DNA of 64,000 nucleotides from assembly GCF_000702425.1 (NCBI RefSeq), contig NZ_JNIE01000005.1, positions 1 to 64,000 on the forward strand. Reading direction: 5' to 3'. The DNA is from Thermocrinis jamiesonii. GTDB lineage: Bacteria > Aquificota > Aquificia > Aquificales > Aquificaceae. The notes beneath the pieces are model-generated. The model saw only the letters and a list, made by a program, of their open reading frames with translations. It did no database searches and was not told the origin of the DNA. Below, piece by piece: positions 1 through 64,000 of this stretch. The stretch's first letter is position 1. Each line of letters starts with the position of its first letter. A program made the position numbers and the translations under genes.

Positions 1-966
1 CTTTGCAGTTCTTTCAATCTTTGAAAGCAAGCTCTTAAAGTTCCAATGATGTAGTCTTTTCCTTAGGTTTGCTTTTCCGTTTCCTCTAAAGCCTTTATTG
101 ACTTTCTTTAAGTTTTCTATAGCTATAGCCTTTCCTTTCTCTTTTGCTATTTCTACTATTCTGTGTGCCAAAAGCCACTCTTCGTAGTCTTTTCTGTTTT
201 TTGAATAGCTCATAAACTCATGCAGGCTAATACTTTGATAGCTCAAAAGATTTCCATCAGGGCTTACTTCTGATAAAGCTAAATGCAATGGGCTTGCGTT
301 TGTGTCTATGGCTATCACTCCATACTCTTTAGTTAGCCATACCTCTGGAGTTGGTATCTCAAAACTTACATTCCCATAAATCTCTCCATCCCTTAGCTTT
401 AGCTCTACTGTGTAAGGGAAGTATGCTTTACTTTTAGAGCTTTCCCAAAGCATAGCTAAAAAAGTATTCCACTTGTCTTTTTCATTGCTTGGTTCCCTTA
501 ACACCTTTGCGTAAATGAACTTTCTCTCACTTACCGTAATCCTTAAAAGAAGCTCTCCGTTTTCGTCCCTTTCAAACCTTAAAAGTCTGTTTCCTTTATC
601 TGCTTTTGAGCCTATGCTTAATAAAGTCCCTTGTCTTTGTTCTCTCCACTTTCTTTTTAACTGTTGTCTTTCTTTACTTTCCTTGTCTCTGTTTTTACAG
701 AGCTTTTCAAAAAGGGCTTTACCGCCAAACACCACTTTTTTGTCTGTTGGATATTGCTTTGCTTTGTAGATAGCAGAGCTTATGTATACGGTAGGCAGGT
801 CAGGAAACAGTTGTCTTAGCTTTTGGTATATTTGATTATGGGAGTTTTTGTTTGTTAGCAGTTTATATGCAGACCTTATGGCGGATGATTGTTTACGCAT
901 TAATTCTAAGAGCTTTTTTCTGTCGGAACTGTTCAACTAAAGTTTAAACTGCAAGCTTACATACAT
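1..966 (-). pseudogene. tnpB: TnpB-type RNA-guided nuclease gene (IS200/IS605), 3' end outside window, interrupted by TAG
   Basis: Reading leftward from an ATG at 966-964, the frame starts MYVSLQFKL, meets TAG at 939-937 (codon 10), then continues open to base 1 with LNSSDRKKLLELMRKQSS and a long TnpB-like body. Two RuvC motifs are visible: VIAIDTNASP (first Asp) and IAIENLKKVNKG (Glu). They are followed by the RLHHWNFKSLL stretch that precedes the zinc finger in this family. The zinc finger and last RuvC Asp lie beyond the left edge. A TATAAT box (981-976, minus strand) stands 9 nt before the 966 ATG, which argues that 966 is the original start. The reading frame after the TAG has no further stop, so decay is recent, or translation restarts at TTG 936 or ATG 900. 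The family encodes omega-RNA-guided DNA nucleases associated with IS200/IS605 transposons; no tnpA is visible here. Confidence 0.85.
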
Positions 967-975
967 CAGGTTCTT

Positions 976-981
976 ATTATA
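976..981 (-). promoter_or_regulatory. -10 box of the tnpB-type gene
   Basis: TATAAT on the minus strand, 9 nt upstream of the ATG at 966. No convincing -35 was found. The short distance fits the near-leaderless layout seen at other promoters in this window. Confidence 0.45.
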
Positions 982-1029
982 ACTACTCAGCGCTGCCTGA
1001 AGGATTTTTTCGAACAGCTTCACTACCGC

Positions 1030-1057
1030 TTTACATTTGGGAGATTGAGGGTATAAT
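1030..1057 (+). promoter_or_regulatory. Promoter of tRNA-Ser
   Basis: TTTACA (1030-1035) and TATAAT (1052-1057) are separated by 16 nt, and the tRNA begins 10 nt after the -10 box. This is the cleanest sigma-70-type promoter in the left part of the window. Confidence 0.75.
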
Positions 1058-1067
1058 TATTTTTGTA

Positions 1068-1157
1068 GGAGAGGTGGCCGAGAGGCCGAAGGCGGCTCCT
1101 TGCTAAGGAGTTGTAGGGTTAATAGCCCTACCGCGGGTTCGAATCCCGCCCTCTCCG
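1068..1157 (+). tRNA. tRNA-Ser (anticodon GCU)
   Basis: A class II tRNA with a long variable arm. The acceptor stem GGAGAGG pairs with CCTCTCC (1150-1156), with G73 after it. The anticodon loop reads CTTGCTAAG with GCU as anticodon (AGU/AGC codons), and the T arm is GCGGGTTCGAATCCCGC. The 3' CCA is not encoded. seryl-tRNA synthetase lies 1.7 kb downstream on the other strand. Confidence 0.97.
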
Positions 1158-1158
1158 T

Positions 1159-1446
1159 TTAATCAGTTTCCAATTCTATTTCGCAACCCTCCTTTTCTAT
1201 GATCAACTGACAGGTTAGCCTTCTGTTTTCCTCGTATTCTCCAATACGCCAAAGGGTTTCCTCTTCTACCTCCGATGGCTCTGCCAAACATTCTAAACCT
1301 TTTTTGACTGTGCATACGCACACGCCACACTGACCGTCAGTGCATCCAAATTCCACACCAGCTTTTTCTATCTCGTGATGCAGTTCTCCAAACCTAACTC
1401 CGGCTGGAATGTCAAACACTTTTTTGTTAATCTTTACCTTAGCCAT
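1159..1446 (-). CDS. 2Fe-2S ferredoxin (plant/adrenodoxin-type fold)
   Basis: A 95-residue electron carrier. Cys35, Cys40 and Cys43 in FGCTDGQCGVCVC plus Cys79 in RLTCQ match the CX4CX2CXnC ligand pattern of the beta-grasp 2Fe-2S family (PF00111). An extra Cys45 sits beside the ligands. I chose the start at MAKVKINKKV because the family's beta-grasp begins there; the open frame continues about 70 codons further upstream but that part overlaps the divergent nitroreductase. The stop lies one base past the tRNA-Ser on the opposite strand. The redox partner cannot be told from context, though a nitroreductase is divergently adjacent. Confidence 0.9.
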   Translation of the reverse strand: MAKVKINKKVFDIPAGVRFGELHHEIEKAGVEFGCTDGQCGVCVCTVKKGLECLAEPSEVEEETLWRIGEYEENRRLTCQLIIEKEGCEIELETD

Positions 1447-1528
1447 GCTATTTATTTTAAGGTCTTGTAAGAAAACCAAAATGAGTTTAATCACCGGTTG
1501 GTTATAATTGAAACTTGGAGGAGGTGCC

Positions 1529-2149
1529 ATGAAGGATTGTTTGAAGTTAATAACAGAGCGACGCTCCATAACCTTCTTTGACCCTAACAGAGAAGTGCCT
1601 TTAGAACTAATAAAAGAGATTTTAGAAGTTTCCGCCACCGCACCCTCTGGATACAATCTTCAACCTTGGCAGGTAGTTGTGGTTATAGATAAAGAAAAAA
1701 AGAAAAAGCTTAAAGAGATATGCTACAACCAACAAAAGGTAGAAGACGCAAGTGCCAATGTGGTCATAATAGCCAACACAAGGGCGGGTTTTGATAACGT
1801 GGATAGGGTTTTGGACAGTTGGATAGAGCTTGGATACATTCAGTCCTCTGCAAAAGAACAGCTAAAAGAGACCATACAGATGGGTTGGAGCGATCCCCAA
1901 AAGGCTAAGAAAAAAGCGGTAAGGGATTCCGCTCTTTTTGCTATGAACCTTATGATAACTGCGAGAGCGTATGGGCTGGAAACCCATCCTATGGAAGGAT
2001 ACGACGAGGTTAAACTAAGAGAATTTTTGGAACTCAAAGAACACCAAGAACCCGTTATGATAATAGCTATTGGCTACAAGGATCCAAACAAGACACTGCT
2101 ACCCCGTGCGTACAGGTTTAAGTTTGAAGAGTTTGGAAAAGTAATGTGA
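1529..2149 (+). CDS. Nitroreductase-family FMN flavoprotein
   Basis: 206 residues. The N-terminal KLITERRSITFFDP and the ATAPSGYNLQPWQVVVV segment are the FMN-phosphate and isoalloxazine binding regions typical of the NfsA/NfsB/NOX superfamily (PF00881). The C-terminal MIIAIGYKDPNKTLLPRAYR resembles the family's P-K-P-R end. Start ATG 1529 follows a strong GGAGGAGGTG ribosome site; the alternative TTG at 1508 lies upstream of that site and is rejected. Members reduce nitro compounds, quinones or flavins with NAD(P)H; substrate unknown. It is divergent from the ferredoxin gene, with about 80 bp between the starts. Confidence 0.88.
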   Translation: MKDCLKLITERRSITFFDPNREVPLELIKEILEVSATAPSGYNLQPWQVVVVIDKEKKKKLKEICYNQQKVEDASANVVIIANTRAGFDNVDRVLDSWIELGYIQSSAKEQLKETIQMGWSDPQKAKKKAVRDSALFAMNLMITARAYGLETHPMEGYDEVKLREFLELKEHQEPVMIIAIGYKDPNKTLLPRAYRFKFEEFGKVM

Positions 2150-2161
2150 GTTCGGAAAATG

Positions 2162-2236
2162 CCATTTGAGAAGTCAGGATGTCAGCTTTTAGCAGTTATT
2201 AGCGAAGCGGTATTTCTCTACTTCAGGACTTTCCTT
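2162..2236. repeat. Dispersed intergenic repeat, copy A
   Basis: This 75-bp stretch in the gap between two convergent genes matches 33318-33410 in two blocks. 2176-2203 matches 33326-33353 at 23 of 28 bases. 2207-2236 matches 33381-33410 at 28 of 30. All seven differences are transitions. Copy B carries about 24 extra bases between the blocks. No coding frame is obvious. The rest of the 2150-2301 gap shows nothing recognisable. Confidence 0.7.
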
Positions 2237-2301
2237 AAGAGCGATAAAGGAGCATTTGCTCAATTAGACTAATGAAATTTTACAAGTCATATATACCATC
2301 C

Positions 2302-4712
<2,411 letters not shown>

Positions 4713-5747
4713 TCAATCATCTTGAACTATAAAGCCGTATATGTTGTGGTTTCTTAATCTTTCAAGATAACTCTCTGCTTCCGTTCTGCTTTTAAAATCT
4801 CCATAAAGCACCTTGTATATTCCAAGCTGTTCTACAATCGTTAAGCCCTTGATGCCTATATTTTTTTCCAATTTTTCTTTCCATGCTTTAGCCCTATCCT
4901 CAGAGGAAAAAGCTCCCAATTGTATTCTTATAGCCTTTTCTTTTTGCTCTGGTGTTTGACTTTCCTTAGGCAAATCGTGCTTATTTAGTAGCCTTTCCTG
5001 CTCTTTTATTAAGATCTGACTAAGTAGGTCATAAGCTTGAGTTTTTAGATTTGCCTCCGCTTGTCTATCTTCCATTATTTTTCTTATGTAGAGCTTGGCA
5101 TTTTTGTAATCTTCCAAGTAAAACATCAACCGAGCCATATTGAGTTGTATTTGCGGACTATTCACACCGTTGCTGACAAGGTTCCTATAAACATCCAAGG
5201 CAGATTTGTAATCTCCCACTTCTTCGTAAGCATTGGCAAGTTCAAACTGAGCGTCTAAAAACATTGGATTGTAAATGGTCGCCTTCTTTAAGTTCTCAAA
5301 GTAAAGGGATTGGTTGCCCATAACCTTGTATATCTTCGCTAAATAATAAAAAGCTACGTGTTTGTTAGGAAACGCCTCGTCGTTGAGCGCTTCCTTAATT
5401 TCATTTAAAGCCTTTTCGTAGTCCTTTTTCCTAAAGTAAAGTATTCCTAAGTTTAGTTTCGCTTCTGTAAATTTTTTATCTACCTCCAAAGCTTTTCTAA
5501 ATGCGTTCTCCGCCTTATGGTATTCTAAAACCTCCATGTAAGCAATTCCTAAGGCATTCCATACCTTAGGCTCATTGGGTGCTATCTGAGAAGCCAAAAA
5601 GAAGTTGGTTATAGCCTCTGAGTAGTTTTTTACCAACAGAGAAGACATGCCCAGATCGTAGTAATATTGCCAATTTTTAGCATCCTTTTCTTGCCGAACG
5701 CTTGCACATGAAAAGATAAACAGCAATATGATTAATAAGAGCTTCAT
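4713..5747 (-). CDS. TPR lipoprotein with C-terminal SPOR domain
   Basis: 344 residues. The signal peptide ends in a lipobox (LLFIFSCAS, Cys14), so it is probably a lipid-anchored envelope protein. About six TPR-like repeats follow (for example KVWNALGIAYMEV and EAKLNLGILYFRK), then a linker and a SPOR domain (about 272-344: IRIQLGAFSSEDRAKAW through GFIVQDD). SPOR domains bind denuded septal peptidoglycan, so a role in division or wall turnover is likely but inferred. The start overlaps the upstream SPOR gene by 4 nt (ATGA), making a pair of SPOR proteins in one operon. Confidence 0.85.
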   Translation of the reverse strand: MKLLLIILLFIFSCASVRQEKDAKNWQYYYDLGMSSLLVKNYSEAITNFFLASQIAPNEPKVWNALGIAYMEVLEYHKAENAFRKALEVDKKFTEAKLNLGILYFRKKDYEKALNEIKEALNDEAFPNKHVAFYYLAKIYKVMGNQSLYFENLKKATIYNPMFLDAQFELANAYEEVGDYKSALDVYRNLVSNGVNSPQIQLNMARLMFYLEDYKNAKLYIRKIMEDRQAEANLKTQAYDLLSQILIKEQERLLNKHDLPKESQTPEQKEKAIRIQLGAFSSEDRAKAWKEKLEKNIGIKGLTIVEQLGIYKVLYGDFKSRTEAESYLERLRNHNIYGFIVQDD

Positions 5748-6274
5748 TTTTTAACTATTACATTTCCAAAAGCGGACCTTAGCTTGTTCATCTCTGCCCT
5801 AAGATTGTCTGTTCTTACCTTCACCCTCACCTTGTAAAACTTGTCTTCATTTATGATTTCACCTGAATAGCCCATCCTTTTAGCCTTTTCCAACACCTTC
5901 TCTGCGTTTTCTTTATGAATGAAGGCTCCTATCTGTATTACATACTCCCTTTTCTCTTTTTTTACCTGATCCTTTTGAACCGTTAAGTTATTCTTTGTCG
6001 CTTGCTCTGGTTTATTTTCAGCTTTCTTTTTCTCCTCTTTTATCTTTTCCGCTATTAAATCTTTCTCCTCTTTTTCTGGCTTTTGCTCTGCTGGTTGTTC
6101 TACCTTTTCAACTTTAGGCTGGCTTTCTTCCGGGGGTTTTGGTGTAGGCTTTACTACAATTGGTGGAGGTTCGGCGGGAGTTTTTTGTTTAAGCCACTGG
6201 TTCAAGCCTAAGTAAAAGAATATCAAAGCGATAAGTATTCCTACCAAAACTATTAATCTTTCTCTTCTATTCAT
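5744..6274 (-). CDS. Membrane-anchored SPOR-domain protein
   Basis: 176 residues with a short basic N-terminus (MNRRERL), one membrane span (about 8-27), and a Pro/Lys/Glu-rich low-complexity linker (about 33-105). A SPOR domain follows (about 108-174: YVIQIGAFIHKENAEKV to GNVIVKK). This FtsN-like layout puts the SPOR domain in the periplasm on septal peptidoglycan. It is not long enough to be claimed as FtsN itself. It begins 12 nt after the end of argS and overlaps the next SPOR gene by ATGA, so argS-spor-tpr/spor is probably one operon. Confidence 0.85.
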   Translation of the reverse strand: MNRRERLIVLVGILIALIFFYLGLNQWLKQKTPAEPPPIVVKPTPKPPEESQPKVEKVEQPAEQKPEKEEKDLIAEKIKEEKKKAENKPEQATKNNLTVQKDQVKKEKREYVIQIGAFIHKENAEKVLEKAKRMGYSGEIINEDKFYKVRVKVRTDNLRAEMNKLRSAFGNVIVKK

Positions 6275-6286
6275 TCTTCCCTCCTT

Positions 6287-7942
6287 TCACATGCGTTCCG
6301 GCGCACTTACTCCTATTAAATTTAAACCAACTTTTAAGGCAATCTCAACTCCTTTTAACAGCGCAAGCCTTCCCATCATAAGCGACCTGTCCTCCACAAT
6401 TACCCTGTGATGGTTGTAGTAATTGTGGAAAAGTTTGGATATTTCCAGTAAGTTGTATACGACTATGTGTGGTGTTAGGCTGAGGACCGCATCTTTTAAG
6501 GTATCCTTGAAAAATAAAACTTTTTTCATGAGTTCTAAACCTTGAGAGTCCTTCAAAGGGTTTAGCCATTCTTCCAGCTTTTCACTATCTGGGTCTATTC
6601 CAAACCTACTTCTAACCTCCCTGAATACACCTCTTGTGCGGGCGTAAGCGTATTGAACATAAAAGACAGGGTTTTCTGTGGTATTGCTCTTTACCAAGTC
6701 AATGTTAAAATCAAGGGGCGTATCTGAACGTTTTGTCAGAAAGATAAACCTGACCGCATCCACACCCACTTCATCCAACAACTCCTTAAGGGTTACAAAC
6801 TCTCCAGTCCTTTTGGACATACGAATTTCTTTGCCTTGTGAGAAAAGTCTAACCATTTGCACAAACTCTACTTTTAGCCAATCTTCTGGAATACCCAAAG
6901 CCTTAAGAGCTCCCTTTAACCTTGGAAGATAGCCCCAGTGATCTGCCCCCCAAAGGTTTATAACCTCTTCAAAGCCCCTTTTGTATTTGTAGTAGTGGTA
7001 TGCTATATCTCCAGCAAAATAAGTGGGTGTGCGATCGGACCTTATAAGGACCCTGTCTTTGTCATCTCCAAAAAGGGAGCTTTTGAACCAAAGGGCTCCA
7101 TCTTGCCAATAAATATAGCCCTTTTCCTCTAACTTCTGAATAATCTCTTCCAAAATACCGCTTTTGATAACTTCCCTTTCACTGATCCAAGAGTCAAAAG
7201 ACACACCCATAAAATTCAGAGTTTCTCTTATATCTTCAAGCATGCGCCTTATTCCGTATTCACTAAGAAGGTTTATTGCTTCCTTCTTGTCTTTTTTTAG
7301 TATTTCTTCACCATAAAAAGCCTTGGCATCTTTGGCAAGCTCCTTTATGTAATACCCTTTGTATCCTTCTTCCTCAAACTTTTTCCTTAGTTCTTCGTCC
7401 TCTACGCCAAACAGCTCGTACAGTCTATAAAGGATAGAAAGACCAAAAAGGTATGCTTGATTGCCAGCGTCGTTTATGTAATACTCTCTTTGAACGTCAA
7501 AGCCAAAGGCTTTTAGTAGTCTATACAGCACATCCCCTACCACCGCACCCCTGCCGTGTCCAAGGTGTAGCGGTCCAGTGGGATTGGCACTGACAAACTC
7601 TAACTGTAATTTTTTCCCTTTTCCTAAATTTTCAAAAAAGTAGGACTGTCCAGTTTTTAAAAGCTCTTTAAAACTTTCCTTTATATAACCCTCTGAGAAT
7701 CGGAAGTTTATAAAGCCTCTCAAAGGATAAGCTTCAAACTCATCACAGCGTAATTCCGGCGCAATTTCCTCTGCGATTAAATTGGGAGACTTTTTTAAAT
7801 GTTTAGCTAAGAGAAAACACACGTTTGTAGCAAGGTCTCCCAACTCACTGTCCTTTGGAATATCTACGGTGTAGTTTAAATCCTGTATGTTGTATTTTTT
7901 CAAAACCAGCTCTCGCAATCTTTGACTTACTAAATCTTTCAT
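6287..7942 (-). CDS. argS: Arginyl-tRNA synthetase
   Basis: 551 residues. Class I synthetase with the N-terminal ArgRS-specific Add-1 domain, the HIGH-type motif HLGH at about 126-129 within SANPTGPLHLGHGRGA, and an MSKR form of KMSKS near residue 376. The C-terminal DALR anticodon-binding domain ends in VSAPERM, as usual. I start at MKDLVSQRLR (7942); the frame is open 76 codons further but that stretch overlaps the divergent aspS. Minus-strand TATAAT at 7978-7973. Two tRNA-Arg genes lie at about 42.9 kb. Confidence 0.97.
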   Translation of the reverse strand: MKDLVSQRLRELVLKKYNIQDLNYTVDIPKDSELGDLATNVCFLLAKHLKKSPNLIAEEIAPELRCDEFEAYPLRGFINFRFSEGYIKESFKELLKTGQSYFFENLGKGKKLQLEFVSANPTGPLHLGHGRGAVVGDVLYRLLKAFGFDVQREYYINDAGNQAYLFGLSILYRLYELFGVEDEELRKKFEEEGYKGYYIKELAKDAKAFYGEEILKKDKKEAINLLSEYGIRRMLEDIRETLNFMGVSFDSWISEREVIKSGILEEIIQKLEEKGYIYWQDGALWFKSSLFGDDKDRVLIRSDRTPTYFAGDIAYHYYKYKRGFEEVINLWGADHWGYLPRLKGALKALGIPEDWLKVEFVQMVRLFSQGKEIRMSKRTGEFVTLKELLDEVGVDAVRFIFLTKRSDTPLDFNIDLVKSNTTENPVFYVQYAYARTRGVFREVRSRFGIDPDSEKLEEWLNPLKDSQGLELMKKVLFFKDTLKDAVLSLTPHIVVYNLLEISKLFHNYYNHHRVIVEDRSLMMGRLALLKGVEIALKVGLNLIGVSAPERM

Positions 7943-7972
7943 GAGTTGAAAGGTCTTACCGCCCTGAAAGAG

Positions 7973-7978
7973 ATTATA
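7973..7978 (-). promoter_or_regulatory. -10 box of argS
   Basis: TATAAT on the minus strand, about 30 nt before the argS ATG. No clear -35. Unlike other divergent pairs here, argS and aspS use separate -10 boxes. Confidence 0.5.
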
Positions 7979-7989
7979 ACACAAAGGTT

Positions 7990-7995
7990 TATAAT
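7990..7995 (+). promoter_or_regulatory. -10 box of aspS
   Basis: TATAAT ending 13 nt before the aspS ATG at 8009, giving a very short leader. No clear -35. Confidence 0.5.
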
Positions 7996-8008
7996 AGTTA
8001 TCTTCGAA

Positions 8009-9799
8009 ATGAAGAGGACTAAATACTGTGGGCTTGTGTCGGAAGAGGACTTGGACAAAGAAGTAGTGCTTTGCGGTTGGGTTCATAGGGTTAGAAACCA
8101 TGGAGGAGTGGTATTTTTGGACCTTAGGGACAGAGAGGGAATCGTGCAGGTGGTGGTGGAAGAGCTTCACTCTCCAGAAGCTTACGAGACTGCGGACAAG
8201 CTAAGCGCAGAAGACGTTATTTGCGTGAAAGGTAAAGTAAGAAGAAGACCACCAGGAACGGAAAACCCAAAGCTAAGGACAGGACAGTTGGAGGTCTTTG
8301 CTGAAAGGATAGAGCTTTTGAACACTTCCGAATTGCTTCCTTTCCCCGTAGAAGAAGAAACCGCAGTATCCGAAGAAATAAAACTGCGATACAGATACAT
8401 TGACCTTAGAAGGGAAACGATGAAGAGGAACATCCTTTTTAGGCACAAAGCCTATCAGATCATAAGGGATGTGTTTGTAAAGAATGGTTTTATTGAGGTG
8501 GAAACTCCTCTGCTTACCAAATCTACGCCCGAAGGTGCAAGGGACTTTTTGGTTCCTTCAAGACTACATCCGGGCAAGTTTTACGCCCTTCCCCAGTCCC
8601 CACAGCTCTTTAAACAAATTCTTATGATCGCTGGCTTGGACAGATACTTCCAGATCGCAAAGTGTTTGAGGGACGAAGATTTAAGGGCAGACAGACAACC
8701 AGAATTTACGCAGATAGACTTTGAAATGTCCTTTGTGGAAGAAGAGGATGTTATGGGTATAACGGAAGAACTTATAAGGACGTTGTTTAAGGAGCTTTTG
8801 GGAATAGAAGTAAAAACACCCTTTGATAGGGTTAGCTATTTTGAGTGTATGGAAAGATACGGGACAGATAAGCCAGACAGAAGGTTTGGGCTTGAATTGG
8901 TAAATGTGGAGGATGTGTTTAAAAACACCGACTTTAAGGTCTTTAAAGAAGCCATAGAAAGCGGTGGAACGGTAAAGGCTATAAACTTCAATGCTGGAGA
9001 GCTGTCAAGGAGTCAGATAGAAGAGCTTACTCGTCTTGTCCAATCTTGGGGTGCTAAGGGTTTAGCTTGGATAAGGGTGGAAGAGGGTAAGCTAACATCC
9101 CCCATAGTGAAGTTTCTTAGAGAAGAAGAAATAAAGGCTTTGCTTGAAAGAACAAAGGCGAAACCGGGGAATACCATCTTCTTTTCTGCGGGCAAAAAGG
9201 AACTTGTCTATAAAGTTTTGAGTAATCTAAGGCTCCATCTTGCCAAAAGTTTTAACCTTGCAAAAGATGGCTTTGACTTTTTGTGGGTTGTGGATTTTCC
9301 ACTTTTGGAGTGGGACGATGAGGAAGGGAGGTTCGTATCCTTGCACCATCCTTTCACCTCTCCAAGGGAGGAAGACATACCAAAGCTAATTCAAGCCTTA
9401 CAAACACAAGACATAGAGGAGAAGAAAAGGTTGGTGCATTCTGTAAGAGCAAGGGCTTACGATTTGGTCATAAACGGTTATGAGGTAGGCGGAGGTTCCA
9501 TACGTATTCACAGAAGGGACCTACAGGAAAAGATCTTTAAACTTTTGGATCTATCTGAGGTAGAAGTAGAAGAAAAATTTGGCTTTTTACTTAAGGCTTT
9601 AAGTTATGGAGCTCCACCTCACGGAGGCTTGGCCATAGGTTTGGATAGGCTTTTGGCAATTATGCTGGGCTTGGATTCCATAAGGGACGTTATAGCTTTT
9701 CCCAAAACTCAAAAGGGTACATGCCCATTAACAGGAGCGCCAGACTACGTTTCTCCAAAACAACTTAAAGATGTGCATATAAAAACCTTGGAATTATGA
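8009..9799 (+). CDS. aspS: Aspartyl-tRNA synthetase (bacterial type)
   Basis: 596 residues, the length of bacterial AspRS with its GAD insertion. It has an N-terminal OB fold (VVLCGWVHRVRNHGG), motif 2 region CLRDEDLRADRQPEF, the central GAD domain (about 285-410), and motif 3 with GLAIGLDRLLAIMLG. The start at MKRTKYCGLV fits the family and sits just after a -10 box; a frame extension 21 codons upstream overlaps argS and is not used. In Aquificales, AspRS commonly also charges tRNA-Asn for GatCAB to amidate. I cannot show that here, as no gat gene is in the window. mazG overlaps its stop by 4 nt. Confidence 0.97.
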   Translation: MKRTKYCGLVSEEDLDKEVVLCGWVHRVRNHGGVVFLDLRDREGIVQVVVEELHSPEAYETADKLSAEDVICVKGKVRRRPPGTENPKLRTGQLEVFAERIELLNTSELLPFPVEEETAVSEEIKLRYRYIDLRRETMKRNILFRHKAYQIIRDVFVKNGFIEVETPLLTKSTPEGARDFLVPSRLHPGKFYALPQSPQLFKQILMIAGLDRYFQIAKCLRDEDLRADRQPEFTQIDFEMSFVEEEDVMGITEELIRTLFKELLGIEVKTPFDRVSYFECMERYGTDKPDRRFGLELVNVEDVFKNTDFKVFKEAIESGGTVKAINFNAGELSRSQIEELTRLVQSWGAKGLAWIRVEEGKLTSPIVKFLREEEIKALLERTKAKPGNTIFFSAGKKELVYKVLSNLRLHLAKSFNLAKDGFDFLWVVDFPLLEWDDEEGRFVSLHHPFTSPREEDIPKLIQALQTQDIEEKKRLVHSVRARAYDLVINGYEVGGGSIRIHRRDLQEKIFKLLDLSEVEVEEKFGFLLKALSYGAPPHGGLAIGLDRLLAIMLGLDSIRDVIAFPKTQKGTCPLTGAPDYVSPKQLKDVHIKTLEL

Positions 9800-10557
9800 C
9801 GCCTTTTGAAGAGCTTTTAAAAATAATGCAAACCTTAAGGGAAAAATGCCCATGGGATAGCAAGCAAACCCACGAAAGCCTTAAAAAGTATATGATAGAA
9901 GAAGCTTATGAGCTTTTGGACGCCATAGACAGTAAAGATGACCATAGGCTAAAGGAAGAATTGGGAGACGTGCTCCTTCAAGTTGTTTTTCATTCCCAAA
10001 TAGCAAAGGAAAGAGGTGCCTTTGATGTGTGGGATGTAATAGAAACTTTGAATGAAAAGCTGATAAAGAGGCATCCTCACGTCTTTGGCAATGAATCTGC
10101 CCAAGAGGTTTTGAGTAAGTGGGAAGAGAATAAAGTAAAGGAAAGGGAGAGTGTCTTAGATGGAGTTCCAAAGAGCCTTCCTGCATTGATGAGGTCCCAA
10201 AAGCTTCAGGACAGGGCAAGCTTAGTGGGCTTTGACTTTGAAAGCATAGAGCAAGTTTTTGAAAAGATTGAAGAAGAGTTTCGGGAACTAAAGGACGCTA
10301 TAAAGGAAGGCAGTAAGAAGGCTATAAAGCACGAATTGGGAGATGTGCTTACCGCTGTTGTGGAGTTGGCAAGGTTTTTAAAAGTAGATGCGGAAGAGTG
10401 CTTACAAGAGGCAAACAACAGGTTTGAAAGGCGGTTTAGATACTTAGAAAAAAGAGCAAAGGAACTTGGAAAGGATCTTAAAAGTATGACTCTGCAGGAG
10501 ATGGACCTTCTTTGGATGGAATCAAAGCGTTTTGACTACGATAATCCACAAGAGTGA
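9796..10557 (+). CDS. mazG: Nucleoside triphosphate pyrophosphohydrolase MazG
   Basis: 253 residues with the two tandem MazG domains of the long bacterial form. The first has EEAYELLDAID and ELGDVLLQVVFHS; the second has EEFRELKDAI and HELGDVLTAVVELA, both with the EExxE..ExxD metal-binding pattern. It hydrolyses NTPs to NMP and PPi, cleaning aberrant nucleotides and affecting (p)ppGpp pools. Overlaps aspS by ATGA, so it is cotranscribed. Its last 80 bp overlap the 3' end of the convergent queH gene. Confidence 0.95.
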   Translation: MTPFEELLKIMQTLREKCPWDSKQTHESLKKYMIEEAYELLDAIDSKDDHRLKEELGDVLLQVVFHSQIAKERGAFDVWDVIETLNEKLIKRHPHVFGNESAQEVLSKWEENKVKERESVLDGVPKSLPALMRSQKLQDRASLVGFDFESIEQVFEKIEEEFRELKDAIKEGSKKAIKHELGDVLTAVVELARFLKVDAEECLQEANNRFERRFRYLEKRAKELGKDLKSMTLQEMDLLWMESKRFDYDNPQE

Positions 10558-11770
10558 GATCTCTTTTTATGCGCTCCTTCAAAAACCTACTGCCTGCCTT
10601 TCCAAGGGATTGGGCACCCAAAAGGGCAATGCTTAACCTTTTTTCCTTGATCTCCAAAGCCCTGTTTTCTACAAATTGGCAGATCTGTTCAAAATCTATT
10701 CCGCTTCCATCTTGAAGAGTATCTGCTGGAAAGCCCACAACACACTCAGATTCTACATCTCCTATCAGTAGAACCGAAGAGGTGTCCCAGCAGATCTCCG
10801 CCTGAAGTTCTACAGATATACGACCGCTTAGGAGTTTTTCCTTTTGATCTACGCTAACCAAAAAGGTGGGATCGGTCAGAACACTTACCTCTTCCAAGGG
10901 TCTGTCTTTTAGCTCTTCTACCAACAAAACTTTCAATCCTCCTTTGTTATAGTATATGGTGTTTTCTATAACTTCTTCTACGTCAGCCTTCAGCACACCC
11001 TTTATAGCCCTTGAGAAGGGTTGGACCAAAAAGGGTATATGACTTTCGCCAACCTTGACGCTTGCGTGCAAAAGCTTCCAGTTTATGAAGGAAAACTCCC
11101 ACTCTTTACACTTCAAGCCCAAACCTTCCGCAAAGAACCTTAGCTCCTTTATAAAAAGCCTCTCCTCTTTGCTTCCAGGCCTTCTTCCGCCCAAGAAGGA
11201 CACAAGGTCCCACATGGCTTTTTCCTTCTTTTGCTTAAAAAGTCCGTAAATACATCCGCAGTAGTCCTGATGGTAGATTTCCATAGCCTTGGAGAGCCTG
11301 AACATCTCCTGCGTGCCTCCCCCTTTTCTGTAGTCTAAGGCTAAGAACTCTATGCCAAAGTTTTTGGCAAGGTTGGAGCCCACTTCAGAAAGAACCTTAA
11401 AGTCCTTTTTTGGACTCATAAGCAAGGTGGTTGTATAGTGGGAAGCACCTATACTTTTTGCATACTCAAGGGACCTTGAAAGTCTGTAGTCAAAGCACAC
11501 CTCACACCTTTTGCCCCTCTCCGGCTCGTCCTCTAAGCCTTTCACAGCCCTGAGCCAGTTTTCCACATCATACTCTCCTTCCACCAGCTTTATCCCCAAG
11601 CTCTGACATACTCTTTTTGTTTCCACAAGCCGTAGTTTATATTCTTCGTAGGGGTGTATGTTTGGGTCGTAGAAAAAGGCAGTTATTTCAGATTGGGGAA
11701 AATCTTCTCTTAGCCTTTGGAGAAAATAAACCGCATCTGGCGCACAGCAAACGTGGACTAAAATCTTCAT
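10478..11770 (-). CDS. queH: Epoxyqueuosine reductase QueH fused to an M28-peptidase-like domain
   Basis: 430 residues. Residues 1-185 are QueH (PF02677), which reduces epoxyqueuosine to queuosine in tRNA: HVCCAPDAV (Cys8-Cys9), KRCEVCFDYR (Cys89, Cys92) and YHQDYCGCIYG (Cys171, Cys173) are the expected Fe-S/metal cysteines. Residues about 188-405 are extra. SFLGGRRPGSKEERLF, then SSVLLIGDVESECVVGF, then PADTLQDGSG, then LLGAQSLGKAGSRFLKE follow the order of an M28 aminopeptidase. However, the metal ligands look lost: the His of the AHxD motif is absent, and GAEE reads GAQS. That reading is inference. The stop lies 80 bp inside the convergent mazG. The start overlaps the pepA stop by ATGA. 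Confidence 0.88.
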   Translation of the reverse strand: MKILVHVCCAPDAVYFLQRLREDFPQSEITAFFYDPNIHPYEEYKLRLVETKRVCQSLGIKLVEGEYDVENWLRAVKGLEDEPERGKRCEVCFDYRLSRSLEYAKSIGASHYTTTLLMSPKKDFKVLSEVGSNLAKNFGIEFLALDYRKGGGTQEMFRLSKAMEIYHQDYCGCIYGLFKQKKEKAMWDLVSFLGGRRPGSKEERLFIKELRFFAEGLGLKCKEWEFSFINWKLLHASVKVGESHIPFLVQPFSRAIKGVLKADVEEVIENTIYYNKGGLKVLLVEELKDRPLEEVSVLTDPTFLVSVDQKEKLLSGRISVELQAEICWDTSSVLLIGDVESECVVGFPADTLQDGSGIDFEQICQFVENRALEIKEKRLSIALLGAQSLGKAGSRFLKERIKRDLTLVDYRSQNALIPSKEGPSPAESYF

Positions 11771-13227
11771 GAGTACTTACGAATAATATACTCTACGCAG
11801 GTTCTGAGCCCAAAGCCTGTGGCTCCTTTTGAGTAATAACCAAATTCCTCTTTGAAGTAAGCAGGACCTGCTATGTCCAGATGGATCCACTTTATGCCCT
11901 CTTTGACGAACTCCTCCAAAAACATGGCAGCGGTTATGGCTCCACCGTATCTTCCTCCACTATTTAACACATCTCCATCTCCTTTTTTTATCTTTTCCCT
12001 GAGCTTTTTGTCGTCCATCGGCAGTTTCCAAAGCCTTTCTCCTGTATCCTTTGAGATTTTCAAAAACTCATCCCCAAACTCATCGTCGTTGGTAAAGAGC
12101 CCGGCGGTGTATTCTCCCAGGGCTACCACACAGGCTCCAGTGAGCGTTGCCAAATCAATTATTCTGGAAGGTTCAAGGTTAGAAGCATAAGAGAGGGCAT
12201 CTGCCAAAGTTACCCTACCTTCTGCGTCGGTGTTGTCTATCTCTATGGTCTTTCCGTTCATAGCTCTTATTATGTCATCCGGTCTGTAGGCTGTGCCACT
12301 TGGCATGTTCTCCGCCGCTCCTATTACTCCATGAACTTCTACCGGAAGCTTTAGCTCAGCTACCGCCTTCAGTATGCCAAGAACCGTGCATGCTCCCGCC
12401 TTATCCATCTTCATCGTCCTCATGTAGTCTCCCGTCTTTATGTTTAGTCCCCCGCTGTCAAAGGTAAGTCCTTTACCTACAAAAACTATTCTGTCCTTTG
12501 GCTCCCCTTCTGGCCTGTAAGTAAGATGGATGAACCTGGGTGGTGTGGCAGAGCCTTTCCCCACGCTCCAAAGAGCCATCATACCCATTTCCTGAATTTC
12601 CTTCTCATCGTAAATCCTACACTCTAAATGGTATTCTTCTGCGAGTTTTTTGGCAATTTCCGCCAAGGTTATTGGATTTATCACGTTTCCTGGCTCATTT
12701 ACCAAGTCCCTAACAAACCTCTGAGCTTGCGCCAGTATTTTACCAACAGTTATCCCCCTTTCGTCTCCACCGTAGAGCTCAATCTTTGAGATCTTCCCTT
12801 TTTCCTCTTCGTTGTTCTTGGTTTTATACTTATCAAAGGTGTAATCTCCCAGTATGGCACCCTCTACTATAGCCTTTGAAACTTCTTCGCTTAGCCTCTC
12901 TCCGGCATAAATAAGTAAATCTTTTACCTTGTCCCTTTTTGCCCTCTTTATGATCAACGCAGTGGTCCTTCTAAAATTGTCAAGGCTGACCTTTTCTTTT
13001 TTACCCAAACCTCCCAAGTATATGGTTACCACCTTTTGGTTTTTTATCAAGTTTATCTTGGCTACAGAATCTTCTTTCCCTTTAAAGTTTTCTGCTTGCA
13101 TGAGCATTTTTACTTCTTGCTGTAAATCACCAAGATAGCTAAGGTTTGATTGATCATCCTCGTAAAGCAGAACAGCAATAGGTGTATCTAAGCTCTCTAT
13201 ACTTTTACTCACAGACAAGATTTCCAT
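11767..13227 (-). CDS. pepA: Leucyl (cytosol) aminopeptidase, M17 family
   Basis: 486 residues. The C-terminal catalytic half carries the M17 signatures VGKGLTFDSGGLNIK (metal-binding Lys/Asp) and the hallmark NTDAEGRVTLADAL, plus KMDKAGA between them. The variable N-terminal macrodomain-like half covers about 1-170. It removes N-terminal amino acids during peptide turnover; PepA homologues can also bind DNA. ATG 13227 follows a GGAGGAAAA ribosome site; the longer frame would run into the tRNA-His gene. It lies only 19 nt downstream of that tRNA, suggesting a tRNA-mRNA cotranscript, and is followed by queH. Confidence 0.96.
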   Translation of the reverse strand: MEILSVSKSIESLDTPIAVLLYEDDQSNLSYLGDLQQEVKMLMQAENFKGKEDSVAKINLIKNQKVVTIYLGGLGKKEKVSLDNFRRTTALIIKRAKRDKVKDLLIYAGERLSEEVSKAIVEGAILGDYTFDKYKTKNNEEEKGKISKIELYGGDERGITVGKILAQAQRFVRDLVNEPGNVINPITLAEIAKKLAEEYHLECRIYDEKEIQEMGMMALWSVGKGSATPPRFIHLTYRPEGEPKDRIVFVGKGLTFDSGGLNIKTGDYMRTMKMDKAGACTVLGILKAVAELKLPVEVHGVIGAAENMPSGTAYRPDDIIRAMNGKTIEIDNTDAEGRVTLADALSYASNLEPSRIIDLATLTGACVVALGEYTAGLFTNDDEFGDEFLKISKDTGERLWKLPMDDKKLREKIKKGDGDVLNSGGRYGGAITAAMFLEEFVKEGIKWIHLDIAGPAYFKEEFGYYSKGATGFGLRTCVEYIIRKYS

Positions 13228-13246
13228 GTTTTCCTCCTTGGATCTT

Positions 13247-13323
13247 TGGGGAGGGTGACGGGACTCGAACCCGCGACCCGTGGATCCACAGTCCACTGCT
13301 CTACCAACTGAGCTACACCCTCC
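13247..13323 (-). tRNA. tRNA-His (anticodon GUG)
   Basis: The acceptor stem GAGGGTG pairs with CACCCTC, with an extra 5' G (13323, G-1) opposite C73, the tRNA-His identity element. The anticodon loop is CTGTGGA with GUG, and the T arm is GCGGGTTCGAGTCCCGT. CCA is encoded at 13249-13247, unlike the other tRNAs here. It sits 19 nt before pepA on the same strand. Confidence 0.96.
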
Positions 13324-13344
13324 TAACTGATAATAAAATTATAC

Positions 13345-16300
13345 TCAAGCTTGAGCTTTTTCAATAAACAAAAACTCTTCTAAAGCTTTTTTCAAGTTTT
13401 CAATTTCTCCTTTTAGAATAGGATTTTCCTTATCCAGCCAGCCGTTTATGTACCATTTGTAGTATGGAGTGTGTATTATTTGCCAGCCCGCTCTTTTGAG
13501 TCTTTCCACTCTCTCCACATGCCAGTCTGCGTAATCTAAGATTTTATTCCCTAACATTTTAAAGTGATGTGGTCCATCAACTTCTATTGCAAGAAACTTT
13601 TTGAGCTGTTTGCAGTATATTACAAAATCTAACCTGTATCCGCAAGTTTCGTATTGGTTGAAAATTTTAATTTCTGTCTTGTATTTTTTTTCTAACTCTT
13701 CAACAATTTCCCTAAGGTAGTAATAGACTGCTTCCTCCAGTTTAGATTCAAACTTACTAACATCCAAACTTCCATCCGACAGTCGTTCTGTGTAGTAATT
13801 TTCAAAGTGAAGTATGTATCTTTTGGTAAGATTAAAATTCTGTGGAAGCCCTGCATAAACTAGGAAAGTAAAATACTTTGCTCTACTGGTAGCTACATTA
13901 AATCTGTTTTTTTGCTCATAATGGTTCCTACTTTGAGAACATGATTCATCCAAAGCAAGGGAGATTATCATAATATCTTTTTCGTGTCCTTGAAACTCTT
14001 CGGGTGTTCCCACGAGGATGTTATCGTAATCTTCCTCCATAAGTCTTAGTCTTATGTATTCTACCTGGTCCCTCACAAAGGAAAGAACACCTATCTCAAA
14101 GTTTTGTGGCACATATTCAGGAAGTTTTACATCTTGATAAGCTCTGTGATCTTTCAAACTCTTTATTATTTTTAAGACCTCTTCCGCTTCAGCCTCAACT
14201 ATTTTTTGCCTTGTGGACCTTTTTCCTTCAACTTTTATAACTTTAAAGGCTATACCTTCCCTGTTGGGATCCCTTGTCATCACGTGCAGTTTTCCATCGT
14301 AAAACTCCCTTGAAGTAAAGCTTGCCAAAGGATAAACTGACCTGAAGTGTTCGTCTAACATAACTATTGCATCTTCATTTATATAGCTTAGAGAATCTGA
14401 TTCTTCAGAATGTTTATCAGGAGATAAGAACTCAAGGATGGAAGCTTTTGTTAGGACCAATCTTCTCTTTTTGGCTTTCTCGTAATCCATCCCTGCTGGT
14501 TTATACCTTTCCCATACAAGAGTATCAAGTTTATTACTAATCCTAAAGCCTAAGCCCACTGCTTCTAAATTAAGTTGCTTGTGATCTCCCACTACGCAGA
14601 TGCTTTTCCCTCTATAAAAGACAGGTATTATCTGAGCTAAATTTACCTGAGAAGATTCATCCACTACAACTAAGTCAAACAAGTTTGGCTTCATAGGAAG
14701 TATTCTGTCCACGCTCGGGATATCAGTTATCCAGATGTTAAAGATCTTTAATACATTTTCGTAGTTCACGCGTTCCTGTGCTTCCTTAAGCAATCTGTCT
14801 TTTGTATAATGAAATATGGACTTTAGATTAGAAAGGTCTTCCTTGTATTGCCAAGCTCTGCTGTATATTCTATCCAAAATCAAGGTTGCTATTCTTTTGC
14901 GTGCAAGCTCCTTTATCTCTTTCTCTAAACCACTGAGGGTTTTGGAATAATCATGAAGCAATCCTTTAAGCTTATCCGCTGTATACTGAATCTCACGGTA
15001 TCTATCTAAGAGCTCATACAAACTTTTGGCGAAATAAGAAAGTCTTTTCCCTTTAGTAAAGCTTTTCATTCCTAATTTTTTCAAAAACCTTTTGCGACGC
15101 AGAATATATATACCAATTTCTGTTTTACCTTTTTCTTCTAACGTCTTAAAAGTTGATTGCTCGCTTTTCAGAAAATCCATAAACCTTTGAATTTCTCCCT
15201 TATAGGTCTGGTATAGCTTTTGGATGAAATCTCTTTGAATCTCGTATTCATATTCAAAGTTAGTTAAACTCCTCTCAAAGCTCTGAGTTTTTTCTGTGTA
15301 TTCTTCGGTAAGCTTCAAATATTTTTTATATTCTTCAGTAATTTTCTTATAATCTCTAATCTTTTGCTTAAGCTCATCTTCCGTATTCTTCAAGTCCTGC
15401 TTTATTGAATATATCTTTATGTTGTCCAGCTGTTTGATGATGTTTTCTATGTTTTCCTTAGTTTTCCTTTTGTACTCCTTGTAAAAGTATATGAAGGGCA
15501 AAAAGTTTTCGTCTGAAGAGAGTATTCTTGAAAGCTTTTCAAAGAGCACTTTTATAGCAGGGGCTTTTTGGGATACGATTAATATCTTCTTATCAAGCAG
15601 TATAAACAGAAGAGCCAAAGCGGTTATAGTGTGGCTTTTGCCAGTGCCGGGTGGTCCCTGTATGTATGATACCTCATGATTGATGGCGTTTTCCAAAGCC
15701 CTTTCTTGGTTTTTAGAGATAGGTATAGGAATTTCATACCTTAGGTCCCCCAAAGAAAAGTTACCCAACTTTTCGAGATTCACTCTCTCTGACAAAGCAG
15801 AGCTTAGCAATTTTTGCAAAACTTTGTTCTTCAAATCTCCCCGTTCTTTGATCTCTTCTATCAAAAGTTCCAAAGATTTATAAGTAGAAAGCTCTGTAGG
15901 AAAATTACTAAGAAACAGATAAGTTCCGTCGTAATAATAATTCTGTTGGTTTGCTAAAATTTCAAAGGATAACCTTTCCTGTAAGATTTTAATCTTTTCC
16001 TCAGATTCAAGCATATAGTTTATTTGTTCCACAACTTCTTCAGCTAAGCCTCTCAAAGATTCCAAATCAGCACATGTTTCCATCTTTTCTTCTACTTCCT
16101 TCACAAAATCCAACAGATCATCCCTTACCCCGTATTCCTCATCTTGTCCCAAAGGAAGCTTATCAAAAAGGTCATAGTTCAGAAAAGAATTTCCTATGTC
16201 CAAAGTTATTTTTCTTTCTTCTTCCCTTACTTCCAAATTAACCACAAATATTGGAGCAAAAACTCTTATCTCGTTTATAGTATCTGTTTTAATGAAATAC

Positions 16301-16593
16301 TTCAAAAGACCCACACCCAAAAATAGCGCTTTATCATCAGAATTTGCTATCTCTCTTAGCTTTTTTTTCAGAAAGTTGTATAGATCCCCATCGCTTTCCC
16401 TTGTAATTTCCAATGCATCGCCAAATTTTAAGTCTTCTTTTAGGAAGAAGAGGGTTTCTTTAAGAACCTCAGGATTTATCCTTTTTCTTCTGGGTCTAAT
16501 AAACAGATTACTGAAATCTACTCTAACACCTATCTTCCTACTAAGTTCTCTTAGATAGCTAAGATACTTTATAACATCATCTTTCCCGACCAT
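13345..16593 (-). CDS. Large SF1 (DNA2/UPF1-like) helicase with C-terminal PD-(D/E)XK nuclease-like domain
   Basis: 1082 residues. Walker A is YIQGPPGTGKSHT (about 312-324), the Walker B/motif II variant is LVVVDESSQVN (about 640-650) followed by ICVVGDHKQL (motif III), and C-terminal helicase motifs include EFQGHEKDIMIISLA and NRFNVATSRAK (motif VI). A long coiled-coil insert (about 370-600) separates motifs I and II, as in UPF1/DNA2-type 1B helicases. Residues about 975-1065 look like a restriction-endonuclease fold: YRLDFVIY, AIEVDGPHHF, then an aromatic-rich GWQIIHTPYYKWY resembling the MTES_1575/DUF559 family. It follows the membrane coiled-coil gene by one base. A defence or DNA-processing role is inference; no named system is matched. 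Confidence 0.85.
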   Translation of the reverse strand: MVGKDDVIKYLSYLRELSRKIGVRVDFSNLFIRPRRKRINPEVLKETLFFLKEDLKFGDALEITRESDGDLYNFLKKKLREIANSDDKALFLGVGLLKYFIKTDTINEIRVFAPIFVVNLEVREEERKITLDIGNSFLNYDLFDKLPLGQDEEYGVRDDLLDFVKEVEEKMETCADLESLRGLAEEVVEQINYMLESEEKIKILQERLSFEILANQQNYYYDGTYLFLSNFPTELSTYKSLELLIEEIKERGDLKNKVLQKLLSSALSERVNLEKLGNFSLGDLRYEIPIPISKNQERALENAINHEVSYIQGPPGTGKSHTITALALLFILLDKKILIVSQKAPAIKVLFEKLSRILSSDENFLPFIYFYKEYKRKTKENIENIIKQLDNIKIYSIKQDLKNTEDELKQKIRDYKKITEEYKKYLKLTEEYTEKTQSFERSLTNFEYEYEIQRDFIQKLYQTYKGEIQRFMDFLKSEQSTFKTLEEKGKTEIGIYILRRKRFLKKLGMKSFTKGKRLSYFAKSLYELLDRYREIQYTADKLKGLLHDYSKTLSGLEKEIKELARKRIATLILDRIYSRAWQYKEDLSNLKSIFHYTKDRLLKEAQERVNYENVLKIFNIWITDIPSVDRILPMKPNLFDLVVVDESSQVNLAQIIPVFYRGKSICVVGDHKQLNLEAVGLGFRISNKLDTLVWERYKPAGMDYEKAKKRRLVLTKASILEFLSPDKHSEESDSLSYINEDAIVMLDEHFRSVYPLASFTSREFYDGKLHVMTRDPNREGIAFKVIKVEGKRSTRQKIVEAEAEEVLKIIKSLKDHRAYQDVKLPEYVPQNFEIGVLSFVRDQVEYIRLRLMEEDYDNILVGTPEEFQGHEKDIMIISLALDESCSQSRNHYEQKNRFNVATSRAKYFTFLVYAGLPQNFNLTKRYILHFENYYTERLSDGSLDVSKFESKLEEAVYYYLREIVEELEKKYKTEIKIFNQYETCGYRLDFVIYCKQLKKFLAIEVDGPHHFKMLGNKILDYADWHVERVERLKRAGWQIIHTPYYKWYINGWLDKENPILKGEIENLKKALEEFLFIEKAQA

Positions 16594-16594
16594 T

Positions 16595-17155
16595 TCATAG
16601 ATCTTTATCAGTTATTTCTTCAGTAAGCAACTTATACATTTTGTTTATACTATCTTTAAGCTCTTCAAGTTCTTTTTGTGTAGCTTTCAACTGTTGGATT
16701 GTTAGATTTGTGTACTCCCTTAAGTATTCGTTGAATTTTTCCTCCTGTTTACTTAAATGTGCCTGATTAATTTTCTCCAAATCTTCTATACAAACCTGAA
16801 GCTTATTAGCTTTATCGGTTATTTCCTTAGCAAGCGTCTTAAATATTTCGTTCATTCTATCTTTAAGCTCTTCAAATTCTTTTTGTGTAGTTTTTAATTG
16901 CTGACTTGTTAGACTTGCATATTCCCCTAAGTATTTTGTCAAATTTTCTAAGTTGTTTTTTGCTAGTTGGCTTAAGAGAGTTTGTAATTCTCTGAACTTT
17001 TCCTCCTGCTTGTTTAAATTTTCCTGATTAATTTTCTCCAAATCTTCTATACAAACCTGAAGCTTATTAACTTTACTCTTTAAATCAAACAACAAAAACA
17101 CAACTAGAATCCCCACTCCCGCAACTGCAAGAGTTAGAAAAATTAAAGGTTCCAT
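16595..17155 (-). CDS. Membrane-anchored coiled-coil protein with internal duplication
   Basis: 186 residues. One membrane span (about 4-23) is followed by continuous heptad-rich coiled coil. Residues 30-115 and 117-184 are copies of one unit: both start NKLQVCIEDLEKINQ and contain QQLK-TQKE-EELKD and EITDK. Copy 2 lacks about 18 residues present in copy 1 (around 56-74). A 47-bp stretch is identical in DNA (16762-16808 and 17023-17069), so the duplication is young or kept homogeneous. Function unknown. It lies one base before the helicase-nuclease gene and shares its promoter, so it probably serves the same system, perhaps as a membrane tether. Confidence 0.8.
   Translation of the reverse strand: MEPLIFLTLAVAGVGILVVFLLFDLKSKVNKLQVCIEDLEKINQENLNKQEEKFRELQTLLSQLAKNNLENLTKYLGEYASLTSQQLKTTQKEFEELKDRMNEIFKTLAKEITDKANKLQVCIEDLEKINQAHLSKQEEKFNEYLREYTNLTIQQLKATQKELEELKDSINKMYKLLTEEITDKDL
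16762..16808 (-). repeat. 47-bp intragenic direct repeat, downstream copy
   Basis: Identical to 17023-17069, same orientation, 261 bp apart. It encodes part of NKLQVCIEDLEKINQ in the second coiled-coil unit. Confidence 0.9.
17023..17069 (-). repeat. 47-bp intragenic direct repeat, upstream copy
   Basis: Identical to 16762-16808; encodes the same segment in the first coiled-coil unit. Confidence 0.9.
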
Positions 17156-17162
17156 AAGGTCA

Positions 17163-17168
17163 ATTATA
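17163..17168 (-). promoter_or_regulatory. -10 box of the coiled-coil/helicase operon
   Basis: TATAAT on the minus strand, 7 nt before the ATG at 17155, so the transcript would be leaderless or nearly so. No separate -35 is clear; the expected position falls inside the tandem repeat at 17174-17199. Confidence 0.5.
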
Positions 17169-17173
17169 CCATT

Positions 17174-17199
17174 TTTATTAAGCGTCTTTATTAAGCGTC
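17174..17199 (-). repeat. Perfect 13-bp tandem repeat upstream of the coiled-coil/helicase operon
   Basis: GACGCTTAATAAA occurs twice head to tail on the minus strand (17199-17187 and 17186-17174) with no mismatch, ending 6 nt before the -10 box. It covers the -35 region, the usual place for a repressor or activator site. In the remaining gap to trpB a short hairpin (TTAGGGG-loop-CCTCTAA, about 17219-17238) is the only other structure seen. Confidence 0.7.
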
Positions 17200-17341
17200 C
17201 TCCCAGATAGGGTGTTTGTTAGGGGCTTTGTCCTCTAATGTTTAATATGTAAATGGGTTGGTTTCTTACATGCATGTAATTGGCTACAGTGGTTTCAGAA
17301 AAAGCTATGCGCTTGGTTAATTTCTCACCCAGCGTATTGGT

Positions 17342-17347
17342 TATAAT
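17342..17347 (+). promoter_or_regulatory. -10 box of trpB
   Basis: TATAAT ending 14 nt before the trpB ATG at 17362. No good -35 at normal spacing (TTGGTT at 17313-17318 is 23 nt away). The leader would be too short for an attenuator. Confidence 0.5.
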
Positions 17348-17361
17348 TTAAATGCACTACA

Positions 17362-18537
17362 ATGAAACACGGATATTTTGGCACCTTTGGTGGTAGGTTT
17401 GTTCCAGAAACCTTAATGTATGCGCTGGAGCAGTTGGAAGAAGAATACGAAAGGATAAAGAAAGATAAAAGCTTTTGGGAAGAGCTTTACGCATACTTAA
17501 GAAACTTTGCAGGTAGGCCCACACCTTTGTATTTTGCCAAGAACCTAACTGAGTATGCTGGAGGAGCAAAAATCTACCTAAAAAGAGAGGACCTTTTGCA
17601 CACGGGTGCCCACAAGATAAACAACACCCTTGGACAAGCTCTTTTGGCAAAGAGAATGGGTAAAAAAAGAATCATCGCAGAAACAGGTGCAGGACAGCAC
17701 GGTGTCGCTACCGCTACCGCTTGTGCGCTTTTTGGTCTTGAGTGTGTGGTTTATATGGGCGAAGAGGATGCCCAAAGGCAAAGGTTAAATGTCTTTAGGA
17801 TGAAACTTTTAGGGGCAGAGGTTAAGGTGGTAAAAAGTGGAAGCAGAACTCTAAAAGATGCCATAAACGAAGCCCTCAGGGATTGGGTTTCTAATGTGGA
17901 AACTACCCATTACATAATAGGTTCTGTCGTAGGTCCCCATCCCTTCCCAACCATCGTCAGAGACTTTCAGAAAGTTATAGGAGAGGAGGTAAAAAAACAG
18001 CTGTGGGAGCTTGAAGGAAAACTACCTAAGGCTGTTGTCGCTTGCGTGGGAGGAGGTTCCAACGCCATGGGGATCTTTTATCCTTTTGTGGAAGAAGAGG
18101 GGGTAAGGCTTGTGGGAGTAGAAGCTGGAGGGCTTGGCATAGAAACTGGTAAGCACGCCGCATCAATAAATGGTGGGACTGTCGGCATTCTCCACGGTAT
18201 GAAGTCTTACTTTTTGCAGGACGAAGAGGGACAAATAAGAACCACCCACTCCATATCCGCCGGTCTTGACTATCCGGGAGTAGGACCAGAGCATGCCTAC
18301 CTTTTTGAAAGTGGAAGGGCAGAGTATGTTTATGCAACCGATGAAGAAGCTTTGGAAGGTTTTAAACTGCTTTCAAGACTTGAGGGTATTATCCCAGCCT
18401 TAGAGCCAGCCCACGCAGTGCTGAAGACAATAGAAATAGCCAAACAGCTCAGCAAAGAGGATGTGGTAGTTCTAAACCTTTCGGGTAGAGGCGACAAAGA
18501 TATGGAAACGGTTATGAAACACTTAGGTGAAGCGTAA
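17362..18537 (+). CDS. trpB: Tryptophan synthase beta chain
   Basis: 391 residues, typical TrpB1 length. It condenses indole and serine to tryptophan using PLP. The PLP lysine lies in [13 protein letters not shown], the phosphate-binding loop is [11 protein letters not shown], and GRGDKDM ends the domain. The start [16 protein letters not shown] is the conserved N-terminus. trpA is not adjacent, so the trp pathway is scattered. The next gene starts with GTG 11 nt inside its 3' end, so the two are translationally coupled. Confidence 0.97.
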
Positions 18538-19738
18538 AATTTTTCCTTTTGTATTTTTTCTTCTTTCTATTGTTCTTTCCATAGAAAGATCGCTGGATCC
18601 CTTTCTTTTTGAAGAGGACTTAGGAAAAGGTTTTGTAGTCCTTCGTATAGAGGGAGAGCATCGTTTGGAAGAGAACAAGCTCATTGCCAAAGCAAAAGTT
18701 TTGGGTGGAGATTTTCCAGAAATATACAACAAAGGGGCTTTATTGACAGTTTATGATGCCTTGGACTTACCCTCCAGATACATAAAGACCTATGCAAAGG
18801 TTAAGGTATCGGAGGGAAGAGTTTATATAACTTCAAGCTATGCCAACCTTTCCTTTGCAGACATAAAGCCAAGCCTAAGGGATCGTATGATAAGTAGGGT
18901 AGAGGGTAAAATTGAGGACCCGGAGGTTAAAAATCTTGTGCTAACCTACTTTTTGGGTGAGGATCAAGAACTTCTACCTTTAAAAGTTCAGTCTGCTTTT
19001 TTGATCACGGGACTTGTCCATCTTTTGGTAGTATCCGGCGGACATCTAACTGCCCTTGCCCTAATGCTAAGATATCTGGCTCCTTATAGGTATGGACTGC
19101 TTCTGTCCTTTGTTGGTATAAGTCTTTACAGTCTTTTTTTGGTTCCCTCTGAACCACCAATTCTTAGGGCATACATTATGTCTGTCTTTGTCATCTTTTT
19201 GCTTGCTTACGGAGAAAGGCCAAACCTTCTTGGCACACTTTTTGTTTCCGGAGCCATCATACTCTTTTTGTATCCAGAATACGTGCGCTCTTACTCTTTT
19301 TGGCTTTCTTTCTGTGCGACGCTTTATATCATCCTCTCCTTAAAAGACGCACCAAAGAAAAACGTCATCTTTTTGTCCTTTTGGGTTTCCTTCTTTGCCT
19401 TTTTGGGCACCATGCCCATAGTCTCTCTCCTTTCCTTTTCTGCACCTTTTAGCATTATCCTCACTCCTTTGCTAACCCCTCTGTTTGGCCTTTTTACACT
19501 TTGTGGCTTTTTGGACATGATGACCCTTTTTTCCTTGCCGTCTTTTCACCTTGAGCTTTTGGGACAGCTTATCGTCAAGTCTGTGCTCTTCTTTTCGCAC
19601 TTTGCCCCAAAGGTTTTTTTCAACTTTTCCCTGTGGGAAGCGGTGCTGAGCCTTGTGTTGGGATCGGTTGGGCTTTATCTGCTAAAGGGTTGGAAAAAGC
19701 TCCTCGTCAGCGTAGTATTCATCCCCTTCTTGTTTTAG
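18527..19738 (+). CDS. comEC: ComEC/Rec2-family DNA uptake channel, short form
   Basis: 403 residues. A periplasmic N-terminal part (about 20-130) is followed by the PF03772 competence domain with about eight membrane spans; the key segment [17 protein letters not shown] matches the HLLAISGLH-type motif. The C-terminal metallo-beta-lactamase domain of long ComEC proteins is absent; the protein ends after a membrane span (FIPFLF). ComEC carries single-stranded DNA across the inner membrane in natural transformation. It starts with GTG inside trpB. Its last 57 bp overlap dprA on the other strand, bringing two transformation genes together. Confidence 0.85.
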
Positions 19739-20737
19739 CCTGCAGTAATAAGGTCCATTGCAATGGACTAAACCTTCTGCTACATAAAGTCCCAACCTTT
19801 TGCTTAGTTCCCTCTCTTCTATGCCTAAGATTTGAGAAAGCTCGCTTAAGGTTTTTGGTGTGCTAAGAGCTATCAAAATAGGATCTTCTACCTTCTCTTC
19901 TTCAACCTCAAACTTTTGAAGCCTTCCTACAAGCTTTGCGACCCCTTCGTTGATCAGCTTTATACAACCTTCCCACCTTTCGCTAGATCCGTATCCTACG
20001 TGTGCATAAACCTGTCTTCCCTGCTCCTTGGCGTAATAGGCGGTTATTAGCGCACCTGAGTTTTCTCCCGCTTCCACCACAAAAACTCCGTCAGACACAC
20101 CGCTTATAAGCCTGTTCCTTCTGTAAAAAGTGTATCTATCAGCATGCTCCCAAGGCAAAAGCTCAGATACTATAGCCCCATTGGCTAAAACGAACCTTTT
20201 AATGTTTTTTGGTGCTTGTAAGATACCAAAGCCAAGAAAACACACGGTATAGCCCCCACTTTCCGTGCAAAATCTATGAGAAAGAATATCTATTCCCATC
20301 GCACCGCCAGAAGCTATGCCATAACCCTTAGACACCAAGAGACCTATCAGCTCCTTTAAATACATTATGCTGTAGTTGTCTGGCTTTCGTGTGCCAACCA
20401 CTCCAAAAAACTTCGTCCTCTTTAGCTCTCCCTGATAAAACAGAACGGGTGGTGGATCTTCAATTTCCTTTAGTCTTGGAAAGTAATCCATATCCGAAAG
20501 AGTAAGAAAGCCTATTCCTTCCCTTTGCACTACCTTTATAACTTCCTCTGGGTCAAAGCTAAGCTTTTTTTCCTTTATCCTGCTTGCCCTTACTTCACCT
20601 ACAAGCTTTACAAGTTCCCACCTTTCTGCCTCGAGTATTAGCTTTGGATCCTTGTAGTATTGGTAGAGCTTTTTTATATTCCTCTCACCAAGTCCATGTA
20701 TAGCCTTTAAGGTAAGCCAGTAAAAAAGCTGATCCAT
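19682..20737 (-). CDS. dprA: DNA-processing protein DprA
   Basis: 351 residues. DprA/Smf loads RecA on incoming single-stranded DNA. An N-terminal helix-hairpin-helix-like part (LKAIHGLGERNIKKLY) is followed by the Rossmann-like DNA-binding core: FFGVVGTRKPDNYS, YGIASGGAMGIDILSH, RRNRLISGVSDGVFVVEA and SGALITAYYA. A C-terminal winged-helix domain (about 285-345) follows. I prefer ATG 20737, which gives a TGATG junction with the proS stop, over the TTG one codon earlier. Cotranscribed with proS and convergent with comEC. Confidence 0.95.
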   Translation of the reverse strand: MDQLFYWLTLKAIHGLGERNIKKLYQYYKDPKLILEAERWELVKLVGEVRASRIKEKKLSFDPEEVIKVVQREGIGFLTLSDMDYFPRLKEIEDPPPVLFYQGELKRTKFFGVVGTRKPDNYSIMYLKELIGLLVSKGYGIASGGAMGIDILSHRFCTESGGYTVCFLGFGILQAPKNIKRFVLANGAIVSELLPWEHADRYTFYRRNRLISGVSDGVFVVEAGENSGALITAYYAKEQGRQVYAHVGYGSSERWEGCIKLINEGVAKLVGRLQKFEVEEEKVEDPILIALSTPKTLSELSQILGIEERELSKRLGLYVAEGLVHCNGPYYCRLKQEGDEYYADEELFPTL

Positions 20738-22446
20738 CAAAGTTTATCCTTTTCTATAAGAGACTTTACCTCCTGAATGGCGGTGTCCAAGTTAAGCTCT
20801 TTTCTTTCTCCCGTATGCCTTATCCAAAGTTCTACTTTACCTTCTTTAACTTTTTTACCCACAACCAGAATGTAGGGAAAGCCACAAAGTTCCCCATCTG
20901 CAAACTTAAACCCCGGGCTTTCGTCCCTATCGTCGTAAATAACGTCCAATCCAAGCTCCATAGCTAAGGTGTATAACTTCTCTGCAGTATTTTTTTGCAC
21001 CTCATCCGACTGATTTACGCAGATAATGTCCAGCTCAAAGGGTGCAACCACCGTAGGAAACTTAATACCTTTTTCGTCATGATACTGCTCCACAATGGCG
21101 GAAAGGCACCTTGATATACCAATACCATAACATCCCATCACCACAGGTTTTTCTTGACCTGATCTGTCCTTTATGAAAGCTCTCATAGGTTCTGAGTATC
21201 TGGTTCCCAAGAGGAATATGTGTCCTAGCTCTAAGCCCCTTCCTACCCTCAAAGGAGCACCGCACTTAGGACATGGGTCTCCCTCTTCCACCTGACACAC
21301 ATCCACGAACTTCCCGTATTGGATGTCCCTACCCGCATTGACGTTGATGTAGTGATAGTTATCCTCGTTGAGGGCAACTACCATGTTCTTTATGCCATAA
21401 ACTGAGTTGTCCCAAAGGACGTTAAAGTTTGGAGGAAGATTAAAGGGTCCCACAAATCCCTTTGAGGTATTAAGCAGTCTTTTAATGTCTTCGTCCGTTG
21501 CAAGCCTAAATTCGTCCGTTCCAAGAACTGCTTCCAACTTCTTCTCATCCACTTCCCTGTCTCCTCTGATTAGAACCATAATAGGCTCTTCTCCTTTTAA
21601 ATACAAAACCGCCTTCAGGATCTTGTATGCGGGGATCTTTAAGTAATCGGAAAGTTGGGCTATGGTGGAAGTGTTTGGCGTATATACCTTTTGCATTTGT
21701 TTTTCCTGCTCTTGCTCTTCTTTGTGCTTTGGCAAAGGAACTATCTCTGTATTGGCACAGTATCCACAGTTTTCACAAAAGGCAACACGGGCCTCACCAT
21801 AATCGGTCAAGACTATAAACTCGTGGGACATCTTTCCTCCTATGGTCCCCACGCTTGCCTCAGCCAAAAGGGTTTTTAACCTTAGCTTTTTAAATATCCT
21901 TTCGTAGGCAAACTTCATAGTCTCGTAAGATATCATGGCCGAAAACTCATCTTCGTCAAAGGAGTAAGCGTCTTTCATGATAAATTCCCTGGACCTTATA
22001 AGGCCAAAGCGTGGTCTTTTTTCGTCCCTAAATTTGACCTGTATTTGATACAAAATCAAAGGAAGTTTTTTGTAGGAATTTACAAAACTTCTGAAAAGGT
22101 CCGTTATTTCCTCCTCGTGGGTAGGTCCCAAGCAGTATTCCCTTCCGTGTCTGTCTTTTAGCGTAAATAGTTCCCTTCCGTAAGCTTCCCATCTTCCTGT
22201 TTCTTTCCAAAGTTCAGAGGGGTTTAAAACGCTTAGCAGAACCTCTTGCGCTCCACTCCTTTCCATCTCCTTCCTTACTATGGACTCTATCTTCCTTATT
22301 ACCTTTAGAGCGGGAGGGGTGTATTCGTATATGCCAGAGGCGACCTGCTTGATAAAGCCAACCTTTAGAAGAAGTTTGTGAGAGTTTGCTTCTGCGTCCG
22401 TAGGCTCTTCCTTTAGTGTGTGCCAAAAATATCTACTCCACCGCAT
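20737..22446 (-). CDS. proS: Prolyl-tRNA synthetase, bacterial type with YbaK-like editing insertion
   Basis: 569 residues. The N-terminus MRWSRYFWHTLKE, motif 2 (FRDEKRPRFGLIRSREFIMKD), an inserted editing domain between motifs 2 and 3 (about 225-380) and motif 3 (GCYGIGISRCLSAI) identify the bacterial ProRS. The insertion hydrolyses mischarged Ala-tRNA-Pro in relatives. The C-terminal anticodon-binding domain ends at LIEKDKL. The start lies 10 nt from a palindromic -10 box shared with mreB. Confidence 0.97.
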   Translation of the reverse strand: MRWSRYFWHTLKEEPTDAEANSHKLLLKVGFIKQVASGIYEYTPPALKVIRKIESIVRKEMERSGAQEVLLSVLNPSELWKETGRWEAYGRELFTLKDRHGREYCLGPTHEEEITDLFRSFVNSYKKLPLILYQIQVKFRDEKRPRFGLIRSREFIMKDAYSFDEDEFSAMISYETMKFAYERIFKKLRLKTLLAEASVGTIGGKMSHEFIVLTDYGEARVAFCENCGYCANTEIVPLPKHKEEQEQEKQMQKVYTPNTSTIAQLSDYLKIPAYKILKAVLYLKGEEPIMVLIRGDREVDEKKLEAVLGTDEFRLATDEDIKRLLNTSKGFVGPFNLPPNFNVLWDNSVYGIKNMVVALNEDNYHYINVNAGRDIQYGKFVDVCQVEEGDPCPKCGAPLRVGRGLELGHIFLLGTRYSEPMRAFIKDRSGQEKPVVMGCYGIGISRCLSAIVEQYHDEKGIKFPTVVAPFELDIICVNQSDEVQKNTAEKLYTLAMELGLDVIYDDRDESPGFKFADGELCGFPYILVVGKKVKEGKVELWIRHTGERKELNLDTAIQEVKSLIEKDKL

Positions 22447-22454
22447 AGGTGGGA

Positions 22455-22466
22455 TATTTTAAAATA
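22455..22466. promoter_or_regulatory. Shared palindromic -10 region for divergent proS and mreB
   Basis: TATTTTAAAATA is a perfect 12-bp palindrome. It gives TAAAAT at 22460-22465 toward mreB (ATG 22473) and at 22461-22456 toward proS (start 22446). Same arrangement as at 4117-4126. Confidence 0.5.
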
Positions 22467-22472
22467 CTCCTT

Positions 22473-23504
22473 ATGCTAAACGGAATTTTAAGGTTTTTAG
22501 GTGTATTTTCCAACAACATAGGTGTGGACTTAGGAACTGCCAACACAGTTATATACTTGGAAGGTAAGGGAGTTGTCCTCTCGGAACCATCCATAGTAGC
22601 GGTAGATGTTAGAACAGGAAAGGTTATAGCGGTTGGTAAAGAAGCTAAGGAGATGCTCGGTAAAACTCCAGGAAATATTCAAACCATAAGACCACTCAGG
22701 GACGGAGTTATAACGGACTTTGAGGCGACAAAGATTATGCTCTCTTACATGATAAACAAAGTGATAGGTAAAAGTATATTTAAACCTAAGCCAAGAGTGG
22801 TTATTGGCGTTCCTTCAGGTGTTACGCAGGTGGAAAAAAGGGCAGTTATTGATGCAGCAAAGAGTGCAGGTGCAAGAGAAGTCTATTTGATAGCAGAACC
22901 TATGGCGGCGGCAATAGGTGCAGGTTTGCCCATAGAAGAACCAGTTGGTAATATGATAGTGGATATAGGAGGTGGAACTACTGAAGTAGCGGTTATATCA
23001 TTGGCAGGCATAGTAACCTCTACTTCTATAAGAGTAGCAGGAGACGAAATGACCGAATCTATAATCAACTATATAAAGAAAAAGTATCACATTCTGATAG
23101 GAGAGCAAACCGCAGAAAGGATAAAAATAGAGTTGGGAAGTGCAGTTATAGAAGAGGAAGAAAAAACGATTGAAATAAGGGGAAGAGATATGGCAGGTTT
23201 ACCAAAAACTGTAACCGTGTCAAACTTTGACATAACCCAAAGTTTAGAAGACGTAATTAGTGCCATCATAAATGCCATAAAGGCGACGCTTGAGAAAACT
23301 CCACCAGAGTTGGCTTCCGATATAGCAGAAAGAGGTATAGTCCTTGCAGGTGGCGGTTCTTTGCTCAGGAACTTAGACACGAGGATATATCGTGAAACTG
23401 GGATATTTACCAGATACTGTGAGGATCCCATAACCGCAGTAGCACGGGGGGTAGGCTCCATACTTGATAAAATTGATCTGATAAGGCAAATAGCTATGGA
23501 ATGA
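22473..23504 (+). CDS. mreB: Rod-shape actin homologue MreB
   Basis: 343 residues. ATP-binding actin fold: NIGVDLGTANTVIYLEGKG (phosphate 1), IVDIGGGTTEVAVIS (phosphate 2) and GIVLAGGGSLLRNLD (adenosine loop). Polymerises under the inner membrane to direct lateral wall synthesis. I use ATG 22473, giving the usual MreB length with an N-terminal amphipathic LNGILRFLGVF; an upstream GTG (22449) would overlap the promoter. First gene of mreB-mreC-mreD-pbp2, all overlapping by 4-11 nt. Confidence 0.97.
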   Translation: MLNGILRFLGVFSNNIGVDLGTANTVIYLEGKGVVLSEPSIVAVDVRTGKVIAVGKEAKEMLGKTPGNIQTIRPLRDGVITDFEATKIMLSYMINKVIGKSIFKPKPRVVIGVPSGVTQVEKRAVIDAAKSAGAREVYLIAEPMAAAIGAGLPIEEPVGNMIVDIGGGTTEVAVISLAGIVTSTSIRVAGDEMTESIINYIKKKYHILIGEQTAERIKIELGSAVIEEEEKTIEIRGRDMAGLPKTVTVSNFDITQSLEDVISAIINAIKATLEKTPPELASDIAERGIVLAGGGSLLRNLDTRIYRETGIFTRYCEDPITAVARGVGSILDKIDLIRQIAME

Positions 23505-24274
23505 AGATTAAGATCTTTTACTTCTTTCTTTTTATCCTTAGCGTGCTTTTTTACTTAACCGAAGCTCACTCCTATCCTGCCATCTTACCTCTAATTCGCT
23601 TTATAAACAGTATTTTTTTACCCGTGCTTGAGTTTAAAAGCCAGGTCTCCTATAAGGTTAAGGATCTGATTAATACATACCTCTTTCTGGTTAATGTTCA
23701 AAAGGAGAACAAAAGGCTTTGGGAGGAAATTATCCAATTGAACTTAAAGGTTAGTGAGCTTGAGACGTGTAAAAGGGAGCTAAGTCAAATAAAGGGACTG
23801 GAGGGATTTTATAAGGAACTGGACTACGTAATAGCAGGCGTGGTTGCCTTTGACCCATCCGGCAGGGATGGTTTCCTTATCGTAGATAAAGGGGAAAAGG
23901 ACGGTATTGAAGAGGGCTTTGTGGTGGTTAACAGAAATGTATTGGTGGGCATAGTTGATGAGGTATACACAAGTAGTTCAAAGGTGAGAACGGTGTGGTC
24001 TGATGATATGTTCGTAAGTGTGGTAGCAGATGGTAAAAATTATATATACAAAGGGGGCTTCCCCACCGGTAGGCTCTTACATGTCTTGCAAGAAGACGAT
24101 ATCAAGGTAGGAACTAAGGTTTTACTCAGAAGTCCCCATTTCCCCTCTTTTGAAGTAGGGAAGGTGTATGGATTGCCTTCCCTTGAGGAGCGGTTTTTTA
24201 AAAAGGTAGAGGTAAAGCCAGAGGCACACATCAAAAAGATGGAGTTTGTAGTTATTTTGAGGAGGAAAATTTGA
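23501..24274 (+). CDS. mreC: Rod-shape protein MreC
   Basis: 257 residues. One N-terminal membrane span (about 3-20), a coiled coil (about 55-95), then the MreC beta-barrel domain (GVVAFDPSGRDGFLIVDKGEKDGIEEGFVVV is the core region, in pieces). Periplasmic scaffold linking MreB filaments to PBP2. Overlaps mreB by ATGA. Confidence 0.93.
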   Translation: MKIKIFYFFLFILSVLFYLTEAHSYPAILPLIRFINSIFLPVLEFKSQVSYKVKDLINTYLFLVNVQKENKRLWEEIIQLNLKVSELETCKRELSQIKGLEGFYKELDYVIAGVVAFDPSGRDGFLIVDKGEKDGIEEGFVVVNRNVLVGIVDEVYTSSSKVRTVWSDDMFVSVVADGKNYIYKGGFPTGRLLHVLQEDDIKVGTKVLLRSPHFPSFEVGKVYGLPSLEERFFKKVEVKPEAHIKKMEFVVILRRKI

Positions 24275-24723
24275 GTTTTTATTCGATGTTGATCTTGATT
24301 TTGTTTCTTCAAAGCGCGGTTTTAATTGGGATTTTTAAGAGTTATCTATTTGTCCCCGATCTACTGCTGTGTTTTCTTTTCCTTTCAAACCTAAGAGGTC
24401 AGATAAGTTACGGGAAAGGTTTTTTAAGTGCTTTGCTTTTGGATATACTCCAAGGCTCTTTTGGATGGCATGCGTCTGGTAAGCTTTTAGCTTTGATGGT
24501 GTTAGACTTGTTGAAAAAGAGGTTTTACATAGACAACACACCAACACTAATTATGGCTTACACAGTCTTAGCCTTGATTGAGCACACTTACAGGCACATC
24601 CTCTTTAGCGTTAAATACTACTATCCTTTGGAATTTTACGCCATGCTCGCTGGATTTATAGCGGAACTACTCGCGGTTTATTACTTTGGAAAAAGAGTAA
24701 TAAAGAGCAAAGATGAAACGTAG
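24271..24723 (+). CDS. mreD: Rod-shape protein MreD
   Basis: 150 residues with about five membrane spans, including FLSALLLDILQGSFGW, the best-conserved MreD segment. The start is TTG 24271, decided by an AGGAGG site 5 nt upstream and a TTGA overlap with the mreC stop. Third member of the elongasome operon. Confidence 0.88.
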   Translation: MSFYSMLILILFLQSAVLIGIFKSYLFVPDLLLCFLFLSNLRGQISYGKGFLSALLLDILQGSFGWHASGKLLALMVLDLLKKRFYIDNTPTLIMAYTVLALIEHTYRHILFSVKYYYPLEFYAMLAGFIAELLAVYYFGKRVIKSKDET

Positions 24724-26485
24724 AAATTTTGTGCTTTTCTTGATACTGTCCATTTTTTTGTACTTGATTTTGGTCTTCAGACTGTTTTATCTTCAGGTGC
24801 TTAAGGGAGATTATTACAAACACTTATCAAAGAGAAACTACATCAGACGTAGGATCATATACTCCCAAAGAGGAGACATATTAGACAGACGCAACCAAAG
24901 CCTTGCCTACGATGTGCCAGAATACGCAATCTTTTTGGACCCTCAGATAATACAGGAAAAAGAGGTGGTGGAAAATACTTTGAAAAACCTTAAAGAAATC
25001 TTTGGTATAGAAATCTCCATCCAATCGCTGTTAAACAAAAGCAACAGTATAGAACCCATATTGATAAAAAAACTTACAGATCAGTCGGAGATAGATAAAT
25101 TCTATAACAACAGCTACCGCCTACCTGGAGTATTTATAAACATGATCCCAAAAAGATTCTACCCTATGGGAGAAGAATGCGCCCACATCATAGGTTATGT
25201 GGGTTATCCTACAAAAAAGCACTTAGAAGAGTATAAAGATAGGATATTCCATCAGAGCTTAGTTGGGAAACAGGGACTGGAAAGTTCACTGGAAAGGTTC
25301 TTGCAAGGGTCAGTGGGAGTGGAGGAGCTTATAGTAAATGCGGTGGGGAAAGTGGTGGGTGTATATAAGCAAACAAGCCCTAAGAAAGGCAACACTGTTG
25401 TCTTAACTGTGGACAGCAGAGTTCAAAAAATCGCATACGAAGTCTTTAGAGATTCAGGTCACAAAGCAGGAGCGGTTCTAATAATAAAAGCGGACAGTGG
25501 AGAAGTAATTGCCATGGTCAGTTATCCTTCCTTTGATCCAAACAAGATCTACGATATGTGGGAAGAGTATGTTAATGATCCACTAACCCCACTTTTCAAC
25601 AGAGCCCTTCAAGCTTACTATCCACCTGGGTCGGTAATAAAGGTAGGATTAGCTGTGGGGCTTTTGCAAGAGGGTGTTGCCCCAAAGGACGGTGTGGTAT
25701 GCAAAGGATCCTTTCCGTTGGGTGGTAAGGTTTTTTACTGTTGGAAAAGAAGCGGTCATGGATGGGTAAATTTAAAAACCGCTATAAGGGATTCTTGCGA
25801 TGTTTATTTTTACCATTACTGCTACTACAGGCTGGGTCCAAGAAAAATGGAAAGTATTCTAAAACAGTTCTCCTTTGGAGAATCTGTTCCTTTTGAGCTT
25901 CCTAATGCAAGCGGAATATTGCCAAATCCAGAGTGGAAAAGAAAAAGGAAAAAAGAACCGTGGTATGGTGGGGATACGGTAAATATGTCCATAGGGCAAG
26001 GATACCTAAAAGCGACATTGCTTCAGCAGTGTTTGATGGTTATGGGAATAATCAACGACGGTGTTATTTATAAGCCTACTCTCGTTAAGGAAGTAAGGGA
26101 TCCTAACGGAAGAGTAATATGGAAGAATAAAAAAGTAGTCTATAAGGTTATTAAAGCTCCGCCGGAGTATTTTGCAATAGTCAAAGAAGCCATGAAGGAT
26201 GTGGTAAGGTCTGGCACTGGAGTGCTGGCTAATTCTCCCATGGCAGAGATTGCTGGAAAAACGGGAACAGCTCAGGTAGCAGCAATCAGCGCAAGAAGAA
26301 AAAACTTACCCTATCATCTGAGGGACCATGCCTGGTTTGTGGGTTTCTATCCTTACAGAAATCCACTCTTTGTAATTGGAGTATTGGTAGAGCACGGTGG
26401 TTCAGGTGGTAGCGTTGCCGCACCTATAGCAAGAAAGATAATAGAGAGAATTAAAATGGAAGGTATTCACAAAGAGTTTACTTAG
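24713..26485 (+). CDS. mrdA: Penicillin-binding protein 2 (elongasome transpeptidase)
   Basis: 590 residues. A single N-terminal span (about 6-25) is followed by the PBP dimerisation domain (RGDILDRRNQSLAYD). In the transpeptidase domain the catalytic serine lies in PPGSVIK (SxxK), SCD replaces SxN (RDSCDVYFYHY), and KTGT is present (AGKTGTAQVA). Cross-links peptidoglycan during elongation under MreBCD control. Overlaps mreD by 11 nt. rodA is not adjacent. Confidence 0.96.
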   Translation: MKRRNFVLFLILSIFLYLILVFRLFYLQVLKGDYYKHLSKRNYIRRRIIYSQRGDILDRRNQSLAYDVPEYAIFLDPQIIQEKEVVENTLKNLKEIFGIEISIQSLLNKSNSIEPILIKKLTDQSEIDKFYNNSYRLPGVFINMIPKRFYPMGEECAHIIGYVGYPTKKHLEEYKDRIFHQSLVGKQGLESSLERFLQGSVGVEELIVNAVGKVVGVYKQTSPKKGNTVVLTVDSRVQKIAYEVFRDSGHKAGAVLIIKADSGEVIAMVSYPSFDPNKIYDMWEEYVNDPLTPLFNRALQAYYPPGSVIKVGLAVGLLQEGVAPKDGVVCKGSFPLGGKVFYCWKRSGHGWVNLKTAIRDSCDVYFYHYCYYRLGPRKMESILKQFSFGESVPFELPNASGILPNPEWKRKRKKEPWYGGDTVNMSIGQGYLKATLLQQCLMVMGIINDGVIYKPTLVKEVRDPNGRVIWKNKKVVYKVIKAPPEYFAIVKEAMKDVVRSGTGVLANSPMAEIAGKTGTAQVAAISARRKNLPYHLRDHAWFVGFYPYRNPLFVIGVLVEHGGSGGSVAAPIARKIIERIKMEGIHKEFT

Positions 26486-26500
26486 ATTAAATTTTTTTGC

Positions 26501-27679
26501 ATGCTTAAAAGTGCGATTGATCACAAGGCTATTCAGTTTGAATTTGCAAAAAAAACTTTTCTGTCGTTTATTGAAGAAAGAAAACACTTCATACCATACT
26601 TGCGCCCAGAAAAGACCCCTGTGCTCTGTATGGACTTGGACGGAATAAAGCGTAGATACATTGAGCTAAAGTACCACTTTTCCAAGTTTAACGTCTATTA
26701 CGCAGTTAAAGCAAACGACCACGAGAGAATCATAAAGTCTCTTGCAGAGTTAGGCTCCCACTTTGAGGTTGCATCCAGTCAAGAGCTAAGTAAGGTGCTT
26801 CAGGCTGGAGTTAGCCCAAACAGGATAATATCCAGCAATCCGGTTAAACCTCCTGATTTTATAGAGTATTGTAAAGAAGTTGGAATGGATCGTTTTGCGG
26901 TGGATTCTTATACGGAGATAGACAAGATAGCAGCGGTGATGAAAAGAGCCAGGGTTTATGTAAGGGTGGTTGTTCCCAATGAAGGAAGTGACTGGCCCCT
27001 CTCTAAGAAATTCGGCGTAGATTTGGATACCGCTATAGACCTACTGGAGTATGCCAGAGAGAAAAACCTTATACCTTACGGTATTACCTTTCATGTGGGA
27101 TCCCAGTGCAACAACTTTAGAAACTGGTTCATAGGTATAAGGACTGCCGCAGAGCTTTGGGAAAGGGCAAGGATGAGAGGCCTTAAGCTTCAAATGTTAA
27201 ACATCGGCGGTGGCATACCGGTAAAATACAGCTACGAGGCACTTAGCATAGAGGATATTGCCTACTACGTAAAAGGACTAATGCAAAAATTTTTCCCCAT
27301 TCTGCCCCACGAGCTTCAAATGGAACCCGGGCGTGGTATAGTGGGCGATCAGGGAATGATGATATGCAGGGTTATAGGTAAAGCAAAAAGGGGAGAGGAT
27401 AACTGGCTTTATATAGATACTGGCGTGTTTAACGGTTTGGCTGAGGCTTTGGGCGGTATAAGGTATGCCTTTTATTTAGACAAGGAGGGTGAGCTAAAAG
27501 AATGGACCATTGGAGGTGTATCCTGCGATAGTATGGACGTGGTAGCAAGAAACGTAGCCTTACCAGAGCCGGAGGTAGGTGATTACCTGTATATACTTTC
27601 CGCAGGAGCCTATACCACTGTGTATGCTGCTCCATTCAACGGCTTTCCCGTCCCAGAGGTTATTTTTCCCCAAGGTTAA
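26501..27679 (+). CDS. PLP-dependent ornithine/lysine-type decarboxylase (fold III)
   Basis: 392 residues of the Orn/Lys/DAP decarboxylase family. The PLP lysine lies in NVYYAVKAND, the barrel has ITFHVGSQ and LNIGGGIP, and the partner-subunit cysteine is in GGVSCDSMD. The C-terminal AGAYTTVYAAPFNGFP follows eukaryote-like ornithine decarboxylases rather than LysA, so polyamine synthesis is favoured over lysine synthesis. Exact substrate cannot be set from sequence alone. It begins 15 nt after the mrdA stop without a strong ribosome site. Confidence 0.85.
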   Translation: MLKSAIDHKAIQFEFAKKTFLSFIEERKHFIPYLRPEKTPVLCMDLDGIKRRYIELKYHFSKFNVYYAVKANDHERIIKSLAELGSHFEVASSQELSKVLQAGVSPNRIISSNPVKPPDFIEYCKEVGMDRFAVDSYTEIDKIAAVMKRARVYVRVVVPNEGSDWPLSKKFGVDLDTAIDLLEYAREKNLIPYGITFHVGSQCNNFRNWFIGIRTAAELWERARMRGLKLQMLNIGGGIPVKYSYEALSIEDIAYYVKGLMQKFFPILPHELQMEPGRGIVGDQGMMICRVIGKAKRGEDNWLYIDTGVFNGLAEALGGIRYAFYLDKEGELKEWTIGGVSCDSMDVVARNVALPEPEVGDYLYILSAGAYTTVYAAPFNGFPVPEVIFPQG

Positions 27680-27687
27680 TTCCTTAT

Positions 27688-29103
27688 ATGCAAAGGAGCG
27701 CTGGAGTTTTATTACACATTACTTCTCTTCCATCCCCTTTCTGCATAGGGGATCTTGGAAAACAGGCGTATCTTTTTGTGGATTTTCTTTCCGAAAGCAA
27801 ACAAAAGCTTTGGCAAATATTGCCGTTGAATCCAACTTTTGATGAGTTTGGGAATTCTCCTTATTTTTCTACTTCTTTGTTTGCAGGAAATCCTGCTTTA
27901 ATAAGCCCTGAACTTTTACAAGAAGAGGGCCTTATCTCCTCAAAAAGCTTAGAAAAGTTCAAAACAGAACCCAGCTCTAAGGTGGATTATCCCAAGGCTT
28001 ACTTCGTTAAGGAAATGCTTCTGGAGGAAGCGTTCAAGAATTTTTCTGAATCTGAAGATTTTCGCCGTTTTGAAGAAGAAAACTCCTTTTGGTTAGAAGA
28101 TTACGCAGTATTTTCTGCCCTTAGGAAGAAAAACGCAAGTTCTTGGGATAAATGGACAGATCTAAAACCCGATGCCTTGGAGGTAAAGAAAGAAAAGTTT
28201 AAGCAATACATATTTTTCAAACAATGGTTTAGACTTAAGGAATACGCCAACAGGAAAGGAATAAAAATAGTGGGGGATCTTCCTATATATCCCGCCTTTG
28301 ATAGCGCAGATGTGTGGGCTAACAGACAACTCTTTGTGCTTGATGTGGTAGCAGGCGTACCACCAGACTACTTTAGTCCTGAAGGTCAGATTTGGGGAAA
28401 CCCTGTCTATAACTGGGATGCTCTAAAAAAAGAAAACTTTCAATGGTGGATAATGAGAATAAAACACTCCTTAAAGCTTTATGACCTTTTACGGATTGAC
28501 CACTTCAGAGGACTAATATCCTACTACATCATCCCTAAGGGGGAGAAAACTGCAAAACACGGAAAATGGCAAAGGGCTTATCCGAAAGAATTTTTCAGTC
28601 TTCTAAAAGAAAATTTCCCAGATTTTCCTTTTTTGGCGGAAGACTTAGGCACTATAGATAAAGAGGTGGAGGAAATCAGAGATGAGTTTGGTTTTCCTTC
28701 CATGAAAGTTTTAGCCTTTGCCTTTTTTGAACCTCACAGCCCCCACCTTCCCCACAATCATACACAGAACTGCGTAGTCTATACCACTACCCACGATAAT
28801 ATGCCACTTAAAGATTGGTATGAGTATGAACTTACGCAACAGGACAGAGAAAGGCTCTGTAAGTACATTGGTAAAAGGTTAGAAAAGGAAAAGGTAAGTG
28901 CGGAGCTTATTAGGCTGGCTTACATGTCCGTTGCAAAGTATTGTATTGTGCCTATGCAAGACCTTTTGAACCTTGGAAAAGAATCAAGAATGAACAGGCC
29001 CGGCACCTCAAAGGGTAATTGGGAGTGGAGGATGAGTGCTTTGCCTCCAGCGGAACTCAGCCTTTGGCTGTCCGAATTGACATACATATACCAAAGGCAC
29101 TAA
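27688..29103 (+). CDS. malQ: 4-alpha-glucanotransferase (amylomaltase)
   Basis: 471 residues, GH77. The N-terminus RSAGVLLHITSLPSPFCIGDLG is typical (given here as one segment of 22 only by description; core is LLHITSLPSPFCIG). Catalytic elements are GDLPIYPAFDSADVWAN, the nucleophile Asp in RIDHFRG, the acid/base Glu in FLAEDLG and TTTHDN. Transfers maltodextrin segments in glycogen metabolism. Its stop overlaps the stop of the convergent permease gene by 3-4 nt. Confidence 0.96.
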   Translation: MQRSAGVLLHITSLPSPFCIGDLGKQAYLFVDFLSESKQKLWQILPLNPTFDEFGNSPYFSTSLFAGNPALISPELLQEEGLISSKSLEKFKTEPSSKVDYPKAYFVKEMLLEEAFKNFSESEDFRRFEEENSFWLEDYAVFSALRKKNASSWDKWTDLKPDALEVKKEKFKQYIFFKQWFRLKEYANRKGIKIVGDLPIYPAFDSADVWANRQLFVLDVVAGVPPDYFSPEGQIWGNPVYNWDALKKENFQWWIMRIKHSLKLYDLLRIDHFRGLISYYIIPKGEKTAKHGKWQRAYPKEFFSLLKENFPDFPFLAEDLGTIDKEVEEIRDEFGFPSMKVLAFAFFEPHSPHLPHNHTQNCVVYTTTHDNMPLKDWYEYELTQQDRERLCKYIGKRLEKEKVSAELIRLAYMSVAKYCIVPMQDLLNLGKESRMNRPGTSKGNWEWRMSALPPAELSLWLSELTYIYQRH

Positions 29104-29951
29104 TCTAAGGACCTTAAGAGGATTAAGATTAAATGGTGGATTATAATAAAGATTCCCAAGGTGTAGTATAACCTTGTATGCTTCCAAACATGCTTTAAAA
29201 CAAAATAGAAAACTGCAAAAACAAAAATTAAGCCCAGTATGACGTTAAACACAGGCAAAAGCGGGTTATATTTGCTTTTCCTCTCCTCCAAAAGGAGCGT
29301 GTTTGAAAAACTAAGTTTATAGCTTTGGAACTTGGTCAGGTAATATCTATGATCTTTTTTCACAACAAGGGAACCATCCCTTAGAATAAGTTCCCCATTC
29401 TGAAAAACTGCTTCCTTTGCACTTACCAGATCGTTGTCTATCTTTAAAAAAACACCATTAAGAACTTCACCGCTCCTTCTTTCTATCCTAATTGTAATTC
29501 TGCCTACATTATAAAAACCTTTTTCTGGAATGCCTTTGATGATCTCCGTATAGTATTTGTACACAAAAAGCTTGCGCAGATGGAATATGTCCTCCTGCTT
29601 TATGATTGATCCTACGAGGACAGCGGATAGAAACAAGGGACTGCAGATTAGGAGAACCTTAAAGAAAACATTTGTGGGACTCTTTCCAAAGGACGCTATT
29701 ACGTTCAGCTTTTTACTTTCTTTAAGATCAAAAAACACCCATCCAAAGGCAACCACAACGGAAGAGGGAAGAAAGTAAGAGAAAAAGTAAAGTACCCAAA
29801 CAAACAGAAAGAGGGCCGATTCTTTTGCAGGAGTTTTTAAAAGCACCTGATCTAATTGAATGAATTGAACCAGTAGAAACAGTAAGGATAAAGTTAAGCT
29901 TACCGTAAGTGCTATTTTGGTAATCCTCCAAGCTAATAGCCTAAAAAGCAT
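29100..29951 (-). CDS. LptF/LptG-family permease (YjgP/YjgQ)
   Basis: 283 residues, short for the family (about 350). Layout is span(s) at about 10-30, 45-70 and 95-115, a periplasmic beta-jellyroll-like region (about 125-225), then spans at about 230-255 and 262-280. Such proteins pair as LptF and LptG to pull lipopolysaccharide out of the inner membrane. Which one this is, and whether it acts with a partner elsewhere, is not clear. Overlaps the TPR gene by one base (TAATG). Confidence 0.75.
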   Translation of the reverse strand: MLFRLLAWRITKIALTVSLTLSLLFLLVQFIQLDQVLLKTPAKESALFLFVWVLYFFSYFLPSSVVVAFGWVFFDLKESKKLNVIASFGKSPTNVFFKVLLICSPLFLSAVLVGSIIKQEDIFHLRKLFVYKYYTEIIKGIPEKGFYNVGRITIRIERRSGEVLNGVFLKIDNDLVSAKEAVFQNGELILRDGSLVVKKDHRYYLTKFQSYKLSFSNTLLLEERKSKYNPLLPVFNVILGLIFVFAVFYFVLKHVWKHTRLYYTLGIFIIIHHLILILLRSLD

Positions 29952-31588
29952 TACTGTTTAAGCTTTTTCTTCAGTCTTTCCTTTTGTCCTGGTTCTCCCC
30001 TTTTGCCTTTTTCCAACAGCTCCCAGGACTTTTTGTAAGATTCCAACGCTTCGCTCTTTTTGTTTAACTTTAAAAGTACGTCACCGAGGTGTTCCCAGAT
30101 TACCGGATCTTCCTTTTCTTCTTCAAGTGCTTTGAGCAAAAGCTCGTAAGCTTTTAGGTATTCTCCTTTGTAGTAAAGAACCCATGCATAGCTGTCTATG
30201 TATGCTGGATTTTTGCTGTCCTTTTCTAAGGCTTTCAGTATGAGCTTTTCAGCCTCCTCCACCCTTGCCCCCTCATACCAAAGCAGTAAAGAATAGCCAA
30301 GGTGATTGTAAAGGTCCGGATCCTCTGGATTTAACTCAATGGCTTTTTTTAAATTCCTCTCCGCATCCACTATTTTCCCAAGCTTATCCAGCACTATTGC
30401 CTTTAAAAAGTATCCTCTGTAGTCCTTAGGTTTCAAACTAATTGCCTTGTCCACGAATTTTAAAGCTTCCTCAGCCCTTTCTTCTTCACTAAGAAGGTTA
30501 GCCATCAAAAGGTTGATTTCATAACTTTCAGGTGCAATGTCCAAAGCCCTTTTGATTAAGGCACGGGCCTTGTCGTATTCTTTTTGATCTATATAAATAG
30601 CAGTCAATCTTTCAATAATTCTTATGTTTTCTGGCTCTTCTTCAAGGATTCGTTCATAAACCTTCAAGGCTTCTTTCTTCTTTTTGTTCGATTCAAGGGC
30701 TATACCGTAAACGAAGGCTATGTTAATATCCTTCGGGTTCTCCGAGTAGAGTTCCATGGCCAACTTTTCTGCCTCTTGAAACTCCGATAACCTCAGGAGC
30801 AAAAAAATATACTGGATTTTGTAGCCAACATCCTGGTAATACTCTATAAGCTTTTTGTAGACATCCTTTGCTTCCTGAGTTCTTCCGGTAATAAGATAAA
30901 GGTTTGCAAGCTTTTCAAGGGCGGTCCTGTTTGTTGGGTCTTCCTTTAGCACATCTTTATACAAGCTTTCTGCCCTTGAGAATTCCTTTTCCGCTTCGTA
31001 TATGCTTCCCAGAGTAACAAAACCTGCCTCAAAGGTTTTCCTTATTTGTAGGACTTTTTCCAAATACTCCATAGCCTTGTCCTTTAAACCTTCCGTAAGG
31101 TATATACGGGCCAACATATAGTAAGGATAGGGATTATCTGTCGCTAATTTTGCTAACTCTTCCAACACTTTTTTTGCATCTTGCAGTCTATTGGCCTTTA
31201 TGTATTCTTCTGCTAAGAACGCCATTATCTGCTTAGAATCTGGCCTTATTTTGTATCCCTCTTCCAGAGCCTCTAAGGCTTTTTGCGGTTCCCCTCTGAG
31301 AACATATACGCTGTGAAGCACTAAGTAGGGTTCCTGATCTTGGGGATACTCCTTTTTGAACTTTAATGCAAAAGAGAGGGCTTCTTGGAATTTTTTCTGA
31401 ATCAAAAGAAGTCTAACGGTATCTACGTATAGACTTGGAGTGGGATTTCTTTGTAAGGCTCTTACACAATACGTTATAGCTTTGGAGGGCATTTCACTTT
31501 GAAAATACCTGCAGAAAAGGTAATCTCTATATTGGTTGTATGCAAAGGTAGAAGCAACATAAAGAAGAAGAAAAACTAAGGTTTTCAT
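29951..31588 (-). CDS. Exported TPR-repeat protein
   Basis: 545 residues. An N-terminal signal peptide (MKTLVFLLLYVASTFA) is followed by about thirteen TPR units through the whole length (for example YPYYMLARIYLTEG and PDLYNHLGYSLLLW), ending in a Lys-rich tail. A periplasmic scaffold is likely; partner unknown. It sits between a UspA gene (4-nt overlap upstream) and an LptF/G-like permease (1-nt overlap downstream), which hints at envelope assembly. Confidence 0.85.
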   Translation of the reverse strand: MKTLVFLLLYVASTFAYNQYRDYLFCRYFQSEMPSKAITYCVRALQRNPTPSLYVDTVRLLLIQKKFQEALSFALKFKKEYPQDQEPYLVLHSVYVLRGEPQKALEALEEGYKIRPDSKQIMAFLAEEYIKANRLQDAKKVLEELAKLATDNPYPYYMLARIYLTEGLKDKAMEYLEKVLQIRKTFEAGFVTLGSIYEAEKEFSRAESLYKDVLKEDPTNRTALEKLANLYLITGRTQEAKDVYKKLIEYYQDVGYKIQYIFLLLRLSEFQEAEKLAMELYSENPKDINIAFVYGIALESNKKKKEALKVYERILEEEPENIRIIERLTAIYIDQKEYDKARALIKRALDIAPESYEINLLMANLLSEEERAEEALKFVDKAISLKPKDYRGYFLKAIVLDKLGKIVDAERNLKKAIELNPEDPDLYNHLGYSLLLWYEGARVEEAEKLILKALEKDSKNPAYIDSYAWVLYYKGEYLKAYELLLKALEEEKEDPVIWEHLGDVLLKLNKKSEALESYKKSWELLEKGKRGEPGQKERLKKKLKQ

Positions 31589-32466
31589 AGATTAAAGTCT
31601 TTATGTATGAGTACGGGAATTTCTACCTTTTTAACCACGTCAGAGGATGTGCTTCCAAGGATTACGCGTTTAAAACCAGAGAGACCTCTGCTTCCCATAA
31701 CCAAAAGATCGTATTCTTTTTGCTTCAAAAACTGAACAATTCCCGAAGATACACTGCTGTGTTTTTCTATGATAAGCTCTGCAGTCCAGCCTCTGCTTTG
31801 CGCCTTTTCTATAAGAGATTCAAAGTATTTGGTCTTCTCTTGGACTATCTGCTTGCTTATTTTTTCAGTTATCACATCCACCATAGGTATTTCCACTGTT
31901 TCCTCTATATGTAGTATGGTCAGCCGTGAGCCTTCTTCCGCCGGTATAAGATTTAGGAAAAACTCAAAGGCTTTTTGGGCATACTTTGAAAGGTCGTGAG
32001 CTACACAGACGTTTTTAAAGTTTTCCGCTTCCTTTCCCTTTATAACCAACACAGGTTTGTGAGAATAACGGACCACCTTTTCTGAAGTGGAACCTATGAG
32101 TATTTTCTCAATCAGCCCCTTTCTGTGGCTACCTAAGATTATAAGATCTGCAAGGTCTTCTTTGCTAAGTATGACCTCTGCGGGGTCTCCCACATCAACT
32201 AAAACATCAACTGACGCAGGGCTTAAAAACTCACAAAGGGCAGAGAGCCTTTGTTTAGCCAATTCAATGTTTTTACCCTCCAATTCAGACAGCTTAGATA
32301 GGTCAATAGGGCTAATACCAAAGCTTTCGGGGTAAGGAAGATAGATAACCGGTGAAACCGCATGCAGGAGTATAATCTTAGCAGAATGCTTAAGGGCAAG
32401 CCTTTTGGCGGTCCTCAAAAGTGGGTTGGTAATATCCGTAAAGTCCACCGGCACTAAAAATTTCAT
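31585..32466 (-). CDS. Universal stress protein with two UspA domains
   Basis: 293 residues formed of two Usp domains (about 1-142 and 147-291). Both carry the ATP-binding pattern G-x2-G-x8-G-S/T: ILGSHRKGLIEKILIGSTSE and VMGSRGLSGFKRVILGSTSS. Tandem Usp proteins act as ATP-binding stress sensors in the cytoplasm. Starts 3 nt after the suhB stop; the IMPase, Usp, TPR and LptF/G-like genes form one run on this strand. Confidence 0.93.
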   Translation of the reverse strand: MKFLVPVDFTDITNPLLRTAKRLALKHSAKIILLHAVSPVIYLPYPESFGISPIDLSKLSELEGKNIELAKQRLSALCEFLSPASVDVLVDVGDPAEVILSKEDLADLIILGSHRKGLIEKILIGSTSEKVVRYSHKPVLVIKGKEAENFKNVCVAHDLSKYAQKAFEFFLNLIPAEEGSRLTILHIEETVEIPMVDVITEKISKQIVQEKTKYFESLIEKAQSRGWTAELIIEKHSSVSSGIVQFLKQKEYDLLVMGSRGLSGFKRVILGSTSSDVVKKVEIPVLIHKDFNL

Positions 32467-32469
32467 CTT

Positions 32470-33261
32470 CTAAACTCCTAACTTCAATTTTACCACTTCT
32501 TCAAGATAAGGGAAGATGTAAGGAGAACCTGCTATAACATCTGTTCCGTTGGTAAGCCCTTTGGTCAGCTTTACCAAACCTCCCGCCTCTTTAACTACTA
32601 TCGTTCCGGCGACCACATCCCAAGGGTTGAGTTCAAACTCAATTAGTCCATCAAATATGCCTTCTGCCAAAAAGCAAAGATCCACCGCAGCCGCTCCAGG
32701 TCTTCTCATAGAACCCACTTTATCAAAGACCTCTCTGAAGATCTCCCAATACAGGTTTATGTCTCGCTTGGCTCTGGAAGGGAAACCGTAAGATACAGAC
32801 ATTCTCTTTAATGTATCCCTTTTGCTAACGTAAATTCTTTTGCCATCTTTGTAGGCTCCCAAGCCCTCTCCTGCGTAATATAGACTGTTAAAGTAGGGCA
32901 AATAAACCGCACCTACGATAGGTCTGCCTTCTATCACCAATCCCACGGACACGCCAAATATTGGAAAACCAGATACAAAATTCTTTGTTCCGTCCAACGG
33001 GTCTATAAACCATACCGCATCTCCTTTGAAATCTCCTCCTATCTCTTCTCCAACGACAGAATGGTCCGGAAAGTTTTTCAGGATATAATCTCTTATTCTT
33101 TCTTCCGAATCCTTGTCCGCTTGGCTTACCAGATCTTTCTCCCCTTTGAAATAAACATGATCAGACAGCAGTCTGCCAAAGTAATCCCTTAGCACAAAAC
33201 CGCCTATGACGGAAGCTTCTTTTGCTATCCGAAGATAATGTTCAATGTCTGAGCTTTTCAT
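32470..33261 (-). CDS. suhB: Inositol-monophosphatase family phosphatase
   Basis: 263 residues. Metal-binding motifs of the IMPase/SuhB family are all present: VGEEIGGDF, WFIDPLDGTKNF and NPWDVVAGT. Substrates in the family include inositol phosphates, fructose-1,6-bisphosphate and NADP; in SuhB there is also a role in rRNA transcription. I use suhB for the family and do not claim the substrate. First gene of the run that continues with uspA. A weak TATATT lies at 33283-33278. Confidence 0.9.
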   Translation of the reverse strand: MKSSDIEHYLRIAKEASVIGGFVLRDYFGRLLSDHVYFKGEKDLVSQADKDSEERIRDYILKNFPDHSVVGEEIGGDFKGDAVWFIDPLDGTKNFVSGFPIFGVSVGLVIEGRPIVGAVYLPYFNSLYYAGEGLGAYKDGKRIYVSKRDTLKRMSVSYGFPSRAKRDINLYWEIFREVFDKVGSMRRPGAAAVDLCFLAEGIFDGLIEFELNPWDVVAGTIVVKEAGGLVKLTKGLTNGTDVIAGSPYIFPYLEEVVKLKLGV

Positions 33262-33317
33262 ATGTTTAAATCAGCTTAATATAGTAACACAGCAAAAAAC
33301 GAGATGCAAGAGGTCTT

Positions 33318-33410
33318 CCATTTGCAAGATGCCAACTTTTAGCGGTTATCAGCTGGGCCGATCAAAACACTAAAAGCAATGCGGTATTCCTCTACTTCAG
33401 GATTTTCCTT
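33318..33410. repeat. Dispersed intergenic repeat, copy B
   Basis: Matches copy A (2162-2236) in two blocks with about 24 extra bases between them. The insert ends in CTAAAAG, which could pair with CTTTTAG in block 1 (33336-33342). It lies in the gap between suhB and the broken PilZ gene. Nothing else is recognised in 33262-33434. Confidence 0.7.
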
Positions 33411-33434
33411 CTCAGAACTAAAAAGTTAACATCC

Positions 33435-34505
33435 TCAACCACCCATTTTGTAAGTTCTGAGAATTTCTCTTTGTTCTTCGAGAATTAATTTTCCTATAAT
33501 TTCTTCCTGTAATTTTTGTAAGTTTAAAAACTTCACTCCTATGCAAATCTTTTCCGTTGTAATTCTTATGTTTCTTATCTCCGAAAGTATGGGACCAAAA
33601 TAATGGTTCTTTCACTCAAACTCTATCAACAAGCTTTCGCCTTCCTTAGGTTCTACAAGGTTTTTTAGGCATACCCTCAAACCTCCAGTACTTATATCCT
33701 CTATGGTTCCTTCTAGGAAAGCCTCCTTTGGTATTTCTTCCATAAAGGATACTTCTTCTGGAGTTACAGCCCTTCCAAAGAAAAAAACGCGGGCAGGTAT
33801 GGACACCTTCCATCTTACGGATTCCCTTAGCTGGATTTTACCAAGCTTTTCGGTATGCGGTAGAACAAGAACTACTTTATTGCCATCAAGGTAACTACTT
33901 AAAATTTCCTCCTGAAAATAGTATCTACCATCGTCTTCTCTAAGAAAAGAAAATTTGACTTCCTCTCCTACCCCAGGAACCTCTTCCAATCTGTCCAGTA
34001 TAGCTATGTGCAGTTCCTTTTCTGTTTTTTCCCAAACAGCGGCACTGTATGATTTTCCTTTATAAGAAATAAAACCGGTTTGATAAAGTTCTATATCCCT
34101 TGTGGTAGACAGAGGCAAAAACCAGGGTAGATGTTCAAATTTAAGTTTTTTCCTAACACTTACAATGATCGGAATATTCTCTGAGTTCTTTTTAACCAAT
34201 TTCCCAGCACATTTTTCAAATGCATACTTGCTGTAAAACAGCTTAGTAGGCTCACTTAAGTTATGAGCGCACTCGTATAGCACCTTAATTTCTTCTTCGT
34301 CAAGACCGAGGGACTTGCCAACAGTTTCAAATTCTCTTTTGACTGTTTTGCTTTTAATTTGTTTAGAAACGAAATAAGGAAGGACTAATAAAACTAATAC
34401 GGAGACTAAAAGACCAAAAAAGACGATTAAAGCATCTTGCAGACTGGGTTGAAACATGTATCTTGTCGCTTCTTTAAAAATCTCAAAACTTTGTTGATAG
34501 TTCAT
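33435..34505 (-). pseudogene. Membrane-anchored PilZ (c-di-GMP receptor) protein, interrupted by in-frame TGA
   Basis: The first 297 codons give one membrane span (about 25-50), a middle domain (about 125-235) and the start of a PilZ domain with both c-di-GMP motifs: RESVR (RxxxR) and DISTGG (DxSxxG). Translation then stops at TGA 33614-33612. The same frame stays open for 58 further codons and supplies exactly the missing PilZ half: HYFGPILSEIRN, ICIGVKFLNL and EEIIGKLILEEQREILRTYK. So this is one 357-codon gene with a nonsense codon in the middle of the barrel. Whether the shortened product works, or the stop is read through or a sequencing error, is open. It lies 4 nt after trxB in the arsR-trxA-trxB run. 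Confidence 0.85.
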
Positions 34506-34509
34506 AAAC

Positions 34510-35445
34510 TTAAAAATACTCCTCTATGTATCTTTCTGCCTCTATAGCAGCTATACACCCTTCTCCTACTGCCACTGCCACCTGGCCAGTAGCTCCACTC
34601 CTACAGTCTCCGCATGCAAACACACCCTCCAAACTAGTTCTCATCCTATGGTCGGTGATTATATATCCTTTATCGTCCATTTCTACCGTTCCTTTAAGGA
34701 AACCAGTAGAGGGCTCCAAACCTATAAATATGAAAACCCCTTCTACCTCCAAGGTAGTAAGTTCTCCCGTTTGTGTATCTCTTAGTAGAAGGCTCTCCAC
34801 CGCTTCCCTTCCCCTTATTTCTTCCACCACCTTGTTGGGTATAAACTTTATCTTTGGATGGGATAAGACCCTTTCCTGAAGATGTTTTTGAGCTCTAAGC
34901 TGATCCCTCCTGTGGATCAGATAAACCACGCTCCCAAAATGAGTTAAGAATAAACTCTCCTGACAGGCCGAATCACCACCTCCTATCACTGCTATGGGCA
35001 CACCATCAAAGAGTGCTCCATCGCAGGTAGCACAATAAGAAACTCCTCTGTTTAAAAATTCCTCCTCGCCCTTTACACCCAGTCTTCTTGGGTTGGCACC
35101 CACCGCCAGTATAACCGTCTTAGACCTCAACAATTCCCCCGTTCTTAGATGAATAAGTATCTCCTTTCCCACCTTTTCTATCTTTATCACTTCTTTTCTG
35201 TGAATTTCCAAACCAAACTTTTCCGCTTGCTGTTTGAACCTCTGAGTAAGTTCTTTACCGCTAATTCCCTCTGGAAACCCTGGATAGTTTTCCACAAGGT
35301 CCGTTATAGCTATTTGTCCTCCAAGGGTGCCTTTCTCTAAGAGTATAGTGCGAAGTTTAGCCCTTGCGCAGTATAAACCCGCAGTTAAACCAGCAGGACC
35401 TCCCCCAACTATCACGCAGTCATAGAGGATGTCTTCTGATATCAT
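34510..35445 (-). CDS. trxB: Thioredoxin reductase
   Basis: 311 residues. N-terminal FAD site [19 protein letters not shown], redox pair in [11 protein letters not shown] (CxxC), NAD(P)H site [13 protein letters not shown], and the C-terminal FAD motif [11 protein letters not shown]. Reduces thioredoxin. It overlaps trxA by 4 nt, so donor and acceptor are made together. Confidence 0.97.
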
Positions 35446-35768
35446 GTATGGCTTAGTATCATCTGTCTGAGAGCTTCTTTTGGTTGGACTCCTATCCTCG
35501 TATCTACCACTTCACCGTTTTTAAAAAGCATCAATGTAGGTATGGCCCTTATTCCATATTGCATGGCTATGTTGGGGTTTTCATCGGTGTTTAGCTTGCC
35601 AAACTTTACTCTATCTCCAAACTCCATTGCGAGTTCTTCTATTATGGGTGCAATAATCCTGCAAGGTCCGCACCACGGTGCCCAAAAATCTACCAAAACT
35701 GGCCTGTCCGAGTTTAGGACCTCTGCGTGCCAATTGCTTTCGGTCAAAACTATTACGTTTCCTGCCAT
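35442..35768 (-). CDS. trxA: Thioredoxin
   Basis: 108 residues with the canonical [11 protein letters not shown] active site (about 29-39) and the cis-proline in [11 protein letters not shown]. Start [13 protein letters not shown]; the start lies 16 nt inside the end of the arsR gene. Downstream trxB overlaps by ATGA. Confidence 0.98.
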
Positions 35769-36055
35769 CTGACTACCTCCTTGCTCAAGATTTCATAAAT
35801 TTTAAGCGCCCTTTCGTCCTTGATGTAATAGCAAACTAAGGAACCCTCCCTCTTACAACCAACTATACCTTTACTCCTCAATATTCCTAAGTGTTGAGAA
35901 ACATTTGGTTGGGAGATCTTAAGCAGCTCACTTAAATTTTTAACGCATTGCCTACCTTCTATCAAGGCTGATAAAATCCTCAACCTCACAGGATGGGCCA
36001 AAGCCCTCAAAAGCTCAACCCATTCCTCAAGCACTTCTTCGCTGTAATACTCCAT
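35753..36055 (-). CDS. ArsR-family winged-helix repressor
   Basis: 100 residues. HTH region: [33 protein letters not shown], and wing [11 protein letters not shown]. Cysteines are at 37, 67 and 75; the paired ELCVCDL metal site of ArsR/SmtB is not present, Cys37 being the nearest equivalent (RQCVKNL). Heading an arsR-trxA-trxB operon, it may sense thiol state or reactive sulfur, but that is inference. An imperfect palindrome overlapping both divergent promoters (36070-36097) is a candidate operator. Confidence 0.9.
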
Positions 36056-36069
36056 CCTTCAGTCTCCAA

Positions 36070-36097
36070 ATATACAACTATAATAACATTAGTATAT
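36070..36097. promoter_or_regulatory. Candidate ArsR-family operator between arsR and ppx/gppA
   Basis: A 28-bp imperfect palindrome with outer arms ATATAC (36070-36075) and GTATAT (36092-36097). 10 of 14 half-site positions match around the centre at 36083/36084. It overlaps the -10 candidate of arsR (TATTAT, 36085-36080) and that of ppx (TATAAT, 36095-36100). Confidence 0.4.
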
Positions 36098-36100
36098 AAT
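36095..36100 (+). promoter_or_regulatory. -10 box of ppx/gppA
   Basis: TATAAT 21 nt before the GTG start; TATACA (36071-36076) with an 18-nt spacer is a possible -35. Confidence 0.5.
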
Positions 36101-36121
36101 TTTAGCAAGTGGAGAGAAAAA

Positions 36122-37033
36122 GTGAGAGTAGCTTCCATTGACGTAGGCTCCTACTCTTGCAGACTAAGTGTGGCGGATCTTTCCAACTCCTTCAGTCTAA
36201 TTTACGAAGAGGGCAAAGTTACAGCTTTGGCAACTGGATTGAAGAATGGAAATTACCTTTTGGAAGATAGAGTAAATGAGACTTTAAAGGTAATAAAGGA
36301 ATATATTGCAAAGGCAAAAGAGCTGAAAGCAAACAGGATAATCTTGGTGGGCACCGAAGCTCTCAGAAGAGCAAAAAACGCCGACGATTTTTTAAGAAGG
36401 GTAAAGGAAGAAACTGGTTATGACTTAAAGGTCATCACACCGGAGGAAGAGGGAAGCCTGGCTTTTTTGGCTGTTGCCTTTTCTTTAAAACCCGAGGGTA
36501 ATTTCTGCATCATAGACCAAGGGGGCGGTTCTACGGAATTTGTGTGTGGAAAAGGGTTTGAGGTTGAATATATACAATCTTTGCCCATAGGAATAGTTAA
36601 TTTAACCGAAGAGTTTATAAAGAGCGATCCACCTACCAACTATGAGCTTGAGTCTTTAAAAAACTTTTTGGACGAGGCACTAAGTAAGGTAGTAAAACCT
36701 TGCGATACTTTGGTTGGCTTGGGTGGAACAATAACCACCATAAGTGCCATAAAGCATGGAGTATTTCCATACGAAGGAGAGAAGGTGCATGGAACTAAGC
36801 TTAGCTTAGACGATATAATGTTTTGGCTTGATACCTTAAGTGGTATGAAGGCAGAGGACAGAGTAAGGCACTTCCCTCACATAGAACCAAAGCGTGCCAA
36901 AGTGATCATTCCGGGGCTTATGATATTCTACAGGGCTATGATGCTGTTTGGTAAAAGAGAAATAGTGGTGAGCGATTGGGGTATTAAGGAGGGTGTTTTA
37001 ATAAGGGAATATATGCGTAAGGAAGGTTTTTAA
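36122..37033 (+). CDS. Exopolyphosphatase / pppGpp phosphohydrolase (Ppx/GppA)
   Basis: 303 residues, the short Ppx/GppA form seen in Aquifex. ASUHA-fold motifs: ASIDVGSYSCRLSVAD, IIDQGGGSTEFV and VGLGGTITTISAI. Removes terminal phosphate from polyphosphate and/or converts pppGpp to ppGpp. The GTG start at 36122 follows GGAGAG by 6 nt and begins the fold; the open frame 43 codons upstream overlaps arsR and is rejected. Its 3' end overlaps khtU-like by 4 nt (convergent). Confidence 0.93.
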   Translation: MRVASIDVGSYSCRLSVADLSNSFSLIYEEGKVTALATGLKNGNYLLEDRVNETLKVIKEYIAKAKELKANRIILVGTEALRRAKNADDFLRRVKEETGYDLKVITPEEEGSLAFLAVAFSLKPEGNFCIIDQGGGSTEFVCGKGFEVEYIQSLPIGIVNLTEEFIKSDPPTNYELESLKNFLDEALSKVVKPCDTLVGLGGTITTISAIKHGVFPYEGEKVHGTKLSLDDIMFWLDTLSGMKAEDRVRHFPHIEPKRAKVIIPGLMIFYRAMMLFGKREIVVSDWGIKEGVLIREYMRKEGF

Positions 37034-38172
37034 GAGGATTTCTTCCCAAAAAGAGAAGCTATCTTTGGAGCATATACAAAGCTTATGCTTCCAACGATTG
37101 AGCTTAAAAGCACCACAAGGAAAACAAAGGGCTGAGTTGTAGGAAGTAAGCTGGCAAATATAAGAGAGAACTCTCCTCTTGGCAAAAAGGAAAAGCTTGC
37201 TCTAATAGATGCCTTTTTGCCAAGTCCATAAAGTTTTGCTCCTATATACGTAGAGATCGCCTTTGTTATCAGGGATAGAATAAGAACTGCGGACAAAATC
37301 AGTAGATCTTGCTCAAGGGCTATATCAGAAGTATAGGTAAAGCTGAAGAAGAATACGCCTAAGGCAAGCTCTTTCAAGTCCGAAAGTTTTTCTTCTATAG
37401 CCTTGTAAGTAAGACTTTGTTCTGGGACTATCACTCCAAGCAAAAAGGCTATCAGGGCAGAGGATACACCTAACCACTCTCCCATACCGCACAGCAGCAA
37501 TAAAAAGCCCACCACCATGAAGGGAAAGATTGGTTCAGTGGCAATCTTATCTGCACGATTAACCCCTTTATACACCAGATCTTTAAGCAAGTAAAAGGCA
37601 AAGAAAACAAACACAAGAAAGATAACGCTTCTAAGCATTAGAAAGGTTTGATCCTCACCGCCATTCTTTATACCGCCAGACATCAAAGACAGAAGGATTA
37701 CCGATACTAAGTCTTCAAATATTAGTATGCCTATGAGTAGGTCCGCTTCTGGAAATACCAGTCTCTTGTAATCGGACAAAAGCTTGGCTACTATGGACGT
37801 ACTGGAAGGATAAAGAGCTGCCGCAATTACAGAAGAAAAGATTAGGTCTTTGGTTATCAAATACAAAACCGCAAAAATAGGAAGAAAATTAAGAATAAAA
37901 TCTACCATACCAGGTCCTACAATGTTCTTCATATTCCACAGACGTTCAAAGGAGTATTCAAGCCCTATGAAGAAAAACAAAAATACAACTGCAGAATGCT
38001 CCAAAAGGGCTACCCACTCAATGACCTTTTCTGGAAAAATTGCTTTTCCTAAAAAACCAGCCAACATAAAGGAGATGATGTATGGAATACGCAAAAATCT
38101 AAGAAAAAAGGCAGAAAAAAAGAGCAAACTGAGTAGGCTGCCAACCCAAACTAAGATCTCGTATGAATGCAT
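37030..38172 (-). CDS. khtU: CPA2-family cation:proton antiporter, KhtU-like
   Basis: 380 residues, about 11-12 membrane spans. PF00999 features include FLRIPYIISFMLAGFLGK, LLEHSAVVFLFFFIGLEY, ALYPSSTSIVAKLL and ADLLIGILIFEDLVSVILL (the last containing the ion-binding acidic residue). It lacks a C-terminal RCK domain. The partner RCK_C protein is encoded immediately upstream with no gap, as in Bacillus KhtT-KhtU, a K+(NH4+)/H+ antiporter. The name is by homology of the pair. Confidence 0.8.
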   Translation of the reverse strand: MHSYEILVWVGSLLSLLFFSAFFLRFLRIPYIISFMLAGFLGKAIFPEKVIEWVALLEHSAVVFLFFFIGLEYSFERLWNMKNIVGPGMVDFILNFLPIFAVLYLITKDLIFSSVIAAALYPSSTSIVAKLLSDYKRLVFPEADLLIGILIFEDLVSVILLSLMSGGIKNGGEDQTFLMLRSVIFLVFVFFAFYLLKDLVYKGVNRADKIATEPIFPFMVVGFLLLLCGMGEWLGVSSALIAFLLGVIVPEQSLTYKAIEEKLSDLKELALGVFFFSFTYTSDIALEQDLLILSAVLILSLITKAISTYIGAKLYGLGKKASIRASFSFLPRGEFSLIFASLLPTTQPFVFLVVLLSSIVGSISFVYAPKIASLFGKKSS

Positions 38173-38658
38173 TTAAGTGCTACACCTTCCACAGAGTTCT
38201 AAAAAGGATTTTATTTGCTGTCTTGTGCCAACCGAAATTAAAGTATCTCCAACTTCTATTTTTTCTGTGTAAGGGTCCGGGCTTGGTATGACCTTCCCTC
38301 CCCTTTCTATGGCTATTATTGATACACCTGTCTTTCTTCTGATTTCAAGTTGGGCAATGGTTTTTCCTGCAAAATTTGACCCCTCCTCAACCTTCACCCA
38401 TTCCATAACCACCTGCTGAAGGATCATCTCCATCTTCTCCGAAGAAACAGGTTGATAGGTAGCACCCGCCAGAAGAAAACCAAGGTCCCTTGCCTCTTCA
38501 TCGGTGAGCTCTATGAAACAGCTTGGTTCTTCATCTTTCATAAGGTATATCTCCCTCCTTCCAGTATTGTGGATAATTATCACAAGCTCCTTACCGCTCT
38601 TTAGCAAAACTCCATACTTTTTCCCTATGCCCGGCAGATCAGTCTCTTTTATCTTCAT
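38173..38658 (-). CDS. khtT: KhtT-like regulatory subunit (TrkA-C/RCK_C)
   Basis: 161 residues. The N-terminal half [28 protein letters not shown] and EEARDLGFLLAGATYQP follows KhtT. The C-terminal half is an RCK_C ligand-binding domain (GKTIAQLEIRRKTGVSIIAI and EVGDTLISVGTRQQI). In KhtTU this subunit gates the antiporter in response to cyclic di-AMP and pH. Overlaps hspR by 20 nt, tying it to the heat-shock operon. Confidence 0.85.
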   Translation of the reverse strand: MKIKETDLPGIGKKYGVLLKSGKELVIIIHNTGRREIYLMKDEEPSCFIELTDEEARDLGFLLAGATYQPVSSEKMEMILQQVVMEWVKVEEGSNFAGKTIAQLEIRRKTGVSIIAIERGGKVIPSPDPYTEKIEVGDTLISVGTRQQIKSFLELCGRCST

Positions 38659-39040
38659 CGCTATAGATTATATCCCTAACCTTTGCTATTACGTTCTTGC
38701 TTGCCAGCACTATTGCCTTTACGTCTTCCCTTTCCTCTGCGATCAGACTGCTTTGTATGATCTCCAAAAGCTTTTGTATTTGCCTTTCCATCTCCTCCAT
38801 CTGTTCCTTCATCCTGATTATTATCTCAATGCCAGCCAAGTTCACTCCCAATTCTCTGGAAAGAGTAAGCACAAGCTCAAGCCTTTTTAGGTCTTCCTCT
38901 GTGTAATACCTTGTTCTTCCCTTGCTTCTATATGGTTTTATCAAACCCTCTTTTTCGTAGAGTCTGAGGGTTTGAGGGTGTATGTTATACATCTCTGCTA
39001 CCACGCTTATGGTATATCTTTTCTTTGCTTCCCTCTTCAT
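38639..39040 (-). CDS. hspR: MerR-family heat-shock regulator HspR
   Basis: 133 residues. Mer[29 protein letters not shown] (two parts), [16 protein letters not shown], then a coiled coil (about 65-95) and an acidic tail. HspR represses dnaK/dnaJ/clpB operons through DnaK feedback and HAIR inverted repeats in actinobacteria. Here it overlaps dnaJ by ATGA, supporting the assignment. No perfect HAIR motif was found upstream of dnaJ. Confidence 0.9.
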
Positions 39041-40167
39041 GGCTGTCTTGTTCTGATCCTTTGAGGTTCAGGCAGTAGTTTATCTAACTCCTCCAAGAGT
39101 TGTTTTAGTCTTCTTCCGTCGCCAAAGAACTTGTCCATCAAACCGAGTTTGGGCACATCTATGTGGATCCTGAGTATTAAGTCTCCGAAACCGCTACCCC
39201 TTAACCTTGGCATACCTTTACCTTCCACCCTAACGGTGTCTCCTTCCTTTGTGCCAGGTGGGATTCTTACCTTGATCCTTTCACCTGTTAGAGTGGGCAC
39301 TTCAACCTCCGCACCTAACACAGCTTCTGTGAGCTTAATATTGATGTCTAAGTACAGATTGTCTCCTCTCCTTTCAAACAGGTGATGAGGTCTTACCTTA
39401 ATTAGAAGGTAAAGGTCTCCCGCCGGTCCTCCATATAGTCCAGCGTGACCTTTGCCTTCCACAAAAACCCTGCTTCCGTTATCCACACCGGGTGGAATAC
39501 GCACCTTTATCTCTTCTTTCTGTGGAATGGTTCCTTTTCCGGCACACCTTCCGCACGGCTCCCTTATCACACCCTCTCCATTGCAAGTTGGACAGGTTTG
39601 GGATATGCTTATGAAAAACTGTCTTTGATAGATAACGCCCCTTCCACCGCACGTGGGACACGCCCTTTCTCCTTTGGTTTTGTCATAACCGTATCCTTCG
39701 CAAACCGGACAAGGGACTTCTCTAAGCACAGGTACGCTTACCACCTTTCCTGAATAAGCCTCTTCAAGGGTCAGCTCTACGGTGTGGTAGATATCCTCTC
39801 CTTTGACGGGCTTTCTTTGGGTGCGCCTTCTTCCTCTCCTTTCAAAGATATCTTCAAAGCCAAAGCCCTTGAATATGTCTTCTATGGTTTCAAACAGGTC
39901 TCCCCAAGTTTCCTGCGTGTATCCTCCTGCACCAGCTCCCTGAAAGGCAGCGTGTCCATATTGGTCATACAGTTTTCTCTTTTCTGGATCCGAAAGGACC
40001 TGATAGGCCTCGTTTATCTCTTTGAACTTTTCTTGAGCTTCGGGATCTTTGTTAAAATCTGGATGGTATTTTCTTGCAAGCCTTCTATAAGCTTTCTTTA
40101 TTTCCTCCTGGGTCGCATTCCTTGAAACCCCAAGCACTTCGTAGTAGTCCTTTTTGAAAGATTGCAT
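39037..40167 (-). CDS. dnaJ: Chaperone DnaJ
   Basis: 376 residues. J domain with HPD (KYHPDFNK, about 32-39), Gly-rich linker (about 72-85), four zinc repeats [32 protein letters not shown], and C-terminal substrate domains. Stimulates DnaK ATPase. dnaK and grpE are not adjacent. The 32-nt gap to rho holds a TATTAT/TATAAA stretch that may be its promoter. Confidence 0.97.
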
Positions 40168-40199
40168 AAGTATTTATAATAAACCTTAGCATATCACTG

Positions 40200-41492
40200 T
40201 CAAGAGTGCATAGCCTTGAGAAAATCTTTGTTTGTCTTGAACTTTTTGAGCTTGTCTAATAGAAACTCCATAGCTTCAATGGAGTCCATCGTCGCCAAAA
40301 ACTTTCTTAAAACCCATATTCTTTGCAGTTCCCAATCTTCAAGCAATAGTTCTTCTTTTCTTGTTCCAGACTTTTCAATGTTTATGGCTGGGAATATTCT
40401 TCTTTCCATAAGTTTTCTATCTAAGTGTATTTCCATGTTTCCTGTGCCTTTGAATTCCTCGTAAATCACATCGTCCATTCTTGAACCAGTTTCTATAAGA
40501 GCGGTAGCTATTATAGTCAAAGATCCACCCTCTTCTATGTTCCTTGCAGCACCGAAGAACTTTTTGGGTCTTTGAAGGGCGGTTGCCTCTATACCGCCAG
40601 ATAGCACCCTTCCCGTTGATGGAGTTACTGCGTTGGAAGCTCTACCAAAGCGTGTCATAGAGTCCAAAAGTATGGCGACATCTTTCCCAAGCTCTACCAT
40701 CCTCTTTGCCTTTTCTATTACCAGCTCTGCTACCTGCATGTGCCTTTCTGGTGGTTCGTCAAAGGTAGAAGCAACAACTTCGGCCCCTTCGCCCACGATC
40801 CTTCTCATTTCCGTCACTTCCTCTGGCCTTTCATCTATCAAAAGTATGATCAGATAAACCTCCGGATGGTTTTGTATGATTGCCTTCGCTATCTTTTGCA
40901 AAAGCACAGTTTTACCAGCTTTTGGTGGTGCTACGATAAGTCCTCTTTGCCCTTTGCCTATGGGAGCTATCAAGCTTACCACCCTTGTGGATAGCTCCTC
41001 CGGTGTAGTTTCCAAGTTAAACCTCTCTGTGGGATGAAAAGGGGTAAGCTTTTCAAACTGTGGTCTTGCTTTTAAAATTTCTGGATTTGGGCTCAAACCA
41101 GAAACCGACTCTATCCTTATAAGAGCCTGATATTTTTCCCTCTCTTGGGGTGGTCTTGCAAAGCCTATTATTACATCTCCTGTCCTTAGGCCAAACTTTT
41201 TTATCTGAGACGGTGCAACATAAACATCGTTGTAACTCGGCATGTAATTATTCTCCTGCCTTCTTATAAAGCCATAACCCTCGGGCAATATTTCCAACAC
41301 ACCTTTTACGAAATTTAGACCTTCTAATTGGGCTTGCGCCTGTAGGATGCTTTCTACAAGTTCTTCTTTTCTGAGCCCAGTAACCCGCTTTAGCTCTAAC
41401 TCCCTACCTATCTTTTGCAGTTCGGAAAAGGAGAGCTTTTTTAACTCTTCGTATGAGTAAAGTTTTCTCTCCTGAATTTGGGTTTCGTCCAT
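40200..41492 (-). CDS. rho: Transcription termination factor Rho
   Basis: 430 residues. N-terminal Rho-N helix-hairpin-helix ([14 protein letters not shown]), cold-shock-like RNA-binding fold ([12 protein letters not shown]), Walker A ([15 protein letters not shown]), Walker B ([17 protein letters not shown]) and the R-loop region. Hexameric RNA helicase ending transcripts. Eleven nt downstream of mnmE. Rho-dependent termination is consistent with the scarcity of intrinsic terminators here. Confidence 0.97.
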
Positions 41493-41503
41493 CTGTTACC
41501 TCC

Positions 41504-42847
41504 TTACTTGCCTATGCAAAAATTAGAAAATATTTCCCCTAAAAGTTCTTCAGTGGTTACTTCACCTATTAATTCGTCCAAATAACTTTGAGCTTCTCTC
41601 AGATAAAGCATGAGAATTTCCGGAGATACTTCTTCTACGCTTATTTTATCTTTTACTAATTTTAATACCTCCAAGGATTTTTGCAAGAGGTTTGCATGCC
41701 TTATAGAGATATAAAGACCTTCACCCACATTCCTTCCCACCGCTTCAAGCACTCGGTCCTTTAATTCTTGCAAACCATCGCCAGTTTTAGCACTAACCAA
41801 AACAAAGTCTTTAAACACGTCTTTGTGTCCTTCCCACAATCCTAAATCTACTTTATTTAACACCACCAGGTGGTTTTTGTCCCTGACGAGGGAGTATATG
41901 TATAGGTCTTCTTCTTGAAGTGGTTCGTGGGCTTGGGCTACGAAAAGTATTAAGTGCGCGCTATTTAATTTCTCTATGCTCCTTTGAATGCCTATAATCT
42001 CAACAGGATCCGAAGAACGCCTTATCCCTGCGGTGTCTATGAGGTTTATGGGAATACCTTCTAAGTTCAAAGGTTCTTGCAAAAAGTCCCTTGTGGTGCC
42101 GGGTATGTCCGTTACTATAGCCCTTTGGGTTCCAAGCAATTTGTTAAAAAGCGAAGACTTACCTACGTTTGGCTTTCCCACAATAGCCAAGTTTAAGCCC
42201 TTTCTCAAAAACTCTCCCGTCTTTACCGTAGATAGCAAGTTCTCTATCTTTGTCAGAATGTCTTCAATAGATTGAAGTATTTCTTCTTTGCTGAGGGTAG
42301 GAATGTCCTGCTCCTCAAACTCTATGCTTGCTTCCACAAAGGCACAGAGGTTTATAAGTTTTTCCCTAAGCGGTTTTATAAACTCCGATAGATCTCCCCT
42401 TAGCTGTCTTATGGCACTTTTCAGTGCAAGCTCAGATTTTGCTCCTATTAAGTCTCCAACTGCCTCAGCCTGAAGCAGGTCTATCTTTCCATTCAAAAAA
42501 GCCCTCTTGGTGAATTCCCCCCTCTGAGCCATTCTAACTCCGTTGTTCAAGAACAGCTCAACAACCCTCTTGAGAATTAATGGATTTCCGTGCAAAAATA
42601 ACTCCACCATATCCTCTCCCGTATAACTTTTGGGAGCTTTGTAGTAAATCATTATTCCCTCGTCTATCTGCTCTCCCTTTTCGTCAAAAAGCTTAACAAA
42701 ATGGGCATACCTCTCTTTTATTTTTCCCTTTATCTTTACAAAAGGCAAAACCTTTTCAAGCACACCAAGACCACTGAGCCTTACAACACCTATAGCACTT
42801 TCTCCATAAGGTGTAGCTATGGCTACTATGGGTTCCCTTTGTTTCAT
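41504..42847 (-). CDS. mnmE: tRNA modification GTPase MnmE
   Basis: 447 residues. N-terminal folate-binding domain (IATPYGESAIGVVRLSG), helical domain with inserted G domain: GKPNVGKSSLFN (G1), DIPGTTRD, DTAGIRR, NKVDLG; C-terminal FCIGK ends in the CxGK motif needed for catalysis. With MnmG it installs the cmnm5/mnm5 group on U34. It starts 8 nt after tRNA-Arg(ACG), so tRNA and mRNA share a transcript. Confidence 0.97.
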   Translation of the reverse strand: MKQREPIVAIATPYGESAIGVVRLSGLGVLEKVLPFVKIKGKIKERYAHFVKLFDEKGEQIDEGIMIYYKAPKSYTGEDMVELFLHGNPLILKRVVELFLNNGVRMAQRGEFTKRAFLNGKIDLLQAEAVGDLIGAKSELALKSAIRQLRGDLSEFIKPLREKLINLCAFVEASIEFEEQDIPTLSKEEILQSIEDILTKIENLLSTVKTGEFLRKGLNLAIVGKPNVGKSSLFNKLLGTQRAIVTDIPGTTRDFLQEPLNLEGIPINLIDTAGIRRSSDPVEIIGIQRSIEKLNSAHLILFVAQAHEPLQEEDLYIYSLVRDKNHLVVLNKVDLGLWEGHKDVFKDFVLVSAKTGDGLQELKDRVLEAVGRNVGEGLYISIRHANLLQKSLEVLKLVKDKISVEEVSPEILMLYLREAQSYLDELIGEVTTEELLGEIFSNFCIGK

Positions 42848-42855
42848 GTTTCATG

Positions 42856-42929
42856 CCAGCCCGGCGGGATTCGAACCCGCAACCTTGGGATCCGTAGTCC
42901 CACGCTCTATCCAGTTGAGCTACGGGCCG
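42856..42929 (-). tRNA. tRNA-Arg (anticodon ACG)
   Basis: Acceptor CGGCCCG pairs with CGGGCTG (one G-U pair), G73; the anticodon stem-loop TGGGA-CTACGGA-TCCCA gives ACG, read as ICG after deamination. T arm GCGGGTTCGAATCCCGC. CCA not encoded. 8 nt before mnmE. Confidence 0.94.
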
Positions 42930-42938
42930 TTTATTTTA

Positions 42939-42944
42939 ATTATA
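42939..42944 (-). promoter_or_regulatory. Possible internal -10 box for tRNA-Arg(ACG)-mnmE
   Basis: TATAAT between the two tRNA-Arg genes, 9 nt before the second. The matching -35 position would fall in the T arm of the first tRNA (TTCAAG), so it may not be used. Confidence 0.3.
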
Positions 42945-42946
42945 AG

Positions 42947-43020
42947 CGTGCCCGGGGGGACTTGAACCCCCGACCTTGGGTTCCGGAGACCCACGCTCTA
43001 TCCAACTGAGCTACGGGCAC
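42947..43020 (-). tRNA. tRNA-Arg (anticodon CCG)
   Basis: Acceptor GTGCCCG pairs with CGGGCAC, G73; anticodon loop CTCCGGA gives CCG (CGG codon). T arm GGGGGTTCAAGTCCCCC. CCA not encoded. Tandem with tRNA-Arg(ACG), 17 nt apart. Confidence 0.95.
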
Positions 43021-43024
43021 TATC

Positions 43025-43037
43025 TAATAAAATATTA
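43025..43037. promoter_or_regulatory. Shared -10 region for tRNA-Arg and the phosphohexomutase gene
   Basis: TAATAAAATATTA has mirror arms TAATA/TATTA. It gives TAAAAT (43028-43033) toward the ATG at 43040 and TATTTT (43034-43029) toward tRNA-Arg(CCG) at 43020. Third divergent pair with this design. Confidence 0.4.
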
Positions 43038-43039
43038 GC

Positions 43040-44413
43040 ATGGTTATAAAGTTCGGCACGGACGGGTGGAGGGCAGTAATAGGAGACGAATTTACCTTTG
43101 AAAACGTCAGAAAAGTTGCCTATGCCCACGCAAAGGTGTTGGAAGAAGAAGGTAAAAGAAAGGTTGTGGTGGGCTATGACAGAAGGTTTTTAAGCAGAGA
43201 GTTTGCAGAGGAAGTTTGCAAAGTCTTTGGTAGCTTAGGGTTTGAAGTCTTTCTTTCCGACAGAGAATGCACCACGCCTATGGTGTCTTTTGCGGTCAAA
43301 TACATGGGCTTTGACGGAGGTGTGATGATCACCGCATCCCACAATCCTGCAAAATACAATGGATACAAGATAAAAGAGTCCTTTGGTGGTTCCGCAACTA
43401 CTGAGTTTATAAAAAAGGTAGAAAGATTGGCAAACACAACGGAAAATGTAAAGGTAGAAGACAAAAAACCACAGCTGATAGACCTAAGAGGTCCATACCT
43501 TAAAAAGGTAAAAGAGCTAATAAGCTTGGAGCTTTTCCAAGAAAGTGGGATTGTAATTCACGACGCTATGTATGGCTCTTCCGCAGGGCTTTTTTCTGAG
43601 GTTTTGCTTGACACCCCTTTGGAGGTGATCTCCATAAGATCGCAGAGGGACCCCCTCTTTGGAGGACATCCGCCGGAACCTATAGAAAAGCACTTAGTCC
43701 CGATGTTTGAAAAGGTCAGGGGGGTGGGAGCAAAAATAGGAATAGCCAACGATGGAGATGGAGACCGTATAGCCCTCTGCGACGAAAGGGGAAGGTTTAT
43801 AAATACTCAGCTCATATACGTTTTGCTTTTGTTACACCTTCTGAAGAACAAAGGGATAAAAGAGGGTGTGGTGGTAAAGACAGTATCCACAAGCTATTTA
43901 GTGGATAGAATCTGCAAATCTGAAGGAGTAGAATTAAGGGAGGTGCCTGTGGGCTTTAAGCACATAAACGAGCTAATCTTAAAGGAAAAGGTTATCTTTG
44001 GAGGGGAAGAAAGCGGAGGTTACGGAATCATTCACTTTTTGCCAGAAAGGGATGGACTGTTCTCAGGCCTTAGCATACTGGAGCTTATACACACCAAAGG
44101 AAAGGAGCTTTCAAAGATCGTGCAGGAGGTGTTCCAAACTTACGGAAGTGCTTACTTTGAGCGCAAAGACCTTCACGCAGACGAGGAAAAAAAGAAAAAG
44201 CTAAGGTCTTTTATAGAAAACCCACCTTCCCTTTTGGGAAGGTTCAAGGTAAAAGAAGTTATCACAAAGGACGGACTAAAGCTCATCTTTGAAAACGACG
44301 GATGGCTTCTTCTAAGAGCTTCTGGCACAGAGCCACTTATAAGAGTTTATGCAGAAATGCCAACGGAGGAAGAAACAAAGGAAGTGATAAAAAGTGCGCT
44401 TGAGATGTTATAA
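43040..44413 (+). CDS. Alpha-D-phosphohexomutase (phosphoglucomutase/phosphomannomutase family)
   Basis: 457 residues. KFGTDGWRAVIGDEF opens the fold; the phosphoserine loop is MITASHNPAKYNG, the metal loop NDGDGDRIAL, the sugar-binding loop GGEESGGYG and the phosphate loop RASGTEPLIRVY. Interconverts hexose 1- and 6-phosphates. The bacterial subgroup (PGM, PMM or GlmM) cannot be fixed by eye. The -10 box is 6 nt before the ATG, so the mRNA is probably leaderless. Confidence 0.92.
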   Translation: MVIKFGTDGWRAVIGDEFTFENVRKVAYAHAKVLEEEGKRKVVVGYDRRFLSREFAEEVCKVFGSLGFEVFLSDRECTTPMVSFAVKYMGFDGGVMITASHNPAKYNGYKIKESFGGSATTEFIKKVERLANTTENVKVEDKKPQLIDLRGPYLKKVKELISLELFQESGIVIHDAMYGSSAGLFSEVLLDTPLEVISIRSQRDPLFGGHPPEPIEKHLVPMFEKVRGVGAKIGIANDGDGDRIALCDERGRFINTQLIYVLLLLHLLKNKGIKEGVVVKTVSTSYLVDRICKSEGVELREVPVGFKHINELILKEKVIFGGEESGGYGIIHFLPERDGLFSGLSILELIHTKGKELSKIVQEVFQTYGSAYFERKDLHADEEKKKKLRSFIENPPSLLGRFKVKEVITKDGLKLIFENDGWLLLRASGTEPLIRVYAEMPTEEETKEVIKSALEML

Positions 44414-44437
44414 TTCAGAAACAGGAGGTGAAAGGCT

Positions 44438-45145
44438 ATGGGTCAAAGAATAAGCTTTAGCATTAACGGGATAGAAGTTTCTGGCTATTTGGCAGAGCCT
44501 GAGAATATGCAAAAACAGGCTCCTTTGATAATGGTCTTTCACGAGTGGTGGGGCCTTGTTAAGCACATAGAGGATGTGTGCGATAGGTTTGCAAGGGAAG
44601 GCTTTTACGCCTTTGCCATAGACCTATACAAAGGAAAAACTGCGGACAATCCAGAAGATGCGGGAAAGCTTATGATGGACCTTATGCAGAACAGGTTGGA
44701 TGAAGCAGAGAAAATGGTGAAAGCTTCCCTTGAATACTTTAAAAGAGAAAACATAGGCTATGTGCCAAGGGTAGGGGAGTTTATGTTTGGTGCTACTGGT
44801 TACTGTTGTGGTGGCACATGCACTTGGTATTTTGGTTCCAAGTTTGAGGACTTTAAAGCTTTGGTTCCTTACTATGGACTTTACAAGTTAGCAAACATAG
44901 ACTTTTCTAAGATCAAGGCGCCGGTGCTTGCGGTTCATGCGGGCATGGACGCCTTCATTCCTTTGTCCGAGGTGATGGAAGCGATCCAAAAGTGTAACGA
45001 AAATAAATTAAATGCCCAGTTTTTGATCTATGCGGGCGTAGACCATGCCTTCTTCAACGACACAAGACCTGAGGTCTATCACGAAGAATACGCAAGGGAC
45101 GTGTGGCAAAAGACCATAGAGTTCTTTAGAACATACCTTACATGA
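44438..45145 (+). CDS. Dienelactone hydrolase-family protein
   Basis: 235 residues, alpha/beta hydrolase. The nucleophile is Cys in TGYCCGGTCTW, the acid Asp in AGMDAFIP and the base His in GVDHAFFND, giving the Cys-Asp-His triad of DLH. The oxyanion loop lies in VFHEWWGL. In non-degraders the substrate is unknown. AGGAGGTGAAAG ribosome site; overlaps cstA by 4 nt. Confidence 0.9.
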   Translation: MGQRISFSINGIEVSGYLAEPENMQKQAPLIMVFHEWWGLVKHIEDVCDRFAREGFYAFAIDLYKGKTADNPEDAGKLMMDLMQNRLDEAEKMVKASLEYFKRENIGYVPRVGEFMFGATGYCCGGTCTWYFGSKFEDFKALVPYYGLYKLANIDFSKIKAPVLAVHAGMDAFIPLSEVMEAIQKCNENKLNAQFLIYAGVDHAFFNDTRPEVYHEEYARDVWQKTIEFFRTYLT

Positions 45146-47151
45146 ACTTAAGGGACAAGCTTATCCTTGCCCTCCTTTCTTTAGTTTTTGCCATAGCCTT
45201 TTCCGTAGTTGCCTTTTACAGAAAAGAACCTATAAGCGCCCTTTGGATTTTGCTATGTGCCTTTTCCCTTTACATCATAGGCTACAGGTATTACAGCTAT
45301 TACATAGCTTATAAGGTCTTTGGAGTTTCTGACGAAAACCCCACACCAGCCCACAGGTTTTACAACGGCATAGACTATGTGCCTACAAACAAGTGGGTGC
45401 TTTTTGGACACCACTTTGCATCCATTTCTGGTGCAGGTCCTTTGGTAGGTCCTGTGCTTGCGGCGCAGATGGGATATCTTCCGGGAGTGCTTTGGATCCC
45501 CATAGGAGCGGTTATAGCGGGTGCGGTCCAAGACATGCTAATTCTTACAATTTCCATGCGCACTGGCGGAAAGAGCTTGGGAGCAATAGCAAAAGACTAT
45601 CTTGGAAGGTTTGGGGGGACTGTGGTCCTTTTGGTGATTTACTCCATACTTATCATCCTTTTGGCGGTCCTTGCCTTAGTGGTAGTAAAGGCAACTGCCC
45701 AAAGCCCATGGTCTGCTTTTACGTCCTTTGCAACCGTACCCATAGCAATGCTGATGGGTGTTTATATGTGGAAGATAAGGCCGGGCGCAGTCTTACAGGC
45801 TACATTTTTGGGAATAACCCTTTTGATGCTTTCTTTGGTTGCAGGAAAGTTTGTAGCAGACAACCCAACTCTTAGCAAATTCTTTACCTACTCGGAGGTA
45901 CAAATAGCCTTTGGGCTTATGGTCTATGGCTTTTTTGCGTCCATACTACCGGTTTGGCTTCTTTTGGCTCCAAGGGACTACCTTAGTACCTTTATGAAGC
46001 TTGGAACCCTTGCTATCCTTGCGGTAGGTGTTTTTATAGCCAATCCTGAGGTCAAAATGCCCGCCTTAACTCAGTATGCCCAAACGGGTATAGGTCCGGT
46101 ATGGCAGGGTTCTCTGTTTCCCTTTTTGATGATAACCATAGCATGTGGTGCGGTCTCTGGCTTTCATGCCCTTATTTCCTCCGGCACCTCTCCAAAGCTT
46201 TTGGACAAAGAAAGCCACGTAAGATTGGTAGGTTATGGCAGTATGCTTGGAGAGTCCTTTGTTGCCATAATGGCTCTGATTGCGGCAGTTTCTATGGAAC
46301 CTGGTATATACTTTGCCATAAACAGTCCTGCAAGTCTTATAGGAAAGACAGAAGAATCTGCAGCGCAGATAATAACATCCTGGGGCTTTCCTATTACAGC
46401 GGAGGAGCTAAAAAAACTTGCAAGCCTTATTGGAGAAGAGAGCGTGCTTTCTAAGGTTGGAGGGGCACCTGCCTTTGCCCTTGGCATAGCCCTAATCTTT
46501 GCCAAACTCACAGGGGAAACCCTCCTTGCCTTTTGGTATCACTTTGCCATCCTCTTTGAGGTAGTGTTTATCCTAACCACCATAGACTCGGGCACAAGGG
46601 TAGGAAGGTATATTCTCCAAGACCTACTGGGTAGCTTTATAAAAAGCTTTAAGGATTATTCAAACAAGACCGCAAACATCACCGCAAGCTTTATAACTGT
46701 TGCTCTGTGGGGATACTTCCTATACGGGGGAGTGGTGGATCCTTACGGAGGTATAAGAAGCCTTTGGCCCCTTTTTGGCATATCAAACCAACTTTTGGCT
46801 ACCACAGCTTTGACCATTGCCACCCTTTACCTTGCAAAGACAGGAAGGTTTAAATACCTTTGGGTGGCAGGCATTCCAGCCCTTTTGATGGCTATAAATA
46901 CCATAACCGCTGGGATTTTAAAAGTTTTCCATCCGGACCACAGGATAGGCTTTTTAGCCCATGCTAAGTGGCTTTCAGAAAAGGTTTCTGTGGGAGAGCT
47001 TCCGCCTGCCATAAAGTCCGTAGAAATAGCCCAAAGGGTAATAATCAACGACTACACCAACGCCTTCTTAGGCATCCTTTACGTCTCCTTGGTGTTTTTG
47101 GTGATAGTCCTCGTGCTTAAGGAAATTTTTGTCTCATGGCAAAAAGGTTAG
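45142..47151 (+). CDS. cstA: Carbon starvation protein CstA (pyruvate/peptide transporter family)
   Basis: 669 residues, about 16-18 membrane spans. The CstA core PTNKWVLFGHHFASISGAGP, VLAAQMGYLPGVLWI and TTIDSGTRVGRY are conserved signatures. Relatives import pyruvate (CstA, BtsT) or peptides. Overlaps the DLH gene upstream and RNase G by 16 nt downstream. Confidence 0.93.
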   Translation: MNLRDKLILALLSLVFAIAFSVVAFYRKEPISALWILLCAFSLYIIGYRYYSYYIAYKVFGVSDENPTPAHRFYNGIDYVPTNKWVLFGHHFASISGAGPLVGPVLAAQMGYLPGVLWIPIGAVIAGAVQDMLILTISMRTGGKSLGAIAKDYLGRFGGTVVLLVIYSILIILLAVLALVVVKATAQSPWSAFTSFATVPIAMLMGVYMWKIRPGAVLQATFLGITLLMLSLVAGKFVADNPTLSKFFTYSEVQIAFGLMVYGFFASILPVWLLLAPRDYLSTFMKLGTLAILAVGVFIANPEVKMPALTQYAQTGIGPVWQGSLFPFLMITIACGAVSGFHALISSGTSPKLLDKESHVRLVGYGSMLGESFVAIMALIAAVSMEPGIYFAINSPASLIGKTEESAAQIITSWGFPITAEELKKLASLIGEESVLSKVGGAPAFALGIALIFAKLTGETLLAFWYHFAILFEVVFILTTIDSGTRVGRYILQDLLGSFIKSFKDYSNKTANITASFITVALWGYFLYGGVVDPYGGIRSLWPLFGISNQLLATTALTIATLYLAKTGRFKYLWVAGIPALLMAINTITAGILKVFHPDHRIGFLAHAKWLSEKVSVGELPPAIKSVEIAQRVIINDYTNAFLGILYVSLVFLVIVLVLKEIFVSWQKG

Positions 47152-48488
47152 TAGTTCTAACCAACAGAGATGACGTCTTTTCTTTTCTTTTTGAAGGGGA
47201 AAGAGTAGTAAAGATTAGGGTTGAAAAGAAAAATAGCCAAAAAATAGTGGGAAGCATATTCAAAGGGAAGGTAAAGAGGTTAGCAAAGGGGATGGGTGGG
47301 GCGTTCGTGGACATCGGTTTGGAAAAGGAAGCTTACCTACCTTTAAAAGGAGAAGAGGTTAAAGTAGGGCAAAGCCTTTTAGTTCAGGTAGTAAGGGAAG
47401 GCATAGGGGAAAAGGGAGCAAAGCTAACGAACAAAATAAAAATACCGGGAAAGTATATAGTTTATATGCCGGAAAATCAAGAAGTAAAGTGCTCTTCCAA
47501 GCTGTCAAAAGAAGAAAAATGCGATATGCTAAATTTTATAGCCGAGCATTTAAACAATGAAGGAGTGATCCTAAGAACATCCTCCGCAAGGGCAAAAAAG
47601 GAAGAGATCTTAGAAGAGCTTGAAAGGTTAAGAAGTATATATAGACAGCTAAAGAGTAAGTTGGATAGTTTAAAAAAACCACAGGTCCTATTGGAAGAAC
47701 AGCCTGAATATCTATCTTTAATAAGGTCCTATTGGTATGATATGGAAGCAATATTTTGCAACGACATTGAAATATGGCACAAGATAATGGGCTTTTTGGA
47801 AGAATTTGAGAGAAGTCTTATGAAAAGGGTATTTTACATTAAGCAAACGCACGATGCTTTCCTGCTCAAAAACGCGCTTAGGAAAATTTCTCAGAGGTGT
47901 GTTTGGCTTAGGGGAGGAGGGTATATTGTCATAGATGAGACTGAAGCTATGACTGTTATAGACGTAAACAGTGGGGACCCATGCGGAGACACCCAAGAAG
48001 AAAATGCTTTAAAAACAAACTTAGAAGCTGCTGAAGAGATAGCAAGACAGATCGTGTTAAGAGACCTTGGCGGAATAATAATGATAGATTTTATAGACAT
48101 GAAAAGTCAAGAAAATAAAGATAAAGTTATAAAAGCTCTAAAGGAAGCTCTTGGAGATGATCTTTGCAATGTGCAGATCTACGGATTTACTAAATTGGGC
48201 GTTCTGGAGATGGTAAGAAAAAAGGCTGGGAAAAGTGTGCCAGACCTTCTCTTTGAAGAGTGTCCCCTATGTGGCGGATTGGGTAAAGTTAAAGGCAATG
48301 CCCTTTATTTCTTTGAGCTTAGTTTGGAAATACAAAACTATCCCGCTGGATTCTTAGAGATCTTCGTGCCAAAAGGTAGGAAAAGGGCAGTAGAAGAATT
48401 CATTGGAGCAAAGGGTTTGGATAATGTAAAAGTAGTTGAGAAGGAAGATTTAGATTACAATAACTATGAGGTAAGGTATGAAAGATAA
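47136..48488 (+). CDS. rng: Ribonuclease E/G family endoribonuclease (RNase G-like)
   Basis: 450 residues. S1 domain (VGSIFKGKVKRLAKGMGGAFVDIGLEKEAYLP, in parts), catalytic DNase-I-like region (ETEAMTVIDVNSGD; IIMIDFIDM) with the Mg-binding Asp pair, and zinc link ECPLCGGLGKV. No RNase E C-terminal scaffold. Processes rRNA and decays mRNA. Start is inside cstA; end overlaps bamD by 11 nt. Confidence 0.93.
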   Translation: MAKRLVVLTNRDDVFSFLFEGERVVKIRVEKKNSQKIVGSIFKGKVKRLAKGMGGAFVDIGLEKEAYLPLKGEEVKVGQSLLVQVVREGIGEKGAKLTNKIKIPGKYIVYMPENQEVKCSSKLSKEEKCDMLNFIAEHLNNEGVILRTSSARAKKEEILEELERLRSIYRQLKSKLDSLKKPQVLLEEQPEYLSLIRSYWYDMEAIFCNDIEIWHKIMGFLEEFERSLMKRVFYIKQTHDAFLLKNALRKISQRCVWLRGGGYIVIDETEAMTVIDVNSGDPCGDTQEENALKTNLEAAEEIARQIVLRDLGGIIMIDFIDMKSQENKDKVIKALKEALGDDLCNVQIYGFTKLGVLEMVRKKAGKSVPDLLFEECPLCGGLGKVKGNALYFFELSLEIQNYPAGFLEIFVPKGRKRAVEEFIGAKGLDNVKVVEKEDLDYNNYEVRYER

Positions 48489-49380
48489 ATGGCTGAGTTT
48501 TTTTCTTGCTTTCCTTTTGGTTTTCTCTTGCGCAAAAGTGACGGAGGAAAAGAGGGCCCAATTGGCAATAGAGTATTACACAGAAGGTATGCGCGCCTTT
48601 GCCAATAGGGATTACAAAAAAGCCATAGAGAAGTTAAAAGAATCACTCAAGTATCTTGAAAACTTCACACCGTCACAGATAAAGGAGATTAAGATGACCC
48701 TAAGTGAAAGCTACTATCTGGATAAAGATTACATAAATGCCATCGTGTATATGGAAGACTTTCTCTTTAACTATCCGGAGGCGAGAGAATCAGAAAAAAT
48801 CTACTATCTGCTTATAGACAGCTACATGAAGGTGGCACCGGATGCTTACAGAGACCAAAGCTACACCTACGTAGCCATAGAAAAGGCAAAGGACTTTTTA
48901 AACAAGTATCCAGAAAGCCCTTATAAGGATAAGGTCTTAGAAATTATAGAAAAGGCTGAGAAAAAGCTGGCAGATCACGAATACCTGATCGGTAAGTTTT
49001 ACGAAGACTACGGTTTTTACTACTCCGCTTCCCTACGGTATAGGGACCTACTCATAAACTATCCTGAACAAGTTTCTCAGGCAGAAGTGTTCTACAGGTA
49101 TATAAGATCCTTGCTTTTGGTGGAAAAACAAGCTGAAAAAAGGAAGAAAGCTTACAAAAGCTGGATAGAGGAGGCAAAAAAGAGTCTGAAAGAGGCAAAA
49201 ACGGAGGAAGACAGAAGGGCTGTAGAAAAGAGAATAGCCTTTCTTGAAGAGCAGATAAGCAGATGGGATAGTCTGGCAAAAAGCAGTAAGGAAGAGGGCA
49301 TAAGGTTAATGCAAAGATATAAAGAACTTTACGGAGAGAATACTTACTATAGAGAATTGGAAAGGCTTGCAGAAAAGTGA
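48478..49380 (+). CDS. bamD: BamD-like outer-membrane assembly lipoprotein
   Basis: 300 residues. Lipobox in FLLVFSCAK (Cys18). TPR motifs (YTEGMRAFANRDYKKAIEKL; LSESYYLDKDYINAIVYMEDFLFNYPEA, in parts) follow the BamD/YfiO pattern, then a Lys/Glu-rich C-terminal helix (about 215-300), longer than in E. coli. Part of the machine that inserts outer-membrane beta-barrels. Confidence 0.85.
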   Translation: MKDKWLSFFLAFLLVFSCAKVTEEKRAQLAIEYYTEGMRAFANRDYKKAIEKLKESLKYLENFTPSQIKEIKMTLSESYYLDKDYINAIVYMEDFLFNYPEARESEKIYYLLIDSYMKVAPDAYRDQSYTYVAIEKAKDFLNKYPESPYKDKVLEIIEKAEKKLADHEYLIGKFYEDYGFYYSASLRYRDLLINYPEQVSQAEVFYRYIRSLLLVEKQAEKRKKAYKSWIEEAKKSLKEAKTEEDRRAVEKRIAFLEEQISRWDSLAKSSKEEGIRLMQRYKELYGENTYYRELERLAEK

Positions 49381-49709
49381 TGGAGCTTTTGAGCAAAATC
49401 GTAAATTTACTTGAAGAAAAAAAGGCAGAGGATATAGTTATTTTGGATGTTTCTGAGCTTACCAACATTGCAGATTACTTTATAATAGCAACCGCTAACT
49501 CTGCGGTTCATGCAAGAGCCCTTGCGGAATACATCACAGAAACCTTAGAAAAGGAAGGGATAGCTCCACTTCATGTGGAGGGTTTGGAAAATGCTAACTG
49601 GATCCTTTTGGATTTTGTGGATATAATAGTGCATATTTTCCAAAAGGAGTGGAGAGAGTATTATGACCTTGAATGGCTTTATTCTACTGCAAGGAGGGTG
49701 GAGGTGTGA
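49380..49709 (+). CDS. rsfS: Ribosomal silencing factor RsfS
   Basis: 109 residues. DVSELTNIADYFIIATA and the C-terminal WILLDFVDIIVHIFQKEWREYYDLEWL are the Iojap/RsfS signature. Binds uL14 and blocks subunit joining under starvation. I take ATG 49380 (TGATG overlap with bamD) over the GTG one codon earlier. Confidence 0.94.
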   Translation: MELLSKIVNLLEEKKAEDIVILDVSELTNIADYFIIATANSAVHARALAEYITETLEKEGIAPLHVEGLENANWILLDFVDIIVHIFQKEWREYYDLEWLYSTARRVEV

Positions 49710-50812
49710 AGGTCGTTAAGCTGTTCTTCGCTTTACTGTTGATCGGCTTTTTTCTGGTTTTTGTTGCCCAAAACTCCATCCTGGTAGAGGTTTCTTTTTT
49801 TAATTACAGAGGATACACCCCAGTTTTTGTCCTTATGCTCATCAGTGCTTTTGTAGGCTTTCTGATAGCTTTTCTTTATTTCTTACCAAGGGAAATAAAG
49901 CTAAAAAGCGCGGTAGATAACCTTAGGGAAGGAGTAAAAAGCTTAAACCGTGGCTTTTTACTAAAAGCAGAACACCATTTTCAAAAGGACAGCCTATTGG
50001 AACCACTGCTGTGCTTAAGCCTTTATGAAAGGGAAGAAACGAGCAAAATGCTAAGTCTAAAAAGCCCCCTTTCTGCTTATGCGCTTTTAAAGCTTGGTCT
50101 TTTGGAACAGGCGGAGGAAAGGTTTAAAAAGATTTTGGAGATGGATCAAGAAAACCTTTTGGCTCTAAAGGGCTTAAGAGATATAAGCTTTCTGAAGAGA
50201 GAAACAGCCAAATCGGTAGAGTATCAGGAGAGGGTGCTAAAGCTGTGTGAAAAGTGGGACAAGGAAAACCAAAAAAGGGTCTTGGCAGAACTTTTGGCAG
50301 TCCTTTGGAAAACGAATAAAGAAGTAGAAACTGCAGAAAGAGCTTTTGACCTTTACAGGACACCACTTACTTATTCAGTTCGCATAAGGTCTCTTTTTGA
50401 TCAGGAGAAAGAGAAGGATGCCATAAAGCTGTTTGAAAAAAGCTTTGAAGACAACCTACAAAACGAAGTTTTAACTTTGCTTTTAGCAGAAGAACCTACA
50501 CTAACAAAGCTTATGGATGTTATACAAAAAAGGGAACAGCAGATAAGCAAAAATGTTCTTTTGATTATCTACCTTCGCCTGGGCCTCTTTTCTAAGGTTA
50601 AGTCCTTGATTGACGAGGTGTCAGATTACTACAGATGTTTGGCTATGCTATTTATGTCCCACAGAGAAGAGGAAAGGATGTGTGCTAAAGCTTTGGAGGA
50701 CGTGCTATATTTGTGGGAGTGCGCGTGCGGTGTAAGGTATAAAGAATACACACCTTTGTGTCCAAATTGTTTAAAGTGGAATAAATTAGAGTTAAAAATA
50801 AAGGAGGGATAG
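49706..50812 (+). CDS. LapA-LapB fusion: LPS assembly/regulation protein with TPRs and rubredoxin-like zinc site
   Basis: 368 residues. N-terminal two membrane spans with [19 protein letters not shown] match LapA (DUF1049). A TPR region (about 70-300: [22 protein letters not shown] and others) and a C-terminal rubredoxin-like site WECACGVRY...PLCPNCLKW match LapB/YciM. In E. coli these are two genes regulating LpxC turnover with FtsH. GTG 49706 is chosen because it overlaps the rsfS stop (GTGTGA) and follows AAGGAGGG; a longer frame reading MALFYCKEGGG is rejected. Confidence 0.85.
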
Positions 50813-50814
50813 CT

Positions 50815-51603
50815 ATGTTTAGAGCACTTTGGACTTCCGCATCCGGGATGAATGCCCAACAAACAAACCTTGATGTGGTGTCAAACAACATGGCTAACGT
50901 CAATACTGTTGGCTTTAAGAAGATGAGAGCTACTTTTCAGGATCTTATATATCAAACAGTCAGAGAACCTGGCGCACCCACATCTCCTACTACAAGAAAC
51001 CCCTCTGGCTTTCAGATAGGCTTAGGAACCTATGTATCGGACACCTACGGTATATTCACCCAGGGAAACATAGTCCAAACTGGAAATCAGCTGGACATTG
51101 CCATTCAGGGGGATGGATTTTTTAAAGTGGTTCTTCCAGATGGCACCATAGCCTATACACGCAACGGACAGTTTAGACTTGATGCGGAAGGAAGGATCGT
51201 GAATCCCGACGGCTACCCCTTAGACCCAGAAATAGCCATTCCTGCAGACGCCATAAGCGTGGGCATAGGTCCCGATGGGACGGTCTCCGTGCTAAGACAA
51301 GGTGCCACTGCGGTGGAGGAAATTGGAAGGATAGAGTTGGCAAAATTTGTCAATCCCGCAGGACTAAGAAGGTTAGGAAACAATCTCTTTATACAAACGG
51401 ATGCGTCCGGAGAGCCAATCATAGACAATCCGGGAAACCAAGGCTTAGGAACCTTACTTCAGGGCTACCTTGAATCTTCAAACGTGAACATAGTGGAAGA
51501 GATGATAAACCTTATTATCGCCCAAAGGGCTTTTGAGTTCAACACAAAGGGAGTAACCGCAGCTGACGAAATGCTTGGACAGGCTGCAAACCTAAGAAGA
51601 TAA
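50815..51603 (+). CDS. flgG: Flagellar basal-body distal rod protein FlgG
   Basis: 262 residues. The N-terminal [33 protein letters not shown] (in parts) is the rod-protein helix; the C-terminus [23 protein letters not shown] is the FlgG coiled-coil end. AAGGAGGG ribosome site. Alone among non-flagellar genes; flgF/flgA/flgH are not adjacent. The next gene is a cyclic-di-GMP synthase. Confidence 0.97.
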
Positions 51604-53450
51604 TGGAAAAAAGGCTAAGGCTTAGATTCTTTGCTCTATTTACCTTTCTTTTTCTCTTTTTTACCATTGTAATGTCCCTTACCTTCAGAGAGCTGGCAAT
51701 AAGTGAATCAAAGAAGAAAGCCTTAGATATATCCGAGCTTGTAAGAGATACCCTCACCTCTTACATGGTGATGGGCGTTATAGACAGAAGGGATGAATTT
51801 TTAAGCAGGATAAGGGAATTACCCGGTGTGGAAAGTGTGAAGGTAATAAGAGGTGAGTCTGTGATTAAGCAGTTTGGTCCAGGCAGGCTTGAGGAAAGGG
51901 CAGAGGACTATATGGAAAGAGAAGTTTTGGAAAAAGGAATAATTTTGGATCGGTTAAAGGAAGGTATTCAAAAAGTAGAATACAAGGTGGTTATACCATA
52001 CAAAGCTATACCTACAAAGGGTATTGATTGTTTAAGTTGTCATAGTGCAAAACAGGGCGAGGTTTTGGGAGCCATAAGCTTGACTATGGACTTAACGCAC
52101 GTAAGAAACAGCGTTATGAATATTATTCTAACCGTTTTTTTAATTGCCGGACTGGTCTCAATACTCTCATTGTACATAATAAAGAAATTTCTAAAACCCT
52201 ACGTAGAGCTTATACAAGAAACTTCAGATTGCATGGAAAAAGCTCTAAAGGGTGATTTTAACTGCAAAGTGGAAACAAATTTACAAGACGAGGGCAAGAT
52301 ACTTGCAGAAAAATTAAACAAAACTTTTAATTACTTAAACCTAAGCCTGCAAAAGATTGAAGAAAGGGTTACAGCTATGATAGGATACGGGGTTTTAAAG
52401 ACTGGAGACACTATTAGCGACACATCAAAAATCGTGGATGAGCTTCTGAGGATATACAAGTTCAAAAGGATTATTGAAAAGGATAAAAGTAAGCAAGATG
52501 TGTATAAACGTTTGATAGACGTGTTTAGTGAATATATGAGTTTAGATAAGTTTTCATTCTACGAGGTGGATAATCAAAAGGGTAAGATAAAGGTAGTTTG
52601 GACGGAGGGCTCAGAGGGTTGGTGTAAAGAGGTCATATACGAAAATGCAAACGAATGCAGAGCAAAGAGAACAGGTTCAGATGTAGATTCAAGGGATTTC
52701 CCTTGCATTTGTCCAAACTTTATAGACAACGAGACATGTTATACAGGAAAGCTCAGATACTACTGCATACCCGTGTATGTTGGTGGTCAGGTGAGAAATG
52801 TGTTTCAGGTGGTTTATGAACAAGAAATGGAAGAGTTTATACAGCTTCTGATACCTTACCTTAAAGGTTATCTCAACGAATCTGCTCCAGTTTTAGAAGC
52901 CAGAATGTACATGGAAATGTTGAGAGAGCAATCCATAGTGGATCCGCTCACCGGCTTTTACAACAGAAGGTTCTTAGAAGAGATCGCAAACAACCTAACC
53001 GCTCAGATAAAAAGAAGGAACTCTGCCCTTGGCATACTTGCCATAGATATAGATTTCTTTAAACAGGTGAACGACACATACGGACATGATGTGGGGGATG
53101 AGGTGCTGAAAGAGGTGGCAAAAGCTATAAAAGAATCAATAAGGGAGTCGGACATTCCTATTAGGTTTGGAGGCGAGGAGTTTTTGGTTCTTTTGGTAGA
53201 TGTTCAACCTGGATACAGCGTTCAGGTGGCGGAAAAGATAAGAAAGGCAATTGAGAATAAAGTGATAAATGTTGGTGTCGTGAATTTGAAGAAAACGGTT
53301 TCCATCGGTGTCTCTGAGTATCCTTTAGATTCAGAAAAACTATGGCAATGCATAAAGTTTGCGGATGTCGCTTTATACAGAGCAAAGGAAGAGGGCAGAA
53401 ACAGGGTAGTTAGGTTTAGTCCCGATATGTGGAAGAGTGCTGAATACTGA
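51603..53450 (+). CDS. Diguanylate cyclase with periplasmic CxxCH haem-type sensor
   Basis: 615 residues. Span 1 (about 8-28), periplasmic region with IDCLSCHSAKQG (Cys143, Cys146, His147: a covalent haem c motif), span 2 (about 170-192), HAMP-like segment, a Cys-rich GAF-like domain (about 290-420; CRAKRTGSD, CICPNFIDNETC), then GGDEF (about 430-610) with intact RFGGEEFLVL and I-site RESD. The first 1 nt overlaps flgG. It likely makes c-di-GMP under redox or gas control; the ligand is inference. Confidence 0.9.
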   Translation: MEKRLRLRFFALFTFLFLFFTIVMSLTFRELAISESKKKALDISELVRDTLTSYMVMGVIDRRDEFLSRIRELPGVESVKVIRGESVIKQFGPGRLEERAEDYMEREVLEKGIILDRLKEGIQKVEYKVVIPYKAIPTKGIDCLSCHSAKQGEVLGAISLTMDLTHVRNSVMNIILTVFLIAGLVSILSLYIIKKFLKPYVELIQETSDCMEKALKGDFNCKVETNLQDEGKILAEKLNKTFNYLNLSLQKIEERVTAMIGYGVLKTGDTISDTSKIVDELLRIYKFKRIIEKDKSKQDVYKRLIDVFSEYMSLDKFSFYEVDNQKGKIKVVWTEGSEGWCKEVIYENANECRAKRTGSDVDSRDFPCICPNFIDNETCYTGKLRYYCIPVYVGGQVRNVFQVVYEQEMEEFIQLLIPYLKGYLNESAPVLEARMYMEMLREQSIVDPLTGFYNRRFLEEIANNLTAQIKRRNSALGILAIDIDFFKQVNDTYGHDVGDEVLKEVAKAIKESIRESDIPIRFGGEEFLVLLVDVQPGYSVQVAEKIRKAIENKVINVGVVNLKKTVSIGVSEYPLDSEKLWQCIKFADVALYRAKEEGRNRVVRFSPDMWKSAEY

Positions 53451-54138
53451 AGTTCATAAGCAATCCTACCCCCAATATGGAAGCGGTCTCGGACCTAAGA
53501 ACGTATGGATAGAGCCTGACAGAAAAAAAGCCTAAGCCCTTTAGAAATTCTGATTCTTTTACCGATAACCCTCCTTCCGGACCTACAATTAAGTTAATAG
53601 TTTTTACTCCATCCAGCTTTAGGTCCTTTATTCCTATTCCTTTTTCAAAGCTGTCCAAAAATAGGTTAAGCTCTGCATCTGCATTTATGTCCTTCAGATA
53701 CACAGGCTCACCAATTTCCAACGGCTTAGGTCTCTTGCATTGTTTGAAAGAAGCCAGAGCTATCCTTTTCCACCGCTCAATTCTCTTTTTTATCACCTGT
53801 ATATTCTGAAAGCTTCTGCTTGAAACGACTGGCACCAATTTGAAAGCTCCCACCTCACTAATCTTTTCCACTATTAGGTCCATGTTTTTTAACTCTATTG
53901 GCACACACTGGTAAAGAGTTATTATTGGTAAAGGGATATAAACATCAAGCTCTTTTTCTATCAAGCAATAAGCATAGCTTTTGGCAAGCTTTTCAAGAAT
54001 ACAAAGGTATAATCTACCCTCTAAGAAAACTTCTATTTTTTGTCCTACCTTAACCCTCTTTGCGTAAAGATGATTTAATTCATCTCCTTCAATGACTATG
54101 GTGTTGTGAAGTTTTTTACTTCCGAGGAATCTGTCCAA
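53416..54138 (-). CDS. rsmE: 16S rRNA m3U1498 methyltransferase RsmE
   Basis: 240 residues from TTG 54138 (reads MDRFLGSKKLHNTI, the usual RsmE beginning). SPOUT domain with VGPEGGLSVKES and LRSETASILGVG. A longer frame from TTG 54165 would put the GC hairpin at 54145-54163 into coding sequence, so the shorter start is preferred though it lacks an obvious ribosome site. Its 3' end overlaps the cyclase gene by 35 bp, convergent. Confidence 0.9.
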   Translation of the reverse strand: MDRFLGSKKLHNTIVIEGDELNHLYAKRVKVGQKIEVFLEGRLYLCILEKLAKSYAYCLIEKELDVYIPLPIITLYQCVPIELKNMDLIVEKISEVGAFKLVPVVSSRSFQNIQVIKKRIERWKRIALASFKQCKRPKPLEIGEPVYLKDINADAELNLFLDSFEKGIGIKDLKLDGVKTINLIVGPEGGLSVKESEFLKGLGFFSVRLYPYVLRSETASILGVGLLMNFSIQHSSTYRD

Positions 54139-54144
54139 AGGTGA

Positions 54145-54163
54145 GGGGAGGCTTAGCCTCCCC
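54145..54163 (-). terminator. Perfect GC hairpin after the HU gene
   Basis: GGGGAGGC-TAA-GCCTCCCC, 8 bp stem, 3-nt loop, 8 nt after the HU stop, minus strand. The tail (TCACCTTTGG) is poor in T, so it may be a weak terminator or an mRNA-end stabiliser before rsmE. Confidence 0.55.
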
Positions 54164-54171
54164 AAAAGGCT

Positions 54172-54444
54172 TTACTTTACCCCTTCCCTCAGGTCCTTGG
54201 CAGGTTTAAAGACGACTACCTTCCTGGCAGGAATTTCAATTACCGCACCAGTTCTGGGATTCCTGCCCTTTCTGGATGCTCTCTGACGCACACTAAAAAT
54301 ACCAAAGCCAGGTATGGCTACCCTTTCACCCTTTTTGAGAGCGTCAGAAATTGCAGCAACTGCGGCTTTTAGGGCTGCATCTGCCTGCTTTTTGGTAATG
54401 CCTGCACCTTTGGCTATCGCAGAAACAAGTTCTGCCTTTGTCAT
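54172..54444 (-). CDS. hup: HU/IHF-family DNA-binding protein
   Basis: 90 residues, normal HU length. MTKAELVSAIAKGAG; beta-arm IPGFGIFSVRQRASRKGRNP; PARKVVVFKPAKDL. Start ATG 54444 has AGGAGGG just upstream; a longer frame would enter the tRNA-Gly region. Histone-like nucleoid protein. Ends 34 nt before rsmE. Confidence 0.97.
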   Translation of the reverse strand: MTKAELVSAIAKGAGITKKQADAALKAAVAAISDALKKGERVAIPGFGIFSVRQRASRKGRNPRTGAVIEIPARKVVVFKPAKDLREGVK

Positions 54445-54479
54445 GGCTTTCCCTCCTTTAAAGTTTTGAATTATCTTAT

Positions 54480-54508
54480 AATATACAACATAGCGTCGAA
54501 AACTGCAA
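54480..54508 (-). promoter_or_regulatory. hup promoter
   Basis: -35 TTGCAG (54508-54503), 17-nt spacer, -10 TATATT (54485-54480), 36 nt before the HU ATG. One of the few promoters here with a normal leader and both boxes. Confidence 0.65.
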
Positions 54509-54515
54509 GTACTAA

Positions 54516-54587
54516 GCGGGCGTAGCTCAGTGGTGGAGCGTCTGCTTCCCAAGCAGAAGGTCGCGGGTTCGATTCCCGTCGCCCGCT
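54516..54587 (+). tRNA. tRNA-Gly (anticodon CCC)
   Basis: Acceptor GCGGGCG pairs with CGCCCGC, U73; anticodon loop TTCCCAA; T arm GCGGGTTCGATTCCCGT. Divergent from hup; CCA not encoded. Confidence 0.96.
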
Positions 54588-54599
54588 CTTAAACTTAAG

Positions 54600-56585
54600 A
54601 TGAAGAACGATATAGAAAGGCTATTTGAGCCAATATGGGAAGAGATAAAAAGGGTTATTGACTGCCATGGAGCGTTTATTTATTTATTTAAAGAGGGCTA
54701 CGGGCTAAAGCTTACCGCCAAGTTTCCACAACCACTTTTTGCTAAAGAAAGTATTAGTGGAACCAGTAAGTTGTTTCTTTTTTGGGGAGATTTTGTATTT
54801 TTAACCGCCGACGAGGAAACAAAAAGGGTCTTTGGTATAGACAGCGGTTATATAGCCATACACAAGCTCGGCACTTTGGGTTTCCTTGTTCTTTACAGAA
54901 AAGATCAACCTTTTACAGCAAAGGATCTTTTGTCTTTAAGAAAACTCTTGGAAGATTTCATATCAAAACTAGAACAGGTTTTGGTTAAAGAAGAAAAAAG
55001 CGCCTTAGAGGAAAACTACAGAAGGCTCGTTTCTCTTATTCCCGCAGGTATCCTCACTTTTGACCAAGAGAAAGGCATTTTAAGACCTATAAACAGAATG
55101 GCAGGGGAGATCCTTGAACTTGGAGAGGGAAGCCAAAAAATAAGAGACATCAAAAATCCATCTATTCTTTCCCTTTTAAATAAAGTCTCTTCTGAACTCA
55201 AGTCCAAAGAGCAAATATATTTGGAGGCTAAGCTTGAGCTTAAACGGGGAACTGTATGGGTTGAATTAAGGGCGAGGAAAACAGAGAACAATATCATACT
55301 CGTAATCCACGACGTATCCTACAAGAAAAAGTTGGAGGAAAACATAAGAAGACTTGCCTTCTTTGACCAAGACTCCAAAATACCCAACAGGAACTATCTC
55401 AAAAACTTTCTCAATAGTATAAATCGCAATAACTTTCTTGTGTTTGTTGGAATTCTAAACTGGGATGAGCTTAACAACCTTTATGGCTATTTAAGGTTAA
55501 ATAAAATCGCATCTGAGCTGTTTTATAACTATTCGGCGAGCCTTTCAAAGTATGGTATGGTTTTTAGGTTTTCTGATAGGGTCTTGGTCGTATCTGTAAA
55601 TGATCAAAAAGGCTTGGATGGCCTTTTTGATATGTTAAAAAGACACAGCATAATAGAGATTAAAGACGATAAGCTTACCGTAAAACTCTTACTTGGTGGT
55701 TTGGTAATGGAGTATCCAAAAGAAGTAAGAAACATTGAAGAGCTGGCATACTTTGGCTTTGTTGGACTTCACTATCTCAAGAAAAAAAAGCTGACCGGCT
55801 TGCACTTTATGTCTAAACTGGAAAACTTGAAGGAAGTGGCAGAACACTTTTATAAAGTGTCGGACTTTTGGGAGATAATAGAACCTGTGTTTCATCCAAT
55901 ACACAGAGCAAAGGACGGTAGCGTAGCGGGAGCGGAAGTATTGGCCAGAATAAAAACCCCTTTCGGAAAGCTGCTTTCCGTAGGCACGCTCTTTGAAATT
56001 ATAGAAGACGAAAGCTTTATAGTAGAATTAGATCGTGTGCTTTGGAAAAAATTAACCAAACTATATACTGCTTATCTGAAAAACTTAGACTTGTTTATCA
56101 CTTTTAATATTTCTCCCATTAGCCTTCTTTCAGAAGAGTTTGTAAAGACTCTATTAGAAGATACTCGCATCATAGGAAGGGCTAAGCTGTGCTTAGAGAT
56201 TACCGAAAGAGAGAGCTTAGCTGAAGACAAGGTTGTTCTTGATCGTATAAACCTTTTGAAGAGTTCTGGTTATCAAATAGCCATAGATGATTTTGGTTCC
56301 GGCACCGCATCTTTAAACTACCTTAGGTTTTTAAATGCGGACAAGTTAAAGATAGATGGTTGTATTACAAAGGATGTGGATAAAAACCCAAGAACTCAAG
56401 CACTGGTAGCGGGAGTGAGTATTGTATCAAGAAAGATGGGTATTGAGGTGGGAGCAGAGTTTGTGGAAAGAAAGGAGCAGGCAGAGATTTTGAAAAGATT
56501 AGGCTGTACTCTCTTCCAAGGTCACCTTTTTAGCAAACCAATGGAGTTGGAAAGCTTTCTAAGGTTAGTTGCAGTCTTAGCTTAA
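54600..56585 (+). CDS. GAF-PAS-degenerate GGDEF-EAL protein, probable c-di-GMP phosphodiesterase
   Basis: 661 residues, no membrane span. GAF-like (1-135), PAS (about 145-240), GGDEF-like domain whose site reads RFSDRVLV instead of RFGGDEF, so no cyclase activity expected. EAL domain is complete: AEVLARIK, EITERE, IDDFGSG, LKIDG, EFVERKEQ and QGHLFSKP. Starts 13 nt after tRNA-Gly. Likely degrades c-di-GMP under control of the sensor domains. Confidence 0.9.
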   Translation: MKNDIERLFEPIWEEIKRVIDCHGAFIYLFKEGYGLKLTAKFPQPLFAKESISGTSKLFLFWGDFVFLTADEETKRVFGIDSGYIAIHKLGTLGFLVLYRKDQPFTAKDLLSLRKLLEDFISKLEQVLVKEEKSALEENYRRLVSLIPAGILTFDQEKGILRPINRMAGEILELGEGSQKIRDIKNPSILSLLNKVSSELKSKEQIYLEAKLELKRGTVWVELRARKTENNIILVIHDVSYKKKLEENIRRLAFFDQDSKIPNRNYLKNFLNSINRNNFLVFVGILNWDELNNLYGYLRLNKIASELFYNYSASLSKYGMVFRFSDRVLVVSVNDQKGLDGLFDMLKRHSIIEIKDDKLTVKLLLGGLVMEYPKEVRNIEELAYFGFVGLHYLKKKKLTGLHFMSKLENLKEVAEHFYKVSDFWEIIEPVFHPIHRAKDGSVAGAEVLARIKTPFGKLLSVGTLFEIIEDESFIVELDRVLWKKLTKLYTAYLKNLDLFITFNISPISLLSEEFVKTLLEDTRIIGRAKLCLEITERESLAEDKVVLDRINLLKSSGYQIAIDDFGSGTASLNYLRFLNADKLKIDGCITKDVDKNPRTQALVAGVSIVSRKMGIEVGAEFVERKEQAEILKRLGCTLFQGHLFSKPMELESFLRLVAVLA

Positions 56586-56595
56586 ATTTTATCTT

Positions 56596-57489
56596 ATGCA
56601 TTACCCTTCTTATCTGAACCTAACTGAAGGTGAATGGAAGGAAAGAGTAGAAACTGCCCTCACCTTACTTGAGAGGTGTGAAGTCTGTCCCCATAGGTGT
56701 GGAGTAAACAGGCTAAAGGACGAAAGAGGCATTTGTAATACTGGAAGATATGCGGTGGTTGATTCCTACTTTCCCCACAGAGGAGAGGAAAAGCCCATTA
56801 GGGGCTACAAAGGTTCGGGTACTGTTTTCTTTTCTTACTGCAATATGAAATGTGTGTATTGTCAGAACTACCAAATAAGCCAGTTGGGAGAAGGCAAAGA
56901 GGTAAAACCTGAGGAGCTTGCCCAGATGTTTTTGGACCTTCAGAGAATGGGATGCCACAACTTGAACTTGGTTAGCCCTTCCCACGTGGTGCCCCAGATA
57001 ATTGAAGCTCTTTATATCGCCGTTAAAAAAGGTTTCAGACTGCCTATAGTTTACAATACTTCTTCTTTCGATAGCTTAGAATCACTAAAACTTATGGACG
57101 GTATAGTGGATATATATCTTGCGGACTTAAAGTATGGGGACAATCAGGTTGGTAGAAAGTATTCAAAGGTAAAGAACTATTGGGATGTAGCTAAGGAAGC
57201 TATAAAAGAAATGCACAGGCAGGTGGGAGATTTGGTTTTGGATAGCAGTGGTATAGCGATCAGAGGAGTTCTCATCAGGCATTTGGTCCTTCCCAACAGA
57301 CTTGCTGGTACAGAAAAGATAGCAGAGTTTTTAAGCTCTATATCCCCAAGAATGGCTGTAAATGTGATGGACCAGTATTATCCTTCCTACAAAGCGTGGG
57401 ACTATCCAGAACTTAGTAGAAGGATAACATACAAAGAATACCTTCAGGCTCTTTCTTTTATGGAAAGCTTTCGGCTCTTTGTTGAGTGA
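56596..57489 (+). CDS. Radical SAM protein, COG1313 (PflX-like)
   Basis: 297 residues. The N-terminal cysteine set CEVCPHRCGVNRL...ICNTG precedes the radical SAM CNMKCVYCQNYQ (CxxxCxxC). Shows VYNTSSFDSLESL and LADLKYG of the PflA-like superfamily. Substrate unknown; resembles glycyl-radical activases but no partner enzyme is nearby. 3' end overlaps emrB by 46 bp, convergent. Confidence 0.88.
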   Translation: MHYPSYLNLTEGEWKERVETALTLLERCEVCPHRCGVNRLKDERGICNTGRYAVVDSYFPHRGEEKPIRGYKGSGTVFFSYCNMKCVYCQNYQISQLGEGKEVKPEELAQMFLDLQRMGCHNLNLVSPSHVVPQIIEALYIAVKKGFRLPIVYNTSSFDSLESLKLMDGIVDIYLADLKYGDNQVGRKYSKVKNYWDVAKEAIKEMHRQVGDLVLDSSGIAIRGVLIRHLVLPNRLAGTEKIAEFLSSISPRMAVNVMDQYYPSYKAWDYPELSRRITYKEYLQALSFMESFRLFVE

Positions 57490-58991
57490 AGGACAAGGTA
57501 AAGTATGGGAATGCTTCCAACAAGAGCCCAAAAACCAGAGCTGAAAAATGTTTTCTCAAAGCCATCGGAAAGGGCATAAAGAGCTTGGATAGACTGAAGG
57601 GTGTAAAGGGCTTTCTCAGGAGGCATGTTCCCCCACTCTTGCATGAGCCAAAGAAGGCTTTCAGCGGTGCTGATGTTTTGGAGTTCCACCATTCTTTCAT
57701 AACTCTCTGCTGTAGATCTTTGCAAATCGTTGGTGGCCAGCGCAGTTCCAAAGGAGCCACCCACAAACCTGATGTAGTGCATAAGGCTAACCCCAAGGGT
57801 AGTCTTTTCTCCCAAGTTCTTCAGTGCCAAGTTGGTGATGGGGGCAAAGAAAAAACCCATGCCAAGTCCAAGTATTGTCAAAAGCCATGCTGCGGTCCAA
57901 GAGGGAGTGTAGTAATTAAAGTCCTTAAGGATGAGGAAGATAAAAGATATATAAATTACGCTTGCTATGAGCAAAGGGGCAGTGCTTGACTTTTTGTCGC
58001 TTATAAACCCTGCTATAGGGGAGAAAAAGCCCACAGCCAAAGCTAACGGAAGTATATGAAGTCCTGCCTGAAAAGTAGTAAGACCCTTGAGCTTTTCAAA
58101 GTAAAGGGGAAGAAGATAAAAAACCTGATACATAGAAAAGCCAAGCACAAAGCAATATACCCACAGAGCTATAACAAACTCCTTAATCCTAAAGATAGAG
58201 TAATCCAACAGTTTTTGCTTTGAAAAGATCTCAGAGTAGGCAAAGAGCAAAAAGCTTGCTATAGACAGAAATGTTAGGTATCCTATCATTTCAGAGGCAA
58301 ACCATCCCATCTGTTGGCCCTTAGAAAGAACGATGAGCAAAGACACCGTGCCTACAGATAAGAAAAAGAAAGACAGAAAGTTCAGGCGGAATGTATGAGA
58401 AGGTTTATACTCTGGCAAGAAAAAGAGAGCTCCTAAAAAGTTCAGAATTCCTATGGGAATGTTTATGTAAAAGATCCACCGCCAGTCTATGTGCTCCGCA
58501 ATCCAACCGCCTAAGGTAGGACCAAGGGCAGGTGCAAAGCTCACACCAAGCCCGTATATGCCCATAGCCAAACCCCTCTTTTCCGGCGCATAGGCAGAGA
58601 ATAGCATAGCTTCCGCACTTACCACTATCAAAGATTCTCCAAAGCCCTGAAAGACTCTTGCAGTTATCATCCACTCTAAGTTTTGTGCGTTGCCCGCAAA
58701 GAGAGAAGAGACAGTAAATAGAAAAATGCCCGCTATAAACACCCTCTTTAATCCTATTTTTGTTTCCAACCACTCCACCAGCATTATGGCAGTAGCTGCA
58801 GATGTCATGTAGGCGGTTATAACCCACTGCACACCGTATAGATCTGTAGAAAGAGGCGCTATCATTTTGGGAACTACTATATCCACGATGGTCGTGTCTA
58901 AGATAGCCATAAAAACTCCAACCATCAACGAGATCGTCAGAAAAACCCTTTGGCTTGTGCTAAGCGTTTGGTAAAAAGCCTCCTTTTCCAT
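57444..58991 (-). CDS. emrB: EmrB/QacA-type MFS drug exporter (DHA2, 14 spans)
   Basis: 515 residues. LDTTIVDIVVPKM, QWVITAYM, GWIAEHIDWRWIFYINIPIG and an MFS motif A-like EWLETKIGLKRVF are DHA2 signatures. ATG 58991 makes a TGATG with emrA, preferred over GTG one codon earlier. Works with the HlyD-type EmrA and TolC upstream. Confidence 0.93.
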   Translation of the reverse strand: MEKEAFYQTLSTSQRVFLTISLMVGVFMAILDTTIVDIVVPKMIAPLSTDLYGVQWVITAYMTSAATAIMLVEWLETKIGLKRVFIAGIFLFTVSSLFAGNAQNLEWMITARVFQGFGESLIVVSAEAMLFSAYAPEKRGLAMGIYGLGVSFAPALGPTLGGWIAEHIDWRWIFYINIPIGILNFLGALFFLPEYKPSHTFRLNFLSFFFLSVGTVSLLIVLSKGQQMGWFASEMIGYLTFLSIASFLLFAYSEIFSKQKLLDYSIFRIKEFVIALWVYCFVLGFSMYQVFYLLPLYFEKLKGLTTFQAGLHILPLALAVGFFSPIAGFISDKKSSTAPLLIASVIYISFIFLILKDFNYYTPSWTAAWLLTILGLGMGFFFAPITNLALKNLGEKTTLGVSLMHYIRFVGGSFGTALATNDLQRSTAESYERMVELQNISTAESLLWLMQEWGNMPPEKALYTLQSIQALYALSDGFEKTFFSSGFWALVGSIPILYLVLHSTKSRKLSIKERA

Positions 58992-60112
58992 CACTCTCTC
59001 TTGATCTCCACCCTGCCACCCATACCTACCCTCAGCATGTCTTTATCTTTGTCCTTGAGCTTTATCTTTACTGGAATTCTTTGCACCACTTTGGTAAATT
59101 CCCCTGCGGATACGTCCCTTGGAGCCAAGGCAAAGGTGGCGGCAGATGCGGGACTTATTTCCTGGACCTCACCCTCAAAGACTATGTCAGGGTAGGCATC
59201 CAATCTCACGTAAGCTTTGTTGCCCTTTTTAATCCCTTTTAGTTTTGTTTCCTCCAATAGAACCTCCACATAAAGAGTTTCTGGATTTATCAGACTAAAG
59301 GCAGGCTGACCAGCCCTTACCACGTCCCCCACGTTTATAAATCTCTTGGCTATGTATCCACTGAATGGTGCTTCAAGGTGTGTATATTCCAAGTTTCGCA
59401 GAGCATTTTCTTTTTGTTTTTCCAAAGCCATTATTTCATGTTTTAAGGCTTCAACCTGCTTTTCCAACTCCGCTATCCTTGAAAGGGACACCTTTGCCAT
59501 ATCAACCCCAACTAAGGACCTTTTATAAGCCAACCTAAGCTCTTCTATGCTCTTTTGAAGAGCTTTTTTCCTTTCCAACATAGCCAAGTAGTTAGTATCC
59601 ACTTCCTCATACCTTCTTTTGGATATAAGACCTTTGTCCAACAGATCCTTTAGCCTTTCTCTGTCTTTTCTGAGGAGTTCAATCTGCGCTTCCAAGTCGC
59701 CCATCTGAGCTAAAAGGGCTTCTTCTTTCTTAAGGAGCTCTTGGGATGCCAAAACGGAATTTTCCAAATTTAGCCTAAGTTCCTTTGACATTCTGTTTAT
59801 CTGGGCCTGCAGAGCCTCTTTTTGAGCTCTTAAGGAATTTATCTTACTTTCTAAGGCATCCACCTGAAGCCTATAGTCTTCCGGTTCTATCTTTGCCAAA
59901 ACCTCCCCTTTTTCTACCCAATCCCCCAAGTCTTTGTTGATTTCTACCACCTTGCCACTAACCTGAAAGGAAAGGGTTGCCATCTGCTCCGCTTTTACAA
60001 AAACCGCATCGCTAACCGCATAGTCCATCCGATGTTTTATCCACTTTACCGCATACACCAAAAAGACAAAGCTTATTAAACCAATCAGAATTAAACCCGC
60101 ATACTTTTTCAT
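58991..60112 (-). CDS. emrA: HlyD/EmrA-family membrane fusion protein
   Basis: 373 residues. One membrane span (about 5-23), lipoyl half-sites (ATLSFQVSGKVVEINKDLGD; LEAPFSGYIAKRFINVGD), very long coiled-coil hairpin (about 70-255) and beta-barrel. ATG 60112, 1 nt after the tolC stop, is preferred over TTG 60136. Bridges EmrB and TolC across the periplasm. Confidence 0.92.
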   Translation of the reverse strand: MKKYAGLILIGLISFVFLVYAVKWIKHRMDYAVSDAVFVKAEQMATLSFQVSGKVVEINKDLGDWVEKGEVLAKIEPEDYRLQVDALESKINSLRAQKEALQAQINRMSKELRLNLENSVLASQELLKKEEALLAQMGDLEAQIELLRKDRERLKDLLDKGLISKRRYEEVDTNYLAMLERKKALQKSIEELRLAYKRSLVGVDMAKVSLSRIAELEKQVEALKHEIMALEKQKENALRNLEYTHLEAPFSGYIAKRFINVGDVVRAGQPAFSLINPETLYVEVLLEETKLKGIKKGNKAYVRLDAYPDIVFEGEVQEISPASAATFALAPRDVSAGEFTKVVQRIPVKIKLKDKDKDMLRVGMGGRVEIKRE

Positions 60113-60113
60113 C

Positions 60114-61376
60114 TTACTTTTCCAAACCAGAAACAAATAGTAGAGTATAATAAGCCTTTAGCAGTTGATAATAAGAAACTATCTTATCAACCCTCGCTTT
60201 TGTAAGACTGGCTTCGGCTTCTAAAAGCTCCCTTTGGCTTATAAGTTGGTTCAGATACTGCTCCTTTGAAAGCTCAAAGAACTTTTCCGCAAAGGCTAAG
60301 GCCTCTTCAGAAACTCTTAAGTTGTCCTTTGAAGTCAGCAGGTCCTCGTAGGCTTTTTTAACCTCTAAAACCACTTTTTGGAGAAGATCCTCGTATTCCC
60401 TTTGTGCCTTCAGCTCCATGTAGCCTGCAGACATTTCTTGATAGTAAGGCTTTATACCCTGGAAGCTTAGGTTCAAGCCTGCAGAAAAGCTAAAAATACC
60501 CTTAGGTCTGATGGCTGGGTTTTGGTCTGTGTAAGTGTAAGATGCTTCAAAAAAGAGCTTTGGAAAGAACCCGCTTCTTGCCAGTTTCTTTTGAGCTTTA
60601 AAAATGTCTATTCTTTCCCTTTGGGCCTTCAGAATGTTTCTATCTCTTACGTAAAGAAGATAATAGTCCAAAGGCTTTAACTCTACGTTTGATTTTGGCT
60701 CTTCAAGGTCTGTAAGTTCTTCTTCTGGCAAACCAGAAATTCTGGAAAGATTGGCCAACGCCAATCTATAGTTTCCTTCTGCCTTTCTCAGCTCTCTTTC
60801 TACCTCTGCCAGCCTAACCCTTGCCTGCAAAACATCCGTTATGGCTACCAATCCCTTCTCGTAAAAAGCCTGAGCGGTATTTAACTGAAGTTCTACAACT
60901 TCCCTTTGCTTTCTTATAGTTTCCAAAACCGCCTTTGCAGACAGCGTGTCCAAGTAGGCATGTATCACTTCCAGCCTTAGACTTCCAAGTTTTTCCTCGT
61001 AGAGGAGTTGCTTTACTTTTAGTTCCAAAGCAGAGCTTTCCACTATACCTGCCCTTGTTCCTCCGTCAAAGAGCACATACCTTATCCCTCCCTGAAATAG
61101 GCTATAACTTTGTTTTGAGCTTTTTACCTCTAAACCAAAGGGTACGCTTAGACTTTGCTCTTGGGAGCTGTAGCTTAACCTGTAGTTTATGAAAAATTCC
61201 GGAAGATAGAGCTGTTTTTGGGCATTTAAAGAGGCATTTGTGGAAAGGATTTCCTGTCTTAGAGCTTCAAGTTCTTGATTTCTCTCTATGGCTTTCTCAA
61301 GCACGTAATCTAAGGACTTTCCAAAAGAGGCTGTAAGCATGACGAGAATGAAAAATAAAACCTGGTGATTCCTCAT
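60114..61376 (-). CDS. tolC: TolC-family outer-membrane efflux protein
   Basis: 420 residues with a signal peptide (VLFFILVMLTASFGKS) and two OEP repeats (PF02321) of long helices, e.g. ITDVLQARVRLAEVERELRKAE. First gene of tolC-emrA-emrB. A GAGGTGG site precedes the ATG. Confidence 0.92.
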   Translation of the reverse strand: MRNHQVLFFILVMLTASFGKSLDYVLEKAIERNQELEALRQEILSTNASLNAQKQLYLPEFFINYRLSYSSQEQSLSVPFGLEVKSSKQSYSLFQGGIRYVLFDGGTRAGIVESSALELKVKQLLYEEKLGSLRLEVIHAYLDTLSAKAVLETIRKQREVVELQLNTAQAFYEKGLVAITDVLQARVRLAEVERELRKAEGNYRLALANLSRISGLPEEELTDLEEPKSNVELKPLDYYLLYVRDRNILKAQRERIDIFKAQKKLARSGFFPKLFFEASYTYTDQNPAIRPKGIFSFSAGLNLSFQGIKPYYQEMSAGYMELKAQREYEDLLQKVVLEVKKAYEDLLTSKDNLRVSEEALAFAEKFFELSKEQYLNQLISQRELLEAEASLTKARVDKIVSYYQLLKAYYTLLFVSGLEK

Positions 61377-61415
61377 TTTATTCCACCTCAGTATAAATAC
61401 ACCATCTTTATCGTC

Positions 61416-61438
61416 TATAAAATATTTTAAATAGGAGG
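61416..61438 (+). promoter_or_regulatory. Putative -10 and ribosome site of the photolyase gene
   Basis: TATAAA (61416-61421) and AGGAGG (61433-61438), 5 nt before ATG 61444. No clear -35. Confidence 0.4.
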
Positions 61439-61443
61439 AAAGA

Positions 61444-62832
61444 ATGGAATTTGATCATGATTTAGCATTTAGAAATAGAATAAAACTAATAAATGATAAA
61501 ACTATCGATAGAACTAAGAAGTACATTATTTATTGGATGGCCCATAGCCATAGAGCTAATTTCAATCATGGTCTTGAATTTGCTATAGAGTTATCAAATA
61601 AAATTAAAAAACCTCTTTTAGTTTACTTTCCAATAACAGATAGATACAAGTTTTCTAACATAAGATATTACAAATTTATGTTAGATGGTGTGTTAGAAGC
61701 AAAAAAATTTATAGAAGATAGAGGTATAAGGTTCGTTATAGAAAAAGTAGAAGATGTACAGCAAAGAGTTATAGAGCTATCAAAAGACTCTGCTGCTTTG
61801 ATTACAGATAAACCTTATCTAAAATATTTTAGAAAGCTTCAAAAAAATATAGCAGATAGCTTAGAAATACCAGTCTTTCAAGTAGAGTCTGACGTGTGCG
61901 TTCCTGTAGAAATCGTATCCTACAAGCAAGAATTGTATGCATTTAACTTTAGACGTAAAATCTATAGCCTTTTAAGCTCGTATTTGATCCCACTAAGTGC
62001 AAGAGAACCGAAAATAAAATCTATTAATTTTGATTTTAAAGTAAATGAATTAACTTTGAAAGACTCTTTAGAGATTATAGATAAACTTAGTATAGATAAA
62101 AGCGTGAGTTTGTCACCCTTTGTAGGTGGTTACACTCAAGCAAAAAGATTTTTGAAAGAGTTCATAGAAAATAAGCTTTTTAAATACAAAGAATATAGAT
62201 CTCATCCAGAACTTGACTATCAATCAAATCTTAGCCCCTACCTACACTTTGGTCAGATTTCTCCGGTAGAAATTGTTTTAGAAATACTTTCAAACTACAA
62301 ACATGTTGATGATAATATAAACAGCTTTTTCAACGAATTGATAGTTTGGAGAGAGCTTGCAAGGAACTTCTGCTACTACAATCCAAACTACAACCAGTAC
62401 GAAGGTATTCCAGATTGGGCTAAAAAAACATTAGAAGAACATAAAAATGACAAAAGAGAGTATGTGTACACATTGGAAGAATTTGAAAATGCAAAAACTC
62501 ACGATGAATACTGGAATGCTGCACAATTAGAGCTTTTAAAAACTGGAAAGATGCATAACTACATGAGAATGTATTGGTGTAAAAAAATCATTGAATGGAC
62601 AGAAGATCCAAAACAAGCTTTTGATATAGCGTGCTATCTTAATGATAAATACGAGCTTGACGGAAGAGATCCAAATAGTTACGCTGGAATATCTTGGTGT
62701 TTTGGAACCTATGACAGACCCTGGAAAGAAAGAAAAATCTTTGGGAAAATTAGATATATGAGTGCATCAGGCTTAGAATCTAAGTTTGATATAAAAAAAT
62801 ATGTTGAAAAAGTAAAAAGAATAAAAATTTGA
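61444..62832 (+). CDS. phr: Class II CPD photolyase
   Basis: 462 residues. IIYWMAHSHRANFNHGLEFA (20 residues) opens the photolyase domain; FFNELIVWRELARNFCYYNP, GKMHNYMRMYWCKKIIEW and GRDPNSYAGISWCFGTYDRPW (in parts) are class II FAD/DNA-binding signatures. Repairs UV pyrimidine dimers with light. Codons are markedly A/T-rich (AAA, TTA, ATA, AAT) compared with neighbours, and it stands alone between two tolC genes: likely acquired. Confidence 0.95.
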   Translation: MEFDHDLAFRNRIKLINDKTIDRTKKYIIYWMAHSHRANFNHGLEFAIELSNKIKKPLLVYFPITDRYKFSNIRYYKFMLDGVLEAKKFIEDRGIRFVIEKVEDVQQRVIELSKDSAALITDKPYLKYFRKLQKNIADSLEIPVFQVESDVCVPVEIVSYKQELYAFNFRRKIYSLLSSYLIPLSAREPKIKSINFDFKVNELTLKDSLEIIDKLSIDKSVSLSPFVGGYTQAKRFLKEFIENKLFKYKEYRSHPELDYQSNLSPYLHFGQISPVEIVLEILSNYKHVDDNINSFFNELIVWRELARNFCYYNPNYNQYEGIPDWAKKTLEEHKNDKREYVYTLEEFENAKTHDEYWNAAQLELLKTGKMHNYMRMYWCKKIIEWTEDPKQAFDIACYLNDKYELDGRDPNSYAGISWCFGTYDRPWKERKIFGKIRYMSASGLESKFDIKKYVEKVKRIKI

Positions 62833-62904
62833 GTGCTTGTAATGGTTTTGTGATGAAGAAGAGAAAGAGTAAGGTGGAATATTTTGAGCAATCACCTAAA
62901 ACCT

Positions 62905-64000
62905 TCATTTCACAAGCCTTTCTAAAAGAGCAAGTGTGGAATTTTGTTGATAGAGTAAAAAGTAATAGGTTGCAAGCAGATTGTTATAGTTTGCTCTGGA
63001 CTCAAGCATTTCCAACTGACTTGCTATTCCTAACCTGTATCTTTCGGTGGATAACCTCAAAGCCTCCTGAGCGGTTTCCAAGGAAGCTTTTACTGCGTTT
63101 ATCTGCGATGTTATGGAATTTAGGGAAATGAGAACTTTATTCAAAGTAGCTTTTAGGTTGTATTCTAACTGCAGGTGATTTTCTCTTTGCTTTAGCAGTT
63201 CAAGCTCAGCTAAGGATACATCTGCCTTTCTTGAAAATCCGTCAAAGAGCCTGTAGTTTAGGCTTATGCCAAAAGAATATCCGCTCAACCACTCTGTGTT
63301 TCCTCTTAGATCCTTTCTGCCCGTGAATGCTTGATAGGAGGCGGAAGCGCTGAGGGTTGGGTAATACTGAGCCTTTTTCAACTCTACATTTTTCTCAGCC
63401 AACTCCACAGCCTTTCTGGAAGCTCTTAGGGTAGAGTTCTTTTCCAAAAGGGCTTGAAATAGTTTCTCTTGGTCTAATTCTACTTGCCTCATCTCCAAAA
63501 TGCCCTCTGGGTCGGAGAGCTTTTCCAACCTTAGAAGGGACTTTAGTTCTTCCAGTGCCTGTAGGTATTCTCCTTTTGCCTGTTCCAACTGAGCCTTTGC
63601 TTGCTGAAGTTGGGACAATGCCCTTAGCAACTCAACTTTTGGCACAATCCCGGCGTTAAACTTTGCCTCCACGGTTTTGTAGTTTGCCTGCCAGTATTGA
63701 AGGTTTTCCTCATACAAGCTGATAAGTGTTTTTCTATACAGCAGGGCGTAAAAAAGGTCCTTTACCTCATACTCTAAGGTTCTTTCCACATCTTCCTTTA
63801 GAAGGATCTGAAGCTCCCTTTGAATGTTGGCTGACTTTATAAGCTCAAAGATTGTCTTGTCAAAAACGGTTTGATTTATCTGAAACACCGCTGTGTGCCT
63901 GTTGTTAGGTGTAGCACCAAGAGCTAAATCCTGACCTAAGTAGTTGTAGCTATACGAAAGGCTAACCTGAGGTAAAATATTAGCCTTGGCCTTTCTTAAC
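62905..64000 (-). CDS. TolC-family outer-membrane efflux protein, 5' end outside window
   Basis: At least 365 residues remain. The frame is open to the right edge, reading ANILPQVSLSYSYNY and HTAVFQINQTVFDK, typical of an OEP first strand, so the GTG at 63888 is internal and not the start. Second OEP repeat: KKAQYYPTLSASASYQ, LNYRLFDGFSRKADV. Different from the TolC at 60114. 72 nt without features separate it from the photolyase. Confidence 0.88.
   Translation of the reverse strand, partial: LRKAKANILPQVSLSYSYNYLGQDLALGATPNNRHTAVFQINQTVFDKTIFELIKSANIQRELQILLKEDVERTLEYEVKDLFYALLYRKTLISLYEENLQYWQANYKTVEAKFNAGIVPKVELLRALSQLQQAKAQLEQAKGEYLQALEELKSLLRLEKLSDPEGILEMRQVELDQEKLFQALLEKNSTLRASRKAVELAEKNVELKKAQYYPTLSASASYQAFTGRKDLRGNTEWLSGYSFGISLNYRLFDGFSRKADVSLAELELLKQRENHLQLEYNLKATLNKVLISLNSITSQINAVKASLETAQEALRLSTERYRLGIASQLEMLESRANYNNLLATYYFLLYQQNSTLALLERLVK

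Follow-up and report, generated by a model that had tools for sequence, protein, structure and literature searches.

A membrane coiled-coil protein paired with a UPF1-like helicase-nuclease, a probable mobile defence system

RESULTS AND DISCUSSION

Two adjacent genes on the minus strand of contig G000:C5, from a heat-loving bacterium, encode a coiled-coil protein with a single N-terminal transmembrane (TM) helix and a large UPF1-like superfamily 1 (SF1) helicase, which ends in a domain modelled as a Vsr-like nuclease. We consider it probable that the two products work as one complex and that the pair is an unnamed mobile two-gene defence system, in which a helicase-nuclease tethered to the membrane would act on foreign RNA or single-stranded DNA (ssDNA). 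The window is the whole stretch of 64,000 nucleotides that was analysed, and all coordinates given for the pair refer to its minus strand.

Locus organization and conserved pairing

The original prediction of a two-gene layout with open reading frames (ORFs) one base apart agrees with what we found. The partner gene (16595..17155) codes for 186 aa, with the TM helix followed by the coiled coil, and its TGA stop is separated by one A from the ATG of the helicase-nuclease gene (13345..16593; 1082 aa), which was delimited by ORF, Pfam and the AlphaFold2 model. Ahead of the partner ATG, a -10 box (TATAAT, 17163..17168) ends 7 bases before the start codon, for which reason the mRNA of the pair may be leaderless. 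A perfect 13-bp tandem repeat, two copies of GACGCTTAATAAA (17174..17199), occupies the -35 place and is a possible operator. While the predicted -10 box and repeat were thus confirmed, no -35 hexamer is recognisable upstream of the partner gene and a consensus scan of this region found no sigma-70 promoter, so that we regard the promoter as half supported. The pair is followed downstream by a tRNA-His gene (13322-13247) and a leucyl-aminopeptidase-like gene, and a divergent trpB lies upstream.

When we inspected the 11 family loci whose upstream sequence could be read (seven from the order to which the window belongs, the others from Nitrospirota, Ignavibacteria, Sumerlaeota and one IMG/VR contig), every one had a gene for an N-terminal-TM coiled-coil protein directly upstream of the helicase. 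Among 65 control loci with other UPF1/DUF4011-type helicases, only three have a single-TM gene at this place, none of them coiled-coil. The pairing is therefore far beyond chance, and the co-occurrence in other genomes that the original prediction called for holds across phyla. Because a sequence search with the partner returned its own gene and three marginal matches only, the partners were identified by position. They share only about 20% identity and range from 90 to 340 aa, the lengths in L024 and L103 being judgements since an internal ATG was taken as the start.

The transmembrane coiled-coil partner

Hydropathy in the partner peaks at 2.86 in an N-terminal segment (residues 4-23, LIFLTLAVAGVGILVVFLLF, 17087..17146), with no such segment elsewhere in the protein, and the position of this predicted TM segment is kept in all 11 partners. 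The heptad power ratio is 19, and proline and glycine together make up 0.7% of the residues. Repeat comparison showed that the coiled-coil region (16603..17075) was built by internal duplication, with a first pair of copies at 16726-16814 and 16987-17075 (90%) and a second at 16603-16741 and 16810-16948 (80%). We discounted as coiled-coil noise the weak similarity that the partner shows to JetC, ZorA, apolipoprotein and others.

Partners within Aquificales keep the TM end and the C-terminal tail while the middle varies in length, as illustrated by those of L016 and L017, whose tails are near-identical, whose middles differ and whose lengths are 41 residues apart. Tail comparison places the conserved tail of the window protein at 16598..16648 (INKMYKLLTEEITDKDL); the consensus in Aquificales, KLLxEPIxDEDL, is not recognisable in members from outside this order. 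A tail that is kept while length changes would fit a tether with a docking tail, and on these sequence grounds we propose it as a candidate docking peptide. One genome, G052, carries the partner gene in two copies.

The UPF1-like helicase core

All SF1 motifs described for the large protein, together with the IEVDGPHHF site (residues 1003-1011), were found. Walker A, GPPGTGKS (residues 313-320, 15634..15657), is invariant in 10 of 10 family members; in Walker B, DESSQ (residues 645-649, 14647..14661), the family alignment of ten members shows D645, E646, S648 and Q649 to be invariant; and the same kind of alignment locates motif VI, VATSRAK, at residues 900-906 (13876..13896). Helicase residues are retained throughout the ten members. 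Pfam assigns AAA_11 (6e-20) and AAA_12 (4e-19) to the protein. Its N-terminal domain (residues 1-288, 15730..16593) is conserved in all ten members, of which only L024 gives a DUF4011 match (8e-7).

The full-length AlphaFold2 model, for which the input was an alignment of the window protein with related-locus sequences, reached a mean pLDDT of 80.6 and a pTM of 0.82. It arranges the protein as an N-terminal alpha/beta domain, RecA1 with a long coiled-coil insertion, RecA2 and the C-terminal domain; the insertion comes after Walker A (residues 394-582, 14848..15414) and is modelled as helices 394-488, 490-506, 514-544 and 549-582. In Foldseek comparisons the best matches of the model were Senataxin, UPF1 and IGHMBP2, with E-values down to 1e-19; these three and Sen1 all matched at 1e-14 to 1e-19, and the SF1B fold also matched the Dna2 nuclease-helicase (1e-13). 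With both the motifs and the two-RecA UPF1 fold in place, we class the large protein among the UPF1-like SF1 helicases.

The C-terminal nuclease domain

Model, PDB matches and residues together place a Vsr-like PD-(D/E)XK domain at residues 945-1078 (13360..13761). Modelled alone, it has a pLDDT of 89.6 and an H-EEE-H-E topology (alpha-beta3-alpha-beta), and the nearest solved structures in Foldseek comparisons, all at E >1e-3, are mostly PD-(D/E)XK proteins: SfsA, the homing endonuclease I-Bth0305I, the endonuclease R2, XisH, BpuSI and Bax1. From this modelled core topology and the acidic residues, we assign the domain to the PD-(D/E)XK nucleases of the Vsr/MTES_1575-like kind, so the nuclease-like C-terminus first read from the sequence is borne out by a fitting fold. 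At the sequence level, the Pfam match to MTES_1575 (2e-7) falls below the curated cut-off, and a match to RAP (1e-6), an RNA-associated domain, lies above its cut-off and recurs in 10/10 family members.

The presumed catalytic residues E953, D989, E1004, D1006 and H1010 are kept in eight of the ten members. In L103 and L024, several nuclease residues have been lost while the helicase residues and the partner are retained; cleavage is thus not essential everywhere. The versions in these two loci are possibly non-cutting.

Distribution, horizontal transfer and decay

We detected the helicase (E <= 1e-20) in 9 of the 112 genomes of the order. Six of these genes are intact, one is split in pieces (G052), one is cut near a contig end (G100) and one is a nuclease remnant (G096). 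Full-length members outside the order come from Nitrospirota (L023), Ignavibacteria (L024), Sumerlaeota (L035) and an IMG/VR contig (L103); in the contig search a single sequence gave no match and an alignment query did. In a maximum-likelihood tree, the ten members form one clade (support 100/100) to which none of the sampled long DUF4011-type helicases belongs; within it, the window protein branches with L016 and L017, which come from a different family and a different genus, before joining L005 from its own genus. The helicases of L016 and L017, which belong to different families, are 87.3% identical, compared with 64% for the ligA proteins of the same genomes, and this shows horizontal movement of the pair. 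No close relative was found in phage and plasmid collections. Some 4 kb separate the IMG/VR copy from a predicted tmRNA gene, and integration at tmRNA genes is common. In sum, the family is patchy, horizontally transferred and decaying.

This pattern bears on whether the pair might serve the host in housekeeping or stress RNA surveillance, as a membrane-tethered UPF1-like helicase-nuclease that would clear faulty host transcripts, comparable in concept to a membrane-bound RNA degradosome. Such a role would agree with the UPF1-like core, the RAP match and the mostly housekeeping neighbours of the family, but it sits poorly with a gene that over 90% of related genomes lack, that is broken in two genomes, and that has been transferred with its partner and has lost nuclease residues in two members. 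We judge it unlikely.

Genomic site and neighbouring genes

The trpB side of the locus is the variable one in genomes of the same genus. An N6/N4 methylase and ResIII operon occupies this site in G052, G054 and G056, accompanied in G056 by a DUF4411/IrrE-type toxin pair, and the site is empty in G055. The comparison with an empty tRNA-His/pepA site is not clean because pepA and trpB are apart in the sister genomes; three sisters have a mobB-like gene upstream of tRNA-His. As an observation on these genomes, the region upstream of trpB (L130, L131 and L132 in G052, G054 and G056) is likely a defence hot spot of this genus.

The genes comEC and dprA, which lie downstream of trpB in the window, raise the question of DNA uptake, a function that the original prediction had allowed for, or of plasmid or conjugative entry: the membrane protein would place the helicase-nuclease where it could process or destroy incoming ssDNA. 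A membrane anchor and the Dna2 match of the SF1B fold also speak for such a role. However, sister genomes with a different insert likewise have comEC and dprA next to trpB, so that these two genes belong to a trpB block found without the pair; no competence or conjugation genes were recognised beside other family members; and most related genomes lack the helicase gene. DNA uptake is accordingly unsupported, and we think a role in DNA entry quite improbable.

As to the suggested association with defence islands, most family loci are set among housekeeping genes rather than in dense defence islands, and these surroundings count against defence. The nuclease residues lost in L024 and L103 and the weak Foldseek E-values of the nuclease domain also weigh against our reading. 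Antiviral defence is nevertheless favoured, on comparative sequence grounds, by the patchiness, horizontal transfer and decay of the family and by the restriction-modification genes at the site in sister genomes.

Several further features were noted near the pair and its relatives. By eye, TnpB/IS605-type-looking ORFs are present in the window (1-936, minus strand), L126 (290-1861) and L131 (16577-18148), and one is inserted into the mobB-like gene beside tRNA-His in G054. A small ORF in L017 (16333-16575), about 5 kb from the pair, contains the repeated peptide SFACTYRGLK and looks like a CRISPR array. In L018, a gene at 15291-16067, about 7 kb from the pair, has an Mrr-type restriction endonuclease domain and an N-terminal hydrophobic segment, and a reverse gyrase gene is directly downstream of the pair in L020 (4499-7933, G036). 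Cas1 gave no match in the host genome G000 (99.98% complete), and 13 of the 21 genomes searched have one.

Comparison with named defence systems

Since the PADLOC profiles for MkoA/MkoC and PDC-S37 match all ten members, we considered that the pair could be a divergent member of a named system (a Mokosh, Hhe or CoCoNuT relative). The helicase part matches MkoA at 2e-36, MkoC at 4e-34 and Hhe at 3e-17, a resemblance to known defence proteins that, as sequence similarity, would count for defence. On the other side, NCBIfam scores reach only 59-87 bits against cut-offs of 999-2000, kinase and PLD matches are missing, McrBC gave no match in seven genomes, and the family is its own clade among the sampled relatives. 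Membership of a named system is therefore very unlikely, and the original statement that the pair corresponds to none of them stands, with defining domains missing or scores far below cut-offs.

In type I Mokosh, MkoA is a fusion of a Ser/Thr kinase domain with the helicase. Mokosh resembles the pair in its UPF1-like helicase core and in having a helicase with an operon partner (MkoA/MkoB, MkoC), but in place of a kinase or PLD domain the pair has a Vsr-like nuclease, together with a coiled-coil partner. No kinase was matched by Pfam at E-values up to 1, which separates the pair from type I; for type II, Pfam found no PLD, and the C-terminus is PD-(D/E)XK. The antiphage helicase Hhe, of the DUF4011 type, shares the SF1 core and, in one relative of the pair, a DUF4011-like N-terminus. 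It differs in length (about 1800-1900 aa against 1082), in the constant TM partner of our family and in the tree, where our clade excludes the sampled long helicases of the DUF4011 type, and the Hhe model NF042953 scores 66 bits against a cut-off of 2000. Like Zorya, the pair combines a membrane protein bearing a long coiled coil with nucleic-acid enzymes, and the partner gives a weak coiled-coil match to ZorA (7e-5); unlike ZorA, it has one TM helix only, and no MotA/ExbB motor domain was matched among the Pfam families shown, which sets it outside Zorya. The profile of the PADLOC candidate PDC-S37 matches the members with a best E-value of 8.6e-43, but this is an uncharacterised candidate of 1550 positions, of which only part aligns.

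CoCoNuT type III-B, in which a CnuH-Vsr fusion accompanies the coiled-coil protein CnuA (PMC11090510), shares with the pair a UPF1-like SF1 helicase into which a coiled coil is inserted after Walker A, the fusion of this helicase to a Vsr-like nuclease and a separate coiled-coil protein. Beyond its coiled coil, III-B CnuA is reported to lack recognisable domains (PMC11090510), whereas our partner has a TM helix. In CoCoNuT systems the helicase is accompanied by McrC and the GTPase McrB, and we found no McrBC match (PF10117) in the seven family-holding genomes, a search of limited sensitivity given that the control matched in 1 of 14 genomes. No description of a TM coiled-coil and UPF1-like Vsr pair was found in the literature. 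We place the pair with the UPF1-like helicase-nuclease kind of defence, as a variant that has no name and is marked by its constant TM coiled-coil partner.

Proposed mechanism and implications

In the defence system that we propose, the N-terminal helix of the partner would anchor in the inner membrane and project a coiled-coil rod of variable length, probably docking on the helicase via the conserved C-terminal tail or, alternatively, via the helicase's own coiled-coil insertion. The helicase would load at the membrane on a single-stranded nucleic acid, probably RNA and possibly ssDNA, and as a UPF1-like SF1 translocase would move along the strand using ATP, bringing the C-terminal Vsr/RAP-like PD-(D/E)XK domain to the strand for cutting. 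By analogy, RNA is slightly favoured as the substrate by the resemblance of the core to UPF1 and by the match to RAP, and the authors of the CoCoNuT study argue likewise for their helicases (PMC11090510); the Dna2 match makes ssDNA possible. A more specific version, in which a McrBC-free, RNA-targeting defence with a docking tail and a tether whose length is set by duplication would act at the inner membrane to destroy phage transcripts or strands on entry, is put forward tentatively, as less likely than not.

If our proposal is true, a dedicated coiled-coil tether can fix a helicase of the RNA-decay type to the membrane, and the pair would allow RNA versus DNA action, as well as the importance of membrane location for defence, to be tested with proteins from a thermophile, which are usually good for structure work. 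Prokaryotic immunity would also gain a compact two-gene system in its branch of UPF1-like helicases.
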